Assembly (NCBI GenBank): GCA_022571845.1
Contig: JACZXB010000001.1
Span: forward strand, 372,001 to 436,000
Direction of reading: 5' to 3'
Source: Candidatus Zixiibacteriota bacterium
Lineage (GTDB): Bacteria; Zixibacteria; MSB-5A5; GN15; FEB-12
Length of the DNA stretch: 64,000 nt
Shown here in pieces: positions 1-64,000 of this stretch. The number at the start of each line of letters is the position of its first letter. Position 1 is the first letter of the stretch. Under the pieces are notes generated by a model. That model was given only the letters and a program-made list of their open reading frames with translations. It ran no database searches and had not been told where the DNA came from. Position numbers and translations under genes: made by a program.

Positions 1-195
1 CTCTTTGGGCGGCAGGTTAATCTCCATCGCCTGAGGCATGGAAAAAACAGTAGTAACCATGTAGAAAATCAAAAGCAAAAAGGCAATATCTACCATCGGC
101 GTCATATCTATGCGAATAGTTATCCGATGCTTTGGTCTTCTAAGACCTCCTCCTTTTCCGGGCTTTGGCGCCCGTGCTGCTACTTCACCAGACAT
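1..195 (-). CDS. exbD: ExbD/TolR-family biopolymer transport protein, second copy (3' part cut by window edge)
   Basis: The visible 65 residues give a Lys/Arg- and Gly-rich cytosolic N-terminus (about residues 1-27), then the ExbD signature RIDMTPMVDIAFLLLIFYM, whose Asp in MVDIAF is the proton-conducting residue of the family, and the beginning of the periplasmic part. The start ATG is at 193-195, 59 bases after the preceding exbD. The rest lies left of the window. With exbB and the first exbD it should form the inner-membrane proton-driven motor that powers TonB- or Tol-like proteins. Two different ExbD paralogues behind one ExbB is common in Bacteroidetes-like and related phyla, where the pair may form a heterodimer inside the ExbB ring. 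That last point is inference. Confidence 0.9.
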   Translation of the reverse strand, partial: MSGEVAARAPKPGKGGGLRRPKHRITIRIDMTPMVDIAFLLLIFYMVTTVFSMPQAMEINLPPKE

Positions 196-254
196 CTAAT
201 TTCTCTCTCTATATATATAACGAACCATTCTCTATTTTTGTTTACAACCTTAAG

Positions 255-728
255 CTAATTTTCTTCCACCTCAAGGTCAGTAATTATCAGAAATCTTTCC
301 AGATAGTTTTCCTGCATCGATTTCATCACATCCTGCATGACGCCAAAACTAGCCTCCTGGTCAGCCTTAATAACCACCAGCGCTCGGGGGACTCTGGCAC
401 GGGCACGGTTTATTATGTGGGCCACAGTGAATTTGTCGGCCGTTCTGACCAGCCTGGCAGTAGTCAGGACATCTCGACCTTCTATGTTGACAGTGGTTTT
501 CAGCACAAAATCAACATAGATAGAGTCATACTTGGTCACCGTAATATTGATAATATCTTTATCAGGCAATTCGATCATTGAATGCGAATCGGGCAGTTCA
601 ACCGCTCTGGCCTCCGGTGGTTTAAACTGAGTTGTGGCCATGTAGAATATCAGCAGCAAGAAAGCTATATCGACCATCGGAGTCATGTCGATTGATATAT
701 TTACACGCCGTTTCTTTTTTATCGCCAT
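255..728 (-). CDS. exbD: ExbD/TolR-family biopolymer transport protein, first copy
   Basis: The protein has 157 residues with a basic cytosolic start (MAIKKKRRVN), the family segment SIDMTPMVDIAFLLLIFYM carrying the functional Asp at about residue 19, one transmembrane helix, and a periplasmic domain of roughly 115 residues. ATG is at 726-728, only 3 bases after the exbB stop, so the two are translationally coupled. It is expected to sit as a dimer in the ExbB pentamer and to harvest the proton gradient. The ExbD family is certain. Whether it serves TonB import, Tol-type envelope integrity or another TPR-linked process cannot be read from this gene alone. Confidence 0.93.
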   Translation of the reverse strand: MAIKKKRRVNISIDMTPMVDIAFLLLIFYMATTQFKPPEARAVELPDSHSMIELPDKDIINITVTKYDSIYVDFVLKTTVNIEGRDVLTTARLVRTADKFTVAHIINRARARVPRALVVIKADQEASFGVMQDVMKSMQENYLERFLIITDLEVEEN

Positions 729-731
729 TTA

Positions 732-1490
732 TCAGATGCCTTGTTTGTCTTTTAGTATCTGCATCACTTCAAAAGTAGCTTCGTCGGTGGTATAGTTAAA
801 GGCATCTACTTTATTCACAAAAAAGTTGTAGAAAAAGATACCCACGATACCGGACAAAAGACCTCCGGCAGTATTAATCAGCGCTTCGGAGATACCCACC
901 GCCAGCTGAGTGGCATCAATAACGCCGCCCTCAACATTACCGGTAGCCGCAAAGGCTCGAATCATACCAACGGTAGTACCCAGAAGTCCGACCATGGTGG
1001 CAATCGATGCGATTGTGGAAAGCGCAATCAGGTTACGCTCCAAAAGCGGACCTTCCAGAGCATTGGCCTCTTCGATAGCAGCCTGAGTGAGCTGGATTCT
1101 CTTTTCGGCATTATATGAGCTGTTGTCTTTGACCTCGCGGTATCTTTCTATACCGGCGCGGAGGACATTGGCTGTGGTGCCACGTTGTTTATCACAGGCG
1201 GCAATAGCGCCATCAAAATCATTGCCCTGTAACATTAATACCAGCTTTTTAAAGAAGACCTGTACCGAGCTCTGCCCTTTGGCTACTCTGTAAAGCGACA
1301 AATAGCGCTCGCCCACAAAAATCAGAAGCATGATAAACATCATAATCAAAACGACTACCAGTGGTCCACCCATATAGATAGAGTAAATAACGGGGTCATC
1401 TGATAGTCTGAAGACACCATAGAAAAGAAATAAACCAATTCCTAATGCGACAATTGCATTAAGCGTAATAAAGACAGTCTGTTTAACCAC
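732..1490 (-). CDS. exbB: MotA/TolQ/ExbB proton channel family protein
   Basis: The 252-residue protein has three hydrophobic segments (about 10-30, 38-60, and the pair 155-180/200-225), with the family core EGPLLERNLIALSTIASIA and the Gly/Thr-rich helices GLLGTTVGMIRAF and GISEALINTAGGLL. This is the MotA/TolQ/ExbB channel fold that forms the stator ring around ExbD. The start is GTG at 1488-1490, supported by AAAGGAG eight bases upstream. It is followed at once by two exbD genes, and preceded by a TPR protein and an acidic membrane protein that probably belong to the same transcript. Confidence 0.93.
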   Translation of the reverse strand: MVKQTVFITLNAIVALGIGLFLFYGVFRLSDDPVIYSIYMGGPLVVVLIMMFIMLLIFVGERYLSLYRVAKGQSSVQVFFKKLVLMLQGNDFDGAIAACDKQRGTTANVLRAGIERYREVKDNSSYNAEKRIQLTQAAIEEANALEGPLLERNLIALSTIASIATMVGLLGTTVGMIRAFAATGNVEGGVIDATQLAVGISEALINTAGGLLSGIVGIFFYNFFVNKVDAFNYTTDEATFEVMQILKDKQGI

Positions 1491-1525
1491 CTATTTGCTC
1501 CTTTATTAAACCTATCATCAATAAA

Positions 1526-2554
1526 TTAAATTTCCGCACCTTTAGCCGCACAAATGATCGAGCCTGCCAGGGCTACATATACTCCCGGCGAAATCACGCT
1601 TAGATAAGCGCCGATTCCGTAACTGTCACCCAGACTCGTAAATGCTCCGGCGGCATCAAAACCGTATTCGCTTCCAAAAAACGCGAACGTGAAACCAGTA
1701 AGAAATAATATTAATAGCAACCAATTATATCTAAGCAGTTTCTTCAATACTAAGGCCTGCTCATCCGGACTACCCTTTATGCCATAAAGACCATAGAGAG
1801 TGTAGGCCGGCAGCCCGAGGCAAAGTAAGGTATAAACAATAAATATAATAACTGTAAGTATCAACGATATTCCCGATGAAAAGAGATATGAGCCTGTTGA
1901 GCCGAAACTTATAATGCCTCCGATTCCGGACAGGCGGGCATACTCTCGATGAATCGATTTTTTGGCTATAAGCGCTGTGATCAGTTCACCGTCTAACTCT
2001 TCGCTAATTGACGTCAGCGGGCTGTAGACCGGTTCACCTTCATCAGCCACAGCGTCGCCACCATCAGGAATGTCGGCCGCCTGAGTTTCTTCAGTTGCAG
2101 AACTAACTTCTTCAGAGACAGCTGCTGCTGAGAGGTCATCTGCAGCATCTGCGGCTGCGGCATCAGCCGCGCCGTCTTCGAATGATGTTTCTTCAGGACT
2201 ATCTGAGATAACTACCGGCTCTTCTACCACCTGGGCAACCGGTGTATCTTCGACAATTTCATTGTAAACAGAGTACCAGGGCAGAAACAAGGCTACGAAG
2301 ACCAAAACCGCCCCTACCGTAACAGCTATTCTGTCGGTAAATGAGACTCTCTCTTCCAAGAGAGTACAGCTTTCACGAAGATGGTCATGCTTATCGTGTC
2401 TGGCACGAACATTGGCCAGAAGCTTTTCTTTCTCAGCATCGGAGTCAAACAGTTCTTTAGGGTCTTTAGGAAAGACATCAAAACCGATAAACGAGAATCT
2501 TTCTTTTTCAGTAATACGTTTACGAGCAGTTAAATTTTTCTTTTCTTCGGTCAT
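1526..2554 (-). CDS. Multi-pass membrane protein with acidic Ala/Glu linker, unknown function
   Basis: I do not recognise this family. The 342 residues begin with a charged cytosolic region of about 75 residues containing FIGFDVFPKDPKELFD, followed by a transmembrane helix (about 76-97), an extracytoplasmic low-complexity stretch rich in Ala, Glu, Asp and Ser (about 105-180), and then about four hydrophobic helices (about 205-340). It lies 35 bases before exbB and 44 bases after the TPR gene, all on one strand, so it is probably a dedicated component of the ExbBD machine. The acidic linker may span part of the periplasm. No catalytic motif is visible. Confidence 0.8.
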   Translation of the reverse strand: MTEEKKNLTARKRITEKERFSFIGFDVFPKDPKELFDSDAEKEKLLANVRARHDKHDHLRESCTLLEERVSFTDRIAVTVGAVLVFVALFLPWYSVYNEIVEDTPVAQVVEEPVVISDSPEETSFEDGAADAAAADAADDLSAAAVSEEVSSATEETQAADIPDGGDAVADEGEPVYSPLTSISEELDGELITALIAKKSIHREYARLSGIGGIISFGSTGSYLFSSGISLILTVIIFIVYTLLCLGLPAYTLYGLYGIKGSPDEQALVLKKLLRYNWLLLILFLTGFTFAFFGSEYGFDAAGAFTSLGDSYGIGAYLSVISPGVYVALAGSIICAAKGAEI

Positions 2555-2598
2555 TGAAGCTCCTGAGTCAATTTCAAAAGTTGGGCATTAGTCCTGAG

Positions 2599-4509
2599 TT
2601 AATCATTAAACTCAAACTGTAAATCGTCCTGACCTTTTTTTGCTATAGAGTTTGAGGGCTCGCATTTCAGCACTTTGCCGTACCAATTATAAGCATTCTT
2701 GAAATCAGAGTTATAGTCTTTTTTTGCAGTCATTTTGTCGGCGCCGCGCAAATGGTAGCACTGAGCTATCCACATAATTAACTCAGCGTCTGAGCAGGCG
2801 CCCTTTTGCTCAGAGAGACAGTCATTAGCCTCTTTTAGAATGCTCAAAGCTTTTGAATAATTTGTTGTACAGAGCCCCCCGAAATAGGCGAAGCCTATGG
2901 CCTTCTTGGCGTCGCAGTTACCGGGCTCCAGTTCAAGCAGTCTCTTGAACCACTTGACGCCTTCGGTGCAGTTGGCCATCTGATAAAGGTGCGTATTGGC
3001 CAGCAAGCTGACTACTTTGGCATCATCGGGCTGGTGTGAAATATACTGCGTCAGCAGGTCAATTGCCAGCTGGTAGTAGTCAACAGCAGGGTCTGCTGTC
3101 TGTTGATCAAATTCTTCTTCATCGATATCCATATCTTCGCCGTCTGTGCCGGCGTTGGCCAGATTGAGGGCACAGAGTCCGGCGTTCTTTACGAAACTGA
3201 AAGACGTAGTGTCTATCCCCAGTTCGATTCTTTTCAGGTAGTAGTCAATAGCCTGAGCATAGCTCTTATTGCTATGGTAGGCTATAGCGATATTCTGAAG
3301 AAGTCTGGGCTGGTTGGGGTCAACTTCAAGTGACTTCGTGTACCAAGGCATAGCGCTCATAAACTGACGCGGTTTGCGATAATAAAAAGCGTCACCCAAA
3401 AGCTTATACAGTTCGACCTCTTTAACAGAAGAGCGATAAATATCTTTATTCTGCGCCTCGGCCCATTCAATTTGCTCGAGCAAGGCCTCACCAGATTTCA
3501 GATAGTCTCTGACACCCCAGAGCGATTTGCCATAGTAGAAATAAATGTCGCGCGGTTCAAACGGAACTGCCAGCACCTTTTCAAAATATGAAACAGCATC
3601 TTCGTAGCCTCTCAGACCGTAATACGACATAGCCATATCGAAGTAAGCGCGGTAATTGGAAGAATCTGCTGAAGCTTCAGAAAGTTTAAAATACTTTTGA
3701 TAAGAGCCGATAGCATCTTTGAAACGTTTGGTTCGATCATTCCGGGTAGTAGCAGAGCGGGCAGCTTTATAATAAATTCCTCCGGCACGCATCCAGGCAG
3801 GCGCATGAGTGCTGTCTTTTGTGAGAACTATTTTCAACTTTTCTATAGCGCAATTGTAATCTTTCATCTCAAGACAGGCTTCAGCCCAATGGTAGTAGAC
3901 TTCGAGTGAAGCGGTATCTATCTTGAGAGCCTCTTCATATTCGATAATGGCCAGAGCAGGAATGCCTTGATAGAAATTGGCGTCGCCAAGATTGATGTGG
4001 TACTCGGCGTTTTCTGGATCAATTGCCAAAGCCCGCCTAAAAGAACGGTCTGCCTCCTGAAAATCTTCCTGGGCAAGTTTGACAAGTCCGTAGCCGTTCT
4101 CGAACCAGGCTTTTAATTTACTGGCTTTCTTAAGACCTTTGTCCATTGATTTATCTGCAGCCTCAAGCTCACCCAGCTTAAGCTGGGACAACCCCAGAAA
4201 ATAAAGAGACTGGTAGTGTTTCTTTTTCTTTTTCAGAGCCTTTTCAAATTGAGCCAGCGCATCACTATACTGTGTGCGATTGTAATAAATTCGCCCAAGA
4301 GTGTAATAATTTATATGATAAGCCGGATCTAACCTGATTTCATTGGCCAGCAGGCTGACAGCCTTGGATGAATCCCCCAGATTAAGGGCGTCTTGAATAT
4401 CCTGCCTTAGTTTTTGCCCGAAAGCCGGCCCAACAGAAACAACCAGAGCCATCAGGGTCAGGGCAAAAATGTAGAAACATTTATAACAACGAGTAGTCAC
4501 TTTTATCAA
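2599..4509 (-). CDS. Secreted TPR-repeat protein of the ExbBD operon
   Basis: The 636-residue protein has an N-terminal signal sequence ending near VGPAFGQ (residue 32), then tetratricopeptide repeats almost from end to end. Recurrent helix-pair signatures such as YYTLGRIYYNRTQYSDALAQ and LGDAFYYRKPRQ are visible. It should be a periplasmic or outer-membrane-facing scaffold. Its position first in the operon with exbB and two exbD suggests it couples motor output to an envelope partner, which is inference. The start is uncertain: TTG at 4507-4509 sits only 2-3 bases from GAGGAG, while GTG at 4498-4500 is about 11 bases from it. Confidence 0.88.
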   Translation of the reverse strand: MIKVTTRCYKCFYIFALTLMALVVSVGPAFGQKLRQDIQDALNLGDSSKAVSLLANEIRLDPAYHINYYTLGRIYYNRTQYSDALAQFEKALKKKKKHYQSLYFLGLSQLKLGELEAADKSMDKGLKKASKLKAWFENGYGLVKLAQEDFQEADRSFRRALAIDPENAEYHINLGDANFYQGIPALAIIEYEEALKIDTASLEVYYHWAEACLEMKDYNCAIEKLKIVLTKDSTHAPAWMRAGGIYYKAARSATTRNDRTKRFKDAIGSYQKYFKLSEASADSSNYRAYFDMAMSYYGLRGYEDAVSYFEKVLAVPFEPRDIYFYYGKSLWGVRDYLKSGEALLEQIEWAEAQNKDIYRSSVKEVELYKLLGDAFYYRKPRQFMSAMPWYTKSLEVDPNQPRLLQNIAIAYHSNKSYAQAIDYYLKRIELGIDTTSFSFVKNAGLCALNLANAGTDGEDMDIDEEEFDQQTADPAVDYYQLAIDLLTQYISHQPDDAKVVSLLANTHLYQMANCTEGVKWFKRLLELEPGNCDAKKAIGFAYFGGLCTTNYSKALSILKEANDCLSEQKGACSDAELIMWIAQCYHLRGADKMTAKKDYNSDFKNAYNWYGKVLKCEPSNSIAKKGQDDLQFEFND

Positions 4510-4998
4510 ATCTCCTCAAACTAAACAGATTGACCAATTTATGTCCAAATTGAATATTGTCAAGACTAAATTGGCCGTTAACTCCTGCCTGCTGTGCAAC
4601 TTCGGCGTTTAAAGAAAATAGCCGCATAAAAACCTGTCAAATCAGGGATTGTTATGGCAGCAAGCTTCTTCGTAGCCGGCAAACTTTACTAGCAGAGCTC
4701 TAAATTTTATGACAACTTCATCAGTTACTTATACAATTTTAAGCAGAATTTCTTTCAGACCGAATTTTCTGCCCTAATCATCACTACTCTAGTAATCAAT
4801 ATCTGTGCCGCAGGCTGAATGGTTCTGAACTGCTATCATTAGTCTTTGTCTTTCAAGAGCTTACAGTGAATTATTCTTTAGATGGGGCAGCTGGCTTGTC
4901 AATCTATTCGCGGTTTGTGCGGCACGGATATCTATTCCAAGATTCTCATCAAATGTAAGTGCTTGCCTGACAATAGTATATAGGCATCAGAGCAAGAC
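4510..4998. other. Gene-free intergenic stretch of 489 bases
   Basis: No convincing reading frame, tRNA cloverleaf or known riboswitch core is visible on either strand. It separates two minus-strand genes and presumably carries the promoter of the TPR-ExbBD operon near its left end. A small RNA cannot be ruled out by eye. Confidence 0.5.
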
Positions 4999-6195
4999 TT
5001 AGAAATCGAGCCATAAGTATTCAACTCGTACTTTGGCACTTCTGGTGAAGTGAAATCTTGCTTTTCCTGTAAATTTCTGCGGTTTGCCACGGAAGTTCAT
5101 GGCCGGAAAAAAACCGACACTACTAACGGCAGAATTGATAGCCCGGTGATATTTTGCATCTTTTTTATCAGTGCTCAAGACCCTTGCTTTACCAAGTGAA
5201 TCAATCGAGATTGTCGCTAAAATTTCTCCCGACAAGAGTCTTTGCTTTTGCTTCTTTAAGGTAATGCTCCCGATATTCAGCTCAAGCGGCAGAGGGGGCA
5301 CCATTATCCCTACAGTATCCGGCAGCAGCAGAACCCGCCATCTCTCAGCCCAGTGAGAAGTGTCTCTTACTTGGGCGGTTATTTTCTTGGTGGGGTAGTG
5401 AAGTTGCGGCAGAAACGAAACCAGCAAATAACAGTCAGATGGCCTGGCAATTCCTTCGATTTTCAAAGGAGAAAACTCTGACCAGAGGCTGGCCGATTGA
5501 ATCTGGGATGAGAACGCTTTAGCTCTCAATGAAGCTGAAAAATTCTCAGTCTTTAAGACATTTCCGGCAGAGTCCAGGCTCAATTTTACCAGTACGTAAG
5601 GCAGGATTTTAAGCAAATCAGAGCGCTTAAGACCGCAATAGTATTTGGGGAAAGTCAAGATTTCAGGCAGCTCGAACTGGTTTAGACTGAGCGCCTCATA
5701 ATAAAGAAAGTTGTCTGACAATTCAAAGTTACTGCTAACCGGAAAGACAATTTCGGAATTACGGTATCGGGGTTTTGCCACTATAATAAGAGGCAGCCGG
5801 CATGATCTCTGGCTGCCCAGATAGACAGCGGGCTGATACTCAATCTGAGACAGAATCGATGAAAGATATTCTTCTACTTGAGAGCTGAGCTCTTGGCTGA
5901 AGTTTAGACTCTCGGTTTCTCCGTTTTCTGTAATTGAAACTATGACTTTGAAAAAAGTTTCTTTTCTTAAAAATGGCATTGAGATATCTGTTGGCGGTGT
6001 CTGGGAAATTATTGGAACAGCCAATGAATACCCCTGATACAAGGGGGGCTCAGCAGCTATGCTCTGCACAATTAAGCAACTGCAGATGGCTGCTACAGTC
6101 CCGGCAGTTAGAAGATTAATTAGAATGTTCAGCTGTTTGACAAGGCTCCTTTCCATATCTTTTCTACCAATTCCTCGACTTATTAGACTAATCAT
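4999..6195 (-). CDS. Exported protein with repeated TonB C-terminal-like domains
   Basis: The 398-residue protein starts with a cytosolic stub, a signal or anchor helix (about 28-47, ending near SIAAEPP), and then three regions resembling the TonB_C fold: about 82-140 (VIVSITENG...), 210-275 (LVKLSLDSAGNVL...) and 335-395 (ATISIDSLGKARVLS followed by FFPAMNFRGKP, which matches the classic PA..G.P spacing). TonB_C domains usually contact TonB-dependent receptors. Here no Pro-rich periplasmic spacer is seen, so a classical TonB is unlikely. The real start may be the internal ATG fourteen codons in (6154-6156). Neighbouring ExbBD genes are suggestive only. Confidence 0.65.
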   Translation of the reverse strand: MISLISRGIGRKDMERSLVKQLNILINLLTAGTVAAICSCLIVQSIAAEPPLYQGYSLAVPIISQTPPTDISMPFLRKETFFKVIVSITENGETESLNFSQELSSQVEEYLSSILSQIEYQPAVYLGSQRSCRLPLIIVAKPRYRNSEIVFPVSSNFELSDNFLYYEALSLNQFELPEILTFPKYYCGLKRSDLLKILPYVLVKLSLDSAGNVLKTENFSASLRAKAFSSQIQSASLWSEFSPLKIEGIARPSDCYLLVSFLPQLHYPTKKITAQVRDTSHWAERWRVLLLPDTVGIMVPPLPLELNIGSITLKKQKQRLLSGEILATISIDSLGKARVLSTDKKDAKYHRAINSAVSSVGFFPAMNFRGKPQKFTGKARFHFTRSAKVRVEYLWLDF

Positions 6196-6344
6196 TTGTG
6201 ATTCGCTAATGATTATATGTTTGCAGCAATTTGAAGTTTCCCATATTGATTTACAACAAATATAATGGTTTCTGATGAAAGCAGAAAGTTTCGATTTAAA
6301 ATATGTATGAAAGCAAAGCAGAATTTTTTTAAGCGGTTAAAATT

Positions 6345-7850
6345 TTGGACCTAAACAGACAGTTTCTCATAAACATTTTTTCGTCCTGGTATGCTCAGGC
6401 TGTCAGAGTGGGCATTGCTTTTTTCTTTGTGCCCTATATTACTACTTCGTTAGGGGATGAACGATATGGCATATGGGTGATTATATTCCAGACGATATGT
6501 TACTTTTACCTGCTTGATATGGGCGTAAGTGCGGCGCTGCTGCGGTTTGTCTCTAAATATCTCGGGGAAGAAAACTTTGATAAGATCAACCGGCTGCTCA
6601 ACACCGCCAATCTGTTTTATTTGGGGGTTGGGCTGGTTGCCTCTCTGTCTATTTATCTTTTTGCTGTTTATTTCTTTGATGTTTTTCAGGTATCAAGCGA
6701 TGCCATATATGCCGAAGGTGTCACGGCGCTGTCAATCCTGGCTATTTTGATAGGACTGCGTTTTATACTGCTGCCGTTTGGCGGTTCTCTGGCTTCATTT
6801 CAGCGTCAGGATTTGATGAATCTGCTCAACATAGTCGAAGAAATAACGCGGGCTGCAGTGTTGATTTACATTTTATCTCAAGGCGGGGGCTTAGTAGAGA
6901 TGGCGATTGCGGCAACTGTTATCCATCTAACTCGTCACCTTGTCGGCGTAATTATTTTAAAAAAACTCTATCCACAGATTAAATTCTCGCTTAAAAAGAT
7001 CGATGCCAAGATCGCATCATCCTTATTGCATTATTCAAAGACAGCTTTCGGGATTTCAATCGGCTGGATGCTGATATTTAACAGCGATTCTATTTTGCTC
7101 GGCCTTATTAGTTCGTCGAGTGCCGCTGGCATCTATAATCCGGCCGTGCAGCTGATGTTTCATTTGCGGATGACAGTCAATGCCATCGGGCTGCCTCTTA
7201 TTCCTGCTGTTTCGCATCTGGAAAGTACGGCCAACCTTGAAACAGTGAGACGACTATATTTGAGAGTATTAAAATATACAGCTTACCTGTCGTTTCTGAC
7301 CTGCACTTGCGTTTTCATATATGCTAATGAATTTGTAGCTCTCTGGCTGCCTGAAGAATTTCTACCGGCCGGACCGGTCATGCAGATACTTGCCGTAAGT
7401 GGGGCTTTCTTTCTGCCGCAAATTATGGGCAACTCTGTTCTCTTAGGACTGGGCAAACATAGCAAGTTACTCTTGGTACTGATTCTCGAAGTTGCCTTTA
7501 AAATTCTGCTGGCGATATTTCTGGTAAAAGAGTATGGACTCCTGGGGATGGCCGCAGCTACGGCATTGCCGCAGCTTGTCATTTATACTACTATTTATCC
7601 TTATTTCCTGGCAAATATCATGAAAACGAAGTGGCGATTAATCATGAAACAAGTTTTACTGCCGGGAATAATTGCTGCCTCGGTAACTGCCGCTGCTGCT
7701 CTGACTATGAAGACATTCATGGAGCCTGAGAGCTGGTCAGCGCTGCTTATAAACGGCGCCGTCATTTTACTGGCCAACCTCTACCCTGCCCTCAAAATTA
7801 TTGAGCCAAAAGACTTGGACAAATTAAAGAATCTATTTAAGAGAAAATAA
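6345..7850 (+). CDS. Polysaccharide (O-antigen/lipid-linked) flippase, Wzx/MATE-like
   Basis: The 501-residue, highly hydrophobic protein has about 12-14 predicted helices and the polysaccharide biosynthesis/MviN-MATE superfamily N-terminus (LINIFSSWYAQAVRVGIAFF, TTSLGDERYGIW). It probably flips lipid-linked sugars across the inner membrane. The start is TTG at 6345-6347; an in-frame stop lies at 6330-6332 and the next in-frame ATG is far downstream, so TTG is the only plausible start. AGCGG just upstream is a weak ribosome site. It stands alone on the plus strand, without glycosyltransferase neighbours, which is unusual for a wzx gene. Confidence 0.85.
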   Translation: MDLNRQFLINIFSSWYAQAVRVGIAFFFVPYITTSLGDERYGIWVIIFQTICYFYLLDMGVSAALLRFVSKYLGEENFDKINRLLNTANLFYLGVGLVASLSIYLFAVYFFDVFQVSSDAIYAEGVTALSILAILIGLRFILLPFGGSLASFQRQDLMNLLNIVEEITRAAVLIYILSQGGGLVEMAIAATVIHLTRHLVGVIILKKLYPQIKFSLKKIDAKIASSLLHYSKTAFGISIGWMLIFNSDSILLGLISSSSAAGIYNPAVQLMFHLRMTVNAIGLPLIPAVSHLESTANLETVRRLYLRVLKYTAYLSFLTCTCVFIYANEFVALWLPEEFLPAGPVMQILAVSGAFFLPQIMGNSVLLGLGKHSKLLLVLILEVAFKILLAIFLVKEYGLLGMAAATALPQLVIYTTIYPYFLANIMKTKWRLIMKQVLLPGIIAASVTAAAALTMKTFMEPESWSALLINGAVILLANLYPALKIIEPKDLDKLKNLFKRK

Positions 7851-7852
7851 AA

Positions 7853-7878
7853 AAACCGGCCCGAAGTTTCGCAGACCG
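7853..7878 (-). terminator. Rho-independent terminator of the E1 dehydrogenase gene
   Basis: On the minus strand CCGGTC pairs with GGCCGG around an inner CGAA/TTCG stem, followed by seven T residues. It lies between the convergent ends of the flippase (7850) and the E1 gene (7904) and ends the minus-strand transcript. The A run on the other side gives it weak bidirectional potential. Confidence 0.8.
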
Positions 7879-7903
7879 GCCTAAAAACATATCTAATAAA
7901 TAA

Positions 7904-10198
7904 TTAGTAATCTGAGTGAAGCTCTTCGACTGCCGCTACAATCTTATCGACTGTAGGCAGGCAGGCTTCGTCACCATCGACACCGTAAGCAACACGGGCA
8001 TCAATAGCGGTAATCAGTTTGACAGGCGCTTCTAAGTGGAACAGACCTTTGCCTTGAGTTATGACCGAGGCAATAGTAGCTGCCGAGCCGCCGTGGAATC
8101 TCTCTTCGGTGACTACCAGAACTTTACCGCAGTCTTCAGCTGTCTTTAAAATTGCCTCTTCGTCCATTGGCTTAACAGTCCGCAAATCTATGATGCGAAT
8201 GTTTATTCCTTTTTCTCTCAAAACTTCAGAGGCTTTGCGGCACATCTGGACGGTGGCGCCAAAAGTGATAACGCCAACATCGCTGTTCTCTTCGTCATAA
8301 GTCTTGGCAACGCCAAACGGAATCAGTTTATCGATGTCCGGCAGCTCCGCTTCCATAGGCACGCCTTCCCAGTCGCGGCGGTTGTACAAGGCGACCGACT
8401 CACAGAACAAGACCGGGTCATCACAAGCCCAGGCTGTTTTGAGAAGTCCGGCGGCGTCGTAAGAATTGGAAGGAACTACAACCAGGAGTCCCGGGATATT
8501 CATCCAGGTACCCAGGTTACTTTCGGAATGCCAGAAGGCGCCGGCCCCCTGCTTATAGCCTCCGTAAGTACAGCGGATAACCATCGGCATTTTGAATTGT
8601 CCGCCCGAGCGCTGGTAAGTAGTGCAGATACGGTCTTTGAGCATCTGATAAGCCGGTGACATATAATCCAGAAACTGAATTTCCGGCATAGGCCGGCGAC
8701 CCTGATAAACATGTCCGGAGGCCCGGCTCAAGATTCCGGCTTCTTCTAAGGGCGTGTTAAAACAGCGCTCGTTGCCAAATTCTCTCTGAAGGTTTTTGGA
8801 AATCAAAAATACGCCGCCTTTGCCTTTCATATCCGAATATTTTTTATTCTCTTCGATCATGTGTGCAGAAAAATCGGCAACATCTTCACCGAACATCAGA
8901 GTATCTTCAGTCAGCAGCATCAAATCGAACAGAGTATAATTAATGGCAAAGCGCATTGTCATAGGACCGGCTTTTTCCGGAATTTCAGGAGAAGTGAAAT
9001 AGCCTTTCACGTGATATTCTTTAAATTTTTCGGCGCGGTCAACTTTGCAGGCGTCACGGAATTTCTTCCAGGTCGCCTGACAGTCGTCGAAGTTGTAACT
9101 GTAAACAAAGCTTTCAATAAACTCGGCCGTCTTGGGTTTATATCCCTCAACTGCTTTTTGGGACTCAGCCGTGACTTCCTTATCAAGTTCATCCCATATT
9201 TCGCCAATTTCTTTCGGCGTAATCACGCCATCCTCGATGAACATATTGCAGGTCTTCAGCAGAGAATCGTTGTAGGTATGCCAGTCCTGCTCGACCGGGT
9301 CCATGTAGAACGACTGGTCATCGGAGCCGGAATGCGAACCCTCGCGGGTAGTGCGGATATCCATAAACACCGGACCATTGCCTGAGCGGGTATAATCTAT
9401 CGCTTCGGCGAATTTGACCAGACATTCTTTGATATCGGTGCCATCACATTTCATAATTTTAAGACCATATTTGGTAAGACCCTGGTGCGGTGCGCAAATG
9501 TCGCCTTCGGGAAATTGCTCGTCGACCGCCACAGATATCGCCCAGCCACAATTGTAAACTGCAAATATGCAGGCCGTCTTGTAGAAAGTTGCATAGAATA
9601 CAGCTTTTCCAAATTCCATTTCCGAGGTAGCACCTTCACCGATACACATCAGTGAAACGGCATCTCTGGGAAATCTTCCGCCCGGGTGATGCGACTGCTC
9701 TGAAACGGTCACAGGGTGCTTGATAGCCTCGGCTACACCTGCTGTATCGAGCGCATGCCCGCCGGTCGGAGAGGACTGAGGAATTATGGCATATTCCTGA
9801 TAGGCCGGGTGCGAGGGAATCTGCAAGCCTCTGTTAGGAGAACGGGGATCGCCGATTGCTTCCAGCATTTTCCATTCCAATGGCACGCCGCGATGAACAT
9901 CAAAAGCCTTGTTACGATAGTATCCAAAAAACGGGTCATCTTTGCGCAGATATTCAGCAAAAACAATATCGCACATTTCCTTACCGCCACAGCCGATAAA
10001 AAAACGGTTGTAACCTTTACGCAAAAGCAGCTTTTCTTCGCGCTCCATACGGCGCGCCATCAGCATTGAGCGCAGCATCGCCCTAAGCTCTGTAGGGGTT
10101 TTTCCAGAATATTCGCTTAATGGCTCGTTAGCTTTAACCTTTTTAGTAGTTTTTCCGTTGTAATTTTTGACTTTGTCTATTAACGCCAGAACCTCCAA
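7904..10198 (-). CDS. Fused E1 alpha/beta subunit of a 2-oxoacid dehydrogenase (thiamine diphosphate-dependent)
   Basis: The 764 residues join an E1-alpha half (about 35-370, with thiamine-binding GEGATSEMEF near 187) and an E1-beta half (about 420-760, with FGEDVADF and PLEEAGILSRASG). It decarboxylates pyruvate or a branched-chain 2-oxoacid and passes the acyl group to a lipoyl E2 that is not in the window. The start is TTG at 10196-10198, with a strong AAGGAGG a few bases upstream. In the thiamine motif the usual Asp and second Asn are replaced: GEG instead of GDG, and YNCGWAIS where relatives have ENN or EDN. Substrate is not assignable; pyruvate or 2-oxoisovalerate are likeliest. Confidence 0.88.
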   Translation of the reverse strand: MEVLALIDKVKNYNGKTTKKVKANEPLSEYSGKTPTELRAMLRSMLMARRMEREEKLLLRKGYNRFFIGCGGKEMCDIVFAEYLRKDDPFFGYYRNKAFDVHRGVPLEWKMLEAIGDPRSPNRGLQIPSHPAYQEYAIIPQSSPTGGHALDTAGVAEAIKHPVTVSEQSHHPGGRFPRDAVSLMCIGEGATSEMEFGKAVFYATFYKTACIFAVYNCGWAISVAVDEQFPEGDICAPHQGLTKYGLKIMKCDGTDIKECLVKFAEAIDYTRSGNGPVFMDIRTTREGSHSGSDDQSFYMDPVEQDWHTYNDSLLKTCNMFIEDGVITPKEIGEIWDELDKEVTAESQKAVEGYKPKTAEFIESFVYSYNFDDCQATWKKFRDACKVDRAEKFKEYHVKGYFTSPEIPEKAGPMTMRFAINYTLFDLMLLTEDTLMFGEDVADFSAHMIEENKKYSDMKGKGGVFLISKNLQREFGNERCFNTPLEEAGILSRASGHVYQGRRPMPEIQFLDYMSPAYQMLKDRICTTYQRSGGQFKMPMVIRCTYGGYKQGAGAFWHSESNLGTWMNIPGLLVVVPSNSYDAAGLLKTAWACDDPVLFCESVALYNRRDWEGVPMEAELPDIDKLIPFGVAKTYDEENSDVGVITFGATVQMCRKASEVLREKGINIRIIDLRTVKPMDEEAILKTAEDCGKVLVVTEERFHGGSAATIASVITQGKGLFHLEAPVKLITAIDARVAYGVDGDEACLPTVDKIVAAVEELHSDY

Positions 10199-10467
10199 GA
10201 CAGGTCCTCCTTAATTTTTTCGAAACGGCTGTTTATCTTCTTAATTGGCAGTTTTAACAAGTAAAACGCCAGACCATTCAAAATACTCCGGCCAAAATAT
10301 ACAATTTCTGCCAAAAGGCAATGTTATTCTGTTAAGATATCGGCATTTGCGTAGTTTTTCAAGACTCGCCGCAATTTGGAGCCATAACTGGCGACTTAGG
10401 GCTTGTCCGGCCTGCTATTTTACGTAAATTCTCTATTCAATGACTTAGCCATAAAGGATTTTTCTGC
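10199..10467. other. Divergent intergenic region between E1 dehydrogenase and S9 peptidase
   Basis: The 269 bases hold the ribosome site of the minus-strand E1 gene (CCTCCTT at about 10204-10211 as read on the plus strand) and AAAGGA before the peptidase ATG. The promoters of both genes must lie here, but no strong consensus boxes stand out. No reading frame or RNA fold was recognised. Confidence 0.5.
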
Positions 10468-12486
10468 ATGAATAAGCCGAATAAAAGAGCGTCAAAAAAG
10501 AAAAGTATAACAGCCGAGGATTTGTACCGCCTGAGAGTGCCCACCTCGGTTTCGATATCCCCTGATGAAAAACAGGTCGCTTACACTGTCGAGCGCATGG
10601 ATGAAAAAGAGAAAAAGTACTTCGCCAATATCTATCTGCTAAATATCGCTTCCCAAAAAATCAGCCAATTTACCTTTGGCGACCACAGCGACAGCCAGAC
10701 GGTCTGGTCTCCCGATGGCTCCCGAATCGCTTTTGTCTCTACCCGCAACGAAAAGACAGGAATCTACCTGATGCCGACCTCGGGCGGCGCCGAAAAAAAG
10801 ATAATAGAACTCGATGGCGCAATCTCACGGTTACAGTGGACGCCAGACGGCCGGACGCTGGTCTTTGCCATGCGCTATAATAACTCTCATTATGTCAGAG
10901 ACGAAAAGGAGAAAAAGAAAGCTCCGCTCTATCGTCATATTACCAAGCTGTTGTACCGGATGGACAGCGAAGGCTACCTCCCCAAAGATGTCTTTCACAT
11001 TTTCACACTTGATACCGAATCAGCTAAACTTCATCAGATAACCAACGGCAAGACCGATGAATACTGGCCGACTGTCTCTCCCGATGGCAGACAAATCGCT
11101 TATGTCTCCAACCGAGCGAAGAATCCGTATTATAATTATTTGCGCCACGACTTGTTTATCCGGCCGATCAAAGGCGGCAAAGAGAAAAAGATTGCAACTC
11201 CGGCCGGTCCGATTTCCGCCCCAAAATTTTCTCCCGACGGCAAAAGCATCGCCTATATTGGTCATGACAACCCCGACGATGCCTGGAGCATAACTAACGA
11301 GCATATCTGGCTAATATCTTTAAGCGGCAAGCAGAAGACCAAAGACCTGCTCAAAGGTTTTGACCGCATGGCCTTTGACCAGTCGATTACCGATTCTTCT
11401 GACGTTCACGAAACGGCAGTGTTGTTCTGGTCAGGCGATTCCAAACGGATTTACTTTTTGTCATCCGACAGTGGCAACACCAATCTGTTTTACGTCCCCA
11501 AATCAGGCGGTAAACCGACCCGGGTTTTCAGAGGCAAGTGCCATCTCAAAGGCCTGTCATTAAACGGCAAAGGCAGCGTAGCTGCCTTAGTCTATGCTGA
11601 TATAAACAACCCCGGCGACATTATGACCTGCCCGGCCTCATACGCAGGCGAGAAAAAAACGGTCAAGCATACTGACTTAAACAAATGGCTGCGCAGTGAA
11701 GTTCAGCTTGGCAAGACGACTGATGTTATGTTTAAATCTTTCGATGGTACTGAACTTCAGGGCTGGCTCCTGCGGCCGCCGAAATTTAGTCCAAACAAAA
11801 AGTATCCTGCAATTTTACAAATTCACGGCGGACCGCGGGTGCAGTATGCGCATACTTTCTTTCACGAAATGCAGTATCTGGCAGCCAGGGGTTTTGTGGT
11901 TTTCTACACCAATCCGCGCGGCGGGGCCGGACGGGGCGAAACCTGGGCTGAGTCAATTTGCGGCGGCTGGGGTGATCTGGATTACAAAGACTGTCTGGCC
12001 GCAGCCGACTATATGGAGAATCAAAAATTTATAAATTCTAAAAAAATCGGCGTTACGGGAGGTTCCTATGGCGGTTTTATGACCAACTGGATTATCGGCC
12101 ACACTAACAGATTTAAAGCTGCTGTGACCCAGCGCTCGATTTGTGATTTGAACTCGTTTATCGGCTCCTCGGATATCGGTTACGACATTGAACGGGAGTT
12201 TGATGGCTTCCCCTGGACCAACCCCGAAAACTACGAAAATCGTTCGCCCAAAACTTATTTCAAAAAAGTGAAAACGCCGGTCTTAATTATCCACAGCGAA
12301 CAGGATTTGCGCTGTCCTATCGAACAGGCGCATCAGATGTATGTCATGCTAAAACTCTTGAAAAAGAAAGTCGAACTGGTTATATTCCCCGAAGAACCGC
12401 ACGGCCTCTCGCGCCACGGCCGCCCCGACCGCCGCATCGCCCGCCTCGGCTGGATCGCCAAATGGTTTGATAAGTATATGAAGTAG
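10468..12486 (+). CDS. S9-family prolyl oligopeptidase-like serine peptidase
   Basis: The 672 residues form an N-terminal beta-propeller (about 20-400, with repeated SPDG/SPDGR WD40-like PD40 blades) and a C-terminal alpha/beta-hydrolase peptidase domain (about 410-672). The catalytic Ser is in GGSYGGFM (near 532), the acid residue in HSEQDLRCP (near 612), and the His in EEPHGLSRHG (near 644). No signal peptide is seen; the start MNKPNKRASKKK is basic, so it is probably cytoplasmic and cleaves short peptides, like acylaminoacyl-peptidase or dipeptidyl-peptidase relatives. ATG at 10468 has AAAGGA upstream. Confidence 0.93.
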   Translation: MNKPNKRASKKKSITAEDLYRLRVPTSVSISPDEKQVAYTVERMDEKEKKYFANIYLLNIASQKISQFTFGDHSDSQTVWSPDGSRIAFVSTRNEKTGIYLMPTSGGAEKKIIELDGAISRLQWTPDGRTLVFAMRYNNSHYVRDEKEKKKAPLYRHITKLLYRMDSEGYLPKDVFHIFTLDTESAKLHQITNGKTDEYWPTVSPDGRQIAYVSNRAKNPYYNYLRHDLFIRPIKGGKEKKIATPAGPISAPKFSPDGKSIAYIGHDNPDDAWSITNEHIWLISLSGKQKTKDLLKGFDRMAFDQSITDSSDVHETAVLFWSGDSKRIYFLSSDSGNTNLFYVPKSGGKPTRVFRGKCHLKGLSLNGKGSVAALVYADINNPGDIMTCPASYAGEKKTVKHTDLNKWLRSEVQLGKTTDVMFKSFDGTELQGWLLRPPKFSPNKKYPAILQIHGGPRVQYAHTFFHEMQYLAARGFVVFYTNPRGGAGRGETWAESICGGWGDLDYKDCLAAADYMENQKFINSKKIGVTGGSYGGFMTNWIIGHTNRFKAAVTQRSICDLNSFIGSSDIGYDIEREFDGFPWTNPENYENRSPKTYFKKVKTPVLIIHSEQDLRCPIEQAHQMYVMLKLLKKKVELVIFPEEPHGLSRHGRPDRRIARLGWIAKWFDKYMK

Positions 12487-12520
12487 AAGAATTCGTATTT
12501 GTAAGAGAATATTCACTCAA

Positions 12521-14332
12521 ATGAAAAATAGAGAGCAAAAGACTGAATCCAAGAATCAGACTAAGCCTCCTGACGATTGGTGGCCACTTCCCCTACAACA
12601 TCTTAAGTCCTATTCTGCGCAAACAGGAAATTATACGGTCGTAGCAGAGATCACAAGACCTCAGGCTGGTAAAAGTTATCGCCATACTTACACTGCGTTC
12701 GTACACAAAACAGATATCGATACTATCTTGTCACATATCGGATGTATTGGACACGAAGTCAATACCTCAGGCCCGAGACCTTCAGGCCCACCCTTCGAAC
12801 CGCGATTTTGGGTTGACACGCTCGGAGTAACCGAAGACAATCTTGAACCTTTCGTAATATCTTGGAATGAAGGAGAAGGTAGGATTCTACTACCTGATGC
12901 TGGATTCTTAATGACTTACGGATTAGTACCAAATGTTACAAGAAAGCCAAGTCAATGGGACATGCACTGGAATGACATGTCATTCCCAAATTATGATGTT
13001 GTACTTTGTAAAATTAATTCTAGAGACTATTTTGGCGAAGTTAAAGAAGCTCGGATAAATGTATTAACAGATTACTTACAAGATTATGTAACTTTGAGAA
13101 ACATGTGCTTAATTCAGGTATATTACGAGCAAAATGTTGGTTATGGAGCCGAAGCAGACTATAAACTATTGAACGACCAAGGTTATGCTGAATTTGAGCT
13201 TCCGAGACGAAAATTAGTTCTTAAAAGAGACGAAATGAATCACGAACTAATATTTTGCATGACTTGGGGATTTCGTTTGATTGCTGAGCCAGGGATTCTT
13301 CCGGTAACAGATGGATATAGAGATTATGGTGAATTAATTTGGCCGGGTATTGAGAAGCCAGTTACAGAAAACTACTTTGGACCACGACCGATGCCGTTTG
13401 TTTATGTGAAAGATTCCGTACTGGGTGAATATGAGAAACACGCGAATGACTACGATATTTCTCCAGAGAGTGGCGGAGTTGCTTTTCGCGGTAAGTGGTC
13501 GGTTTCCTATAGTCATCGTGTAGGTAGAGATCTTATTATGGTAGAAGTGGCAAAATTGTACGAAGGCACTCCACCATACGTTGTTAAACATTGGCACAAT
13601 TATGCAACAGAAAAGCCAACAGAATCGCCAGAAGATTTGAGAAGTACGAATAACATCGCAAAGAGAGCTAAGTGGATAGTTGATTCTTTGCTGTCTTTAG
13701 GTGAAACATTGGCAGAAGTCGCTCACACACTTATTGGTATCAACGTAAACGGTACAGACTTCATTGGCCTTGATCGCAGTGAAGTGAATTACAATGGTTG
13801 GTGGAACAATCCAATAGTAAAACCTATCTCTTTCCACATTCCCGAGAGTATCGGAGAATCAGAATTTCTCTCACGATGTTCTGACCTATCAAAGCTAATT
13901 ATCGAAGGGCTTGATGAAAAGGAACTGCGTAAATTACTGGTTGGACTGCAAGTTAAATCATCGGATATAAGAAATTTGGGTAACTTAAAATTATTTGAAT
14001 TCATCGTTTATTTTGCAAGAATAGTAAATGAAACTGGATTAGATCCACAACGTGATCAGATAGAAATATGGAAACGTGTGGCAAAGTGTAGAAAAGCAGA
14101 ACCTAAACCAGAAGAATTATCTAATGAGGTTTCTTTGTTGTTCATTCTTAGTGAACTTCGAAATGTCTCTGACCACCGCAACGAGGACATCAAAAAATTG
14201 TATAAAATAGCAGATATCGACGAAAATTCTGTAAAGGGAAAAATGGGATTAGCTTTGGATGCACTATACGATTCATTGGCTGAAACAATTGAGACAGTTG
14301 ACGAAGTTATCTCACGCGCATTTCTAGAATAG
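12521..14332 (+). CDS. Orphan protein with a C-terminal HEPN-like motif, possible defence or RNase protein
   Basis: I do not recognise the family. The 603 residues have a long beta-rich N-terminal part (about 1-360; rich in Trp, Tyr and Pro) and a helical C-terminus (about 370-603). Near the end, LSELRNVSDHRN contains Arg547-Asn548 and His552, the Rx4H arrangement (R followed by a polar residue) of HEPN ribonucleases, followed by a helix like those closing HEPN bundles. Base composition is visibly more AT-rich than the adjacent peptidase gene, codon use is different, and repeat DNA follows. This suggests recent acquisition. No signal peptide is present, so it is cytosolic. HEPN assignment rests on one motif and helix context only. 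Confidence 0.8.
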   Translation: MKNREQKTESKNQTKPPDDWWPLPLQHLKSYSAQTGNYTVVAEITRPQAGKSYRHTYTAFVHKTDIDTILSHIGCIGHEVNTSGPRPSGPPFEPRFWVDTLGVTEDNLEPFVISWNEGEGRILLPDAGFLMTYGLVPNVTRKPSQWDMHWNDMSFPNYDVVLCKINSRDYFGEVKEARINVLTDYLQDYVTLRNMCLIQVYYEQNVGYGAEADYKLLNDQGYAEFELPRRKLVLKRDEMNHELIFCMTWGFRLIAEPGILPVTDGYRDYGELIWPGIEKPVTENYFGPRPMPFVYVKDSVLGEYEKHANDYDISPESGGVAFRGKWSVSYSHRVGRDLIMVEVAKLYEGTPPYVVKHWHNYATEKPTESPEDLRSTNNIAKRAKWIVDSLLSLGETLAEVAHTLIGINVNGTDFIGLDRSEVNYNGWWNNPIVKPISFHIPESIGESEFLSRCSDLSKLIIEGLDEKELRKLLVGLQVKSSDIRNLGNLKLFEFIVYFARIVNETGLDPQRDQIEIWKRVAKCRKAEPKPEELSNEVSLLFILSELRNVSDHRNEDIKKLYKIADIDENSVKGKMGLALDALYDSLAETIETVDEVISRAFLE

Positions 14333-14349
14333 CTCAGTTTTCACTCCCT

Positions 14350-14479
14350 ACAAATTCCCTCCCCAATCACCACAGAATAACAGACCAGACCGTTAAAGAA
14401 AAGGCTTTTCCTGTCGCAACTATTTCATTCGAGGGAAAGACCAAAAAAAAAGATGTTAAAATATAACAAAACGAACCCA
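14350..14479 (+). repeat. Degenerate dispersed intergenic repeat, copy 1
   Basis: Shares ACAAATTC..TCCC.AATCAC at its left end and AAAATATnACAAAACGAACCCA at its right end with 54788-54928. The middle is diverged and spacing differs by about ten bases. It contains no reading frame. Function unknown. Confidence 0.55.
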
Positions 14480-14523
14480 ATTTACCCCTGTTTTTAACGA
14501 GCTATGGACAGTTTTAAGAAAAA

Positions 14524-14592
14524 GATGGGTTCCTGCCTACCCCGAGGCTACCTCGGGACTAAAGCGCAGGAAAGACAAGTGCGCAGGAATGA
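14524..14592 (+). repeat. Palindromic interspersed repeat of the GATGGGTTCC...GGAATGAC type
   Basis: The block runs GATGGGTTCCTGCCT, then a perfect hairpin CCCGAGG-CTA-CCTCGGG, then GGGACTAAAGC..GGAAAGAC and GCGCAGGAATGAC. A related unit is at 55043-55090. Such GGATTCC...GGAATGAC palindromes are scattered through many bacterial chromosomes. It may also act as a transcript end for the upstream orphan gene. Confidence 0.65.
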
Positions 14593-14606
14593 CTTGTTCG
14601 TGAGGG

Positions 14607-15038
14607 TTACTTAAATATGCTGCGTTCGTCGGTCTGAGATTCGGCTGTGAAGCCTTTTTCTTTCAGATATTTTTCGGCCTCCTTACGAGTGCGGAAAGTC
14701 TTGGTGATATTTCTGGCTTTACCCCGGCTGACCATGCGCATCAGCTGGCCGAAAGTAATAGGGTTGTCTATGATATAAACTGAATGGACCATATTATTGT
14801 CAATGCACCATTGCAGAAGTTCGCCGATTACTTCAATAACTTCATCCGAAGCGGTCTTCCAGTTGGACAAATCAACCAGACGAGCCCAGGGTTTGCCAAT
14901 GAGAACTTTTACTTCTTCTTTGAAGTGCTCGGAGTATTCGCGGGCGGTTTCCTGGCGCCAGACGCCGTAAATTTTGACGCTGGCTATCGAGTTTTTACTG
15001 TCGATATCTATATTAAACTGAAAGTGCCAATCTGACAT
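14607..15038 (-). CDS. STAS/SpoIIAA-like small cytosolic protein
   Basis: The 143-residue soluble protein shows the alternating strand-helix pattern of SpoIIAA-like/STAS domains: an opening strand VKIYGVW, a central WARLVDLSNWKTASDEVIEVI and later VYIIDNPITFGQLMRMVS, then a charged C-terminus. Such proteins bind regulatory partners or ligands. No phosphorylatable Ser of anti-anti-sigma factors is obvious, so a sigma-factor role is not supported. It stands alone between repeat DNA and the B12 receptor. The 188 bases between its start and the receptor stop hold no recognisable feature. Confidence 0.7.
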   Translation of the reverse strand: MSDWHFQFNIDIDSKNSIASVKIYGVWRQETAREYSEHFKEEVKVLIGKPWARLVDLSNWKTASDEVIEVIGELLQWCIDNNMVHSVYIIDNPITFGQLMRMVSRGKARNITKTFRTRKEAEKYLKEKGFTAESQTDERSIFK

Positions 15039-15226
15039 TTTTATCTTTCTAAATTGAATAAATGTTGAAAAAATTATCTACAGAAGATTCAACGTTAATA
15101 TACTCAAAATGTTTAATCCGTCAAGTAAAAAGTTACAGAATTCACAAACTCAGGGCTGGTTTCTGAGGGAAAATGGGGCAAATCCTGCATATTTACCCCT
15201 ATATTCTGCTTTTTCGCGCTTGCTGC

Positions 15227-17179
15227 CTACATTGAAACCCTGACCCCAAAATAGGCCGAAAGAGGGATGTTGCCGTATGTAAAAACTTCCTGATAATCTT
15301 CATCGAATAGATTATCAATCCGACCGGTCAACTGCAGATTTCGGCTGAGAACGTACGACGCTGCCAGGTTCACGACCGTATAGCTTTCCAGAGTTACACG
15401 CACCGCTGCGAACGGTGGTAATGGTGGTTTTGGATTGAAATTCAAGTCATCGCGCTCACCCACATGTCTCGCTGTCATATTCAGAGTGAGGCTTTGATTA
15501 GGCTGGTAGCTGGTAACTAAGACAAGTTTTCGTGCCGGTCGCCTGATTAGTTCTTGCCCGGTTGTCTTGTCTTCACTCCTGGTATAGCTGTAATCTATCC
15601 GGGAGCGAAACTGATCTGACCTAAATTCAAGCGCTGCCTCAAGGCCATGCGAGAAGGCCTCGGCCACGTTTTCGATTCTTTGGCTCGAATCTACAAATTG
15701 GATCAAATCTTCAAAATCGTTGTCGAAGTAAGTAATAGAAAATGTAAGAAGCTCTGCTGCAAGTTCGTGCTCTGCTCCAATCTCCCAGCTTCGACTTTTT
15801 TCGGGCAAGAGGTCGGGGTTTCCAATAAACGGACTGGGGTGGTATAGCTGAAATATCGACGGCGCTTTGTAGCCGGTGCCGATAACGCCGCGAATTCGGG
15901 CGTTGACACTTTCAAACAAATAGGCAGCTGTTACTCTGTAAGTACCAGTAATACCAAATTGTTTGTGTTCATCAAAACGTCCGCCGGCAGTTATAAACAA
16001 CCTCTCACCAATTTGAGTTTGGTCAAAAACATAGAGGCCCCTGCTCCAGGCATGTTTGCCGTCTATGCGGTCTGTGTAATCTCCGAAGGAGCTTCGGAAA
16101 AAGAGGTCGCTTGAAAACTCCGCGCGCTCAGATTCGATTCCTATGGTAAGAGCGTTTCGTCTGTCTATTTGAAGGGAACCCTGCCAGCTAATTGCGATTC
16201 GTTCACCGCTTGTAAATGTAGACTGCGAATCGCTGGGATGGTCAACGTCATAGGTATCAAAAGTATTCCTTTCGATGTCAGTAACAGCCAGATTGAGCTG
16301 TTGGCGCCAGGATGAATTCGGAGGTTGATGTATCAGGCGAGCGCCGTACTGGAGCTCTCTTTGGTCAGTGACATAGTTGGGATCATCGAGTGGGCGTAAC
16401 GTTTTGTCTATTTCTAATTCGGAATCAGTATAGCGGCCGGTCAGTCTGAGATTTAGCGATTCGCTTAAGTGAAAATCCAGCCGGGAAGATAGCTGGCTGT
16501 TTTTATAGCCATCTTTTTCTGAGGCACCTTCGTCTTTGTCGGCGGCAGAAATACCGTCGGTATCAAGAAACGTTGCCGAAAGTGAGTAACTAAGTTTCTT
16601 GTGCGAGCCGATTAAGCCGGTTCTGAAATTGAGGCTGTTAAATGAACCGGTTTCTGATGAAAAACTCAGCTCTCTATTTGCACTTCCTGTTTTAGTGAAA
16701 AGCTGAACAACTCCGCCGATTGCTTCCGGGCCATACAGCACACTCTGCGGACCTCGCAGAATTTCAATTCGTGAAATATTTTCGGTTCTTAAGTTTGATA
16801 AATCTGCGGCGTTGTTGGGTGAGCTGGGGTCGTTTAATGATATGCCGTCAAGCAAAACCAGGGTATGGTGGGCGTTGGCGCCTCTCAAAAAAAGCGAGGT
16901 AAGCGTTCCGGCTCCGCCGGACTGGACGACATCAAGTCCGGGCACATTGCGCAATATATCGGTGATCATAACCGCCTGGCTGTTTTCAATCTCGGCTCTG
17001 GTGATTACCGTGACAGAGCTGCCTATCTGGCGCAGCGGCGTGGCTGTGCGGTTGGCTGTGACAACGATTGAGTCGTTTAGTTCTCTGGGGTTTTCTTCAG
17101 TGCCGCTTGGTTCTTGAGCATGGATTCCCGTCGCTTCCACGAGCAAAAGAGCGGCCATGAACAGCAAAAAGCGCTTCAT
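15227..17179 (-). CDS. btuB: TonB-dependent outer-membrane receptor, BtuB-like cobalamin importer
   Basis: The 650 residues comprise a signal peptide (about 1-21), a TonB-box-like DSIVVTANRT, a plug domain (about 40-165, LRGANAHHTLVLLDGISLND) and a 22-strand-type barrel with the classic C-terminal LTGRIDNLFDEDYQEVFTY ending in an aromatic-rich strand and terminal Met. A cobalamin riboswitch lies directly upstream, which assigns the substrate as B12 or a corrinoid much more strongly than the protein alone. ATG at 17177-17179 has AAAGGGA as ribosome site. The ABC partner BtuCDF is not in the window. Confidence 0.93.
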   Translation of the reverse strand: MKRFLLFMAALLLVEATGIHAQEPSGTEENPRELNDSIVVTANRTATPLRQIGSSVTVITRAEIENSQAVMITDILRNVPGLDVVQSGGAGTLTSLFLRGANAHHTLVLLDGISLNDPSSPNNAADLSNLRTENISRIEILRGPQSVLYGPEAIGGVVQLFTKTGSANRELSFSSETGSFNSLNFRTGLIGSHKKLSYSLSATFLDTDGISAADKDEGASEKDGYKNSQLSSRLDFHLSESLNLRLTGRYTDSELEIDKTLRPLDDPNYVTDQRELQYGARLIHQPPNSSWRQQLNLAVTDIERNTFDTYDVDHPSDSQSTFTSGERIAISWQGSLQIDRRNALTIGIESERAEFSSDLFFRSSFGDYTDRIDGKHAWSRGLYVFDQTQIGERLFITAGGRFDEHKQFGITGTYRVTAAYLFESVNARIRGVIGTGYKAPSIFQLYHPSPFIGNPDLLPEKSRSWEIGAEHELAAELLTFSITYFDNDFEDLIQFVDSSQRIENVAEAFSHGLEAALEFRSDQFRSRIDYSYTRSEDKTTGQELIRRPARKLVLVTSYQPNQSLTLNMTARHVGERDDLNFNPKPPLPPFAAVRVTLESYTVVNLAASYVLSRNLQLTGRIDNLFDEDYQEVFTYGNIPLSAYFGVRVSM

Positions 17180-17199
17180 GGTGTCCCTTTCTAAAGACC

Positions 17200-17425
17200 T
17201 GCCACCAGCGCGGGTTTCCTGATAACGACCCGCGTCGTTTTCGGTCTTAGATTGATTTGGTTACGGCAGGTTTCCTGGCTCCGGCGTCAAACCTCTCAAA
17301 GCGCCTTCCCGGTCAATTTTACCGGTGGCTTGATTTGCCTCAAAAGTAGCCGTTACAGTAGCGGGGCTGCGACGGTTTCACACCGTCTTCCCTTTTACTC
17401 CCGCATTAGGCGGGACACCGCAACG
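17200..17425 (-). promoter_or_regulatory. Cobalamin (B12) riboswitch controlling btuB
   Basis: Read on the minus strand, the element shows GGGAAGACGGTGTGAAACCG and CGCAGCCCCGCTACTGTAA near 17345-17395, then GCCGGAGCCAGGAAACCTGCC (the B12 box, 17265-17285). These are the conserved core blocks of the adenosylcobalamin riboswitch. Downstream, CGCGGGT (17209-17215) can pair with ACCCGCG (17228-17234) in a hairpin about 20 bases before the ribosome site. There is no T run after it, so translational control is more likely than termination. Binding of B12 should lower btuB expression. Confidence 0.93.
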
Positions 17426-17435
17426 ATTTGAATTA

Positions 17436-17464
17436 AGGTTAGGGAATGTTGGGAATTCTGTCAA
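17436..17464 (-). promoter_or_regulatory. Sigma-70-type promoter of the riboswitch-btuB transcript
   Basis: On the minus strand TTGACA (17459-17464) is followed after exactly 17 bases by TAACCT (17436-17441). Transcription would start about seven bases further, just ahead of the first riboswitch helix. It sits 16 bases downstream of the protease stop codon. Confidence 0.75.
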
Positions 17465-17479
17465 GCTGTAAATTAATCC

Positions 17480-18391
17480 CTAGTAAACTGGCAATACTGC
17501 AAAGAAGATTTTCTTTTTGGAAAAATCGATGAACAGATAATTGTCGATCAAAAATGTTGTGCCCAAAACACCTTCAATATTTAGATTTGCGACTTCATGA
17601 TTCAATTTGCCCATATCTCTTTCCAAGACCCTCACATTTTCACTCTTGGCCAGTACAGCATCCAACTTAATGCTATCAATACTAAGATACCCCGAATTGT
17701 TCTTTAACTTCAATTCTTGAACTAAGTTTGGAGAAAACAAACTATAAGAAGAACCTAAGTCGAGAATAAATCGCTTTGTCGTTAAACCATTCAAAGTAGC
17801 ATTTATGATTATGAGATGTCTTTCAATCTCAAATGGGATTTCTTCAAATATGAAATAGTTAGGTAACTCAAAGCCGTTCTTATGGAACTTTATGAATGGA
17901 TGAGCGAATATGGAATCTTCAATATCCTTATTAAAAGTTTCTTGTCCGCCATACATTATTTCGATTACATAATTCTTTAGAAAAGAATACCCCAACACCC
18001 CATCCGGATATCCCATCGAAGTGTCTTTAATCTGTGACACTAAATCAATAGAAACTATAGATAGATCGGACAAAGATATGTCTCCAAATTTCAGGCTCTC
18101 TACTCTAAATAGCTTTGCTTCAGTACTACCTTTAGAGCCACGCGTTGGTCGCATCGGCTGAGTGCGGCCTGACAATAGGCCGTGCTTCTCAGCAAATGTC
18201 TTATCGATATATACATGGTCGGCGCCGGTATCTATGACAAAAATAGCTTTGATAGAATCATTGATGATAACTTCAATTTCTGGAATACCCCGTTTGAGAC
18301 TGAACGGAATCGGTTCAGCAGCCACAACCAGACCTGTTGCAAAACTTACGAGTAAAATTACGACAAGCACTATGCGGATGCTATGTTTCAC
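17480..18391 (-). CDS. Exported retropepsin-like aspartyl protease, two-lobed
   Basis: The 303 residues have a signal peptide (about 1-25), then two similar lobes. Lobe 1 carries FVIDTGADHV (Asp54-Thr-Gly), the aspartic protease active-site loop, followed by the hydrophobic-Gly YPDGVLGYSFL. Lobe 2 has RFILDLGSSYSLFS (Asp211-Leu-Gly-Ser) and VLGTTFLIDNYLF. Thr is replaced by Leu in the second triad. The gene begins 2 bases after the ccmE stop and so is likely the last gene of the ccm operon, but it is clearly more AT-rich than ccm. A role in cytochrome biogenesis is only suggested by position. Confidence 0.82.
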   Translation of the reverse strand: MKHSIRIVLVVILLVSFATGLVVAAEPIPFSLKRGIPEIEVIINDSIKAIFVIDTGADHVYIDKTFAEKHGLLSGRTQPMRPTRGSKGSTEAKLFRVESLKFGDISLSDLSIVSIDLVSQIKDTSMGYPDGVLGYSFLKNYVIEIMYGGQETFNKDIEDSIFAHPFIKFHKNGFELPNYFIFEEIPFEIERHLIIINATLNGLTTKRFILDLGSSYSLFSPNLVQELKLKNNSGYLSIDSIKLDAVLAKSENVRVLERDMGKLNHEVANLNIEGVLGTTFLIDNYLFIDFSKKKIFFAVLPVY

Positions 18392-18393
18392 AT

Positions 18394-18870
18394 CTACATA
18401 GACGAAGCAGCAGAGTCTGGTCTTGAATTAATCACCGTATCGCCCATAATGCCGCCTTTGTGCTTTTTTATGTCCCCATATTCTTCGCCATCTTCACCTT
18501 GATATTTCGAGGGACACTTCACTAAAAGTTTATCAGCGACGAATTCGTTCTCGTGACTGACTCCTTTGGCGACAACCGATATAGCCTGGTCAAAATTTCC
18601 CGGCACCACGCCGTAGTAAACAACTTTCAACCGCTCGGCTGTAACTTCATCTTCAGCCTCAGCATCGTAGATTGTGAATTCAAGCCTCGATTCAGCGCTG
18701 TTGTAGCTGACTTCATCTTTGGAAATTTTGCCCATGACCTGAACCATTTCGCTTGAAGTCTTTGCTTCGGCTATCGATACGTAGACAATAGTTGAGTCGA
18801 GAAAACTGGTTATCCCCCATATCATAGTCACACCGATAATAACCAGGCCTATTATTGTTTTAGCATTCAC
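18394..18870 (-). CDS. ccmE: CcmE haem chaperone, CxxxY variant
   Basis: The 158-residue protein has an N-terminal membrane anchor (about 5-25) and an OB-fold periplasmic domain matching CcmE (VQVMGKIS, LEFTIYD, LKVVYYGVVPGNFDQA, VSHENEFVADKLLVKCPSKY). The covalent haem-binding residue is Cys119 in C-P-S-K-Y rather than the His of HxxxY. This is the CxxxY type known from Desulfovibrio and archaea, associated with variant Ccm machinery. It begins at GTG (18868-18870), overlapping the ccmD stop as GTGA. The acidic and His-containing tail is diverged. It receives haem from CcmC and hands it to CcmF, which is not in the window. Confidence 0.9.
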   Translation of the reverse strand: MNAKTIIGLVIIGVTMIWGITSFLDSTIVYVSIAEAKTSSEMVQVMGKISKDEVSYNSAESRLEFTIYDAEAEDEVTAERLKVVYYGVVPGNFDQAISVVAKGVSHENEFVADKLLVKCPSKYQGEDGEEYGDIKKHKGGIMGDTVINSRPDSAASSM

Positions 18871-18980
18871 CTGCTTTTCTCCTCCAGTTTTTTTATTCGC
18901 TTATCAAGCTTCAAGAGGAATATAAACAATCCTGCCCAGATTGCCAGTGTTACCGCCAGAGCTACGTAATTTCCATCCAT
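18867..18980 (-). CDS. ccmD: CcmD-like small membrane protein, 37 residues
   Basis: A short frame of 37 codons reads MDGNYVALAVTLAIWAGLFI and then FLLKLDKRIKKLEEKSR: one transmembrane helix followed by a basic amphipathic tail, the CcmD layout (about 35-70 residues in the family). ATG at 18978-18980 is one base after the ccmC stop, and its TGA overlaps the GTG of ccmE. Position between ccmC and ccmE is the classical one. CcmD helps release holo-CcmE from CcmABC. Confidence 0.85.
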   Translation of the reverse strand: MDGNYVALAVTLAIWAGLFIFLLKLDKRIKKLEEKSR

Positions 18981-18981
18981 T

Positions 18982-19638
18982 TTAGGCTGCCCCTGTCATT
19001 TGTTTTCTTTTTAATCGATTTAACCTCTTGGTCAGGCTCAGCATCCAGAAGTATAAAACGCTGAAGGCGGCCAGTGAAGAGAAGAATATCGAACGAACCT
19101 GCACTCCCATTGTAAAATTCAAATTTTCATCTATTACCGAATCGGTCGGGTGCAGCGAGGTAACCATTCTGGGGACAACAAAAACTAGAAAAGGAACAGT
19201 CACAAACGCAAAAATCGAATAAACAGCTGAAAGCGTGGCCCGCCGGTCTTCGTCTTCAACAGCGCTCCTAAGGGCAAAAAAGGCACCGTAAATTAGCAGC
19301 AGGATAAATATCGAGGTTTGCCTCGGATCCCAGTTCCAAAACGAGCCCCAGGTAACTTTGGCGAATATCGAACCGGTTATTGTCGCCAGCAGACAGAAGA
19401 TAAAGCCGAGACGGGCTGTATCCAGCGCATAATCATCATCGATAAGCTTTCTATTTTTCAAAAATCGCGCTGAGTAAAAAGCTGACATTGCAAAGGCCAC
19501 CACGCAAAGCCAGGCTTGCGGTATATGGAAGTAAAATATCCGGCTGGCTTCGCCAATCTGCTTCTGGGGAGCCTCGGTAATAAATCCGGTTACGATTACC
19601 GCTGACATCACTAAAAATAATAAAATTTGCCACCACAT
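18982..19638 (-). CDS. ccmC: Haem transporter/lyase CcmC
   Basis: The 218-residue protein has six transmembrane helices and the haem-handling WGxxWxWD motif as WGSFWNWDPRQTS (about 97-109). Conserved His residues occur in FYFHIPQAW (His38) and MVTSLHPTDS (near 163), the axial ligands in the family. CcmC loads haem onto CcmE at the outer face of the inner membrane. It follows ccmB by 5 bases and precedes ccmD by one base. Confidence 0.95.
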   Translation of the reverse strand: MWWQILLFLVMSAVIVTGFITEAPQKQIGEASRIFYFHIPQAWLCVVAFAMSAFYSARFLKNRKLIDDDYALDTARLGFIFCLLATITGSIFAKVTWGSFWNWDPRQTSIFILLLIYGAFFALRSAVEDEDRRATLSAVYSIFAFVTVPFLVFVVPRMVTSLHPTDSVIDENLNFTMGVQVRSIFFSSLAAFSVLYFWMLSLTKRLNRLKRKQMTGAA

Positions 19639-19643
19639 AATTC

Positions 19644-20357
19644 TTAATCTTCCCAGACAAACTTAAACAACATTAGCGACGCTGTCACCATTATTACTAC
19701 ATAAGCGAGCAAAAATTGCAATAATTTCGAAACTTCGGCCAGACTGCTGCCTGCCCAGACCTTATCAGTCGCCGCTACCAGCACTATTAAAACAGGCAGT
19801 AAAATCGGAAAAGAGAGCACCGCGAATAAGGCGCCTTTGACCGAAGCCCTGGCAATAATGGCCGCTATTAGAGTGGTAGCAGCGCATAAATCCAGTACGC
19901 CCAATATCATGACCAGCAGGAAATTCACAATTCCCTCTACTGGAGCGTCAGTAAATATGAAAAAGAGCGGCGTTATCACTGAGACCAAGATCACTAAGAG
20001 CGACAGATTAAAAAAGAGCTTACCCAGATAGACAGCGTTTGGCTCAGTTGTTAAACGCAGAGCCATGGCGGTGCCCGATTCTTCTTCGCGGACAAAGACC
20101 TGAGCCATAGCCGACATAGCTGAAAATAAGACCACAATCCAGTACAGCGCGCTTAAAACTTTGGTAGACAGGGCTGCCTGGCCGAGCGAAAAAGAGATAA
20201 CAGTCAGAGACGAAATACCAAACATGAAAATAGCGTTAAGGCCGTAGCGGGAGCGCAGCTCCAATCGCAGATCCTTGACATAAACTGCCAGTACTTTATT
20301 GGTCAAGCCGGCATTGCTGGCTGGCAAGGCTATACTCTTCTTTCTCATTTGTGGCAA
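19644..20357 (-). CDS. ccmB: Haem exporter membrane subunit CcmB
   Basis: About 237 residues with six hydrophobic helices and the CcmB signatures VYVKDLRLELRSRYGLNAIFMF and REEESGTAMALRLTTEPNAVYLGKL, then GALFAVLSFPILLPVLI. It is the membrane subunit of the CcmAB ABC transporter that frees holo-CcmE from CcmC. The frame as drawn overlaps ccmA by 62 bases; homology begins only at about residue 22, so the true start may be further in, for instance TTG near 20308. Confidence 0.92.
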   Translation of the reverse strand: MPQMRKKSIALPASNAGLTNKVLAVYVKDLRLELRSRYGLNAIFMFGISSLTVISFSLGQAALSTKVLSALYWIVVLFSAMSAMAQVFVREEESGTAMALRLTTEPNAVYLGKLFFNLSLLVILVSVITPLFFIFTDAPVEGIVNFLLVMILGVLDLCAATTLIAAIIARASVKGALFAVLSFPILLPVLIVLVAATDKVWAGSSLAEVSKLLQFLLAYVVIMVTASLMLFKFVWED

Positions 20358-20949
20358 TTATAATTATGCTGCCGGAGCGCTGTTCTTCAATCAGGGCAGT
20401 CATCATCGCTTTTCCTGAATCGTCAAGGCCGCTGGATGGTTCATCAATCAGCAAAAAATCCGGTTTGTTACTTAGCGCTACTGCATATTTGAGGCGTTGT
20501 TTCATACCGGTTGAATAGTCTGAGACTAAATCCATACCTCTGCCTTCCAGGCCGACCCTGAGTAACAGGCTGTCTATTTCTTTGCCGGTGATATTTCTGC
20601 CTCGAACGGCTGTGAAAAATTGTAAATTCTCTTCGGCTGAGAGCTGGTCATATAGACTCAGATAGGGGGCAACAAAGGAAATCCGGTGACGAAGTTCTTC
20701 CCGCGACAAAACTCTGTCATTGTCGAAATAAGTTACTTTGCCGGAGCTTGGCCGCAGCAGCGCCAGAAGCAGTTTTAAGAGAGTGGTTTTGCCGGAGCCG
20801 TTGGGACCGGTTATGGCAACGGATTCTCCCTGCCTGATTTCAAGATTAAGCGAAGATATCACTTTTCGCTCACCGAAGTTTTTTTTGAGGCTCTCTACTT
20901 TAATCGCCAGCACATAGAAATGATACCACCAACTTAGCCGTGTAATCAA
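20296..20949 (-). CDS. ccmA: ABC transporter ATPase subunit CcmA
   Basis: The protein carries Walker A GPNGSGKTT, the signature YSTGMKQRLKYA and Walker B FLLIDEPSSGLDD: a complete nucleotide-binding domain of CcmA size. The longest frame starts with a TTG at 20947-20949, but homology starts at VLAIKVESLKK, so the GTG at 20911-20913 (205 residues) is a better start, with a modest GGTGG upstream. It drives CcmB in releasing haem-loaded CcmE and is the first gene of ccmABCDE. A terminator separates it from the gene upstream. Confidence 0.93.
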   Translation of the reverse strand: MITRLSWWYHFYVLAIKVESLKKNFGERKVISSLNLEIRQGESVAITGPNGSGKTTLLKLLLALLRPSSGKVTYFDNDRVLSREELRHRISFVAPYLSLYDQLSAEENLQFFTAVRGRNITGKEIDSLLLRVGLEGRGMDLVSDYSTGMKQRLKYAVALSNKPDFLLIDEPSSGLDDSGKAMMTALIEEQRSGSIIIIATNEKEEYSLASQQCRLDQ

Positions 20950-20950
20950 G

Positions 20951-20986
20951 CAAAAGAAAAGGCGCCTGATTTTAAATTTGGCGCCT
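20951..20986 (-). terminator. Rho-independent terminator after the DUF1573 gene
   Basis: On the minus strand AGGCGCC (980-986 side) pairs with GGCGCCT (960-966 side) around an AT-rich 13-base loop, followed by TTTTCTTTT. It closes the transcript from the lepB side and isolates the ccm operon. Confidence 0.85.
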
Positions 20987-21009
20987 CAGTCTCATATTTT
21001 CAGTAAGAG

Positions 21010-21747
21010 CTATTTGCCCGACTTATTTTCTTGCGGAATGCGGTACATCCGTTTTACCGGCAGGCTGAAACGGGAGCCAACTTCGTCGCTGATTTCAAAG
21101 GTGAATGATTCGCTAAACTCAGTTTCAATAGCATCTTCGTTGACCGTTATTATAATTTCCGCTGAGTCGTTGGCTTTTACCGACTGGGGTAGAATAACTG
21201 CGAAGCTTTTTTCTTTGTCATCAAGCATACTGAGCTTCAAGTCTTCTTCTGACTCATTTATAATCCAGGCCCGTGCCCGCCGTCTTGGCTTAACAGAAAA
21301 CTGCGAAACATCCAGAATATACGGCTTTAGTTTTACCGGCCTCATCTGCTCGGGTTCAGGTAAAACTTCGCTGTGAATCTGAAGATAGACTTTCTCATCG
21401 CCAATATTCGTCTCAAGATAAGGTTTCTTTGATACAAATCCGCGATATGATTTTGAGTCAAAATATATACTGATGGCAGTACTGTCACCGGGTGCCAGGA
21501 CCGAATCCATTAGAGGAGCTCTGGTGCAGCCGCAGCCGGGCACAACATTAGTGATTCTCAAAGTGTCATCTCCGTTTGATATCAGCCAGAAAGTATGGCT
21601 GACTGTCGCTCGTTGGGGGATCTTCCCAAAATTAAATGTCGGCTCCGGAATATACAGATTGGGGCCTGCCACCAGGCTCGAAGCTGCTGAAAACATAATC
21701 ATCGCAGCTAAAATAAAACTGATATTCGTTTTAAACTTATGAATCAT
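21010..21747 (-). CDS. DUF1573 exported Ig-like domain protein
   Basis: The 245 residues begin with a signal peptide (about 1-28) followed by a DUF1573 domain (about 33-125: FNFGKIPQRATVSHTFWLIS, the typical VPGCGCTRAPL Cys pair, and APGDSTAISIYFDSKSYRG). The second half is another Ig-like beta region. DUF1573 proteins are exported and common in Bacteroidetes, Planctomycetes and FCB relatives; a biochemical role is not established. It follows lepB by 82 bases and ends at a strong terminator. Confidence 0.88.
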   Translation of the reverse strand: MIHKFKTNISFILAAMIMFSAASSLVAGPNLYIPEPTFNFGKIPQRATVSHTFWLISNGDDTLRITNVVPGCGCTRAPLMDSVLAPGDSTAISIYFDSKSYRGFVSKKPYLETNIGDEKVYLQIHSEVLPEPEQMRPVKLKPYILDVSQFSVKPRRRARAWIINESEEDLKLSMLDDKEKSFAVILPQSVKANDSAEIIITVNEDAIETEFSESFTFEISDEVGSRFSLPVKRMYRIPQENKSGK

Positions 21748-21829
21748 TAATCTGAGTCCTCTCTCAAAATGGTGGATACTACAAATATACTAAGATAACT
21801 ACGTCTGGTTCCCAAAAAATTAATCAGGT

Positions 21830-22552
21830 CTAATCGATAGTATCGAAAAGCCTGTCCCAGCGAACTTTTTGGAAAAAGTGAACGGAATTGTAGAGAAATA
21901 ATCTCGGCACAGATAATGGGTCTTTGGCCGACACTTCAGGCGAGGGATACTCATCTTCATTCCATGACCAATGAATGGCCATAGCAGCCCCCAGAACCAA
22001 ATCTCTGTGGACAGCGCCCCACCATCTTGAGTCATAAGAATTATCCCGGCTGTCACCCATCATGAAAAAACTGTCACGCGGGACTATGTATGGTCCAAAA
22101 TTATCGCGGCTATCCTGCCCTCCGGCCCGGCGGGGCTGAATCTTTTGCTGCCCGGACGCCAGCGTATCAAATTTTGCAAATTCGGGGTTCTCGAATTTCT
22201 TGCCGTTGACATAGACTCGTTTATTCTTAATCAGAACTGTGTCTCCTTCAACCGCCACACAGCGCTTGATATATTTGGTGACGCCGTCGCCCGGCCAGAT
22301 GAATATTACTACATCTCCCTGTTCAGGGTCACGAAGAGCAGGTAATCTCCAGTCTGTAAGCGGGACTCTGGCGCCATAAATGAATTTATTGGCCAGCAGG
22401 AAATCACCGACTAAGAGGGTGTCCTCCATCGACTGCGACGGTATCTTGTATGCCTCGACAATCGAAGTTTTGATAATTAAGGCCAGAACAATGGCAAATA
22501 CTATCTGCTTAAAGTTATCCCAAACTGTATCTGATGGTGTGGTATGGCTCAT
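21830..22552 (-). CDS. lepB: Signal peptidase I
   Basis: The 240-residue protein has an N-terminal membrane helix (about 15-33), the catalytic Ser41 in IPSQSMEDTLLVGD, the general-base Lys95 in TKYIKRCVAVEGD, and the C-terminal box GDSRDNSYDSRWWG. It removes Sec/Tat signal peptides at the outer face of the inner membrane. It sits 17 bases after rseP, so dxr-rseP-lepB read as one operon of envelope functions. Confidence 0.96.
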   Translation of the reverse strand: MSHTTPSDTVWDNFKQIVFAIVLALIIKTSIVEAYKIPSQSMEDTLLVGDFLLANKFIYGARVPLTDWRLPALRDPEQGDVVIFIWPGDGVTKYIKRCVAVEGDTVLIKNKRVYVNGKKFENPEFAKFDTLASGQQKIQPRRAGGQDSRDNFGPYIVPRDSFFMMGDSRDNSYDSRWWGAVHRDLVLGAAMAIHWSWNEDEYPSPEVSAKDPLSVPRLFLYNSVHFFQKVRWDRLFDTID

Positions 22553-22569
22553 TCACTCACTCTTTATAA

Positions 22570-23640
22570 TTACTGTCCCTTAAATGCTCTAAGTATATCA
22601 TTATACGTTACAAATATGATCATGGTGAACAAAAGTACCATCCCGACTTGTTGAGCGATTCCACGCACTTTGATAGACAGAGGCGAGCCCTTTAGTTTTT
22701 CTATGGCCAGAAACACCAGATGTCCGCCATCAAGAATCGGAATGGGCATAATATTCAAAACAGCCAGGTTGACCGAAAGAAGAGCCATGAAAAAGAAAAG
22801 ATTAGCGGCTCCTTTGGAAGCTTCTTTTCCTGACTGCCGGGCAATAAACAGCGGACCGCCAATCATTTTGGTCGAGGCCTGACCAGTCACCAATTGCTTG
22901 ATAAACTTAAACGTATCTCTGACAATTACATGAGTAACTACAAATCCCTCGACCGTTGCAGTAACTAAAGACGGACGCTCACGTCCTATTGCTTTTTGAG
23001 TAAAGCCTATTATTCCGACAGTATCAAATGTTCCATCAGCGCGGGGCAGAAGCTGCTGCATGGTCGTAATGGAAGCTGTGCTTGTGTCTGTGCCGCCGGA
23101 CAGCCAGCTGATTTCTATTTCTTCTTCAACTTTGCTGTTTATTCTCATTCTGAGCGAATCAAAATTTGTTACAGCCTGGCCGTTGAAGGCTATGATAATA
23201 TCACCTTCTTTAAGTCCGGCTTTGTCAGCCGGGGCATCGCTCTGAACCATACCGACTATAATCCGCTCATTATCAAAAACCGGGCGACCGGCGAAATAGA
23301 GCACGCCAATCATCAGAAATATGGCCAGCAGGTAATTCATAAACGGGCCGGCAAAAATAACGAGCGTTCTCTGGCCGATCGTCTTTGATGCAAAATCATA
23401 ATCTGCGCCCGAGGACTCATCGCTGGGATCTTCACCAGCCATCTTAACGTAGCCGCCAAGTGGGATAAGGCCTATGCAGTAAGTAGTATCGCCTACTTTT
23501 TTGGAAAAAATGTTGGGAGGAAAACCAAGCGAAAATTTATGAACTCTTATACCGACCTTTTTGGCAACCACAAAATGGCCCAGTTCATGAATGAATATTA
23601 AAACTCCTAAAACAAAAATAAACGAAATGGCTGTCAGCAT
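22570..23640 (-). CDS. rseP: RseP-type site-2 intramembrane metalloprotease
   Basis: The 356 residues show the zinc site HELGH (residues 18-22) in the first transmembrane helix, one PDZ domain (about 125-205, APADKAGLKEGDIIIAFNG), and the C-terminal NIMPIPILDGGHLVF with the third zinc ligand Asp. It cleaves membrane-anchored anti-sigma factors or remnant signal peptides. The single PDZ domain differs from the double PDZ of E. coli RseP and fits MmpA-type relatives. ATG at 23638-23640 overlaps the dxr stop by 7 bases, the usual dxr-rseP pairing. Confidence 0.95.
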   Translation of the reverse strand: MLTAISFIFVLGVLIFIHELGHFVVAKKVGIRVHKFSLGFPPNIFSKKVGDTTYCIGLIPLGGYVKMAGEDPSDESSGADYDFASKTIGQRTLVIFAGPFMNYLLAIFLMIGVLYFAGRPVFDNERIIVGMVQSDAPADKAGLKEGDIIIAFNGQAVTNFDSLRMRINSKVEEEIEISWLSGGTDTSTASITTMQQLLPRADGTFDTVGIIGFTQKAIGRERPSLVTATVEGFVVTHVIVRDTFKFIKQLVTGQASTKMIGGPLFIARQSGKEASKGAANLFFFMALLSVNLAVLNIMPIPILDGGHLVFLAIEKLKGSPLSIKVRGIAQQVGMVLLFTMIIFVTYNDILRAFKGQ

Positions 23641-24800
23641 ATTAGTTGTCCTGTCATTTCTTTAGCATATTCTCTGGCTCTGGCATCTGCCTCCCAAATA
23701 TCATCAAGCGAGGGCCTCCCGGCCACTTCAACTTGACTGAGAGTCTCATCAATTGTACGAGTAATATCAACAAATGATATAGTTTTTTTCAAAAAAGCAG
23801 CGACAGCGATTTCATTGGCGGCGTTATAAATCGCAGGGGCCGTTCCCCCTGTTCTGGCGGCTTCAAAAGCCAGTCTCAGGGCCGGGAATTTGTCAAAATC
23901 CAGCGGTTCAAAACGTAAGTCCAAACCGCTGCTAAAATCAAGCTGACCAAATTCTGACTCTACCCTCTCTGGCCAGAATAAAGCATAGGTTATGGGCATC
24001 CTCATATCGGGACGGGACATCTGAGCCAATATTGAAGAATCCACGAACTCGACCATAGAATGAACTATCGACTGAGGATGAACTACTACTTTTATCTTGT
24101 CCACCGAGATGTTAAAGAGATTCAGAGCTTCGATAACTTCCAGACCTTTGTTCACCAGGGTAGCTGAGTCAATAGTGATTTTTGGTCCCATTTTCCAGGT
24201 AGGGTGATTTAGCGCCTGCTCGAGAGTTATATCGGCAAATTTTTCTTTGGGCAAATCTCTAAAAGGCCCGCCTGAAGCTGTCAGAATGAGATTTTTAACT
24301 TCGGCCCTGTTTCTTGATTCAAGAGCCTGAAAAATTGCTGAGTGCTCAGAATCTATCGGTAGAATCTTTGCGCCGGATTTTTCCAGCAGCGACGGAAACA
24401 AGGGACCGCCTGTTACCAGAGACTCTTTATTGGCCAGAGCCAGAGTTTTTTTACTTTTAAGAGTTTCAATCGATGCCAGCAGCCCGGCTGCTCCTACTAT
24501 GGCGTTTACAACGATATCTACATCAGCCAAAGCTGACAGCTGAATCATTTCGTCTTTGCCACAGAGTATCTTTACAGGTTCATCCGCAAGAGCTGACTTG
24601 AGCTGGCTGTGAAAGCTTTCGTCGACCACGCAGATATATTGAGGTTTAAATTCGTGATACTGGCTTATCAGAAGCTCAATATTGGAATTTACTGCCAGAG
24701 CTTTGATTTTCAGTCTATCTCGGAATTTCCTGACAACATCGAGGGTCGATTTGCCTATAGAGCCTGATGAACCCAGCAGAACTATATTACGCATATCCAT
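23634..24800 (-). CDS. dxr: 1-deoxy-D-xylulose 5-phosphate reductoisomerase
   Basis: The 388-residue protein has the NADPH-binding GSSGSIGKSTLDVV at the N-terminus, the NKESLVTGG motif, the substrate and metal region LPIDSEHSAIFQ, ASGGPFRD, and HPTWKMGPKITIDSATLVNKGLE. It makes 2-C-methyl-D-erythritol 4-phosphate, the committed step of the MEP isoprenoid pathway, so this organism uses MEP for isoprenoids. It is followed by rseP with a short overlap. Confidence 0.97.
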   Translation of the reverse strand: MDMRNIVLLGSSGSIGKSTLDVVRKFRDRLKIKALAVNSNIELLISQYHEFKPQYICVVDESFHSQLKSALADEPVKILCGKDEMIQLSALADVDIVVNAIVGAAGLLASIETLKSKKTLALANKESLVTGGPLFPSLLEKSGAKILPIDSEHSAIFQALESRNRAEVKNLILTASGGPFRDLPKEKFADITLEQALNHPTWKMGPKITIDSATLVNKGLEVIEALNLFNISVDKIKVVVHPQSIVHSMVEFVDSSILAQMSRPDMRMPITYALFWPERVESEFGQLDFSSGLDLRFEPLDFDKFPALRLAFEAARTGGTAPAIYNAANEIAVAAFLKKTISFVDITRTIDETLSQVEVAGRPSLDDIWEADARAREYAKEMTGQLIC

Positions 24801-24861
24801 ATACCCAAATAACGCTAAACTCGCAGTGCAGTTTCAATTTCGCTGCAGAGATTTCAAGTCG

Positions 24862-25602
24862 CTATTCTTTATTCTCTTCAGTAGAGAGTTCGAAGCCATC
24901 GGCATCCGATTCGAATGCCCGGCGGAGAACAACTTCCTCGACCGGCTTAGATATTTCCCGCGGATTCCCAGGATTTGGTTCACATGGGAGATTGCCAATT
25001 TCGTGCATCACGTTATAACCTCTGATAAGCTGCCCAAAAACGGTGTACTGGCCATCAAGACCAGATGTTGACCTGTTTCTGCCCAGACAGATAAAGAACT
25101 GAGACGAGGCAGAATTGGGGTCAGTGCTTCGGGCCATAGAGAGAGTGCCGTCCTGATGCGGTAAATCCGAAAATTCTGCATTCAAAAAATAGCCGGCGCC
25201 GCCCCTGCCGGTACCTTCCGGGTCGCCGCCCTGAATCATGAAACCTTTGACTATCCGGTGAAAGATTGTGCCGTCATAGAAGCCGTCTCTGGAGCGCGCC
25301 ATAAATGAATCAGCATGACTAGGGGCAACATCGCGATAAAGCTCCAGGACCATTTTCCCAAAATCTGTTTCAATGGTAACAAAAGAGTTTTTTGGATCCC
25401 GTACCGGCGAGGTCTTTTCAGCCAGGCTGTCAAAACTGGCTTTTTCGGTTTCTTCGACTTTTGCAAACGGACTGAATTTAACTTTTTCTTCCTTTTTCGT
25501 CGTATCAGATTGATTCTTAGTAGAATCATCACCGCCGGAGCAGCTGCTTGAGAATATGAATGGCAGCATAATTAAACCTATAACGTATAATGTTTTTTTC
25601 AT
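24862..25602 (-). CDS. Peptidyl-prolyl cis-trans isomerase, cyclophilin-type lipoprotein
   Basis: The 246 residues start with a lipoprotein signal (FIFSSSCSGG, lipid Cys near 21), an acidic and Lys-rich linker (about 25-70), and a cyclophilin domain (about 75-230: FHRIVKGFMIQGGDPEGTG, SMARSTDPNSASSQFFICL, and GLDGQYTVFGQLIRGY). The catalytic Arg in FHRI and the Gln in FMIQGGD are present. It should catalyse prolyl isomerisation during folding of exported proteins, tethered to a membrane. Upstream is an unrelated lipoprotein gene. Confidence 0.93.
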   Translation of the reverse strand: MKKTLYVIGLIMLPFIFSSSCSGGDDSTKNQSDTTKKEEKVKFSPFAKVEETEKASFDSLAEKTSPVRDPKNSFVTIETDFGKMVLELYRDVAPSHADSFMARSRDGFYDGTIFHRIVKGFMIQGGDPEGTGRGGAGYFLNAEFSDLPHQDGTLSMARSTDPNSASSQFFICLGRNRSTSGLDGQYTVFGQLIRGYNVMHEIGNLPCEPNPGNPREISKPVEEVVLRRAFESDADGFELSTEENKE

Positions 25603-25706
25603 CTTTTCTAATAACCTTTCTGTCTATGAAACGTCCGGCGAATATAGAGACCGGCGTAACTGGTGTCAAGTATTGGCAATTTATCTGATAATATCTCTGA
25701 TTGAGT

Positions 25707-27143
25707 TTATTTTCTATATCTGCGATAATCAGACCTGCGATTATATTCGAATGAAGCAGTTTGATTAACTCTTTTCACTGCGGGCGCAGGAGTAGAAATA
25801 AAATCATCCATATGAATTTCAAAAGCAGCAGTATTGGTATCAACCGTGCCGGAAGTAACGGTATCGATAAAAAACAGCAAACCCTCACTTCTATACACAA
25901 CTCCCAGAGCAGGCGGCTGGACAGTATCCAAATAGATAGTATCAGGCAAACCGTAGACTGCCTTGATTGCATTTAAGGTAGACCCTATGCCGATAGAGTC
26001 TTTGGTTTTACCGGTATATCCACTTGTCAGAATTACTGCCAGGACTTCTTCGTTCTCTTGAGCTGACTCGTCCTGATTAGCATCATTAATTACAAATACT
26101 ACATTTTTTGTAAATTCGTAGTTAGCATATGTAATCCAAAAAGTCGGGTCAATATCTACAGAATTTGGAGCCCCATTGAAACTAATCACGTGCGAAAAAG
26201 AGTCGGTAAACAAAATGTATTGCGCCTGCCCGCCTACTCCGGGATTAAGCATATCGGAGCGCAACACCAAATCAATGGTGTCTACGCTTTTGTATCTTGC
26301 TTTTATCAGTGCATTTCCAAGTATACCATTAAATTCGTAAGAAAGGTCTGCCTGGCCGTTCTGTTTGGTGAGAACGGAATCGGCAGGAGAAAGAATCCCG
26401 TCTCCTGTGAGCAACTCCAGATATATCCAGATATCGTTTATTAGGGTGTTGTTCTGGTCGTCTATACCAACCAGCAATTGAGGAGTTATTTGTGAGGTTC
26501 CCATGATTCCTTTGAACGACGTCCCGTTAATTGACATCATTTCGGAAGGAATCCTGACAGCAATCGATGTTTGAGCGGTATCATTTCCGTATATTGAGAA
26601 TGTTATTGCTTCATAGGTCTGCGAATTTGATGGGACAAATTTGACCTGGCCGGAATCAGTATTATTCACTTTTCCAATTCCATTGTCTATTATCAGCGAG
26701 TCGGCTTGATTGGACTTCCAGCTTAATATTGTCGAATCACTTTGAACAATGGTATCCGGCAAGAAAGTAAATTCAGTTATACTTGATACAGCTGATAACA
26801 TAGTAATTGAAATATTGGCACTATCCTGACCCTTTTTGTTATAAGCAATTATTTGGTACGTCCTAGGAACAACAGGCTTCACCATTAACTGGCCGCTGTC
26901 AGTCGGAGTTAAGGAAATACCCCCAGGAAATAGTATTACTGAATCAGCACTAGATACTTTCCAAGTCAAGATTGTGCTGTCAGCAGGAGCTATATCGAGC
27001 GGATTTCCTGAAAAGAGCTCTATTTCGGGGAGGGGCTCAACTGGCGGCGGATCGGTCGGTTTATCTCCTCCGCAACCGCTAAGAACAACGGCTAAGAAAA
27101 CGGCCGATATTGAAGCTCTATATATGAAATCTGTTGCAGTCAT
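25707..27143 (-). CDS. Large Ig-like lipoprotein, unknown function
   Basis: The protein has about 478 residues with a lipobox (AVVLSGCGG, Cys near 24), then a Pro-rich spacer and tandem beta-rich Ig-like repeats (each with DSTILTWK or DSTILSWKS, then SGQ and a closing YQIIAYN or YEAITFS). The C-terminal half may be a separate domain (FTDSFSHVISFNG, FVINDANQD). I do not recognise a specific function; surface binding or a structural role is plausible. ATG at 27141-27143 fits better than the TTG three bases before it, and GGAATAAGG stands upstream. Confidence 0.75.
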   Translation of the reverse strand: MTATDFIYRASISAVFLAVVLSGCGGDKPTDPPPVEPLPEIELFSGNPLDIAPADSTILTWKVSSADSVILFPGGISLTPTDSGQLMVKPVVPRTYQIIAYNKKGQDSANISITMLSAVSSITEFTFLPDTIVQSDSTILSWKSNQADSLIIDNGIGKVNNTDSGQVKFVPSNSQTYEAITFSIYGNDTAQTSIAVRIPSEMMSINGTSFKGIMGTSQITPQLLVGIDDQNNTLINDIWIYLELLTGDGILSPADSVLTKQNGQADLSYEFNGILGNALIKARYKSVDTIDLVLRSDMLNPGVGGQAQYILFTDSFSHVISFNGAPNSVDIDPTFWITYANYEFTKNVVFVINDANQDESAQENEEVLAVILTSGYTGKTKDSIGIGSTLNAIKAVYGLPDTIYLDTVQPPALGVVYRSEGLLFFIDTVTSGTVDTNTAAFEIHMDDFISTPAPAVKRVNQTASFEYNRRSDYRRYRK

Positions 27144-27236
27144 CAATTATGCCTTATTCCAGATTATCTACCCATAAGCTGAGAGAATCGAAAGCAGACA
27201 AATCCAGTTATACTTGAGCAAATATAGTACCGGCTT

Positions 27237-27917
27237 TTAGGGGCGGAAATAGTATCTTAAACCAACTCCGAGGTTCAAATATTTCGGCTTTTGATTTGAG
27301 CCGTAGAAGTCGTAACTGTTTAGTGACGAGAGAGTTAGCAGGGACGTTCCGTCGTTGGCCGACCAAATTTTGAGGTCTCCTCCAAAATTAAGTCTTAGTC
27401 CCAGCATAACTTCATTTTGGGATTGAAAGCCGCCTCCTGAAATTGACAAAAGCCCGGCTTGAACTCCGATTCCAACATATGGCGCAAATGGAGATTTGGT
27501 TATATCCGTTATCATATAGTTCAGATTGAAATCAATATCGAATTGATTGTAATTTGTAGAACTGTCAACAAGTACTACCGTGTCTACTGATATTGGAATT
27601 ATGTTTTTTACGTCGTGCCTGGTATACTTAAAACCCAGCGAATAAAGCAGATGGGAACCGCGCAGTTGACCATAGCTCAAGCCAAAGTGAAATGAATTGT
27701 CGTAAACATCCTTGGCATCAACATCAACAAGGCTGCCGTTTATAATAAAGTTATAATCCGGCAGGCCGGTGTAAGTCCCCTGCGGCATTGAACTGCCGGC
27801 ATAAAATTCGACAAAATTCAGAGTCCGCGTTGTACGGGTTATAGCGCTGACATTTTCTAATGGCAGTAGAGCCAGAGCTCCGGCGACGATTATAAAAAGC
27901 TTGGTTATTCTGAACAT
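27237..27917 (-). CDS. Outer-membrane beta-barrel protein, OmpW/OmpA-barrel-like
   Basis: The 226 residues have a signal peptide (about 1-25) and alternating amphipathic strands (FHFGLSYGQLRG, LLYSLGFKYTRHD, FDIDFNLNYMITD, APYVGIGVQAGL) ending with YLNLGVGLRYYFRP; a terminal aromatic-Arg-Pro tail is close to a barrel-assembly signal. About eight strands are expected. The substrate is unknown. It lies 91 bases after icd and may be independently expressed. Confidence 0.75.
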   Translation of the reverse strand: MFRITKLFIIVAGALALLPLENVSAITRTTRTLNFVEFYAGSSMPQGTYTGLPDYNFIINGSLVDVDAKDVYDNSFHFGLSYGQLRGSHLLYSLGFKYTRHDVKNIIPISVDTVVLVDSSTNYNQFDIDFNLNYMITDITKSPFAPYVGIGVQAGLLSISGGGFQSQNEVMLGLRLNFGGDLKIWSANDGTSLLTLSSLNSYDFYGSNQKPKYLNLGVGLRYYFRP

Positions 27918-28008
27918 ATTTTACTCCAAGAATGGGTTTTGCTAATTCTTTCTAAAAGTTATACAAATTTGAGTCATTAGAGGCCAGTTAAAACGGGCTA
28001 AGAATTAT

Positions 28009-29253
28009 CTACATATTAGCAATGATTTTTGAGGCAAACTCCGACGTCCCGACTTTGGTGGCGCCTTTCATCTGTCTTTCGAGGTCATAAGTAACGGTTT
28101 TTTGGGAGATGGTTTTCTGGAGTGCCTGCTCGACAAGTCTGGCGGCTTTATTCCAGCCGAGATAGTCAAGCATCATAGCACCTGAGAGAATAACCGAGCC
28201 CGGGTTTATAACATCTTTGTTGGCATATTTTGGAGCGGTGCCATGGGTCGCTTCGAAAAGCGCGATATAATCTCCTATATTACCACCTGGCGCCAGGCCA
28301 AGTCCGCCGACCTGAGCAGCGCAGGCATCGGAGAGATAATCGCCATTGAGATTGGGAGTAGCCAGAATATCGTATTCATCGGGACGGATGAGCACCTGCT
28401 GAAACATTGAGTCAGCGATGCGGTCGTTGATGACAATTTTATTCTTGGGCCGCTTGCCCTTGTATTTGTCCCAGAGTTCTTTTTCTGAAATAACTTTTCC
28501 GGCAAATTCTTTTTTGGCCAGAGCATAACCCCAGTCCCGAAAAGCGCCCTCGGTATATTTCATAATGTTGCCCTTGTGAACCAGAGTAACCGTCGGGCGG
28601 TTTTTTTCGATGGCATACTGTATAGCTTTACGAACCAGCCGCTTGGTGCGGAAGACAGAAATCGGTTTGACGCCCAGACCGGAATCTGAACGGATAGAAG
28701 TTTTCATATTCTTGTTTAACCAGCCAATTACTTTTTTAGCATCGGCGCTGCCCATTTTCCATTCTATGCCGGCGTAAACATCTTCAATGTTCTCACGGAA
28801 AATAATTACATCGAGTTTTTCCGGATGTTTTACAGGCGAACCGACACCCTCAAAATAACGTACCGGACGAACACAAGCGTAGAGGTCTAAAACCTGGCGA
28901 AGAGTAACATTTAACGAGCGGAAGCCGCCGCCTACCGGAGTTGTCAGGGGACCCTTTAGCGCGACAACATATTTTTTGATAGCTTTGATAGTTTCATCCG
29001 GCAGCCATTCGTTATATAATTTTTTGGCTTTTTCACCGGCATAGATTTCCATCCAGGCTATTTTCTTTTTACTATTGAAAGCTTTTTTGACAGCAGCATC
29101 CAAAACCCGCAGAGCTGCTTTGGAAATGTCCGGTCCAATGCCGTCCCCCTCGATAAAGGGAATAATCGGATTATCCGGGACGACCAATTGCTTGTTCTTG
29201 ATTTTTATCCGCTCGCCTGAGGCCGGAACTTTGATGTGTGATTTTTGAGCCAT
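28009..29253 (-). CDS. icd: NADP-type isocitrate dehydrogenase
   Basis: The 414-residue protein contains [13 protein letters not shown], the substrate region [30 protein letters not shown], and the cofactor and metal region [21 protein letters not shown]. It oxidatively decarboxylates isocitrate to 2-oxoglutarate (or runs backwards). ATG at 29251-29253 overlaps the mdh stop by one base (TAATG). It is the last gene of the sucCD-ndk-mdh-icd run. Confidence 0.96.
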
Positions 29254-30188
29254 TACTTTTTAAAATAGCCGAGATCGCTTAAATGTTCTTTGTAAGTTGC
29301 AGCTGAATCTTGCAGCGCTTTCAGTTCGTCATCTTCAAGTTTCAGCTCGATAATTTTTTCAACGCCAGCCGCTCCTAAGACAATCGGAACTCCGATATAA
29401 ATATCATCAATGCCATACTGTCCGGTCAAGTGCGCCGAGGCCGGCAGCAATTTCTTTTCATCGTTAAAAACTGCTTTACACATATCAACCGAAGCTGCTG
29501 CCGGTGCATAATAAGCCGAGCCGGTTTTGAGCAGTTTTACTATTTCACCACCTCCGGCTGCAGTGCGTTCGCAGATAGCTTTGATGCGTTCTTCCGAGAT
29601 TAGCTCAGAAATCGGAATGCCTGCCACCGTAGTATAGCGCGGAATTGGCACCATGGTGTCGCCATGGCCGCCGAGAACCATCGCCTGAGTGTCGGTCATG
29701 GCAATATTGAGTTCCATCGCTATAAAAGCCCTGAATCTTATCGAGTCGAGCACCCCAGCCTGACCGAAGACACGGTTGGTGGGGAAACAGGTGATTTTTT
29801 GCATGTGGTAAGTCATCAGGTCGAGCGGATTAGCGACCATCACCACAAAGCTGTCCGGTGCATACTTTTTTATATTTTCGGCGACTGATTTGGTGATATC
29901 AGCATTGGCTGTCAGCAAATCTTCGCGCGACATGCCCGGTTTGCGCGGCATACCGGCGGTGACAATAATTATATTTGCTCCCTCGATATCTTTAAAATCA
30001 TTGGTGCCTCTGACCATGGCATTGTAACCGCGTACCGGTCCGGCCTGAGTCAGGTCGAGTCCCTTGCCCTGCGGAATACCCTCGGCGATATCAACTAAGA
30101 CAATATCCGCTATGTTTGCTTCGGCCAGATACATGGCGCAAGTTGCGCCGACATTTCCGGCGCCTATAACAGCAATTTTCTTATTCAC
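29253..30188 (-). CDS. mdh: Malate dehydrogenase, LDH-like type
   Basis: The 311 residues show the NAD-binding [18 protein letters not shown], the acidic VLVDIAEG that favours NAD, the active-site loop [13 protein letters not shown] with its Arg residues, and catalytic His in [11 protein letters not shown]. It interconverts malate and oxaloacetate. It follows ndk after 51 bases and overlaps icd by one base. Confidence 0.96.
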
Positions 30189-30239
30189 TTTATTTTCAGC
30201 CTTTGCAGTATCAATTCATTTGTCAGCCTAAAACAGCCT

Positions 30240-30641
30240 TTATTTATTAAAGAAAAAGCTAATCTCTTTTTTGGCGTTAGCGTTTGAGTCTGAGGCATGC
30301 ACCGAATTTTTTTCTATATCTTCAGCAATATCAAAACGGATTGTGCCGCGTTCTGCTTTAGCCGGGTCGGTGGCACCGATCAAAGCTCTTAAATCATTGA
30401 CGGCATTATTCTTTTCAAGTATCATAGGTACAATTGTCCCGGAACACATGAACTTGACCAGTGAATCCAGGAAGTGTTTGCCTTCGTGAACGGCGTAGAA
30501 TTGTCTGGCTTGGCTATTATTCAGTTGCAGCTCTTTCTTCTCAACTATTTTGAAGCGGGCTGCTTGCAGCCGATTTATGATATATTCTATCAGCTTTCTT
30601 TTGGTTGCGTCCGGTTTAACTATTAAGAGAGTTCTGCTCAT
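30240..30641 (-). CDS. ndk: Nucleoside diphosphate kinase
   Basis: The 133-residue protein has the family start [14 protein letters not shown] and the phosphohistidine site in [16 protein letters not shown], the catalytic His being the one in HASD. Other landmarks ([39 protein letters not shown]) fit. It equilibrates NTPs and NDPs. The sequence is more diverged than typical bacterial NDKs: HASD replaces HGSD, and [11 protein letters not shown] replaces the usual RGDFG..IGRN. ATG overlaps the sucD stop as ATGA, so it is coupled to succinyl-CoA synthetase, which makes the GTP or ATP it exchanges. Confidence 0.93.
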
Positions 30642-31642
30642 TTCGATTTTCCAATGAAAGACTTTGCGACCATAGATTTTTTCTTAACTGCTTTGGTTTT
30701 AATTTTTTTGGCAGCTGTACTACTTTTCTTTTTCAGTTTTGGTTTCAATCTTGATTTGAAAATCGGTTTGCCGCCACTTAAAAGCAGCTTGACCAGATCA
30801 GGAATTTCTGTCGGAGACTCGGCGACCGGCACGCCAGCTTTTTCCAGTGCTATGACTTTATCTTCGGCAGTGCCGCTTGAGCCGGATATAATGGCACCGG
30901 CGTGCCCCATGCGCACGTCAGCCGGAGCAGTCCGCCCGGCGATAAAACCGACGACCGGTTTAGTTAATTTCTTCTTGATAAAAGCCGCGGCTTCTTCTTC
31001 GTCCGAACCGCCGATTTCACCTATCATGACAATTGCTTTGGTCGAACGGTCGTTTTGGAACTCTCTTAAGCAGTCAATAAAATTTGTGCCTATTATCTGG
31101 TCACCGCCGATACCGATACAGGTAGATTGTCCAATCCCCGCCAGAGTCAGCGCCCAGATTGCTTCGTAAGTGAGAGTACCGGAGCGTGAAACTACACCGA
31201 CATTGCCTTTTTTAACGATATTCCCCGGCATAATGCCAACTTTGCTTTCTCCGGGTGAAATTAAGCCCGGACAGTTGGGACCAATAAGTCTGGCGCCTCT
31301 TTTTTTGACATAAGCATAAACTTTCATCATGTCATTGGCCGGGATGCCTTCGGTGATACAGATAACCAATTCGATTTTTGCATCGACTGCTTCGTAAATA
31401 GCATCCGCGGCAAATCGGGGCGGTACATAAATAACCGAGGTATTTGCTTTTGTCTTTTCGACAGCATCTGCGACAGTATTAAAAACCGGAATGCCGGCAA
31501 CATTGCTGCCGCCTTTGCCGGGAGTGACACCGCCGGCTACTTTGGTACCGTAACTTTTCATCTGGGCGGCATGAAACGAACCATCACGTCCGGTTATACC
31601 CTGTACAATAAGTCTAGTCTTTTTATTTATAAAAATTGACAT
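30638..31642 (-). CDS. sucD: Succinyl-CoA synthetase alpha subunit with basic C-terminal tail
   Basis: The 334-residue protein carries the CoA-binding [13 protein letters not shown] and GGVTPGKGG, and the phosphohistidine loop [20 protein letters not shown] at 31640-31642 is preceded by AGAGGAAAG; a longer frame reaching into sucC is not supported. After the normal end (about residue 293) there is an unusual tail of about 40 residues, largely Lys with Ser, Thr and Ala ([20 protein letters not shown] and further). Together with sucC it makes succinyl-CoA or NTP. Confidence 0.95.
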
Positions 31643-31670
31643 TAATTCTTTCCTCTGACAGCATTTGAAA

Positions 31671-32810
31671 TCAGGCGGCAATTCCGGCCAGTTCAATGGC
31701 TTTTTTGACAACTTCGTCAAGAGTCTCACCGTACGGGAGCTTAACTTTTTTTAGAATCTTGTGTGCTTTTTCTTCGTTGGTGCCGGTAAGTCTGACTACT
31801 ACCGGAACCTGCGGCTTTAGCTCTTCAAAGGCAGCAACTATGCCGTTGGCAACATCGTCACAACGCGTTATGCCGCCAAAAATATTAAACAAAATCGCCC
31901 TGACTTTCGGATCTTCTAAGATAATCTTCATGGCAGTTACGACCTTCTGGGGATTTGATGAACCTCCGATATCAAGAAAGTTTGCCGGTTCCCCGCCGTA
32001 GCGTTTGACTAAGTCCATAGTGGCCATGGCCAGTCCGGCTCCGTTTACGATACAGCCGATATTCCCGTCCAGTCTGACAAACGACAGACCGCCATCGCGA
32101 GCTTCGATTTCCGAGGGGTCTTCGGCGTCAAGGTCGCGCATCTTTTCTATTTCGCTATTTCTGAATAGTCCATTGTCATCGACATTAAATTTGGCGTCGA
32201 GTGCGATGACTCTGCCTGACTGATTGGTAATCAGCGGATTTATTTCAATAAGAGAGGCGTCATATTCCCAGAACAGGTTGTACATTTTTGTTATGATATC
32301 AGAAGCTTCGCGTACCTGGCCGATATCCCGGTACAATTTGTAGGCCAGTATCTTGGCCTGAAAAGGCTGCAGACCTTCGACCGGGTCAATGCTCATCTTG
32401 AAAATCTTGTGAGGGGTCTTGGCAGCAACTTCTTCAATATCCATGCCGCCGGCTGATGAAACCATTATGACCGGTGTCTTGGTATTGCGGTCTAAAATTA
32501 TACCAACGTACGCTTCAGACAAAATATCTTCGGCTACAGTTACCAGTACTTTCTTAACTGTCAGGCCCTTGATTTTCATGCCGAGAATCTGCTGAGCCAG
32601 TATTTTTGCAGATTCCGGGTTCTCTGCATATTTGATGCCGCCGGCTTTACCTCGTCCGCCGACATGCACCTGGGACTTAACCATCACCGGTTTTTTGTAT
32701 TCTTCTGCGATGCTTACTACTTCAGCAACATCAGTGGCCACTTTGCCTTCGGGAACAGGGATACCGGCCTGTTTAAACAGTTCTTTAGCCTGGTACTCAT
32801 GAATTTTCAT
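31671..32810 (-). CDS. sucC: Succinyl-CoA synthetase beta subunit
   Basis: The 379 residues match Suc[21 protein letters not shown], the ATP-grasp part [13 protein letters not shown], the acidic metal site SLIEINPLI, and [18 protein letters not shown]. It binds nucleotide and magnesium while SucD carries CoA and the phosphohistidine. It overlaps the preceding CCA/PAP gene by 14 bases and precedes sucD by 28 bases. Confidence 0.96.
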
Positions 32811-34209
32811 TATTGGTGTCCTTAAGTCCTCTTCTGTTTAGCTCCAGGAGTTTATTCAGGTTCTCTTGATAATAATCTTTTGCCATACTTTCAAGCTCGC
32901 CTGTGATATTTTTTTCAGGAAAGTCCAGAACCTGCTCCAAAAGATGATTTAGAATCTCACCGATGGCAGGTCCGCTCTCCAGTTTTAGTAATTTCATCAA
33001 ATCCGAACCCTTTATCGGCAAATCTTTCAGTCCAAAGGGAGATTTTTTGTCGATTTCGTGCCGGATTCTGGCTTCAAGCTCGTCGACGTCATCAGTAGTG
33101 CCTCCCATTCCCTGGGCAACCACGTCCGCCCGGCGCAAATCAAGCAGGTCAAAAATAAGTTCCAGGCTGACCTTTCGGATGAGGCGTCTTAAGCCTTTCT
33201 CCATAACATCGCTGGTGAACATATGTCGCTCGACCAAAGTGACAACTTCGTTGATCAAATCGTTGGGATAGCGGTAGTCGAGGAGCCATCTCCTGGCTGT
33301 TTTGGCGCCGCCAATTTCGTGCCCGTAGAAAGTACAGCCGTCGTCTTTTGTCTCTTTGTGCTGCGGTTTTCTGATATCATGAAAAAGTGCCGCCAGGCGG
33401 AGTCTTAGATTTTGCGGGCATTCGTCTATGGTACGGATAGTATGTTCAAAAACATCCCAGCGGTGGTAGCCGCCGGGTTGGTCAACGCCGATGCACTCCT
33501 GGAGCTGCGGCAAAATATCGTTTAATAGTCCGCTTGTGTGCATCAATCTGAAACCGTCGGAAGGTTTTTCGGCCCGAACCAAAAGTTTATTGAGTTCCTC
33601 GGCAATCCGCTCGGCTGAGATGGATGAAATCAAGGCGTGATGTTCTTTCAACGATTCCAGAGTTTTATCTTCAATAATAAGCTTAAATCGCGCACTCAAT
33701 TGAACCGCCCGCAGCATTCTCAAAGGGTCTTCTTCGAATGATTTTTCTGAAACCATTTTCAGCGTTCTGTTTTCTAAGTCTTTGACTCCGCCTAATGGAT
33801 CTACCAGTACACCTGAGTCAATAACTCTGGCGATGGCGTTTATGGTAAAATCGCGGCGCTTGAGGTCCTCTTCGACTGGCAGAGAGGGATCAAATGAAAC
33901 AGCAAAGTCTTTATGTCCGACACCGGTCGAATGCTCTTTGCGCGGCAGAGTTATGTCAAAAGTGTGCTGAACATCAGCTATAGTCTGAGTAAATTTTATT
34001 ACTCCGAAACTCCGGCCGACCAGATCCACCCGTCCGAATTTTCTTAATATTTTGGTGAGTTCATCGTAGGGAATTCCGGTGACTAAATAGTCACAGTCTT
34101 TAGTCGGTTTCTGGTGAAGCAAAAGGCGGTCGCGCACGACACCGCCGACTTCGTATATCCTGCCGTTTTTTTGAACGGCTTCTATTAAGTCATGGCTGAT
34201 TTCTGGCAT
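32797..34209 (-). CDS. tRNA nucleotidyltransferase/poly(A) polymerase family protein with HD domain
   Basis: About 470 residues. The class II head domain has YEVGGVVRDRLL and catalytic KDCDYLVTGIP, then RRDFTINAIAR, the EDPLRMLRAVQLSARF neck, and an HD domain (LRLAALFHDIRKPQ, YGHEIGGAKTARRWL). It adds CCA or A residues to tRNA 3' ends, or poly(A) to RNA; the two activities cannot be told apart by eye. ATG at 34207-34209 is preferred because the longer frame would run back into the carbamate kinase gene. It is embedded in a metabolic operon, just before sucC. Confidence 0.9.
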   Translation of the reverse strand: MPEISHDLIEAVQKNGRIYEVGGVVRDRLLLHQKPTKDCDYLVTGIPYDELTKILRKFGRVDLVGRSFGVIKFTQTIADVQHTFDITLPRKEHSTGVGHKDFAVSFDPSLPVEEDLKRRDFTINAIARVIDSGVLVDPLGGVKDLENRTLKMVSEKSFEEDPLRMLRAVQLSARFKLIIEDKTLESLKEHHALISSISAERIAEELNKLLVRAEKPSDGFRLMHTSGLLNDILPQLQECIGVDQPGGYHRWDVFEHTIRTIDECPQNLRLRLAALFHDIRKPQHKETKDDGCTFYGHEIGGAKTARRWLLDYRYPNDLINEVVTLVERHMFTSDVMEKGLRRLIRKVSLELIFDLLDLRRADVVAQGMGGTTDDVDELEARIRHEIDKKSPFGLKDLPIKGSDLMKLLKLESGPAIGEILNHLLEQVLDFPEKNITGELESMAKDYYQENLNKLLELNRRGLKDTNNENS

Positions 34210-34216
34210 TTCGTTT

Positions 34217-35164
34217 CTAATTGGGCACAATAACTGTGCCGGCTTTTCCAAGAATTGCATTATGAGCATCGGGCACATTTGAAATAGTAACCAGACTGCC
34301 GCCCTCTTCTAAAAATTTGATGGCGGCCTTTATTTTGGGGCCCATCGAACCGGCTGCAAAGTGACCCTGGCTGTGATAATTTTTCGCTTCTGAAAGCGTC
34401 ATCTTATCAATATCCTTCTGCTCTGGCTTTCCAAAGTTCAGGGCAACTTTATCAACCGAAGTCAGGATTACCAGTATCTCGGCACCGATCTCTTTGCCGA
34501 TTACGGCCGAAGCCAGGTCTTTGTCTATAACCGCATCCATACCTTCGTAGTTGCCGTTCTTGTCAATGTAAACCGGAATACCGCCGCCGCCGCCGGCAAT
34601 TACAATAGTACCGTCACTGACCAGTTTCTTTAACGTTTCTGCTGCCACTATTTTTAACGGCATTGGCGAGGGCACCACTCGGCGGTAGCCGCGGTCTGAA
34701 TCTTTTTTCATTTTCCAGTCTCGGGACTTCTCAAAATCTCTGGCTTCTTCTTCTGAGTAGAACTGCCCGATAAACTTGGTCGGATTATATACGGCCGGGT
34801 CATCTTCGGCTACTACTACTTGCGTAATAAGCGTTACCACCGGACGATCGATTTTTTCCGCACGAAGTCTGTTTTGCAGTGACTGCTCAATCATATAGCC
34901 CATGCCGCCTTCGGTGTCGGCCACACAGACTCCCAGAGGCAGAATCGGCGCTTTATCTCTGGCCAGTTCAATGCGCAAAAGCACATTGCCGACTTGCGGT
35001 CCGTTGCCGTGGGTTATAACCAAGTTGTAACCTTCGTTAATCAGCTCTATCACACCATTGAGAGATTCTCTGGTGTTGGAAAACTGATTGGCGATAGTGT
35101 CTTCCCGGTCGGGGCGCGTTATGGCATGTCCCCCCAGAGCCACTACTGCTGTTTTACCGGACAT
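34217..35164 (-). CDS. arcC: Carbamate kinase
   Basis: The 315-residue amino-acid-kinase-fold protein shows VVALGGHAI, ITHGNGPQVGNVLLR, GGMGYMIEQSLQNRL, AGGGGGIPVYIDK, VIDKDLASAVIGKEIGAEIL, LTSVDKVALNFG and GSMGPKIKAAIKFLEEGG. It makes ATP from carbamoyl phosphate, or the reverse. No arginine deiminase or carbamoyltransferase gene is nearby, so the usual arcABC catabolic route is not evident. It follows a cPGS-like GTPase gene by 24 bases and precedes the CCA/PAP gene by 7 bases. Confidence 0.94.
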   Translation of the reverse strand: MSGKTAVVALGGHAITRPDREDTIANQFSNTRESLNGVIELINEGYNLVITHGNGPQVGNVLLRIELARDKAPILPLGVCVADTEGGMGYMIEQSLQNRLRAEKIDRPVVTLITQVVVAEDDPAVYNPTKFIGQFYSEEEARDFEKSRDWKMKKDSDRGYRRVVPSPMPLKIVAAETLKKLVSDGTIVIAGGGGGIPVYIDKNGNYEGMDAVIDKDLASAVIGKEIGAEILVILTSVDKVALNFGKPEQKDIDKMTLSEAKNYHSQGHFAAGSMGPKIKAAIKFLEEGGSLVTISNVPDAHNAILGKAGTVIVPN

Positions 35165-35188
35165 TGTTTCTATCGCCTCAGTAACAAA

Positions 35189-36547
35189 CTATTTCTTGTT
35201 CTTCTTAGCGGAAGACTTTTTGCCCTTGCCGACAAAGTCAGTCAGAACTTCCGTAAGGTTTGGTGAGCCGATTTCCTGAAGATGATAGCTTACCCGTACG
35301 GTCGGCTTGTTAATTTTCAGAATCCGGCTTAAGTCTATCGGCGTGGCAATGATGACAACATCACATTTGGTCTTATTGATAGTCGTCTCAAGGTCCTTGA
35401 CCTGACTGTCGCCATAGCCCATAGCCGGCAGCAAAATACCAATCTCCGGATATTTCTCGAAAGTCTCCGAGATTGAACGGACTGTATAAGGCCGGGGGTC
35501 AACCAGTTCGGCGGCGCCAAATTTTTCGGCAGCAACCACCCCGGCGCCGTAGGCCATTTCGCCGTGGGTCAAAGTCGGGCCGTCTTCGATTACCAGCACT
35601 TTCTTGCCTTTAATCAAGTGCGGCTTGTCGACAGTCAGTGGCGAAGCGGCATCTATTACAACAGCGTTCGGGTTTTGTGAATGAATATTAGCGCGAACCT
35701 CGGAAATGCCGTCAGCATCGGCAGAGTCAATCTTGTTAATGACTACCACGTCGGCCATGAGCAGATTATTCTGGCCGGGATAGTAAGACAGCTCATGTCC
35801 CGGACGATGGGGGTCAACGACTGTGATAAGCAGATCCGGCTTGTAAAAAGGCATGTCGTTATTGCCGCCATCCCAGAGAATGACATCGGCTTCTTTTTCG
35901 GCATCACGGATAATATTTTCGTAGTCGATACCGGCATAGATGATTACCCCGGCTCTAATATGCGGCTCGTATTCTTCCCGCTCCTCAATGGTGCAGTCGT
36001 GTTTATCAAGGTCACTTAGTGTTGCAAAACGTTGGTTGATTTGTTTGGTCAGATCACCGTAAGGCATGGGGTGGCGGATAGCGACCACTTTTTTGCCCAG
36101 CTCCTGCAGAATTTCTGCTACGCGACGGGTTGTCTGTGACTTACCAGAGCCGGTTCTGACAGCACAGACAGCCACTACTGGTTTTTTTGACTTTATCATG
36201 GTCGGATCGCCACCCTCGACGGCAAACCTGGCACCGGCTGCCGTAACATGAGCGGCTTTATCCATTACGTATTGATAAGGCACATCCGAGTAAGAAAAAA
36301 TGACTTCATCAATATCATGCTTCGAAATCAGACCAAGCAATTCCTTTTCTTCGTAGATGGGAATCCCTTCGGGATATAATTTTCCGGCCAGTTTCGCCGG
36401 ATACTTGCGTCCGTCAATATCAGGAATCTGAGTAGCTGTAAAGGCGACAACATCGACCAAAGCGTTATCGCGGTACATCGTATTAAAATTGTGGAAGTCC
36501 CGGCCGGCGGCTCCCATTATTATTACTTTTCTCTTCTTATTTGACAT
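35189..36547 (-). CDS. Cyclic 2,3-diphosphoglycerate synthetase-like P-loop GTPase (COG2403 type)
   Basis: About 452 residues: an N-terminal Rossmann-like part (KKRKVIIMGAAGRDFHNFN, about 5-120), a P-loop VRTGSGKSQTTRRV (near 135), DVILWDGGNNDMPFYKPDLLI, the nucleotide-specificity motif VVINKID, and a C-terminal part with YTVRSISETFEKYPEIG. This is the predicted GTPase family related to archaeal cyclic 2,3-diphosphoglycerate synthetase. ATG at 36545-36547 has GGAGAA upstream and is preferred over the TTG seven codons earlier. The product in bacteria is unknown. Adjacency to carbamate kinase, which also handles an acyl phosphate, is suggestive. Confidence 0.8.
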   Translation of the reverse strand: MSNKKRKVIIMGAAGRDFHNFNTMYRDNALVDVVAFTATQIPDIDGRKYPAKLAGKLYPEGIPIYEEKELLGLISKHDIDEVIFSYSDVPYQYVMDKAAHVTAAGARFAVEGGDPTMIKSKKPVVAVCAVRTGSGKSQTTRRVAEILQELGKKVVAIRHPMPYGDLTKQINQRFATLSDLDKHDCTIEEREEYEPHIRAGVIIYAGIDYENIIRDAEKEADVILWDGGNNDMPFYKPDLLITVVDPHRPGHELSYYPGQNNLLMADVVVINKIDSADADGISEVRANIHSQNPNAVVIDAASPLTVDKPHLIKGKKVLVIEDGPTLTHGEMAYGAGVVAAEKFGAAELVDPRPYTVRSISETFEKYPEIGILLPAMGYGDSQVKDLETTINKTKCDVVIIATPIDLSRILKINKPTVRVSYHLQEIGSPNLTEVLTDFVGKGKKSSAKKNKK

Positions 36548-36615
36548 TATTTTCTCCAATAAATTCAAAAAAAATTTTAGTTTTCTACGATAGCCTGTTT
36601 AAAATAGAAAACAAA

Positions 36616-36705
36616 TTAAATTGAAGAGGCCATCCAGATAAAGAGAATAAGATAAAGAGCCAGAAAACCGCTCAGATGATTATCTATAAATTTGCACTTA
36701 GCCAT
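36616..36705 (-). CDS. Possible small single-helix membrane protein, 29 residues
   Basis: The frame reads MAKCKFIDNHLSGFLALYLI and then LFIWMASSI before TAA: a short polar start and one hydrophobic helix with no charge. It begins 3 bases after the aldehyde dehydrogenase stop, with a weak GGAATAA upstream, and fills most of the 161-base gap before the GTPase gene. Only the topology and position argue for it; the frame may be chance. Confidence 0.35.
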   Translation of the reverse strand: MAKCKFIDNHLSGFLALYLILFIWMASSI

Positions 36706-36708
36706 TTT

Positions 36709-38202
36709 TTATTCCGTGTCGATTTGTGCTCTCTGAAGTTTCCCTGAGAAATCGACATAAACAGATTTCCATTCGCTGAAGACATCAAGCGCCGCGGTAC
36801 CCGCTTCGCGATGGCCGTTGCCGGTCTCTTTAGTGCCGCCGAAAGGCAGATGTGTCTCGGCCCCGATAGTCGGAGCGTTAACATAAAAGATACCGGTGTT
36901 GATGTCGCGCATGGCTGTGTAAGCACTGTTGATATCCTGAGTATAAATTGAAGCCGAAAGCCCATAAACGGTATCGTTAGCCAAATTGATGGCCTCTTCC
37001 AAAGATGAACAGGCGACAATGCTTAAGACCGGACCGAATATCTCTTCTTTCCAGATGCGCATATCGGTGCTGACACCGGTAAATACGGTCGGCTGCACAA
37101 AGTAGCCTTTATCATATTCTCCTCCCGTCATTCGCTCTCCGCCGGTCCGGAGTTCGGCGCCTTCTTTTTTTCCGATTTCAATATATTTCAGAACATTGTC
37201 GAGCTGCTTTTGATTTATGATTGGACCCATTTCGGTCGCTTCATCAAGACCGTTGCCTACTTTCAACTTTTTAGCACGTTCGACTATCATCGCTGTGAAT
37301 TTTTCGATAACATCTTTATGGCAGACCAATCGGCTGGTGGCAGTGCATCTTTGTCCGGTGGTGCCAAAGGCTCCCCATAAGGCGCCATCGACAGCCAGTT
37401 CAAGATTGGCGTCATCCATGACGATTTCTACATTCTTGCCGCCCATTTCCAGACAGACATGTTTGAAATTTTTGGCACAGGCTTCGGATACTATCCGGCC
37501 GGTGCGGGTCGAGCCGGTAAACGAAACTATCTTTACTCTGGGATCGGTTATTAAAGGAGGTCCAAGAACCGGGCCGTCGCCGGTGACCATATTGATAACA
37601 CCGGCAGGAACGCCTTCCTGGTGGCAGGCTTTCATCAGATTCACAACTGATAGTGGCGTAAATTCCGAGGGTTTAATCACAATTGTATTGCCGCAAATAA
37701 GCGCCGGCATCATTTTCCAGGCCGGAATCGCCATAGGGAAATTCCAAGGAGCAATGAAACTGCAGACACCCAGCGGCTGCCTGATAGTCATATTAAATTT
37801 ATTAGCCAGCTCAGAAGGCGTAGTTATGCCAAACAACCGGCGGCCCTCGCCAGCCATATAAAAAGTCATATCGATAGCTTCCTGAACATCACCGCGGGTT
37901 TCTTTGATAACTTTGCCCATTTCGCGGGTCATGTCGGAGCTGAGTGCTTCTTTGTTATCAAAAAGTCTTTTGGCAACGTTATAAAGTATCTCGCCACGTT
38001 TGGGAACCGGCAGCAGGCGCCATTTTTTGAAAGCTGCCGAAGCTGCGTCTATTGCAGCGGTGGCATCTGCGGCTACCGAATGCTGAAACTGTCCGATTAT
38101 TTCGTCAGTATTAGCAGGGTTTCGGTTTTCGTAGGTCTGGCCGGATTTTGAGGCCACCCACTGGCCGTTAATGAAATTCTTATATTCTGTAACGTTACTC
38201 AT
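36709..38202 (-). CDS. NAD(P)-dependent aldehyde dehydrogenase
   Basis: The 497-residue protein has all ALDH landmarks: [16 protein letters not shown], the cofactor loop [11 protein letters not shown], general-base Glu in CLEMGGKN, catalytic Cys in GQRCTATSR, and EIFGPVLSI. It oxidises an aldehyde to a carboxylate. The C-terminal [20 protein letters not shown] resembles semialdehyde-type ALDHs (2-oxoglutarate or succinate semialdehyde are candidates), but substrate cannot be fixed. It is probably first in the operon leading to carbamate kinase and sucCD. A perfect TGTGA-N6-TCACA palindrome lies 50-65 bases upstream. Confidence 0.9.
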
Positions 38203-38251
38203 TTAATTCCTGTTCAAGCTATAAAGTTATCTACAGTCTTATTTTACCAAT

Positions 38252-38267
38252 TGTGATAATATTCACA
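38252..38267. promoter_or_regulatory. Palindromic CRP/FNR-family operator candidate
   Basis: TGTGA-TAATAT-TCACA is a perfect inverted repeat identical to the CRP half-sites with the standard 6-base spacer. It lies between the divergent aldehyde dehydrogenase (start 38202) and the plus-strand barrel gene (start 38433). A TAAAAT box at 38241-38246 on the minus strand could be a -10 element. No CRP-family gene is visible in the window. Confidence 0.5.
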
Positions 38268-38432
38268 TCGTGGCTGCAAGATGGCAATATAGAACTCCCT
38301 GTGGCGCTGTCAACTTCATTTGAATAAAGGCAATTTTTGCGGTATTTGACCGGCTCTTTGGGATTGCAATTAAAAGTACTTAACATTTTTTAAGATATAG
38401 CGTTATTTAGGTAAGGAGAGCGTTTTGATAAT

Positions 38433-39041
38433 ATGTATAGCCTGATTTTGACATCGCTACTAAGCCTGCCGATTTTCCCTTTGAACCCGACCGCTATAGA
38501 TACTCTAAATTCTATGAATTTTCATATTACTGCCGGGGTATCGAGTCCCAGCGATTTTGCCTCTGCCGGGCCTGAGTTCACTCTCAAGTATGAGCTCTTA
38601 TTTTATCATCCGATAGTTCTCAGGACAGGAGTTGAATACAACCGCGGCAGAGTGACCAAGATAACTTTTCCCAAAGGTGACTTTCATGGTTTTACAACCT
38701 CGGCGGAAATATTGTACTATCGAGGTACCGACCATCTGATGGGTTTTGTGGGAATGGGCGTTGTTTATAACCAGAGCTACCTCAATTTGGATGGCAATGT
38801 TGCTGACTCGCTGTTTGCTGATGAAAATATCAGTAATGTATATCTGCAGGGCAATGCCGGCTACAGGTTCATTTTTGGACTGAGAAAGTCCCGCTTATGG
38901 TCGTTTGAGATTAGAATGACCGATATCAGAACAAATATGGTATATCAACGGGACCTGGGTGCCTACCGCTATTCAATCCAGAGAGTGCGAGTCAGGCTGA
39001 GTGATTTTCGATTAACTCTGGGGTATTTGATAGAGCTTTAG
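38433..39041 (+). CDS. Outer-membrane beta-barrel-like protein
   Basis: The 202 residues have a hydrophobic signal start (MYSLILTSLLSLPIF) and about eight amphipathic strands (FTLKYELLFYHPIVLRTGVE, LMGFVGMGVVYNQSYLN, VYLQGNAGYRFIFG, VRVRLSDFRLTLGYLIEL). The layout fits small outer-membrane barrels related to OmpA-like or OmpW-like porins. The ribosome site GGAGAG is about 12 bases upstream of ATG. Function unknown. It converges with tgt, the two stops being 6 bases apart. Confidence 0.7.
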   Translation: MYSLILTSLLSLPIFPLNPTAIDTLNSMNFHITAGVSSPSDFASAGPEFTLKYELLFYHPIVLRTGVEYNRGRVTKITFPKGDFHGFTTSAEILYYRGTDHLMGFVGMGVVYNQSYLNLDGNVADSLFADENISNVYLQGNAGYRFIFGLRKSRLWSFEIRMTDIRTNMVYQRDLGAYRYSIQRVRVRLSDFRLTLGYLIEL

Positions 39042-39047
39042 ATGCTG

Positions 39048-40166
39048 TTAGACTTGGCTTAAGTATTTTTCCAAAAATTGCTTTCTGAAAGAATCGAAGC
39101 TGCCTGATTCTATGGCATTCCGAATATTCTTCATCAGCTTTTGATAGAAATAAGTTGAGTGATACGAAGAGAGCACCATAGCAGTGATTTCCGATTGATT
39201 ATAAAGATGCCTCAGATAGGCCCGGCTGTATCTCTGGCAGACCTTGCAGTCGCATTCCGTATCAAGAGGGCGGTCATCCCCGCTGTACTCTGCATTTCTG
39301 TAAACTAAGGGACCGGATGAAGTGAATACTGCTCCGGTGCGGGCATTTCTGGTCGGAAGAACACAGTCGAACATATCAACCCCGTAGGACACGGCCATCA
39401 GAATATCTTCCGGATATCCGACACCCATCAGGTATCTCGGACTGTTTTCCGGCAAAAGATCAATTGTCAGCGCCAGCATCTCTTCCATTTCTTGTTTTGA
39501 TTCCCCCACCGCCAGTCCGCCAATGGCATTGCCGGCAAAGTCGAGTGAAACTATCTGCCCGGCCGACTTCTTTCTCAGTTCGGGATAAACAGAGCCTTGC
39601 ACTATTCCGAACAAGTTTATTTGTGTGTCATTCGATTGGCACAATCGCTGATGTTCCTTAATGCATCTCTGTCCCCACTGGTATGTTCTGTCGACTCCCA
39701 GCCTGGCGGCGTTTTGGCTGACCGGATAGGCCACGCACTCATCAAGCTGCATAATGATATCTGCGGCGAGGTCGTGCTGAATTTGTATTACTTTTTCGGG
39801 AGAGAAAAAATGTTTTGAGCCGTCATAATGCGACTTAAACTCAACGCCGTTATCATTGACGGTTGAGATATCTTTCAGCGAAAAAATCTGGAAGCCGCCG
39901 GAATCTGTCAGGGTTGGTTTGTGCCAGCTGTTAAAATTCGATAGTCCTCCCATATTTTTTATCAGCTCTGAGCCGGGACGAAGATACAGATGATAGGTGT
40001 TGCCCAGAATAATTTCGGCGCCGCATTCTTCGAGATCCTCGCAGGTAAGTGCTTTGACTGCGCCGGTTGTTCCTACCGGTATAAAGGCCGGTGTCTGGAA
40101 AGTGCCATGGTCAGTAACAACTTTTCCGCGGCGGGCGGAACCATCGGCTGAATTTAGTTCAAACAT
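39048..40166 (-). CDS. tgt: Queuine/preQ1 tRNA-ribosyltransferase
   Basis: The 372 residues match Tgt: TYHLYLRPGSELI, active-site Asp in TDSGGFQIFSL, the second Asp in FDCVLPTRNARTG, and zinc ligands CDCKVCQRYSRAYLRHL. It exchanges guanine 34 of GUN-anticodon tRNAs for preQ1, the start of queuosine. It is last in the run Smg-coaBC-udg-dnaB-tgt. No queuosine synthesis genes are in the window. Confidence 0.96.
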   Translation of the reverse strand: MFELNSADGSARRGKVVTDHGTFQTPAFIPVGTTGAVKALTCEDLEECGAEIILGNTYHLYLRPGSELIKNMGGLSNFNSWHKPTLTDSGGFQIFSLKDISTVNDNGVEFKSHYDGSKHFFSPEKVIQIQHDLAADIIMQLDECVAYPVSQNAARLGVDRTYQWGQRCIKEHQRLCQSNDTQINLFGIVQGSVYPELRKKSAGQIVSLDFAGNAIGGLAVGESKQEMEEMLALTIDLLPENSPRYLMGVGYPEDILMAVSYGVDMFDCVLPTRNARTGAVFTSSGPLVYRNAEYSGDDRPLDTECDCKVCQRYSRAYLRHLYNQSEITAMVLSSYHSTYFYQKLMKNIRNAIESGSFDSFRKQFLEKYLSQV

Positions 40167-40203
40167 GGCAGTAATATGCTAAAGTAAGGGAAGAACAATA
40201 AAA

Positions 40204-41649
40204 TTAAAATGGCGGCAGTTCTTCGTCATCGCTGACCGGACTGGCTCCGGCCGGAAGGTCAGGATGCAAAGTTTCCAGATTTTCAAAACGCGCGAACTCA
40301 GCCACAAAAGCCAGGTCTATCACACCGGTCGGACCGTTACGCTGTTTGGCCACAATAATCTGGGCTTTACCCAATTTGGTTTCGAAGGGACCTTTGCTCT
40401 GTTCTTCCATTCTCTCCTCACGGGTAAGATAAAATTCCGGACGATAGACAAAGGCTACGACATCGGCATCCTGCTCTATGGCGCCTGATTCCCGCAGGTC
40501 AGACAACTGCGGTATTTTTTCCTTGCCGCGCTGTTCTACTTGACGGGATAGCTGCGAAATGGCTATTACAGGAATGCTGAGTTCTTTGGCCAGCGCTTTT
40601 ATACTTCTTGATATCAAAGATATTTCCTGCTGTCTGTTTTCCTGCCGGCCGTGAGCGTGCATCAGCTGCAGGTAGTCGACGATTATCAATTCTACATCGT
40701 GCTGTTTTTTTAAGCGGCGGGCTTTGGCTCTAAGTTCCAGCGGAGAAAGAGTTGCCGAATCATCGATAAAGATTGGCGCCTCCGAGAGATTGTGACCGGC
40801 AATTGTAAGTTTTTGCCATTCTTCATCGCGAAGTTTACCGGAACGGAGTTTTTGCTGGTTAAGCCGGGCTCTTCCGCAAAGCATACGCAAGGCCAGCTGT
40901 TCTTTTGACATTTCAATCGAAAAGATGCCCACACCTTTTTTATTTATCTCAGCAAAATTTTCGGCGATGTTCAGCGCCAGAGCCGTTTTACCCATCGACG
41001 GACGACCGGCTATGATAATCAAATCCCCTTTGTGAAGTCCCAATGTCAGTTCATCAAACTTCGTAAATCCGGTCCGAAGTCCCAGCATGCCACCTTCTTC
41101 TATATTGTCCAGCTGCTCCAGTGCCTCATGCAGCAAATCTTTTAGAGGCACAAAGCCGTGCTTGAGTCGCATTTCCGAGATATCAAAGATGTTCGTTTCG
41201 GCTACATCGAGCAATTCATAAACAGGCTGCTCCAGCATATAGCAGCTGCGGACAATCTGATTGGAAGTGTTTATCATTCTGCGCAGCAGTGATTTTTCGA
41301 GAATGATATTGGCATGATTGGCAACATTGGCTGATGAGGCAATCGAGGCGGCCAATTCTACCAGATAAACCCGGCCGCCAACTTCGTCCAGTTTACCCAA
41401 TTTAATCAGTTCTTCAGAGACAGTCGTTATGTCACGCGGTTCGGAGCGGTCGAACAATTCGATGGCAATCTGAAATATTATCTGGTGTTTGCTATTGTAA
41501 AAATGATGAGGAGAATCAAAAACTTCAAGAACGTGAGCAATGGCCTCACTGTCTTTTAAGATAGCGCCTAATACTGCCTGCTCCGCTTCGTAGGACTGCG
41601 GCGGCTGCAGGTGGGTTATGTTATCTTTCTGGTGCGCCGGTCTGGCCAT
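40204..41649 (-). CDS. dnaB: Replicative DNA helicase DnaB
   Basis: The 481 residues show an N-terminal DnaG-interaction domain (PQSYEAEQAVLGAIL), a linker, and the RecA-like core with Walker A AGRPSMGKTALALNIAE, Walker B LIIVDYLQLM, and IPVIAISQLSRQVEQR. The last residues (PVSDDEELPPF) are acidic. It unwinds DNA at the replication fork. It starts directly at the uracil-DNA glycosylase stop codon. Confidence 0.97.
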   Translation of the reverse strand: MARPAHQKDNITHLQPPQSYEAEQAVLGAILKDSEAIAHVLEVFDSPHHFYNSKHQIIFQIAIELFDRSEPRDITTVSEELIKLGKLDEVGGRVYLVELAASIASSANVANHANIILEKSLLRRMINTSNQIVRSCYMLEQPVYELLDVAETNIFDISEMRLKHGFVPLKDLLHEALEQLDNIEEGGMLGLRTGFTKFDELTLGLHKGDLIIIAGRPSMGKTALALNIAENFAEINKKGVGIFSIEMSKEQLALRMLCGRARLNQQKLRSGKLRDEEWQKLTIAGHNLSEAPIFIDDSATLSPLELRAKARRLKKQHDVELIIVDYLQLMHAHGRQENRQQEISLISRSIKALAKELSIPVIAISQLSRQVEQRGKEKIPQLSDLRESGAIEQDADVVAFVYRPEFYLTREERMEEQSKGPFETKLGKAQIIVAKQRNGPTGVIDLAFVAEFARFENLETLHPDLPAGASPVSDDEELPPF

Positions 41650-42414
41650 TTACCTGGTCACCTCATCGTATCGCGCTCTTAGTTTTTGCATATCTTTCCA
41701 GGTCTCTCTCTTGTAAGCCTGAAAGCGAAGCAGCGCCGCCGGATGATAGGTAACCAAAACTTCAGCGCCCATAAAATTGTGCCATTGTCCGCGAAGTTTC
41801 CCCAGAGGAGTCTTTGTATCGAGCAGCCTCTGGGCGGCTACCCGTCCCAGCGCGCAAATTAGTTTTGGTTTTATAAGGCGCAGCTGCTCTATCAAGTAGG
41901 GATTGCAGGCTTCCATCTCTTCGGGCAGCGGGTCTCTGTTTTCCGGAGGGCGGCATTTGACCATGTTGAGGATGTAAACGTCGGCTCTTGTAAATTTTAT
42001 CGCTTCCAAAATTTTATCGAGCAGTTTGCCGGCTCGTCCTACAAACGGCTCCCCTTGTAAATCTTCGTCACGCCCGGGGCCTTCGCCAATAAACACCAGA
42101 TCAGCATTAGGGTTGCCCACTCCATAGACAAACTTGTTGCGCGTTTTGCCCAGCGGGCATTTCTGGCAGTTGCATATCTGCTGGTAGTGTGCCTCAAGCG
42201 AATCAAACTCGGGTTCTCCCAGAACTGAAGTATCGAATTCGCTAAACAGTTCTGCCTCACTGGCTATGTACGAAACAACAGTTTGTCCATCACATTTATT
42301 AATATGTGACTTACCTGAGTTTCTATTAATAATAATTTCGCTGGTGCCAATTTCAAGTTGCGATTTGACTGCGCGTTTAAGCAGCCGATGAATGTTGTCC
42401 GGTTTTATGCTCAT
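41650..42414 (-). CDS. Family 4 uracil-DNA glycosylase with iron-sulfur cluster
   Basis: About 254 residues. A non-conserved N-terminal part (1-70) is followed by the family 4/5 UDG domain: iron-sulfur Cys ligands [18 protein letters not shown], active-site [32 protein letters not shown] and the terminal [10 protein letters not shown]. It removes uracil from DNA, and is often called UdgA-like or SPO1 polymerase-like domain. It abuts dnaB and coaBC. Confidence 0.93.
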
Positions 42415-42438
42415 AAAATGAAACGTATACCGAACAAC

Positions 42439-43644
42439 TTAAATCATAGATGAGACTTTCTCAAGTATTTTTCGCGAAGTTTCCAACTTGGACATAAGTT
42501 TCCACTGCTCGGGCTGATTGTTCCTGGCAATGAAAGTCACCTGATTACTGTCGGTGTTAAAGCCGGTTGTTGTGGATACTTTGTTGACAACTATGGCGTC
42601 AAGATTTTTCTCGTTGAGTTTTTTGGTGGCATTGGCAATGGCATCAGAAGTTTCAAGTGCAAAGCCTATCACTAACTGGCTCTTTCTCTTGCCGTTTGAG
42701 AGTGATTTTAGGATATCGACCGTCGGTTGCAGCAACAGCTTAAGTCCGTTGCTGTTTCGCTTAATTTTTTCTGAAGCTTCGTTCTCGGGCTTAAAATCCG
42801 ATGGTGCGGCTGCCATTATGAGGCAGTCTGTATTCGCAAATTCTTTGGTGACAGCCTGATAGAGCTGTTCAGTAGATTCTATCGGAATAAATTTAGCGCC
42901 TGAGGGTGGAGCGAGTGAACTTGGACCGCTGATAAGCGTGGTCTCGGCTCCCAGTTCGATGGCAGCCTGTGCCAGGGCGTAACCCATTTTGCCCGACGAG
43001 TAATTGCTTATAAAACGAACGGCATCAATCTTTTCTCGGGTGGGACCGGCCGTTATCAACACTTTTTTGCCGCTAAGACTCTTTTTTTTTACTTTTAGAG
43101 ATGACAGCTGAGCTTTAATCGCTTCGAAAATTTCTTCCGGCTCGGCCATTCTTCCGACACCCTCGTGGTCGCAGGCCATTTCGCCTTCGACAGGGTCCAC
43201 AAACTTATGCCCCAGTTCTTTTAAGTAGTTGTAGTTTTTCTGAGTCACCGGATTTTCCCACATGCCGGGGTTCATGGCCGGGGCTATCAGGATTGGGTTG
43301 CGGTGAGCCGTGACTACCGTTGTCAGCAAGTCATCTGAAATGCCTGTGGCTATTTTTCCCATAAAATTGGCCGTAGCAGGCGCGATTATTATCAACTCGG
43401 CCCAGTCTGAATAATCTATATGACGGGTGGCCACATATTCATCTTCAGGAAACATTTTAACGGCTACCGGCTGCTGTGAAACCGACTCCAAAGTAAGCGG
43501 AGTAATAAACTTAGTGGCCGCTGCGGTCATTATCACCTGCACCGAGGCTCCGTCTTTATAAAGCAGCCGAACCAGATTCGGAACTTTATAGCAGGACACC
43601 CCGCCGCTTAAACCGACGACCAGCTGTCTGCCGGAAAGAGACAT
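42439..43644 (-). CDS. coaBC: Bifunctional phosphopantothenoylcysteine synthetase/decarboxylase
   Basis: The 401 residues combine a flavin-dependent decarboxylase half (GLSGGVSCYKVPNLVRLL, His in IDYSDWAE, PAMNPGMWENP) and the CTP-dependent CoaB half (ITAGPTREKIDAVRFISNYSSGKMG, KIKRNSNG). It makes 4'-phosphopantetheine from phosphopantothenate and Cys for coenzyme A. It follows the Smg/DUF494 gene by 8 bases. Confidence 0.96.
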   Translation of the reverse strand: MSLSGRQLVVGLSGGVSCYKVPNLVRLLYKDGASVQVIMTAAATKFITPLTLESVSQQPVAVKMFPEDEYVATRHIDYSDWAELIIIAPATANFMGKIATGISDDLLTTVVTAHRNPILIAPAMNPGMWENPVTQKNYNYLKELGHKFVDPVEGEMACDHEGVGRMAEPEEIFEAIKAQLSSLKVKKKSLSGKKVLITAGPTREKIDAVRFISNYSSGKMGYALAQAAIELGAETTLISGPSSLAPPSGAKFIPIESTEQLYQAVTKEFANTDCLIMAAAPSDFKPENEASEKIKRNSNGLKLLLQPTVDILKSLSNGKRKSQLVIGFALETSDAIANATKKLNEKNLDAIVVNKVSTTTGFNTDSNQVTFIARNNQPEQWKLMSKLETSRKILEKVSSMI

Positions 43645-43652
43645 ATTCTAAT

Positions 43653-44126
43653 TTAGTGGAAATTTTTCCTGTAGGAAGCGGAATCCGAAGATATCTCTTC
43701 GATATCTGCACCGCCCAGCTCTGGAAATACTACCGAGGAGACCAAGAGCTTCATCTGGCTTTCACTCATCGGGTAAGTGCCTATCTGTGAAGCCTTTTCC
43801 AGAATCAACTCCATATCCAGATCAGTTATGAGGTTCAGATTTTTGAGCTTTAGAACATATCCGAAAGCAGCCGGGGAAATTTGCTGCCGCTCGACTGAGC
43901 TTAAGAGTCTCAGCGATTTAGGTTTTTCCGGAAATTTATCAAAATACTTTTCGGGATTGCCGTGCAGTCTCTCAAGCATCCATTTGTAGGCCGAGCTTAT
44001 TTCTGAGTCAGAATAGCCCATCAGCTCCAGAGTATCTGACAGTTCATCAGGGTGGAAATTCTCTTTGGCCCCCTGTTGCAGGAAATCCATCAGAAAAACT
44101 ACTATTTCTAATATCCTGTTTCTCAT
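43653..44126 (-). CDS. Smg/DUF494-family protein
   Basis: The 157-residue protein matches the Smg/DUF494 family (EIVVFLMDFLQQG, DELSDTLELMGYSDSEISSAYKWMLERL, and EMELILEKASQIG-like helices). The family is small, alpha-helical and cytosolic; its role is not established. In proteobacteria it neighbours dprA/topA, whereas here it heads the coaBC-udg-dnaB-tgt operon. ATG at 44124-44126 opens the operon. Confidence 0.85.
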   Translation of the reverse strand: MRNRILEIVVFLMDFLQQGAKENFHPDELSDTLELMGYSDSEISSAYKWMLERLHGNPEKYFDKFPEKPKSLRLLSSVERQQISPAAFGYVLKLKNLNLITDLDMELILEKASQIGTYPMSESQMKLLVSSVVFPELGGADIEEISSDSASYRKNFH

Positions 44127-44216
44127 AGCTACTTACAAAAACTTATCGACAGTCACCTAAAAGATATGACCACATATTTTTTTATGCAAGGGAACTATTG
44201 AGATAGTGTCCAAATT

Positions 44217-44861
44217 TTAATCAAGCTTCTTCCACTCAGGCAGTTCAATCTGCTCGACAGGAGCTCCTGAGAATCCTCTGAAAACTGCCACAACTTCAAT
44301 TGTCTCAGCAAGTTTGAAAAACAGAGCCTTAGGGCGGGGAATCTTGAAATCGTCAAGTTTGATCGCAAACTCTGCTCTCACTTTTATTGATTCACTTTTA
44401 GAATTTGTGAGACTTCTCACTATAGTAAGGTCTGCCTCAATTTCACGATAAACCCCGTGAATATAAAACTTGCCGATTACTCTGGCAGTATATATTGAAT
44501 CAGCGACGCTAAGAGAAATCACGGGCACAAGAGAATCAACCTGGAAATATGCGAATGGATACTTTTCAGTATGCAGATGATTGTCGCGCATATGTCCATC
44601 ACGGGTTGCAATGCCTGTCTTGAGTGTTCGCAGGTCAACAGCCAACAGGCCGCTTATGCTTCCTTCCGGATTTTCGGGGTCGAAACTGAACATGCCCGAA
44701 ACATTTTGAGTTTTACCAGCAACGAATTCCAGCCGGGCCGTGGAATTGAAGTAGACGGTGTCGCCGGTATATGTTGGGTCAAGGTTATAACGTTCTGCTG
44801 CAACAGTAGTCCCCAGCAGAAGGACAACTATGAAACTTCCTATAATTGATCTCACTCGCAT
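44217..44861 (-). CDS. YceI-family periplasmic protein
   Basis: The 214 residues have a signal peptide (about 1-22) and a YceI/lipocalin-like domain: YNLDPTYTGDTVYFNSTARL, VSGMFSFDPENPEGS, MRDNHLHTEKYPFAYFQ and the closing DFKIPRPKALFFKLAETIEV. YceI proteins bind isoprenoid-type lipids such as polyprenols or quinones. It is the third gene of a compact cluster with a CX4CH lipoprotein and a haem-binding barrel, so binding a quinone-like electron carrier is conceivable. That is inference. Confidence 0.9.
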   Translation of the reverse strand: MRVRSIIGSFIVVLLLGTTVAAERYNLDPTYTGDTVYFNSTARLEFVAGKTQNVSGMFSFDPENPEGSISGLLAVDLRTLKTGIATRDGHMRDNHLHTEKYPFAYFQVDSLVPVISLSVADSIYTARVIGKFYIHGVYREIEADLTIVRSLTNSKSESIKVRAEFAIKLDDFKIPRPKALFFKLAETIEVVAVFRGFSGAPVEQIELPEWKKLD

Positions 44862-44871
44862 GAGTTGCGTC

Positions 44872-45573
44872 TTAATTGTCGAGTGCGCCTTGGTTTATCC
44901 AGTCTCTGATGGCTATTTGCTGCGCTGATGAGAGGGCGCCACCGCCAAAAGGCATCTGTGCATTAAAAGGTGGACTCGAAGTTGTCTTGGTATAAAGAGT
45001 GCTCAACGACGCATTTCCGGCTACTACTATAGTTCCACCGATGTTGCCAGAAGCAGCTCTTATTTGAGCCCAGGTAGCCGTTCCCATATTTAGGCCGCCT
45101 TGAATTGGGGCGCTTCCATGGCAGGCCGAAATAGCACAACTTGATACAAGAATAGGCCTGACAGCTGTTCCGTAACTTACGGCCAGAGCAACTGTTATAT
45201 TTACGACTTCGCTGTCAGTTGCAGCAGTATCGAAGGCATAAAAAGTAATAGTAGCCACACCAATCTGACCCACTGTAGGGGTCCAGCTAAAGCTTCCAGT
45301 CCCGTTATTGTTATCTGTAAATGATGCGCCTGTGGGCAAAGTAGAAGTTGTCAGAGTCGGGGCGGGGCCGTCGGCATCTGTTGCAGTGACATTAAAAGCC
45401 AAATTAATACCGACAGCTGCTGAACGGCTTCCTATAGCAGCCAGCACTGGCGCCTGATTACCACCGCCACCACCACCATCGGTCGGAGAGCCGCTGTCTG
45501 AACAGCCGTAAGAGATTACCAGCAGCAGTCCAAATGAGAGCAAGCCCATTATTATTGTTAATTTCTGCATCAT
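44872..45573 (-). CDS. Lipoprotein with Ig-like domain and CX4CH cytochrome-type haem motif
   Basis: The 233 residues have a lipobox (ISYGC, Cys24), a poly-Gly linker, a cadherin/putative-Ig domain (about 40-130) and a C-terminal mini-cytochrome region (about 138-233). The haem motif is C-A-I-S-A-C-H (Cys146, Cys151, His152): four residues lie between the cysteines instead of two. A candidate axial Met stands in NAQMPFGGGALS. Such CX4CH domains occur in Bacteroidetes and Planctomycetes-type lipoproteins. It should be a surface or periplasmic monohaem electron carrier. Ten bases separate it from the YceI gene. Confidence 0.82.
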   Translation of the reverse strand: MMQKLTIIMGLLSFGLLLVISYGCSDSGSPTDGGGGGGNQAPVLAAIGSRSAAVGINLAFNVTATDADGPAPTLTTSTLPTGASFTDNNNGTGSFSWTPTVGQIGVATITFYAFDTAATDSEVVNITVALAVSYGTAVRPILVSSCAISACHGSAPIQGGLNMGTATWAQIRAASGNIGGTIVVAGNASLSTLYTKTTSSPPFNAQMPFGGGALSSAQQIAIRDWINQGALDN

Positions 45574-45596
45574 ATATCCCTTTCCTATCTAATTTC

Positions 45597-46628
45597 TTAA
45601 TAACCTACATGAAATTGGAGAAAGAAGTTATCCTCTCCTTCAAGCGGTCCGCTCGAATAGTAAGTATAGGACGGTCTGAATTGCACAAACGGAATCGGAT
45701 AAAACTCCAGCGAAAAGCGCAGGAATTCGTTTACCCCGCTTTTAAGATCACGATCATCATCAAAGAAATTATATTCTGCTATCAGATAAAGTCCGTATTC
45801 GATTCTGGTTGTTAATCCGGCGTAAACTAAAAGCGAATCATTGGCTTTACCGGCCAGATCAAGTTCACCCAGCAGAGTGAAGCGGTCATAGGACAAGCCG
45901 CCAAAAATTCCTTTGGTGTGTGGAAACGCTCCGTTTGAACCGTTTTGTTGTTCTGAAATCCTTGCCGAGAAACCGGCCAGAAAACTTAACGATTTGACAT
46001 AGCCGGTTCTGAAAATATGAAAGGCACCGACAAACCGCTGGCCGGGGTTAAAAAATTCGACTGCTATGTTAGACCCTCCTATCTCGGCGCCAACAGAGAC
46101 ACCGTCAATATAGGCGTTGTAGGCAAAGTTTAATTGTGAACGGACAAAAGTATCAAAATCTGCCATTCTCAGTCCATAGGCCGGAAAAAAGCGGCCAATT
46201 TTGATATAGTACTTTTGGTGGTCCAGATAGAGCTGCATATACTGTTCACTTGATCCATTTTCCCAGAAGCGCAGATGGTACATCAGGTCCTGGTATGGTT
46301 CAAAAGTAAGATAAGCGTCGGTCTGCAATCTGAAAACGCGGCCACCCTCTTGTATACGATAACGGGAATCAAATCCGACCAGTACGCTTTCGGAAATTCT
46401 CGGCGAGTGGTATTTTTCTATAAAATAATTTTTTGTTTTCTGCAAAGTCAGTTCGTGAAAGGCTACGGCATGATTACCGAACTCTGTCCTTGCCCCGCCG
46501 CCGTTGGGATTAATGTGACAGGTTTTGCAAGCTAGTGACTGCTCTGCGGCAAGACGCGGCAGAGACTGCAATGTTGCTGCCATAATCAGAAATAAGACTA
46601 AGACCGGAGCGATAGTCCAGAGTTTCAA
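45597..46628 (-). CDS. Outer-membrane barrel with N-terminal monohaem CxxCH (porin-cytochrome fusion)
   Basis: The 343 residues have a signal peptide (about 1-28), immediately followed by ACKTCHINPNGGG (Cys34, Cys37, His38), a c-type haem site, and then a region of at least twelve amphipathic strands (MYHLRFWENGSSEQYMQLYL, FVGAFHIFRTGYVKSLSFLA) ending in FLQFHVGY, a typical C-terminal barrel strand with aromatic last residue. The fusion suggests a haem held at or in the barrel, able to pass electrons across the outer membrane. It is first in a tight operon with a CX4CH lipoprotein and a YceI protein. Confidence 0.82.
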   Translation of the reverse strand: MKLWTIAPVLVLFLIMAATLQSLPRLAAEQSLACKTCHINPNGGGARTEFGNHAVAFHELTLQKTKNYFIEKYHSPRISESVLVGFDSRYRIQEGGRVFRLQTDAYLTFEPYQDLMYHLRFWENGSSEQYMQLYLDHQKYYIKIGRFFPAYGLRMADFDTFVRSQLNFAYNAYIDGVSVGAEIGGSNIAVEFFNPGQRFVGAFHIFRTGYVKSLSFLAGFSARISEQQNGSNGAFPHTKGIFGGLSYDRFTLLGELDLAGKANDSLLVYAGLTTRIEYGLYLIAEYNFFDDDRDLKSGVNEFLRFSLEFYPIPFVQFRPSYTYYSSGPLEGEDNFFLQFHVGY

Positions 46629-46789
46629 AACTCGATTCTCCTGCTGTTTTTCACAATTTAGGCTTAAGCTTTGAACGAAACTAAACAGACCCTTTACAAT
46701 ATCAAGTTTAATTCGTGTCTGACTAAATTCGGCGGTTGCTTCTGTAACAGAAAAAGAATCAAATTTGTTCTCAAAAACAAAAAAATCTT

Positions 46790-48358
46790 TTAGTGCTTAA
46801 AATGTCTTATTCCGGTAAAGACCATAGCTACCTTGGCTTTATCAGCAGCAGCTATGATTTTGTCGTCCGCTTTGGAGCCACCCGGCTGGATTATGGCCTT
46901 GATACCGGCCTCGGTGGCAACTTCAAGGCCATCGGTCATCGGAAAAAATGCATCCGAGGCCATTACAGCGCCAGCGGCCCTGTCTCCGGCACGTTTAACT
47001 GCCATGAATCCGGAATCTACTCGCGAGGTCTGCCCCATGCCAATGCCAACAGTAGCGCCATCTTTGGCCAGCACTATCGCATTCGATTTGGTGTGCTTGA
47101 CAACTTTCCAGGCAAAAAGTAAATCATCGATTTGCTTTTTGGTCGGAGCTTTTTTGGTGACGACTTTAAGGTCGTTGGCTTTGACTTCGGCATCATCTGC
47201 TGCTTGTGCCAGAAGTCCGCCTTGAATGTGACGGTAGCGGGTCAAATCTGTAGATTTCCCATTTGCGATTTCCGGCAAGGCCAGTAAACGGCGGGCTTTT
47301 TTCTTTTTCAAAAGTTTTAACGCCTCTTCGGTAAACGACGGCGCCAGTATGCACTCCACAAACGGAGTTTCGTGCAGATGGTGGGCAGCATCAATATCTA
47401 TCTCTCGATTCAGTCCGATGATTGAACCAAAGGCAGATAGCGGGTCACTTTCATAGGCGGCCACGAATGCCAGAGCGATTGTCTTTCCGATGGCAGCGCC
47501 ACAGGGGTTACTGTGTTTTAAAACGCAGGCAAATGGTTCTTTAAAAGCAAGCAGCAGCTCCAAGCAGGCATCAAGATCGTTATAGTTGTTGTAAGATAGT
47601 TCTTTTCCTGAGAGAATCTCCGCTTTGAGCAGGCTCGTTGACAGATAAGCCATATCCTGATAGAGTGCGGCCTGTTGATGAGGATTTTCGCCGTAGCGCA
47701 AGGCTGAATTGTAATCAAATCGCATCACCAAATCTCGAGGGAATTGCACACCGCCCTTTTCATCTTGAGCAAAATAATTTGCTATGGCGGCATCATAATC
47801 GGCAGTCAGTGCAAAAGCCTTCTTGGCGCATTTTCTTTTAAACGAGGAATCAGTAGCGCCAACGTTGCCTCTTATCTGCTCTAAAAGTTCCGCGTAATCT
47901 TCAGTGTCTACCACCACCGTAACGCTGTCATGATTTTTTGCAGCAGCACGTATCATAGTCGGCCCGCCGATATCGATATTTTCTACCGCTTCAGCATCGG
48001 TCACGTCTGGCCTGGCAACAGTCTCTTTAAACGGATAGAGGTTTACAATTATCAGGTCGATACTTCGCGACTCAGCTCTGACCAGTTGCTCGACATCTTC
48101 GGGGTTGTCTCTTCGATGAAGAATGCCAGTGTAAATTTTTGGATGAAGAGTTTTGACGCGCCCGCCCATTACCTCGGGGAAGCCGGTAAAAGAAGAAACA
48201 GATACGGCCGGGATATTGTTTTCTTTGAGCAGTTTCAGAGTTCCGCCGGTTGAAATTATTTCGATACCCAGTTGGTGCAGCGCCTGGCCCAGTTCTACTA
48301 TGCCGGTTTTATTAAATACTGAAATCAGCGCCCGTTTTATTTTGTTAGTTTTAGCCAT
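46790..48358 (-). CDS. purH: Bifunctional AICAR formyltransferase/IMP cyclohydrolase
   Basis: The 522 residues comprise an N-terminal MGS-like cyclohydrolase (RALISVFNKTGIVELGQAL, TGFPEVMGGRVKTLHPKIYTG) and a C-terminal transformylase (LRYGENPHQQAALYQ, LKHSNPCGAAIG, GGSKADDKIIAAADKAKVAM, FTGIRHFKH). It carries out the last two steps of IMP synthesis. It begins one base after purC. Confidence 0.97.
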   Translation of the reverse strand: MAKTNKIKRALISVFNKTGIVELGQALHQLGIEIISTGGTLKLLKENNIPAVSVSSFTGFPEVMGGRVKTLHPKIYTGILHRRDNPEDVEQLVRAESRSIDLIIVNLYPFKETVARPDVTDAEAVENIDIGGPTMIRAAAKNHDSVTVVVDTEDYAELLEQIRGNVGATDSSFKRKCAKKAFALTADYDAAIANYFAQDEKGGVQFPRDLVMRFDYNSALRYGENPHQQAALYQDMAYLSTSLLKAEILSGKELSYNNYNDLDACLELLLAFKEPFACVLKHSNPCGAAIGKTIALAFVAAYESDPLSAFGSIIGLNREIDIDAAHHLHETPFVECILAPSFTEEALKLLKKKKARRLLALPEIANGKSTDLTRYRHIQGGLLAQAADDAEVKANDLKVVTKKAPTKKQIDDLLFAWKVVKHTKSNAIVLAKDGATVGIGMGQTSRVDSGFMAVKRAGDRAAGAVMASDAFFPMTDGLEVATEAGIKAIIQPGGSKADDKIIAAADKAKVAMVFTGIRHFKH

Positions 48359-48359
48359 C

Positions 48360-49271
48360 TTAGTTTTTACCTGTCAGAAGTTCTTGAACTTGTTTGTAGC
48401 GCCGGTTGGTTTCGGTGACAACATTTTCAGGAAGTTTTGGTCCGGGCGCTTTTTTGTCCCAGTCAAGTGTCTCCAGATAATCTCTGATAGGTTGTTTGTC
48501 AAATGAAGGCTGCCCTTGGCCAATTTCATATTTATCAGCCGGCCAGAAGCGGCTTGAGTCCGGCGAGAGAACCTCGTCTATCAAAATAAAATTGCCATTA
48601 TGAAAACCAAATTCAAATTTGGTGTCGGCAATAATTATTCCTTTGGTCAGAGCGTAGTCGGCGGCCTCAGAGTAAATTTGCAGTGATTTTTCACGGCACA
48701 ACTCGGCAGTTTCTTTTCCGATCAGATCAATCAGCTGCTGGAAACTGATGTTCTCATCATGACCGCTGTCATTTTTCGAAGACGGCGTAAACAAAGTCTC
48801 CGGAAGTTTTTCAGATTCCTGTAAATCCGCAGAAAATTCAAATCCATGCACTATGTTTGAATTTTCTTTTCTGACCGCTCCCAGTTCTTTCCACATTGAA
48901 CCCGAAATGTATCCTCGCACAATGCACTCGGCGTCGATGCGTTCGGCTTTAACAACTATCATCGAACGGCCTTCGAGCTGGTCTCTATATTTATGCAGTT
49001 CGCCGGGATATTCGTCAACATTGGCCGTAACCAGATGGTTACCGACAACATCTTTTAAAAAGTCAAACCAAAATAATGACATCTTGGTTAAAACTTCCCC
49101 TTTGCCTGGTATACCGTTGGGCAGGACTACGTCAAACGCCGAGATTCTGTCTGAGGCTACAAACAGAAGCTGGTCGCCCAGGTCATAGATGTCGCGCACC
49201 TTCCCTCTGGCAAACAGCGGATACTCTTTGATATCTGTGCTCATGACCACTTGTGAATCAGTTATTGTCAT
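48360..49271 (-). CDS. purC: SAICAR synthetase
   Basis: The 303-residue protein matches eukaryote-like/long PurC (ARGKVRDIYDLGDQLLFVASD, SAFDVVLPNGIPGKGEVLT, IVRGYISGSMWKELG, DTKFEFG). It joins CAIR and Asp. ATG at 49269-49271 is supported by GAGGAG a few bases upstream, although homology begins only after about 15 residues. It overlaps the purN end by 14 bases. Confidence 0.96.
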   Translation of the reverse strand: MTITDSQVVMSTDIKEYPLFARGKVRDIYDLGDQLLFVASDRISAFDVVLPNGIPGKGEVLTKMSLFWFDFLKDVVGNHLVTANVDEYPGELHKYRDQLEGRSMIVVKAERIDAECIVRGYISGSMWKELGAVRKENSNIVHGFEFSADLQESEKLPETLFTPSSKNDSGHDENISFQQLIDLIGKETAELCREKSLQIYSEAADYALTKGIIIADTKFEFGFHNGNFILIDEVLSPDSSRFWPADKYEIGQGQPSFDKQPIRDYLETLDWDKKAPGPKLPENVVTETNRRYKQVQELLTGKN

Positions 49272-49866
49272 ATTCTCCTCGTATGAACTTACCTAATATT
49301 TTCGGATACTCTTCATGTTCTTTTATCAGAACTCTTTCCTGTAAACTTTCCGGTGTGTCGTTTTCTAATACAGGCAGATTAAACTGCTCGATGATACGGC
49401 CGTGGTCATAGGCTTCGTCAACAATATGAAATGTAAGGCCGGTCTCTTTATCTCCTGAAGCCAGTACCGCCTCGTGCACGTGCCGGCCATACATCCCCTG
49501 GCCGCCATATTTTGGCAACAGCGCCGGATGCATGTTTATGATTTTTCCATTATAAGTTGAGACTAACTCTGATGAAAGTAATCTCAGGTAACCCGCTAAA
49601 GCGATATAGTCGATTTTGTGTTCTTTAAGTTTCTCAAGCAAATCTTGAGACGCTTCTGACTTTGATTCATATTTTTTCTCTCTGAAAACAAACGTTGGTA
49701 TTTCTGCATTTTCGGCACGGGTTAATCCGAACGCATTTTGGTTACTTGAAACTACCAATGAAATTTCTGCGGACAGTTTGCCGGCTTTTGAGGCATCTAT
49801 CAGCGCTTGCAAGTTAGTTCCTCCGCCTGAAATAAAAACGGCAATCCTGATTTGTCCCTGGTTCAT
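49258..49866 (-). CDS. purN: Phosphoribosylglycinamide formyltransferase
   Basis: The 202 residues show FISGGGTNLQALIDA, the active-site NMHPALLPKYGGQGMYG (with catalytic His), Asp in GLTFHIVDEAYDHGRI, and Leu/Glu-rich helices. It transfers the formyl group from 10-formyl-THF to GAR. The KYGGQGMYGRHVH form is the one common in Bacteroidetes-like phyla. It is 6 bases after gatB and overlaps purC. Confidence 0.95.
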   Translation of the reverse strand: MNQGQIRIAVFISGGGTNLQALIDASKAGKLSAEISLVVSSNQNAFGLTRAENAEIPTFVFREKKYESKSEASQDLLEKLKEHKIDYIALAGYLRLLSSELVSTYNGKIINMHPALLPKYGGQGMYGRHVHEAVLASGDKETGLTFHIVDEAYDHGRIIEQFNLPVLENDTPESLQERVLIKEHEEYPKILGKFIRGEYDNN

Positions 49867-49872
49867 AGCAGA

Positions 49873-51321
49873 TCATCCGTCCAGCTTCTGTTTTAAGAGG
49901 CGGTTGACGACTTCGGGATTGGCCTGGCCTTTGGTCTCTTTCATCACCTGACCCACAAAAAATCCGAATATATTTGTCTTGCCCGATTTATATTTGTCGA
50001 CGTTGCCTGAGTTTGCCAACAGAATATTGTCGATTATCATAAGCAGTTGTTTTTCGTCGGAGATTTGCACTAAACCCTTTTCTTTGATGATAGCATCAGC
50101 GCCTTTGCCAGTCTCGACCATCTCAGCAAATACCTGCTTTGCCATTTTGCCGGATATTTCTTTTGACTCTATCTTATTAACAATATCTGCAATCATATTC
50201 GGACGAACTTTGAAAGTTGAAATATCATCACCGGATTCTTTGAGCACTCCCAGAAGTTCCGACTGCACCCAATTAGCAGCCGTGCGGCCGTCTTTGGTAT
50301 ACTGCATAACTTCGTCGTAGTAGTCAGCCAGCGAAGTAGTATCGGTCAGGACCATGGCATCGTAGGCACGGATCTGGTAATCTTTGACAAAGCGTTCAGA
50401 CTTTTCATTCGGCAGCTCCGGCATATTTTCTCTTACGCTTTCTATCCAGTCATCTTTGACGACAAGATTGACCAGGTCAGGTTCCGGGAAATAGCGATAA
50501 TCGTGCGATTCTTCTTTGGAGCGCATGGCTTCGGCTACCTGACGGCTTTCATCCCAGAGCAGTGTCGCCTGTGTGACAGAGCCGCCCGATTTGAGAAGTT
50601 TGACCTGCCTTTGAATTTCAAATTTTATCGCCCGCTCGACTCCCTTAAAAGAGTTCATATTTTTAATTTCAGTGCGCGTGCCGAATTCCTCCTGACCAAC
50701 CGGCCGTACCGATATATTGGCGTCACAGCGAAGGTGACCTTTTTCCATATCGCCGCTGCAGACTTTGGTGTACTGCAAAATCTGTTTAACTTTCACAAAA
50801 TAAGCATAGGCCTCTTCGGGAGATCGCATTTCCGGCTCAGAAACAATTTCAATAAGTGGCGTGCCGCAGCGGTTTAAGTCTACTCTGGTATAACCTTCGC
50901 CTTTTTCCGGATGAAGCGACTTGCCGGCGTCTTCTTCGATATGAATGCGAGTTAAGCGGCAGCTTTTTTTGGTGCCGTCTTCAAGCGAGAAAAAAATCTC
51001 CCCGCCTTCTCCGATAGGTTTGTCGAACTGGGAGATTTGATATCCTTTGGGCAAGTCCGGGTAGAAATAATTTTTGCGGGCAAAAACAGAGCGGTTGCGA
51101 ACTTTACCACCCACAGCCAGAATCATCTTTATAGCTTTTTCGACCGCCTGCTTATTAAGCACCGGCAGTGCGCCGGGCAGACCCAGGCAGACCGGACAGG
51201 TTAACGTATTCGGCGGTTCGCCATAGGCGTTTTTACAGCCGCAGAAAATCTTGCTTTCTGTCTGAAGCTGGGCGTGAATTTCAAGCCCTATAACCGGTTC
51301 GTAGCCGTCGTATTCTGACAT
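49873..51321 (-). CDS. gatB: Asp-tRNA(Asn)/Glu-tRNA(Gln) amidotransferase subunit B
   Basis: The 482 residues match GatB: EPVIGLEIHAQLQTESKIFCGC with zinc ligands (CGC and CPVCLGLPGALPVLN), DLPKGYQISQFDKPIGEGG, MEKGHLRCDANISVRP, and the C-terminal YqeY/GatB tail domain. It activates the mischarged tRNA for amidation. gatA is two genes upstream; gatC was not found in the window. Confidence 0.96.
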   Translation of the reverse strand: MSEYDGYEPVIGLEIHAQLQTESKIFCGCKNAYGEPPNTLTCPVCLGLPGALPVLNKQAVEKAIKMILAVGGKVRNRSVFARKNYFYPDLPKGYQISQFDKPIGEGGEIFFSLEDGTKKSCRLTRIHIEEDAGKSLHPEKGEGYTRVDLNRCGTPLIEIVSEPEMRSPEEAYAYFVKVKQILQYTKVCSGDMEKGHLRCDANISVRPVGQEEFGTRTEIKNMNSFKGVERAIKFEIQRQVKLLKSGGSVTQATLLWDESRQVAEAMRSKEESHDYRYFPEPDLVNLVVKDDWIESVRENMPELPNEKSERFVKDYQIRAYDAMVLTDTTSLADYYDEVMQYTKDGRTAANWVQSELLGVLKESGDDISTFKVRPNMIADIVNKIESKEISGKMAKQVFAEMVETGKGADAIIKEKGLVQISDEKQLLMIIDNILLANSGNVDKYKSGKTNIFGFFVGQVMKETKGQANPEVVNRLLKQKLDG

Positions 51322-51383
51322 AATTTTGAAGCCGGAATATATAAGCTATTATGCTCCGGGTCAAAGTAGCTAAGCCACTTTTT

Positions 51384-52166
51384 TTAATCAATACTTTCGA
51401 GAAACTTTTGGAGATCACCGTTGAATTCGTCCGGATATTCAAGGTTCAGCATATGTCCGGCCTCTTCTAACACTATAAACTGGCTGTTTTCGATTTTCTG
51501 ATTGAGCTCTCGAGAAAGTTCCAGAAAGGTCTTGTCGTGCCTGCCGGCAATTATCAGGGTTGGAATCTGAATACGATGAACATTATCAAGGTCTGTTGTT
51601 CGCGGGTATTTCCCTCGCATCGGGTCAACCCAGATAGCGCCGCTATGGTCCCTGGTCATATCATGCATTAATTGACCAATTTTCCGGTCTCGTCCTTTGA
51701 ACCAGGTCAGAATCCACTCCAGCCACTTCTCTTTGGCTGCATCGATGCCTTTGGTCTGAGCGATTTCGTCCAAAATCCCCATCTTCTTGCCGGGGCTGTG
51801 TCCGGCAGCGCCGGTTGAAATGAGAGATAATGACATCAGACGCTCTCGGTATTTAAACGCAAATCCAATCGCCGTCGAGCCACCCATAGATAGCCCGACT
51901 AAGTGCACTTTATCTATTTTGAGTTCATCTAAAAGCAGCTTGGTATCTTCGGTGCGATGGTCGCGGCTGTAGCCAGTTTCGGGAGCCTCAGATTTACCGT
52001 GCCCGCGGCTGTCAAGTATCAGTACCCGGTAATTTTGCGAAAAGAAATCAAGCTGCGCTTGCCACATGCGATGGTCGCAGGTGAAGCCATGCAAAAACAG
52101 CAATGCCTCCCCCTGACCTTCGTCCTGATAGAAAAGCTTAACGTCACCGGAGTGAAAGTATGGCAT
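51384..52166 (-). CDS. Alpha/beta hydrolase
   Basis: The 260 residues have the fold's landmarks: oxyanion FLHGFTCDHRMW, nucleophile elbow GLSMGGSTAIG (Ser near 98), the acid residue in IIAGRHDKTFL, and His in LEEAGHMLNLEYPDEF. It resembles 3-oxoadipate enol-lactonase or haloperoxidase-type hydrolases, but no substrate is evident. It lies between gatA and gatB with gaps of 5 and 62 bases. Confidence 0.9.
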   Translation of the reverse strand: MPYFHSGDVKLFYQDEGQGEALLFLHGFTCDHRMWQAQLDFFSQNYRVLILDSRGHGKSEAPETGYSRDHRTEDTKLLLDELKIDKVHLVGLSMGGSTAIGFAFKYRERLMSLSLISTGAAGHSPGKKMGILDEIAQTKGIDAAKEKWLEWILTWFKGRDRKIGQLMHDMTRDHSGAIWVDPMRGKYPRTTDLDNVHRIQIPTLIIAGRHDKTFLELSRELNQKIENSQFIVLEEAGHMLNLEYPDEFNGDLQKFLESID

Positions 52167-52171
52167 TTAAA

Positions 52172-53614
52172 TCAGCTGGCGGATTTCTGAAGAATGTTTG
52201 AAATTTGAAAAAGCGACAACTCATTAAACCAAGGGGCCAGAAACTGAACCCCGATGGGAAGTCCGTCTTTTGTTTTGCCGAACGGCACAGATATGCCGGG
52301 GTTGCCGGCCAGGCTGGCTGAGGCGGTATAGATGTCTGACAGATACATTGTCAGCGGGTCATCGATTTTTTCGCCCAGCTTAAAAGCCGGTGTCGGCGAA
52401 GTTGGCGAGATTATCAGATCGACCTCGTTGAAGGCTTTTTCAAAATCGAGCCGTATCAGTTCGCGAACTTTCGAGGCTTTACGGTAGTAGGCCTCGTAGT
52501 AGCCTGCCGATAGAACATAAGTGCCCAGCATAATCCGTCTCTTGACCTCAGCGCCAAACCCGGAGTCGCGCGTGGTCGAATACATTGTCGTTAAATCTTT
52601 GTCGCCGGCTTCACGAAGACCATACTTAACACCATCGAAACGGGCCAGGTTGGACGACGCTTCGGCGCTGGTGATTATGTAGTAGACAGCAATGGCGCGG
52701 TTGGTCATTGGCAGTGAAATTTCTTTAAAAGTATGACCATTTTTTTCTAACAGTTTGATTGCTTCTTCGACTATCTGCTTTACTTCATCGTTCAGCCCCT
52801 CGGCAAAATATTCTTTGGGGATGCCGATTTTAAATTTCTTGTCGGTCGCTAACTTTTCTGAGTAGAGCGGATGGTCGAACGTTACCGAAGTCGAATCGTT
52901 TTCATCGCGTCCGGCTGCTACCTGATAGGCCAGCGCGATATCTTCGGCAGTTCGAGCCAGCGGGGCGATTTGGTCTGTTGAAGAAGCGAACGCCACCAGA
53001 CCGTAGCGCGAGATGCCACCATAGGTTGGTTTTAGTCCGAACACTCCGCAAAGCGCTGCCGGCTGACGCACCGAGCCGCCTGTCTCAGAGCCAAAGGCTA
53101 TCGGCACGATTTTTTGTGCCACTGCCGCAGTCGAACCGCCCGATGAACCGCCCGGGACAAGTTCATGATTGACCGGATTTTTGACCGGCCCATAGAAAGA
53201 ATTTTCGTTCGATGAACCCATGGCGAATTCATCCATATTGGTTTTGCCGATTATTATGGCGCCGGCATCGATTAGATTTTTGACACATGTGGCATCGTAA
53301 GGCGGAATGTAACCATCGAGAATATGCGAAGCACAAGTCGTGGCGTAATCGGTGTAAGAGATATTGTCTTTGATAGCCACCGGCACCCCCGCCAGCGGCT
53401 GGGACGGGGACGAAGTCCCTTTTTTCACCAGCGCGTCAACTGCTGCCGCTTGTTTTAAAGCCTTTTCCTCGCAGATAGTAATAAAGGCATTCAATTCCTT
53501 GCCTTCGGTCTTGGCTAAATTAATAGCTTCTTTGGTAAGCTCTACCGCCGACAGCTCCCCGCATTTGACACCATCAGCCATCTGCTTAGCGGTCAGATTT
53601 TTATATTCAGACAT
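52172..53614 (-). CDS. gatA: Asp-tRNA(Asn)/Glu-tRNA(Gln) amidotransferase subunit A
   Basis: The 480-residue amidase-signature protein has VAIKDNISY (catalytic Lys), the GSSGGSTAAVA Ser region, GSETGGSVRQPAALCGVFG with catalytic Ser, and GLKPTYGGISRYGLVAFASS. It liberates ammonia from Gln for the GatB reaction. It appears to start a transcript of gatA, hydrolase, gatB, purN, purC and purH. Confidence 0.95.
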   Translation of the reverse strand: MSEYKNLTAKQMADGVKCGELSAVELTKEAINLAKTEGKELNAFITICEEKALKQAAAVDALVKKGTSSPSQPLAGVPVAIKDNISYTDYATTCASHILDGYIPPYDATCVKNLIDAGAIIIGKTNMDEFAMGSSNENSFYGPVKNPVNHELVPGGSSGGSTAAVAQKIVPIAFGSETGGSVRQPAALCGVFGLKPTYGGISRYGLVAFASSTDQIAPLARTAEDIALAYQVAAGRDENDSTSVTFDHPLYSEKLATDKKFKIGIPKEYFAEGLNDEVKQIVEEAIKLLEKNGHTFKEISLPMTNRAIAVYYIITSAEASSNLARFDGVKYGLREAGDKDLTTMYSTTRDSGFGAEVKRRIMLGTYVLSAGYYEAYYRKASKVRELIRLDFEKAFNEVDLIISPTSPTPAFKLGEKIDDPLTMYLSDIYTASASLAGNPGISVPFGKTKDGLPIGVQFLAPWFNELSLFQISNILQKSAS

Positions 53615-53698
53615 GGGGGGAATATATGGGTCTCAGTTTATCAGACAAGTCTTGTTTTGTTATTCTCCGATTGGGAGTAAAAAGCAACTTTCATAAGC

Positions 53699-53741
53699 GT
53701 CACCCTGAGCGGACAACGTCCCGCCAAGGGAGTCGAAGGGT
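53699..53741 (-). repeat. 43-base repeat, inverted copy A flanking the FG-GAP gene
   Basis: Read on the minus strand, it runs ACCCTTCGACTCCCTTGGCG to GCTCAGGGTGAC. It matches 54990-55032 in opposite orientation with 42 of 43 bases identical. The two copies bracket the FG-GAP/dockerin gene. The motif belongs to the CTTCGAC...CTCAGGATGAC type of dispersed repeats. Confidence 0.8.
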
Positions 53742-53755
53742 GGGCTATCCGGTCT

Positions 53756-54556
53756 TTACTCCTGACAACACGGCGGGGCGCCGATGCCGTTTATGTAGGC
53801 AGCCAAATAGGTGATGTCGGCAATATTAACTGAACCGTCGCAATTCAGGTCACTTTCCACGAGAGAGACAGGGGAAGTTCCGGAATAGAAATAGTAGTCT
53901 ATGAGAAAATCAACATCGTCAAAATTTACTAGCTCGTCACCGTTGGGGTCTGCACAAAGACAACCCTTCCCGGAAAACACGTAGACCCGCCCAGCATGGA
54001 AGCCACCAACGCTATTTTCAAACGCTCCTACGATCAGGTCATCGAAGCCGTCGTTATTAACATCACCGGCCGAAGCAACAACAGTGAACAAGTCCCCTGC
54101 CGCCTCGCCGGTGAAAACATGAAGCGTATCACCGCTCTGACCGGAAAAAACATAAGCCCGCCCGGCGTCAGTGCCGCCAGCGTCATTGCGATAAGCTCCC
54201 ACAATCAGGTCGTCGAAATCATCGTTATTCACATCACCGGCCGAAGCAACCGATAAACCGAGCCAGTCCCCTGCCGCCTCACCGGTAAACACATGAAGTG
54301 TATCAGCAGTCTGACCGGAAAAAACATAGGCCCGCCCGGCATCAGTGCCGCCAGCGTCATTCCGAGGAGCATTAATAATAACGTCGTCATAGCCGTCCTT
54401 ATCTACATCACCGGCCGAAGCTACCGTATGTCCGAACCAGTCCTCTGTCGCCTCGCCGGTGAAGATATAGATCGGCTGGCATTGGGAATGGGCAGGTGAA
54501 GCAGATACAATGAGGATAATTATGGATAGCGAGAAAATAAGATTTGAAGATTTCAT
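53756..54556 (-). CDS. Secreted FG-GAP repeat protein with dockerin-like C-terminus
   Basis: The 266 residues have a signal peptide (about 1-25), three FG-GAP/integrin-alpha-like repeats (each with SAGDVNNDGFDDLIVGA-type calcium loops and GRAYVFSG) and a C-terminal dockerin-like pair of EF-hand loops (DPNGDELVNFDDVDFLIDYY and DLNCDGSVNIADITYLAAYI). The three repeats are near-identical in DNA, with periods of 171 and 174 bases. It is presumably exported and calcium-stabilised; no cohesin partner is seen. The protein is short for the family: integrin-like propellers usually have seven blades. Confidence 0.88.
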   Translation of the reverse strand: MKSSNLIFSLSIIILIVSASPAHSQCQPIYIFTGEATEDWFGHTVASAGDVDKDGYDDVIINAPRNDAGGTDAGRAYVFSGQTADTLHVFTGEAAGDWLGLSVASAGDVNNDDFDDLIVGAYRNDAGGTDAGRAYVFSGQSGDTLHVFTGEAAGDLFTVVASAGDVNNDGFDDLIVGAFENSVGGFHAGRVYVFSGKGCLCADPNGDELVNFDDVDFLIDYYFYSGTSPVSLVESDLNCDGSVNIADITYLAAYINGIGAPPCCQE

Positions 54557-54787
54557 AGTTGTCCTCTATCTGAGGTTGACCTAATATCCTTTATCAGGCC
54601 GCAAGGAATGATTCTTGATGAAATATCAGCAGCCCGATAGATTTGTAATAATAGAATATACCCTCCAATTTGCGTAAAAAGGTGTGATTTGTCAAGCTAT
54701 TTTGGCCAGTTGGGAAAGTCTGGGAATTGTGTGATTCGGTCCGGGTGGTCCGCCTTCAAGGTGGGTTCCTGCCAATATACCCCCATC

Positions 54788-54928
54788 ACAAATTCAATCC
54801 CAAATCACTGCAAAATACTCCGCCCAACCTGTTTAATATGAACAGACAACAATTTGACCCCGAATATCTAACTCAAAATTACTACAAAACTTATTATGCG
54901 AAAAGTAAAATATGACAAAACGAACCCA
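54788..54928 (+). repeat. Degenerate dispersed intergenic repeat, copy 2
   Basis: This is the partner of 14350-14479: similar left end (ACAAATTCnnTCCCnAATCAC) and right end (AAAATATGACAAAACGAACCCA), with a diverged middle. Same orientation as the other copy. No coding capacity. Confidence 0.55.
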
Positions 54929-54939
54929 TTTTTCTGGGT

Positions 54940-54961
54940 GCCCCACCATTTATGGTGGGTT
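54940..54961. repeat. Palindromic hairpin repeat, copy 1
   Basis: The core CCCACCAT-TT-ATGGTGGG is a perfect hairpin. The same 22 bases occur inverted at 58283-58304. No T run follows, so it is not a simple terminator. It may be a REP-like unit. Confidence 0.6.
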
Positions 54962-54989
54962 TAAGCATGATTATGATTTGACTCCTACG

Positions 54990-55032
54990 ACCCTTCGACT
55001 CCCTTGGCGGGACGTTGTCCGCTCAGGATGAC
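54990..55032 (+). repeat. 43-base repeat, inverted copy B flanking the FG-GAP gene
   Basis: Near-identical inverse of 53699-53741 (one mismatch), about 1.25 kb apart. More diverged relatives in the CTTCGAC...GTGAC pattern lie at 57290-57336 and 58186-58210. Confidence 0.8.
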
Positions 55033-55042
55033 AATCTTAAAA

Positions 55043-55090
55043 GATGGATTCCAGCCTGCGCCTCTCGTAGGGACTAAAGCTGGAAAGACG
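55043..55090 (+). repeat. GATGGATTCC...GGGACTAAAGC repeat
   Basis: Second member of the repeat type seen at 14524-14592, sharing GATGGnTTCC and GGGACTAAAGC..GGAAAGAC around a different inner arm. Confidence 0.6.
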
Positions 55091-55102
55091 AAATGGGTAG
55101 CT

Positions 55103-55181
55103 GAGTAGGTCGAAACCCGCCAAAGGTGTGGTTTCGACAAAGCCGAGTAGGTCGAAACCCGCCAAAGGTGTGGTTTCGACA
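55103..55181 (+). repeat. Tandem pair of 37-base palindromic units
   Basis: Two identical 37-base units (55103-55139 and 55145-55181), each holding the inverted arms GTCGAAACC and GGTTTCGAC around CGCCAAAGGTGT. Only 5 bases lie between the copies. They are located between the FG-GAP gene and glnA. Not a CRISPR array. Confidence 0.75.
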
Positions 55182-55186
55182 CTTTT

Positions 55187-55232
55187 GAGATTGCCGCGTC
55201 GTCCCGACTTGGTCGGGACTCCTCGCAATGAC
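55187..55232 (-). repeat. GTCATTGCGA...GCAATCTC interspersed repeat, copy 1
   Basis: The minus strand reads GTCATTGCGAGGAGTCCCGA and ends GCGGCAATCTC, with the inner palindrome GTCCCGACCAAGTCGGGAC. The GTCATTGCGA...GCAATCTC frame is a widespread bacterial intergenic repeat. A second copy is at 57343-57382. It ends 10 bases before the glnA stop, so may shape the end of that transcript. Confidence 0.7.
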
Positions 55233-55241
55233 AGTCTCCTT

Positions 55242-56567
55242 CTACAGCATGGGCAGGTACTTGTCGATTTCGTAGTTAGTGACTTTTGTGCGGTAGGCGT
55301 CCCATTCGATACGTTTGTTTTCTATCAGTTTGTCAAAAACATGTTCACCGAGTGTCTTTTTCATCAGTGCTGATTTTTCAAATTCTATGATAGCGTTCTC
55401 CAGCGAATTGGGCAGGACATCGACATTAAGTCCGGCTTTCTTTTCGGCATTCATGTGGAAGATGTTTTCCTCGATTGGCTCGGGCAGGTCGTAGTTGTTT
55501 GCGATGCCTTTCATACCGGCAGCCAGCATGCAGGAGAAGGCCAGATAGGGATTGGCGGCCGGGTCTGCCGAGCGGAGTTCCACGCGGGTCGCTTTTTCCT
55601 TGCCGACCCGGTACATCGGCACCCGCACCATGCTGGAGCGGTTGCGTCTGCCCCAGCTGACATAGACCGGAGCTTCATATCCCGGAACAAGTCGCTTGTA
55701 GGAATTTACCCACTGATTGGTCACCAGCGTGAACTCTTTGACATGCTTCAATATGCCGGCAATAAAGTTTTTGGCCATTTTTGAGAGGTGGTAGAAATCC
55801 TCTTTTTCAAAAAAGAGGTTTTTGTCACCCTCAAACAACGACATATGGACATGCATGCCGCTGCCGTTTTCGCCAAAAATCGGCTTGGGCATAAAGCTGG
55901 CATAAAGTCCGTTTTGGAGGGCAATTTCTTTGACGACAAACCGGTAAATCTGGGAAAAGTCGGCCATCACCAGAGCTTCCTGATATTTCAGGTCAATCTC
56001 GTGCTGGCTGGGAGCAACTTCGTGGTGGGAGCACTCGACCGGAATGTGGAGGTCTTCAAGCGCGGCCACGGTCATCTTGCGCACTTTGGTGCCTAAATCT
56101 GTTGATTCGTAGTCGAAATATCCGGCGCGATCAATTATGCCGGGCTCTCTGTCATTTTCGAAATAGAAATATTCCATTTCCGGACCGAGGTAGTATGTCC
56201 AGTTTTTTTCTTGCAATTTCTTCAAATTCCGCTTCATCACCCAGCGTGGGTCGCCATCGTAGGGGGTGCCATCGGGATTTTCAATATCGCAAAACATAAT
56301 GGCGATTTTCTCAGTGCCGATTTCCCAGGGAATTACCCGGAAAGTGAGCGGGTCAGGCATAGCCATCAGATCAGACTCTTCGATACGGGCAAACCCCTCC
56401 ACCGAGGAACCGTCGAAGCCCTGGCCTTCTTCCAGCACTTGCTCGATTTCCGAACGGGTTATAGACATCCCTTTGATCTTGCCGAGAACGTCAGTGAAAC
56501 AGAGCCGGATATGCCCCACGCCGGCTTCGTCAATTTGTTTAAGAACTGCCTCCTTGGTCTTGGTCAC
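55242..56567 (-). CDS. glnA: Glutamine synthetase, type I (alpha form)
   Basis: The 441-residue protein matches GlnA: FDGSSVEGFARIEESDL, LGPEMEYFYF, the SHHEVAPSQHEIDLKY metal and ATP site, FGENGSGMHVHMSL, NSYKRLVPGYEAPVYVSWG, and RVELRSADPAANPYLAF. It lacks the roughly 25-residue insertion and adenylylation segment of the beta form. It makes Gln from Glu and ammonia. ATG at 56565-56567. The 5' side is AT-rich; no operator was recognised. Confidence 0.96.
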   Translation of the reverse strand: MTKTKEAVLKQIDEAGVGHIRLCFTDVLGKIKGMSITRSEIEQVLEEGQGFDGSSVEGFARIEESDLMAMPDPLTFRVIPWEIGTEKIAIMFCDIENPDGTPYDGDPRWVMKRNLKKLQEKNWTYYLGPEMEYFYFENDREPGIIDRAGYFDYESTDLGTKVRKMTVAALEDLHIPVECSHHEVAPSQHEIDLKYQEALVMADFSQIYRFVVKEIALQNGLYASFMPKPIFGENGSGMHVHMSLFEGDKNLFFEKEDFYHLSKMAKNFIAGILKHVKEFTLVTNQWVNSYKRLVPGYEAPVYVSWGRRNRSSMVRVPMYRVGKEKATRVELRSADPAANPYLAFSCMLAAGMKGIANNYDLPEPIEENIFHMNAEKKAGLNVDVLPNSLENAIIEFEKSALMKKTLGEHVFDKLIENKRIEWDAYRTKVTNYEIDKYLPML

Positions 56568-56735
56568 TTACTCTTTCCTCCACACAGATTTGAACTTTTT
56601 GTCGTAGAAATTGAAAGATTGCAATTTATAAATTGTTCCGCGAAAGACAATAAAAAATGTAATAATATTTTTGTTTTTTGGAAGTTTCGAGTTTTTTTTG
56701 AGATGCAGTCTAACGCTGAACTTTAAGACGGATTG

Positions 56736-57233
56736 TTAATCTACTTCCAAGTCAAGGCTTATGTTTTTCCGGACAGGAATAAGCTGGCGGCAGCTGACAC
56801 CGGCCATCTCGAACATCTTACGGGCGGCTACAAAAATATCGTCGCCGCTGTATTTATCTGAGAGGAAGACGATTTCTTTTATGCCTACCTGAATTATAAG
56901 TTTGGCGCAATCGTTACAGGGAAAGAGCGAAATATATATAGAGGCACCGTCCAGTTCCGGCTTGTTTGAGGAATTGGTAATGGCATTCATCTCGGCGTGG
57001 CAAACGTAAGGGTATTTCGTGTCCAGATAGTCACCCTTTTTGTCCCAGGGGAGTTTGTCATCGGAGCAGCCGGCCGGAAAGCCGTTGTAGCCGATACCGA
57101 TAATGCGCTTCTTGGAATTTACAATACAGGCTCCGACCTGGGTGCCGGGGTCTTTGGAGCGGTGTGCCGAGAGCTGGGCTACGCCCATGAAATAGTCATC
57201 CCAGCTGATATAGTCGGTGCGTTTTTTCTGCAT
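56736..57233 (-). CDS. Deoxycytidylate deaminase
   Basis: The 165 residues carry the zinc deaminase motifs CHAEMNAITNSS and FPCNDCAKLII, with the ComEB/dCMP-deaminase signatures SKDPGTQVGACIVN and GIGYNGFPAGCSD. It converts dCMP to dUMP for dTMP synthesis. It is separated from glnA by 168 AT-rich bases, which presumably carry the glnA promoter. Confidence 0.94.
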   Translation of the reverse strand: MQKKRTDYISWDDYFMGVAQLSAHRSKDPGTQVGACIVNSKKRIIGIGYNGFPAGCSDDKLPWDKKGDYLDTKYPYVCHAEMNAITNSSNKPELDGASIYISLFPCNDCAKLIIQVGIKEIVFLSDKYSGDDIFVAARKMFEMAGVSCRQLIPVRKNISLDLEVD

Positions 57234-57289
57234 GGGTGGCAGGATAATGGATTTGGGGAGTAATTGAAAGTGATTTTGAGAAAAGTCAC

Positions 57290-57336
57290 ACTTCGACTCG
57301 TTCGACAGGCTCAGTACGGCGTCCGCTCAGCGTGAC
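57290..57336 (+). repeat. Diverged CTTCGAC...GTGAC repeat
   Basis: Contains CTTCGACTCGTTCGACAGG and GTCCGCTCAGCGTGAC, matching the ends of the 43-base repeat family but with a different inner part. It is directly followed by the GTCATTGCGA repeat at 57343. Confidence 0.6.
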
Positions 57337-57342
57337 GGCTCT

Positions 57343-57382
57343 GTCATTGCGAACCCTGATGAAATCAGGGTGTGGCAATCTC
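57343..57382 (+). repeat. GTCATTGCGA...GCAATCTC interspersed repeat, copy 2
   Basis: GTCATTGCGA, a short hairpin CCCTGATGAAATCAGGG, then GGCAATCTC. Same family as 55187-55232 in opposite orientation, with a different inner palindrome. Confidence 0.7.
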
Positions 57383-57450
57383 GCCTTAAATTATCGCGGG
57401 CGGCCAGCACTAGACTGGTCCTCATCTGCCCCAAATTCTAAGTCAATAAA

Positions 57451-58038
57451 CTAGGCCGGTTTGGTAACTCCTTTCAATTCTTCTTCAGTCAATTGACGAA
57501 ATGACCATTTGTAACCGTAGTAGACAGCAATCCCGTAAAAGAGAATGTCCATAAATGAAAAAGTGTCAACCAGTATTTCGAAAGCAATCGAGAAATCCAG
57601 CGCTCCGACGACATCCATAAACGGGATAGACTCGGCCTCGGCGTAAAAAATACAGGCTGTCAGGACATTTCCTAAAAGACAGCCAACAAGCGACAGACCG
57701 CCGCCGATATAGCCGTAGACCTGATCAACTCCCTGTCCCATATAGCGGACCGCATAGCCGACCAGAAAACCGACACCTATTGCCATAAATCCGATCTGGT
57801 ATTCTGTAATGGCAGTTATGATTGCCCAAACCGAGGCTCCGGCCAAAGCGGCGATAAATCCGCCCAGAATACCCATGCTCAGATTCTGGTTTTCCTTGAG
57901 GCTGTTCATCAGCATCTGCATTTTCATTTCATCGATAACCGGCGGTGCAGTATCTTCGGAAATTTGAGGGTGCGGCTGGAGTGGTGAGCTAGGAGAGCTT
58001 GAAACAGGTTTTTGAGGTTCGTTTTCCTGGTTGAACAT
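57451..58038 (-). CDS. Small multi-pass membrane protein, unknown function
   Basis: The 195 residues have a Pro- and Ser-rich cytosolic start (about 1-50) and four hydrophobic helices (about 55-75, 82-100, 110-132, 160-180) with Gly-rich turns (AVRYMGQGVDQVYGYIGGG). I do not recognise a named family; similar proteins with a Pro-rich head and a four-helix core occur in FCB genomes. It sits between two repeat-bearing gaps and has no obvious operon partner. Confidence 0.7.
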   Translation of the reverse strand: MFNQENEPQKPVSSSPSSPLQPHPQISEDTAPPVIDEMKMQMLMNSLKENQNLSMGILGGFIAALAGASVWAIITAITEYQIGFMAIGVGFLVGYAVRYMGQGVDQVYGYIGGGLSLVGCLLGNVLTACIFYAEAESIPFMDVVGALDFSIAFEILVDTFSFMDILFYGIAVYYGYKWSFRQLTEEELKGVTKPA

Positions 58039-58329
58039 ATTTGATTCCTCTCCGGCAGATTACAATCAGACCTGCCTATATAATAACGAGAATAGACTAT
58101 TAGTTCTATGTCGGCTCTATAGAGAAACTACGTTAAACTTGAAACAGCCTCTGGTGGAGCGGCAAGTCAACTAAATATGGGAAGTCACCCTTCGACAGCC
58201 TCTGGATGACTATCTGTTGCAAGGAGTAGTTCAAGAACCTGCTATACTCTATCCATTCCCTGTGATACCTCTTTAAGCCAAGAACCCACCATAAATGGTG
58301 GGGCGCTCAAAAGTGAAATGTTTTCTACT
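58039..58329. other. Intergenic region with repeat fragments
   Basis: The 291 bases hold a CACCCTTCGAC...GGATGAC fragment (58186-58210) and the palindromic hairpin at 58283-58304. No reading frame or RNA fold was recognised. Confidence 0.5.
58283..58304. repeat. Palindromic hairpin repeat, copy 2
   Basis: AACCCACC-ATAAATGGTGGGGC, the inverse of 54940-54961. It lies 26 bases beyond the slipin stop codon. Confidence 0.6.
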
Positions 58330-59100
58330 CTACTCCCCTACCTTTTTCTGGATGAATCTGTTGATGCCTTCAAGGATGTCTATCGGGATCGGGAATATCA
58401 GCGTGGAGTTTTTCTCTGATGCAACTTCCGTAAGAGTTTGCAGATATCTCAGCTGCATTGTTCCGGGGGATGTTGCAATAACAGCGGCAGCTTCACTTAA
58501 TTTCTGGGCCGCCTCAAATTCACCCTGGGCGTGAATAATTTTTGCACGGCGTTCGCGCTCGGCTTCGGCCTGTTTGGCTATGGCTCGCACCATATCCGGC
58601 GGCAGGTCGACATTTTTTACTTCAACTACCGAGACCTTAACGCCCCACGGTTCTGTCTGCTCGTCAATAATACGCTGTAGTTCGGCATTTATTTTTTCGC
58701 GTTCGGCTAAAAGGTCATCAAGCTCAACCTGCCCCAGCACCGAGCGCAAAGTTGTTTGCGCAATTTGTGAGGTTGCTTCGAAAAAGTTAGCAACTGAAAC
58801 AATCGAGCGGTTGGCATCTGTCACTTGAAAATAAAGCACCGCGTTGACCTTTACCGAGACGTTATCTTTGGTGATAACATCCTGCGGGGGAATGTCGTAA
58901 GTAATAACACGTAAATCTACTCTTACCAGTTTATCAACGAACGGTATTAAGAAGATAATTCCAGGCCCTTTGGCGCCGATTAAGCGGCCCAGGCGAAAGA
59001 CCACGCCGCGTTCGTATTCCTTGAGTATTCGAACTATCATATTGAGCAATGTCAAAAATCCCATAAAAGCAATTATCGCTATAAATACAGGTCCACCCAT
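58330..59100 (-). CDS. SPFH/stomatin-like slipin
   Basis: The 256-residue protein starts with a membrane helix (about 4-25), then the SPFH/band-7 domain ([51 protein letters not shown]) and a coiled-coil region ([20 protein letters not shown] and [20 protein letters not shown]). It scaffolds membrane microdomains. It is 12 bases after the NfeD gene, the well-known slipin-NfeD pairing. ATG at 59098-59100. Confidence 0.94.
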
Positions 59101-59112
59101 TTCTTCACCTCT

Positions 59113-60474
59113 TTAACTATTAAGTTTTCTAACCTTTAGCTTAAGTCTATCGACAGCTGTTATTTCTACCTTGCTGCCTGTTTCATATTCTTCAGCCGCA
59201 TCTATTTTCCATAAGGCGCCCCCGACATAAACATAGCCACTCTTTCGCACTTCTCCTGTTTGGCCGATTAATCCTTCGTTGCCGACTATCGGACGATTCT
59301 TTTGCGCTATTATCACCAGCCAGGTGACAAGAAAAACGACAGCGCCTACAAAAATAACCATACTTATCAAGAATGGCATCGAAATTCCCAGGGCCGGGTC
59401 AACTGTGTCGATAAGCATAAGCCCTCCAAAGAAAAGTGAAATCACACCGCCGACTGTAAGCAGGCCATGACTGATTATTTTTATTTCTGCAATGAACAGT
59501 AAGGCCGCTAGTAAAACCAATGCCAGTCCGGCAAAATTTATGGGCAGAGTCTGAAAGGCGTAGAACGCCAGAATAAGCGAGATAGCGCCAACTACTCCGG
59601 GGAATATCGAACCGGGGTTATATAGTTCGAGCATAATTCCAAGTCCGCCAATCGACATTAGTAAAAAGGCAATATTTGGCTGGGTGATGATTTCGAGAAT
59701 CATATGCGCGAACGAAGTTTCAATTTCTTCAATTTCTCTGTTTTCAAGGGCGAGAGTTTTTTTGCCGTATGTAAGTTCTATTTCGCGGCCGTTTAATTGT
59801 TCGAGCAGGTCATCAATATCTCTGGCAATAACATCGATAACGTTTATTTCCAGGGCATCTTTATCAGTTATAGATACAGATTCACGAACGACTTTTTCTG
59901 CCCATTCTTCGTTGCGGCCTCTTTTCTGAGCATAAGAGCGAATCTGGGCGACAGCGTCGTTAGTAACCTTTTCATTCATGATCGAGTCTATCTTCTCGCC
60001 ACTTCCGGAGACCGGATGAGCCGAGCCGATATTTGTAGTCGGTGCCATGGCGGCAATGTGGGCGGCGTAGGTCATATAGACTCCTGCCGAACCGGCATGC
60101 GCTCCGGAGGGTGAGACATAAACACAGACAGGCACTTTTGAATTTAGAAAGTTTGAGCAGATTGACCGTGTGGCATTCGAAAATCCGCCGGGAGTGTTGA
60201 GTGTTACCACTAACAGTTCGGCGCCTTCGTCTTCAGCCAGTTCTATCGCCTGTTCGATGCGTTCGTCGGTGACAGCACCGATAGGACCATCGACTTTTAG
60301 AATATAAACTTTGGCAGGTAACAGTTTTTCAGCTTCTTTGACCGTATCAGACAGAAGTGTGTCTTTTGGCTCGGTTGTATCCTGCGCCAGTGCGAATTGG
60401 ATTGTAATCGATATAAAGGGAATAACGAAAAGAAATGCAAAAAACAGTAACGATACCCTACTTAACTTTCTCAT
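59113..60474 (-). CDS. NfeD-family membrane-bound ClpP-class protease
   Basis: The 453 residues comprise a signal peptide (about 1-30), a ClpP-like serine protease domain (about 50-235, with YVSPSGAHAGSAGVYMTYAA nucleophile Ser and catalytic Lys in NEKVTNDAV), four transmembrane helices (about 265-390), and a C-terminal OB-fold NfeD domain (GLIGQTGEVRKSGYVYVGGAL). In archaea the long form cleaves the C-terminus of its slipin partner. Here the slipin gene follows at 12 bases, so the same relationship is likely. Confidence 0.94.
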   Translation of the reverse strand: MRKLSRVSLLFFAFLFVIPFISITIQFALAQDTTEPKDTLLSDTVKEAEKLLPAKVYILKVDGPIGAVTDERIEQAIELAEDEGAELLVVTLNTPGGFSNATRSICSNFLNSKVPVCVYVSPSGAHAGSAGVYMTYAAHIAAMAPTTNIGSAHPVSGSGEKIDSIMNEKVTNDAVAQIRSYAQKRGRNEEWAEKVVRESVSITDKDALEINVIDVIARDIDDLLEQLNGREIELTYGKKTLALENREIEEIETSFAHMILEIITQPNIAFLLMSIGGLGIMLELYNPGSIFPGVVGAISLILAFYAFQTLPINFAGLALVLLAALLFIAEIKIISHGLLTVGGVISLFFGGLMLIDTVDPALGISMPFLISMVIFVGAVVFLVTWLVIIAQKNRPIVGNEGLIGQTGEVRKSGYVYVGGALWKIDAAEEYETGSKVEITAVDRLKLKVRKLNS

Positions 60475-60532
60475 AGTAACAATATGAGATATTGGGCAGT
60501 TGAAGTCAAATGAAAAGGGATTGGCTGAATTC

Positions 60533-62128
60533 TTACAGTTTGAGGCTGGAATGCGCGTACGCGTATTTTATATCGCCATCCAAAATAGTAGCCAGAACTT
60601 TGATATCGTAGATTTTTGATGCCGGCACTCTGGCGATATCATCTGAGAGCACCACAAAATCGGCCGGATAACCGGGTATTAACATTCCCCGGCAGTCTTG
60701 CTGCCCGACTGCAATAGCGGGGCCGAGTGTGAATCTGTAAAGCGCCTCAAGGGCAGAGATGCGCTGCCTGGGATAGAATATATCAAGGCTTTTGGGCCTG
60801 GCGCGCCGAACTGCGGCGGCGATTCCGGCAATCGGGTCAAGCGGTTCTATCGGGACGTCGGAGCCGAAAGCAAGATCTATGCCTTTGTCAATAAGTGTGC
60901 GAAAGATGAAGGCGTCGGCGCCGCGTTTGCCCCAGAATTTTCTGATCATTTTTATGTCTGACGGACAATGCGAAGGCTGCATTGAGGTGACCACGTTTAG
61001 TGTTTTTGTGCGCTCGACATCTTTTCTTCTGACGAGTTGATAGTGCTCGATGCGATGACGTGCGCCATGTTTTAGTTTTGGTGCTTTTTCAAATACATCC
61101 AGAACATTTGATACTGCTTTGTCACCGATAGCGTGGATAGCAGCCGGCAGGCCGAGCTTTGCAGCTTGCTTGACCGAAACAAGCATTTGTTTTATTGAAC
61201 GCACTTCGATACCAAAATTATTCTTGCTGCCTTTGTATTTTTCATGACAAAGTGCAGTCTTACTCCCCAGGGCGCCATCGGAAAAAATTTTAATTCCTGC
61301 GATTCTCAAGAATTCATCTCCCTGTCCATAGCGAATTTTATTCTTTAACAAAGTTGGCAGAGCACTGGCCTGAAAGTAGTAGTTGATGCGCAGGCCAAGT
61401 TTCTTTTTCTCGGACAGCTGCTGATACCACTCAAAAGCCAGCTGATTGCCGTCGAACGAATGTACACCTGTGACACCTTTTCTATAGGCCCAGTCTAATG
61501 CTTTTTGATAAAAACGGTTCATTTGACTTGTCGATGGTTCAGGCAGCAGGTCGCTGACAGAACTGTATGCCGCCGGTTCGCGGAGAATCCCCGAGGGATT
61601 TGCATCACTTAGTTTTTCGATTCTGCCGCCTGTCGGATCTTTTGTCTTCGAACTGATTCCTGCTAGCTGTAGAGCTTTGCTGTTTACCCAGGCCGTATGC
61701 TGGTCTTTAGTAAACATTATGGCAGGTCGGCCGCCGCTGACTTTGTCCAGCATAAACTTATCGGGCTCTCTTCTTTTTTTGAAAAAGTCGACTGAGTATC
61801 CCTCGCCTACCACCCATTCGTTTTTTTTAAGCGTCGCTGCAAAAGTTTTGATTTTGCTGAGGCACTTTTCCAGTGAGTCCAGACCATCAAGAGAAACTCT
61901 GCAAAAAGACTGAGCAAAATAGTGAAAATGAGTGTGGGCATCGACAAACCCCGGCACAATGGTCTTTTTCTTCAGATTGATTTTGGAGAAATTTTTGAAT
62001 TGTGGGCTTTGCTGCAGATTTTCTCCAATGGCTATTATGCGCCTTTTGTCCAGCGCCATTGAACTGACTACTTGATTATTAAACTGGGTGTAGATTTTGG
62101 CGTTATATATGAGAACTTTATCTTTCAA
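60533..62128 (-). CDS. YtcJ-like amidohydrolase
   Basis: The 531 residues match the YtcJ/metal-dependent amidohydrolase family: VDAHTHFHYF metal His pair, KDQHTAWVNSKAL, the His in AIHAIGDKAVS, RHRIEHYQLV, and FGSDVPIEPLDPI with catalytic Asp. The substrate is unknown, probably an amide or formamide. It overlaps selB by 11 bases, so the two are translationally coupled. Confidence 0.9.
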   Translation of the reverse strand: MKDKVLIYNAKIYTQFNNQVVSSMALDKRRIIAIGENLQQSPQFKNFSKINLKKKTIVPGFVDAHTHFHYFAQSFCRVSLDGLDSLEKCLSKIKTFAATLKKNEWVVGEGYSVDFFKKRREPDKFMLDKVSGGRPAIMFTKDQHTAWVNSKALQLAGISSKTKDPTGGRIEKLSDANPSGILREPAAYSSVSDLLPEPSTSQMNRFYQKALDWAYRKGVTGVHSFDGNQLAFEWYQQLSEKKKLGLRINYYFQASALPTLLKNKIRYGQGDEFLRIAGIKIFSDGALGSKTALCHEKYKGSKNNFGIEVRSIKQMLVSVKQAAKLGLPAAIHAIGDKAVSNVLDVFEKAPKLKHGARHRIEHYQLVRRKDVERTKTLNVVTSMQPSHCPSDIKMIRKFWGKRGADAFIFRTLIDKGIDLAFGSDVPIEPLDPIAGIAAAVRRARPKSLDIFYPRQRISALEALYRFTLGPAIAVGQQDCRGMLIPGYPADFVVLSDDIARVPASKIYDIKVLATILDGDIKYAYAHSSLKL

Positions 62129-64000
62129 AGTTTTCGCCTTTTACTCGTATGTCGCCCTGACGGCGCGTAATTTTCAACCTGTCAGTTTCTTCCAAAATCG
62201 GAATAGAATACTTTCGGGAAAAGTTGAATTTGTCGCGAAGGTCTGTCACTTTTAATTCGTTTTTGTTGTTCAGCCAGTATGTTACAAACTTCAATATCTG
62301 ATTCCAGGCGTCGTTTGAGAAAAGAAACTCCGAGCCGCATTTGTGAGCGCTGTTATTGTCTAATATATACCTGATTGCCTGCCGGTAACTACTTCCCTCT
62401 GAGGCAATATCTGCCAGTCTAGGCGGAGCAAATGGATCTTTGTTTATCATATTCATAATGTCATCAAAAGCTGCATGAATTTTACCTTCAGGTCCGGCCT
62501 GGCGGTTTACTAAATCATACTTTTCGTTCAGTTCGCTAAGCTTACTTTCAGTTACCAAAAAGTTTAGAATTACACTAGTTTTCTCTTTTCCAATTTTCAG
62601 TAGTTGCTCGATTTGTTCAAGCGATAAGCCTGTGATGTGAGAGTTTTCCTTTAGAAAAGTTTCGATTTTAACTATAGTGTCATCACTGATTTTTTCAAAT
62701 GTTTTGATCTCAAATATGTAGTCACCTATCTGGCCGCACTTTTTGGCACTTAGCAGTTTTTCCAGCTCTGATTTTATTTTGCCGGCTCCAAAAGACGAGT
62801 GCACTAATAAATCTTTCGGTTTTAGCAGTTTTTCTTTGCACAACTCTGAGAGAATTAACTTTTCGAGCTGCCAATCGGTTCTTAAGTCTAAATAGCTCAA
62901 CTGTTCCATCTCTTTTTGACGCGGGAACTTTCTGACATGGTCAATGACAATTCCGCCACCCAGAGAAAGCATAGGAGTTGGCAGGCGTATTATGAAATGA
63001 TCGCCCAGCAGAGCATATACGGAGTCGTCGGTCTTGAAAAATATTGTGCCTGAGTTGCCGGGATTAATTTGCTTATCTTTGAAAATTCGAATTTCGCCCT
63101 GACATTCGGTGGTGCCTATTATGAATGTCAACTGCCGTCTGCTGGTCAGACTTAGTGGTGAGTTTTTGAGAACTTCAACACGGAGCACCAGTACCGGATT
63201 TTCTTTGAAACGTGACAGGTTATTCTCTGCAATCAACACTCTGCCTCGCTGGAGCTCGTCTTTGTCTACTCCGGTGAGTGAGACGGCAGTTCTTTGTCCC
63301 GGACCGGCTTTTTCTACGTCTTTGCTGTTAGACTGCAGAGAACGAATTTTTGCTTTCTTAAGAGAGGGCCAGATTGAAAGCGTTTGTCCGGTCGCAAAGC
63401 AACCATCCCGAAGTGTTCCCGTGACAACTGTTCCAAAGCCTTTGCTCATAAAGGCACGGTCAATATATAGTCTGGCTTTGCCAATGTCTCTTTCGCGGGA
63501 GATTGTTTGCGGAAGGCGGTCAAATTCCTGTTTGAGTTTGTCAAAGCCGTTTCCTGTTTCAGCAGAAACTACGACTATCGGAGAGTCTTCTAAGAACGAA
63601 TCTTTTACTTTTTCTTTGATATCGCTTTTTAGAATTTCGAGCCAGTCATTTTCTGAAAGGTCCGACTTGTTAATCACAATAATGCCGCTTGAAACACCAA
63701 GGAGCCGGGTAATCTGAAAATGCTCTTCGCTTTGAGGCATCCAGCCGTCGTCTGCTGCGATCACCAACATGACAGCATCAATACCGCTGGCGCCTGAGAT
63801 CATGTTTCTTATGAATCTTTCATGACCGGGAACATCGACAAGCGCAATCGTCTGCTTGTCGGGTGTTTGGTAGAATGCGAAACCGAGGTCAATAGTCATG
63901 CCCCGTGCTTTTTCTTCGGGTAGACGGTCGGGATCTGTGCCAGTCAGCCTTTTTACAATTGCTGATTTACCATGGTCTATATGTCCGGCAGTACCTACTA
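62118..64000 (-). CDS. selB: Selenocysteine-specific elongation factor SelB (5' end beyond window)
   Basis: The visible 626 residues include the GTPase motifs GHIDHGKS (within the last 50 bases), [36 protein letters not shown], and INKSD, then EF-Tu-like domains 2 and 3 ([20 protein letters not shown]) and C-terminal winged-helix domains (about 400-620) that bind the SECIS hairpin. The family is 610-640 residues, so only a few codons lie beyond the right edge. It delivers Sec-tRNA to UGA codons. No selA, selC or selD is in the window. Confidence 0.96.

Follow-up and report, generated by a model that had tools for sequence, protein, structure and literature searches.

A CcmABCDE operon with a cysteine-type CcmE in a Zixibacteria genome very probably belongs to System I* cytochrome c maturation

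System I* is a variant of the cytochrome c maturation (Ccm) pathway with a Cys-type CcmE and no CcmH, which was described earlier for archaea and Desulfovibrio (PMC3601427). The same source reports that, in E. coli, neither CcmG nor CcmH is needed for the Desulfovibrio operon to make holocytochrome. In Methanosarcina acetivorans, C120 of CcmE was reported to be required for haem attachment and stability, and CcmABCEF to be seemingly sufficient (PMC9084895). A Tyr of CcmE was reported to supply a coordination bond, and D. vulgaris CcmE was described as binding haem non-covalently through its Cys, unlike what was reported for D. desulfuricans (PMC3884852). The covalent step is thus uncertain even in the known cases. 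A preliminary description of the locus studied here had stated that the CxxxY variant is documented in sulfate reducers and archaea, which agrees with these accounts of System I* (PMC3601427, PMC9084895). Among the matches listed in our literature search, no title dealt with the spread of System I* across bacterial phyla, and a limited title search found no earlier report of Cys-type CcmE or System I* in Zixibacteria.

We analysed a 64,000-nucleotide stretch of a Zixibacteria genome (the window) and found five genes on the minus strand, running from 20949 to 18394 in the order ccmA-ccmB-ccmC-ccmD-ccmE (Table 1). We concluded with high confidence that, of the System I* pathway for cytochrome c maturation in this genome, this operon encodes the half that exports and carries haem. 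The genes and their order, the CcmE motif, the single CcmE and single CcmF, the absence of any match to CcmH or ResB, and the likely clients can be read from the genome itself.

Table 1. Features of the ccm operon and the gene that follows it (window positions)
Feature	Position	Strand	Basis
ccmA, ATPase of haem-release ABC complex	20296..20913	-	Pfam ABC_tran 5.2e-28, over cut-off
ccmB, membrane subunit	19644..20357	-	Pfam CcmB 3.4e-19, over cut-off
ccmC, haem-handling subunit, WWD motif and two conserved His	18982..19638	-	Pfam Cytochrom_C_asm 3.6e-28, over cut-off
ccmD, 37-aa single-span protein	18867..18980	-	Pfam CcmD_alt 2.4e-5 and NCBIfam TIGR04391 2.1e-6, both over cut-off
ccmE, membrane-anchored OB-fold haem chaperone, Cys type	18394..18870	-	Pfam CcmE 1.3e-17, over cut-off
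Haem-binding CxxxY motif C119-P-S-K-Y123 (predicted)	18502..18516	-	Read directly from sequence
Clan AA aspartyl-protease gene, directly after ccmE	17480..18391	-	Pfam Asp_protease_2 5.3e-23

The preliminary description had claimed a complete CcmABCDE set with a tiny overlapping ccmD, and all five genes were indeed found, each over its Pfam cut-off. The stop of ccmD and the GTG start of ccmE share 4 bases (GTGA), and ccmD sits between ccmC and ccmE in 6/6 loci compared. The NCBIfam models were less generous: only CcmD scored above cut-off, and CcmA, CcmB (2.6e-9), CcmC, and CcmE reached the right models under cut-off. For CcmA, the ccmA model gave 1.4e-33 and 116.3 bits against a cut-off of 131.6, and it was outscored by the drrA and lantibiotic-protection models, both likewise under their own cut-offs. 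Because the two top models are those of other ABC ATPases, the name CcmA rests on position; ccmA heads the conserved gene order in the 5 compared loci that reach that far. The ccmA open reading frame opens at TTG 20949, and GTG 20913 is the more likely start, while ccmB could start at TTG 20357 or ATG 20348. CcmC aligned with chain C of 7f02 (heme exporter protein C, which we take to be the E. coli protein) at an E value of 7.9e-14, with the WWD stretch and the two His in register.

CcmE has 158 residues and consists of an N-terminal hydrophobic stretch, which we read as a putative membrane anchor, followed by the Pfam CcmE domain and the C-P-S-K-Y motif. The Cys119 codon occupies 18516-18514. 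Its best solved relative was 2kct, a CcmE structure (E, 0.0043), followed by 8ce8 and 1sr3 (both 0.053), which we presume to be E. coli CcmE. The Cys aligned with a Cys in 2kct, the D. vulgaris protein (PMC3884852), and with a His in 8ce8 and 1sr3. The nearest CcmE relatives with named records came from Candidatus Zixiibacteriota genomes (92, 91, and 62% identity).

We then read CcmE across the phylum. CcmE was found in 109/132 Zixibacteria genomes, and in 74 of the 78 with completeness of at least 90% and contamination of at most 5%. Of 112 CcmE places found, 111 were read (the one left out is a 54-aa open frame, G099:C87), and all 111 carry C-P-S-K-Y, so the motif is not a chance feature of one sequence. 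The alignment held 119 rows, 116 of them distinct (111 from Zixibacteria and 5 from other phyla); the rows L004, L005, and L006 duplicate the genomes G032, G033, and G034, with identical places and scores. The five CcmE proteins of Calditrichota and Herpetosiphon likewise carry C-P-S-K-Y, with one CcmE match per genome (5/5). The replacement of the His of HxxxY by Cys119, as first noted for this locus, therefore holds in every CcmE place read in the phylum. To archaea and a few sulfate reducers, the known holders of System I*, we can thus add a bacterial phylum whose CcmE proteins, as far as read, are all of the Cys type, including one from a genome with what looks like an aerobic chain.

All the ccm genes in the window belong to classical System I (CcmABCDEFGH) as well, and the His of CcmE might merely have been mutated in this one genome. 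We consider this very improbable, since the Cys stands in 111/111 places read across the phylum and the window's genome has no CcmH match. Two findings had been named beforehand as ones that would speak against a CxxxY system, namely, a second CcmE of the HxxxY type and a classical CcmFGH set. We found a single PF03100 match in the genome (E ≤ 0.001), that is, one CcmE genome-wide and none of the HxxxY type, and CcmH had no match anywhere in the genome at E ≤ 10.

The genome measures 2.75 Mb in 21 contigs and is 98.84% complete. A whole-genome search with PF01578 (E ≤ 1) found two proteins, CcmC of the window and one 743-aa CcmF on another contig (C11), beside a gene that looks like ispH. The preliminary description had placed ccmF, ccmG, and ccmH outside the window and had proposed looking for ccmF elsewhere and asking if ccmH is missing. 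Consistently with this, the sole CcmF lies on C11, the window contains no redoxin of family PF08534, the fold type of CcmG, and CcmH had 0 matches in the genome with PF03918 at E ≤ 10. As controls, 10/14 genomes matched PF03918 at E ≤ 10, and at E ≤ 0.001 the matching controls were E. coli, Caulobacter, Thermus, and Deinobacterium, the same 4 genomes that score above its cut-off. ResB, the criterion for System II, had 0 matches in the genome at E ≤ 1. An absent gene could sit in a gap, since the genome is 98.84% complete and in pieces.

The CcmF on C11 matched 6zmq, the CcmF of T. thermophilus (PMC10746174), at 7.5e-63. Its top NCBIfam matches were NrfE/CcmF-family models, under cut-off, and because of such scores we regard CcmF, along with CcmA, CcmB, CcmC, and CcmE, as a divergent member of its family. 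It keeps the WWD stretch and the four conserved His; the four His are present in 71/71 aligned CcmF sequences, and the WWD stretch deviates at the Asp in 1/71. The roles of conserved histidines were described for E. coli CcmF (PMC10746174); the assignment of individual CcmF His as ligands here is our own. The genome also encodes one DsbD/CcdA-type membrane protein and 8 redoxin-domain proteins, candidates for CcmG, none of which lies on C11 or near the ccm operon. By eye, we saw no thioredoxin-like open reading frame beside the CcdA-type gene in a 3.5-kb stretch around it.

In L005, 12/12 window proteins compared keep their order, which runs DXR, RseP, LepB, DUF1573 protein, CcmABCDE, aspartyl protease, TonB receptor, and 143-aa protein. 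The order is kept from DXR to the aspartyl protease in L006, where the contig nearly ends. The aspartyl-protease gene follows ccmE in both genus relatives (L004 and L005) and, at 33% identity, in L006; we think that it probably lies outside the Ccm system. In 3/3 genomes of the window's genus, the places after ccmE are taken by the aspartyl-protease gene and a TonB receptor, and no ccmF is linked. Only CcmABCDE of the 12 proteins is present in Calditrichota (L007) and Herpetosiphon (L008 and L011), and those loci also carry a CcmF of 745 to 792 residues.

Given the absence of a ccmE-linked ccmF in 3/3 genomes of the genus, the operon might export haem or another substrate rather than serve cytochrome c maturation, the linked ccmF having been lost. 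We give this reading very little credence, because the genome encodes a full-length CcmF elsewhere, its conserved histidines included, and because c-type clients are present. We counted the CxxCH-type DNA pattern 274 times in the genome and the reversed control 131 times. A cluster on contig C5 encodes two cytochromes, one with five CxxCH and one monohaem, together with an SCO1 protein and a CoxB to which a cytochrome c domain is fused (over cut-off). It also encodes a molybdopterin/iron-sulfur protein that resembles QrcB and QrcC (under cut-offs) and scores over the TIGR04519 cut-off, a DsrP-like membrane protein (under cut-off), and a CoxA with Pfam COX1 at 5.7e-150 and NCBIfam CtaD at 669.9 bits against a cut-off of 670.75. 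From gene order and domains, we take this cluster to be alternative complex III with a caa3-type oxidase. The respiratory chain looks aerobic, and the clients of the Ccm proteins are likely aerobic-chain cytochromes. The preliminary description had presented the variant as one of sulfate reducers and archaea. That the variant is a known one stands, but a tie to sulfate reduction does not apply here: Cys-type CcmE is no marker of it in this genome because the respiratory cluster with the c-type haem sites is an aerobic one.

The preliminary description had also supposed that CcmH is missing in CxxxY systems. This fits the window's genome and is not universal. At E ≤ 0.001, PF03918 matched 6/132 Zixibacteria genomes, all from families f18 and f19, and in 4 the score exceeded the curated cut-off. 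We inspected the loci in 5 of the 6 matching genomes. Four f19 genomes (L012, L013, L014, and L016) have two tandem CcmH-like open reading frames, each with an N-terminal hydrophobic stretch, and the f18 genome (L017) has a single one. Family scans bore out the CcmH-like matches, some slightly under cut-off. A DUF4350 protein adjoins the CcmH-like open reading frames, over cut-off in L012 and slightly under in L014. The neighbors in L013 and L016 resemble those in L012 and L014 by eye. Outside the phylum, two CcmH-like stretches come immediately after the C-terminal part of CcmF in one Calditrichota genome, and no CcmH was found in 4/4 Herpetosiphon genomes. Among archaea, Kletzin et al. reported CcmH homologues only in Ferroglobus placidus (PMC4429474).

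CcmH-like proteins and Cys-type CcmE occur together in five of the six matching Zixibacteria genomes (G124, G125, G127, G129, and G130); the sixth, G126, has no CcmE match. We had considered that the CcmH-bearing members would have a His-type CcmE, and this was ruled out, as 5/5 of those with a CcmE match have Cys. The CcmE Cys is thus usually accompanied by the absence of CcmH, but the two are not a single trait, because CcmH-like proteins co-occur with Cys-type CcmE.

These genomes bear on a further alternative, in which the Cys-type CcmE of the window works with a CcmF whose divergent CcmH-like partner, of the f18, f19, or Calditrichota kind, went undetected. Such proteins are present, together with a Cys-type CcmE, in 5 Zixibacteria genomes and 1 Calditrichota genome, and because they exist in related families, one beyond the reach of the model is possible. 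We nonetheless judge this alternative unlikely, given that the window's genome has no match even at E ≤ 10, that 126/132 Zixibacteria genomes have none at E ≤ 0.001, and that M. acetivorans seems functional without one (PMC9084895). We therefore favor System I* with CcmF acting without CcmH.

CcmF was found in 122/132 Zixibacteria genomes. Of the 109 CcmE-bearing genomes, at least 75 have ccmF after ccmE, on the same strand and no more than 600 bases away. This number is a lower bound, since contigs end and the count (111 CcmE and 148 CcmF places) covered 120/122 CcmF-bearing genomes, so that some copies may only look unlinked. Two rows that were further pieces of genes counted already were left out of it. 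Among the matches listed, 12 of the 75 genomes have a further CcmF elsewhere, 32/109 have only a CcmF not shown beside ccmE, and 2/109 have none. The window's genus has the unlinked CcmF paralogue only (3/3 genomes), with an extra 246-residue piece of the unlinked type at a contig end in G032.

A tree of 68 Zixibacteria CcmF sequences and 3 from other phyla (L148, which has an internal stop, was excluded) contained two well-supported groups. One (support, 100) holds 34 sequences, including 23 unlinked ones of f1, those of f3 and f8, and four of f19; the other (support, 99) holds 29 sequences of f1, f2, and f4, mostly linked to ccmE. The tree was made by a quick method that came with a long-branch warning, and its deepest forks have a weak support of 31. 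With regard to the idea that a larger C-terminal part of CcmF might stand in for CcmH, we compared lengths: the part of CcmF beyond the last conserved His has a median of 272.5 residues in the unlinked type (28 sequences) and 254 in the linked type (28 sequences), where linked means all Zixibacteria rows outside the unlinked clade and not just those beside ccmE.

The simplest reading, with an order of events that we infer, is that an old pair of CcmF genes existed and that the linked copy was lost in the window's genus. We propose more tentatively, and at somewhat less than even confidence, a larger scheme in which linked and unlinked CcmF are two anciently separate synthases that would both serve Cys-type CcmE. 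The window's genus, after losing the linked one, would then be a natural minimal CcmABCDE-plus-CcmF system, the second CcmF of some lineages (Calditrichota and perhaps f18 and f19) may pair with CcmH-like proteins, and the CcmE Cys and the loss of CcmH would be separable. The natural series of genomes that differ in CcmF copy number, linkage, and CcmH-like presence could be used to probe the His-to-Cys change against the loss of CcmH. The core finding is already published for other organisms; what is added here is the two kinds of CcmF, a modest evolutionary addition.

By analogy with work on Desulfovibrio, Methanosarcina, and E. coli, we suggest the following pathway. CcmABCD would carry haem to the outer face of the membrane, where the WWD motif and two histidines of CcmC would serve to present it. 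CcmE would bind the haem by Cys119, probably covalently, with Tyr123 as a likely iron ligand. Holo-CcmE would then hand the haem to the CcmF encoded on C11, which would join it to CxxCH sites without CcmH.

The system can be set beside three described ones. Its CcmABCD and CcmF share their haem-handling motifs with those of E. coli System I (CcmABCDEFGH), but its CcmE has Cys rather than His and CcmH has no match. It resembles Desulfovibrio System I* (PMC3601427, PMC9084895) in having CcmABCDE with a Cys-type CcmE, CcmD, and CcmF and no CcmH match, and it differs in its Zixibacteria host, which has an aerobic cluster, and in the location of ccmF on another contig. With CcmABCEF of M. acetivorans (PMC9084895), it shares the Cys-type CcmE and the lack of CcmH. 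In contrast to M. acetivorans, where CcmF is split into CcmF1 and CcmF2, the Zixibacteria system has CcmD, and its CcmF is one full-length protein.

We found that ccmF occupies the position after ccmE in at least 75 of the 109 CcmE-bearing genomes, whereas in the window ccmE is followed by genes for an aspartyl protease and a TonB-dependent receptor. Both other genomes of the genus share this arrangement. Across the genus, the aspartyl protease is less conserved than the TonB-dependent receptor (55 and 59% versus 83 and 84% identity).

The CcmE search of the phylum returned two full matches apiece in two Zixibacteria genomes, G009 and G020. All four of these CcmE proteins are of the Cys type, and in G009 a separate CcmF follows each of the two.

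CcmE is of the Cys type in the lineages of Zixibacteria families f18 and f19 with CcmH-like proteins. We observed an N-terminal hydrophobic stretch on the divergent CcmH-like proteins of L012, L013, L014, and L016 (f19) and L017 (f18). These proteins occur in tandem at four of the five f18/f19 loci inspected, and in the loci scanned for families, a DUF4350 gene adjoins them in f19. In the first of the CcmH-like stretches at the Calditrichota locus, an in-frame TAG falls within the cysteine motif; an assembly error or a broken gene may account for it, or there may be some other cause.

Gene content of the loci described here
Locus	Coordinates	Features
Window	15227-18391	aspartyl-protease gene and TonB-dependent receptor, both after ccmE
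L211 (Calditrichota genome)	4-2735	CcmF C-terminus, then zinc-ribbon, CcmH-like stretches, FtrD-like protein
L209 (contig C5, window's genome)		five-CxxCH cytochrome, QrcB/QrcC-like protein, monohaem cytochrome, SCO1, CoxB with fused cytochrome c, CoxA

We take the respiratory cluster at L209 to be an alternative complex III with a caa3-type oxidase.

Follow-up and report, generated by a model that had tools for sequence, protein, structure and literature searches.

What does an envelope module do when it joins an outer-membrane porin with a built-in haem site, a lipoprotein with a second haem site and a YceI-family protein? In the window (the whole stretch of 64,000 nucleotides that we analysed), which comes from an uncultured sediment bacterium of the Zixibacteria, three minus-strand open reading frames encode such a set, with intergenic gaps of 23 and 10 bases (Table 1). 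On one side the module is flanked by purH (46790-48358) and on the other by a DUF494 gene and then coaBC. The adjacency, strand, gaps and haem motifs had been described in an earlier sequence-only reading of the locus, and we confirm all of them in the sequence.

Table 1 Genes and sites of the module, with positions in the window
Feature	Position	Strand	Details
Haem-barrel gene	45597-46628	-	TTG start; 343 aa; signal peptide; predicted fusion of a monohaem cytochrome and a 16-strand porin
CxxCH haem-attachment site, CKTCH, residues 34-38	46515-46529	-	Invariant in 33/33 rows
His340 codon (His321 in the model)	45609-45611	-	Candidate sixth haem ligand
Lipoprotein gene	44872-45573	-	233 aa; lipobox Cys24; He_PIG; C-terminal class I-like monohaem cytochrome c domain (predicted)
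CX4CH haem site of the lipoprotein, CAISACH, residues 146-152	45118-45138	-	CX2CH in the same position in 7 of 37 homologues
Met207-Pro208 codons of the lipoprotein	44950-44955	-	Invariant in 37/37 rows
YceI-family gene	44217-44861	-	214 aa; predicted periplasmic; signal peptide; Pfam YceI 1.6e-18

Three proteins of a compact module

The haem-barrel protein matched no family in Pfam or NCBIfam, and a sequence search of the PDB with the barrel and the lipoprotein returned nothing meaningful. Its AlphaFold model is confident (pLDDT 90.2, pTM 0.87) and consists of 16 strands preceded by a helical haem domain that takes up about 60 residues at the N-terminus, so that the outer-membrane barrel proposed from sequence passes the test set for it, a barrel shape in a structure model. 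The best PDB folds found by Foldseek were outer-membrane porins, including OprP (2o4v, TMq 0.62). The alignment of 33 rows gives the family motif xPR[LF][AS]..E/Q...CxxCHxxPxGGGxRxxFG. Because the two cysteines and the histidine are invariant among homologues of both the barrel (C34, C37 and H38, 33/33) and the lipoprotein (37/37), these haem motifs are not a matter of chance. Both proteins would carry covalently attached haem.

When the strand faces of the barrel are assigned to pore or lipid from hydrophobic alternation, conservation is higher on the pore face than on the lipid face (2.38 versus 1.94 bits, p = 4e-5). D68, R70 and G126 are invariant among the pore-face positions, and E109 and H321 are near-invariant. 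His340 (321 in the model) is conserved in 30 of the 32 rows that have a letter there, faces the pore according to the hydrophobicity assignment and is located in the last strand, close to where it reaches the periplasm. We consider this residue the best candidate for the sixth ligand of the barrel haem. The haem domain would sit at the periplasmic mouth of the pore.

The lipoprotein begins with the lipobox LVISYGC-SD, in which Cys24 and the aspartate two residues further on are near-invariant, and continues through an Ig-like spacer (Pfam He_PIG, residues 41-129) to its haem domain. Residues C146, C151, H152, M207 and P208 are invariant in the 37 aligned homologues, a sequence pattern expected of a class I cytochrome c with His/Met ligation, in which Met207 would by analogy be the axial methionine. 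The spacing of the haem site varies among these homologues, being CX4CH in 28, CX2CH in 7, CX5CH in 1 and CX6CH in 1; CX4CH is therefore an ordinary c-type haem site with an altered loop length. The idea that CX4CH is an exotic haem site was rejected, as CX2CH occupies the same position in 7/37 homologues, and so was a functional part for the Ig-like domain, which is absent from the lipoprotein of a congener (locus L036). The haem domain is weakly matched by the planctomycete-type PSCyt1 family (PF07635), at 0.016 and below the curated cut-off for the window protein and at 1.4e-5 and above the cut-off for one homologue; most members of the lipoprotein family differ from PSCyt1 in having CX4CH instead of CX2CH.

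The third protein belongs to the YceI family of lipocalin-like proteins that bind isoprenoids or quinones (PF04264, 67.9 bits against a cut-off of 23.7), and two more YceI genes occur elsewhere in the same genome. The solved structures closest to it are the X158 proteins 2x32 and 2x34, E. coli YceI (1y0g), TT1927b (1wub) and 5w2d. A redox role is plausible, although not proven, because solved YceI members mostly have isoprenoid or ubiquinone-8 bound (PMC9113575) and because Cbp2D joins YceI with cytochrome domains in one protein (PMC8981238).

Distribution and inheritance in Zixibacteria

The haem-barrel is encoded in 35 of the 132 Zixibacteria genomes, and the relatives with 87-90% identical barrels are Candidatus Zixiibacteria. 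One scan of genome contigs for relatives outside the phylum returned close Zixibacteria only, and separate searches of plasmids and of viral contigs gave no match. Profile searches of the DNA surrounding the barrel loci showed that, wherever a locus extended far enough, the cytochrome lipoprotein adjoins the barrel, across 8 families. The usual gene order is barrel, lipoprotein (two at some loci) and YceI; one family (f17) has barrel, YceI and lipoprotein, another (f15) has a divergent YceI gene, and in four (f3, f8, f16 and f19) YceI is not adjacent to the barrel. Given that the flanking genes vary between families, the order of the module is not merely general synteny. The neighbourhood is thus kept in Zixibacteria relatives, the check that the sequence-only reading had itself put forward. 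In a distant family, a protein with a cytochrome P460 domain and two CxxCH sites is encoded immediately upstream of the module (L059:7032-8012), and in the most distant member a plastocyanin-like and Ig-domain protein directly follows the barrel-lipoprotein pair (L068:9883-11004).

Within the window's family (54 genomes), a YceI gene of the module type is present in 18 of the 19 genomes that bear the barrel and in none of the 35 that lack it (Fisher p = 2e-13, uncorrected for relatedness). In the nineteenth barrel genome, G058, the YceI gene is split into two frames (L047:5714-6210) and the barrel is intact. Three genomes have an empty site in which purH is directly followed by DUF494 (G028, locus L124; G025, L130; G050, L129), and in two others (G020, L126; G051, L132) the site retains the cytochrome lipoprotein alone, with neither barrel nor YceI. 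Barrel and YceI can thus both be absent where the lipoprotein persists, a pattern that points to a coupling of these two and to an additional, independent use of the lipoprotein. G025 has two copies of purH (G025:C1:874466-876019 and 2869938-2871491).

Relation to Cyc2

The sequence-only reading knew of no named system with this composition, and in this it overlooked Cyc2, the Fe(II) oxidase of Acidithiobacillus and Mariprofundus, in which a single-CXXCH cytochrome is likewise fused to a 16-strand porin (PMC8406198). Its comparison with MtrAB and PioAB was the wrong yardstick for a module whose appropriate counterpart is a fused monohaem cytochrome-porin. Cyc2 has been assigned to the OprP porin family and is defined by AXPXFAR[QK][TY] ahead of the haem site, by a PXL motif that follows the site and by a length of at least 365 aa (PMC8406198). 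The window barrel has the single N-terminal CXXCH behind a signal peptide and, in the predicted model, a C-terminally fused 16-strand porin. Its sequence before the haem site is SLPRLAAEQ, and its family retains P5 and [LF]7 of the Cyc2 motif without FAR[QK]. Where Cyc2 has PXL, four residues after CXXCH, the family has CHxxPxGGGxR, and the protein is shorter than the minimum at 343 aa. It is therefore a Cyc2-like relative, not Cyc2.

We searched the 132 Zixibacteria genomes with a DNA pattern for PxFAR[KQ]xxxxCxxCH, which matched in 38 of them, including two sites in the window's genome; the reversed control gave 0 matches. The proteins found in this way are about 400 aa long. In the barrel family, the distance from the invariant proline to the first haem cysteine is 10 residues, as in this pattern. 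Aligned with hhalign, the barrel family and the Zixibacteria Cyc2-motif family match over 175 columns with E = 4e-10. Restricted to the haem domain the value is 3.6e-9, and restricted to the barrel part it is a weaker 7.7e-5, whereas the best block-shuffled control reached 0.01, the best fully shuffled control 0.06 and reversed controls 0.06 or worse. Homology of the cytochrome domain is therefore well supported and that of the barrel is weak. This homology is to the Cyc2-motif proteins of Zixibacteria. The predicted model of a Cyc2-motif comparison protein (pLDDT 39.9) was left out of the comparison, the first row of its alignment being probably divergent.

The two strict Cyc2-motif porins of the window's genome (G000:C4:45798 and G000:C6:148556) resemble the window barrel in general architecture, as judged by sequence, but contain FARKY and PXL and are longer. 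Across the genomes, the barrel and strict Cyc2-type genes do not co-occur above chance (12 shared genomes, p = 0.39). One of the two strict porins lies in a cluster (L101:6682-12834, on G000:C6) that is a candidate iron-oxidation operon, with a COX4-cytochrome c fusion before the porin and hexahaem and monohaem cytochromes after it. A protein with a partial match to Fe2+ transport and a plastocyanin-like protein are also encoded there. The other (L100:7646-8860, on G000:C4) is situated between an MntR/DtxR-like regulator and a metal ABC-transporter-like set, neighbours that were recognized by eye from their sequences, and a further YceI gene and a monohaem protein gene are found about 5 kb away. 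The genome encodes a haem-copper oxidase, and the window itself carries part of the System I cytochrome c maturation genes (18394-20949, minus strand), those for CcmE, CcmC and CcmB together with an ABC ATPase gene at the place of CcmA. In earlier work FeGenie had picked out Zixibacteria as carrying iron-oxidation genes (PMC8478452).

Proposed electron exchange and comparison with known systems

We consider it probable that the module is a compact outer-membrane device for the exchange of single electrons. By its architecture, the window barrel should work like Cyc2. Electron transfer itself, its direction and substrate, the order of the relay and the role of YceI are inferred. From outside, the pore would admit a small redox partner in solution, of which a reductant such as Fe2+ is the simplest case, and this partner would exchange an electron with the porin haem at the periplasmic mouth. 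The second c-type haem, on the outer-membrane lipoprotein, would then relay the electron in the periplasm towards the respiratory chain, and YceI, binding an isoprenoid or quinone, may serve as an alternative carrier or may protect or service the porin. Inward flow is favoured by analogy with Cyc2 only. Iron is no more than a candidate substrate of the haem-porin. The minimal trans-envelope electron path of the sequence-only reading holds up as the best reading, for the outer membrane only. In its favour are the barrel model with its porin-like fold, the homology of the haem domain to Cyc2-motif proteins, the conserved pore face, the lipoprotein beside the barrel, the co-inheritance of barrel and YceI, and the haem-copper oxidase and Ccm genes of the genome. 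Against it stand the missing strict Cyc2 motif, PXL and 365-aa minimum, the weak barrel-only homology (7.7e-5, where the best shuffled control gave 0.01), the absence of YceI beside the barrel in several families and the lack of a link to strict Cyc2-type genes beyond chance. We regard as possible, if doubtful, a separate branch of fused cytochrome-porins with its own partners, in which the haems of porin and lipoprotein and the quinone carried by YceI would make up a full three-protein path at the outer membrane. The soluble substrate of this path would be different from iron or additional to it.

Electrons might also flow outwards. Quinol bound to YceI and the lipoprotein would then be the donors, and the haem-porin would export reducing equivalents to an acceptor in solution or to an enzyme outside the cell. 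We entertain this tentatively: Cbp2D joins YceI and monohaem cytochrome domains and its X183 cytochrome domain reduces LPMOs extracellularly (PMC8981238), the window YceI is nearest to the X158 structures 2x32 and 2x34, and Zixibacteria from DeMMO have both iron-oxidation and iron-reduction genes (PMC8478452). However, the Cyc2-type porins tested so far are Fe2+ oxidases (PMC8406198), and in the neighbourhoods listed neither an LPMO nor any other redox enzyme that acts outside the cell adjoins the module.

Protection of the outer membrane is an unlikely function, in which YceI-bound quinone and the two haems would quench lipid peroxyl radicals or peroxides, much like BcnA with the cytochrome b561 LcoA. 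YceI lipocalins and a genetically linked cytochrome do form a known system for lipid-peroxyl detoxification (PMC9113575), barrel and YceI are co-inherited, and a rubrerythrin-like open reading frame, identified by eye only, adjoins the module at two loci (L049 and L050). Yet the cytochrome of that known system is a b561 of the inner membrane and not a porin, radical quenching needs no conserved pore with a haem domain, and several families have no YceI beside the barrel. We have even less confidence in a selective uptake porin whose haem domain is a structural plug or gate, with the cytochrome and YceI belonging to ordinary respiration. The fold matches of the barrel are uptake porins, and the lipoprotein that stands alone at two sites indicates that the cytochrome is used independently, but a redox role is favoured by the strictness of CxxCH (33/33) and by the haem lipoprotein, which neighbours the barrel at every locus that extends far enough. 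The periplasmic redox sensor suggested in the sequence-only reading is highly improbable, having in its favour only that small haem domains occur in envelopes, and finding no support in a conserved module devoid of signalling domains and of regulator, kinase, sigma or anti-sigma genes.

Cyc2-like porins serve as marker genes for iron oxidation. Lacking the published motif and the 365-aa length, the barrel family described here would be missed by those criteria despite the shared architecture. Its fixed partner genes make two questions testable: what the electron acceptor of a fused cytochrome-porin is, and what YceI does beside cytochromes.

Among other systems, MtrAB, PioAB and MtoAB have a larger barrel, which encloses a decahaem cytochrome encoded as a protein of its own. 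The module resembles them in combining an outer-membrane barrel with haem for proposed trans-envelope electron transfer, and differs in that its 16-strand barrel has a single haem domain fused to it. No multihaem gene adjoins the barrel in the 15 loci examined, although a protein with two CxxCH sites, the P460-domain protein, is encoded nearby in L059. Cbp2D/Cbp2E (YceI-type X158 with cytochrome domains) and BcnA-LcoA link YceI to cytochromes as the module does, but lack a porin. Cbp2D is secreted and combines several domains, and LcoA is an inner-membrane b561, both unlike the module. With Cyc2 the window barrel has in common the signal peptide, the single N-terminal CxxCH and the 16-strand porin, and in both the haem domain is expected at the periplasmic mouth. 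It departs from Cyc2 in having xPR[LF][AS].E/Q for AXPXFAR[QK][TY] and CHxxPxGGGxR for PXL, in its length of 343 aa where Cyc2 mostly has 400 or more, and in its fixed neighbours, a cytochrome lipoprotein and often YceI.
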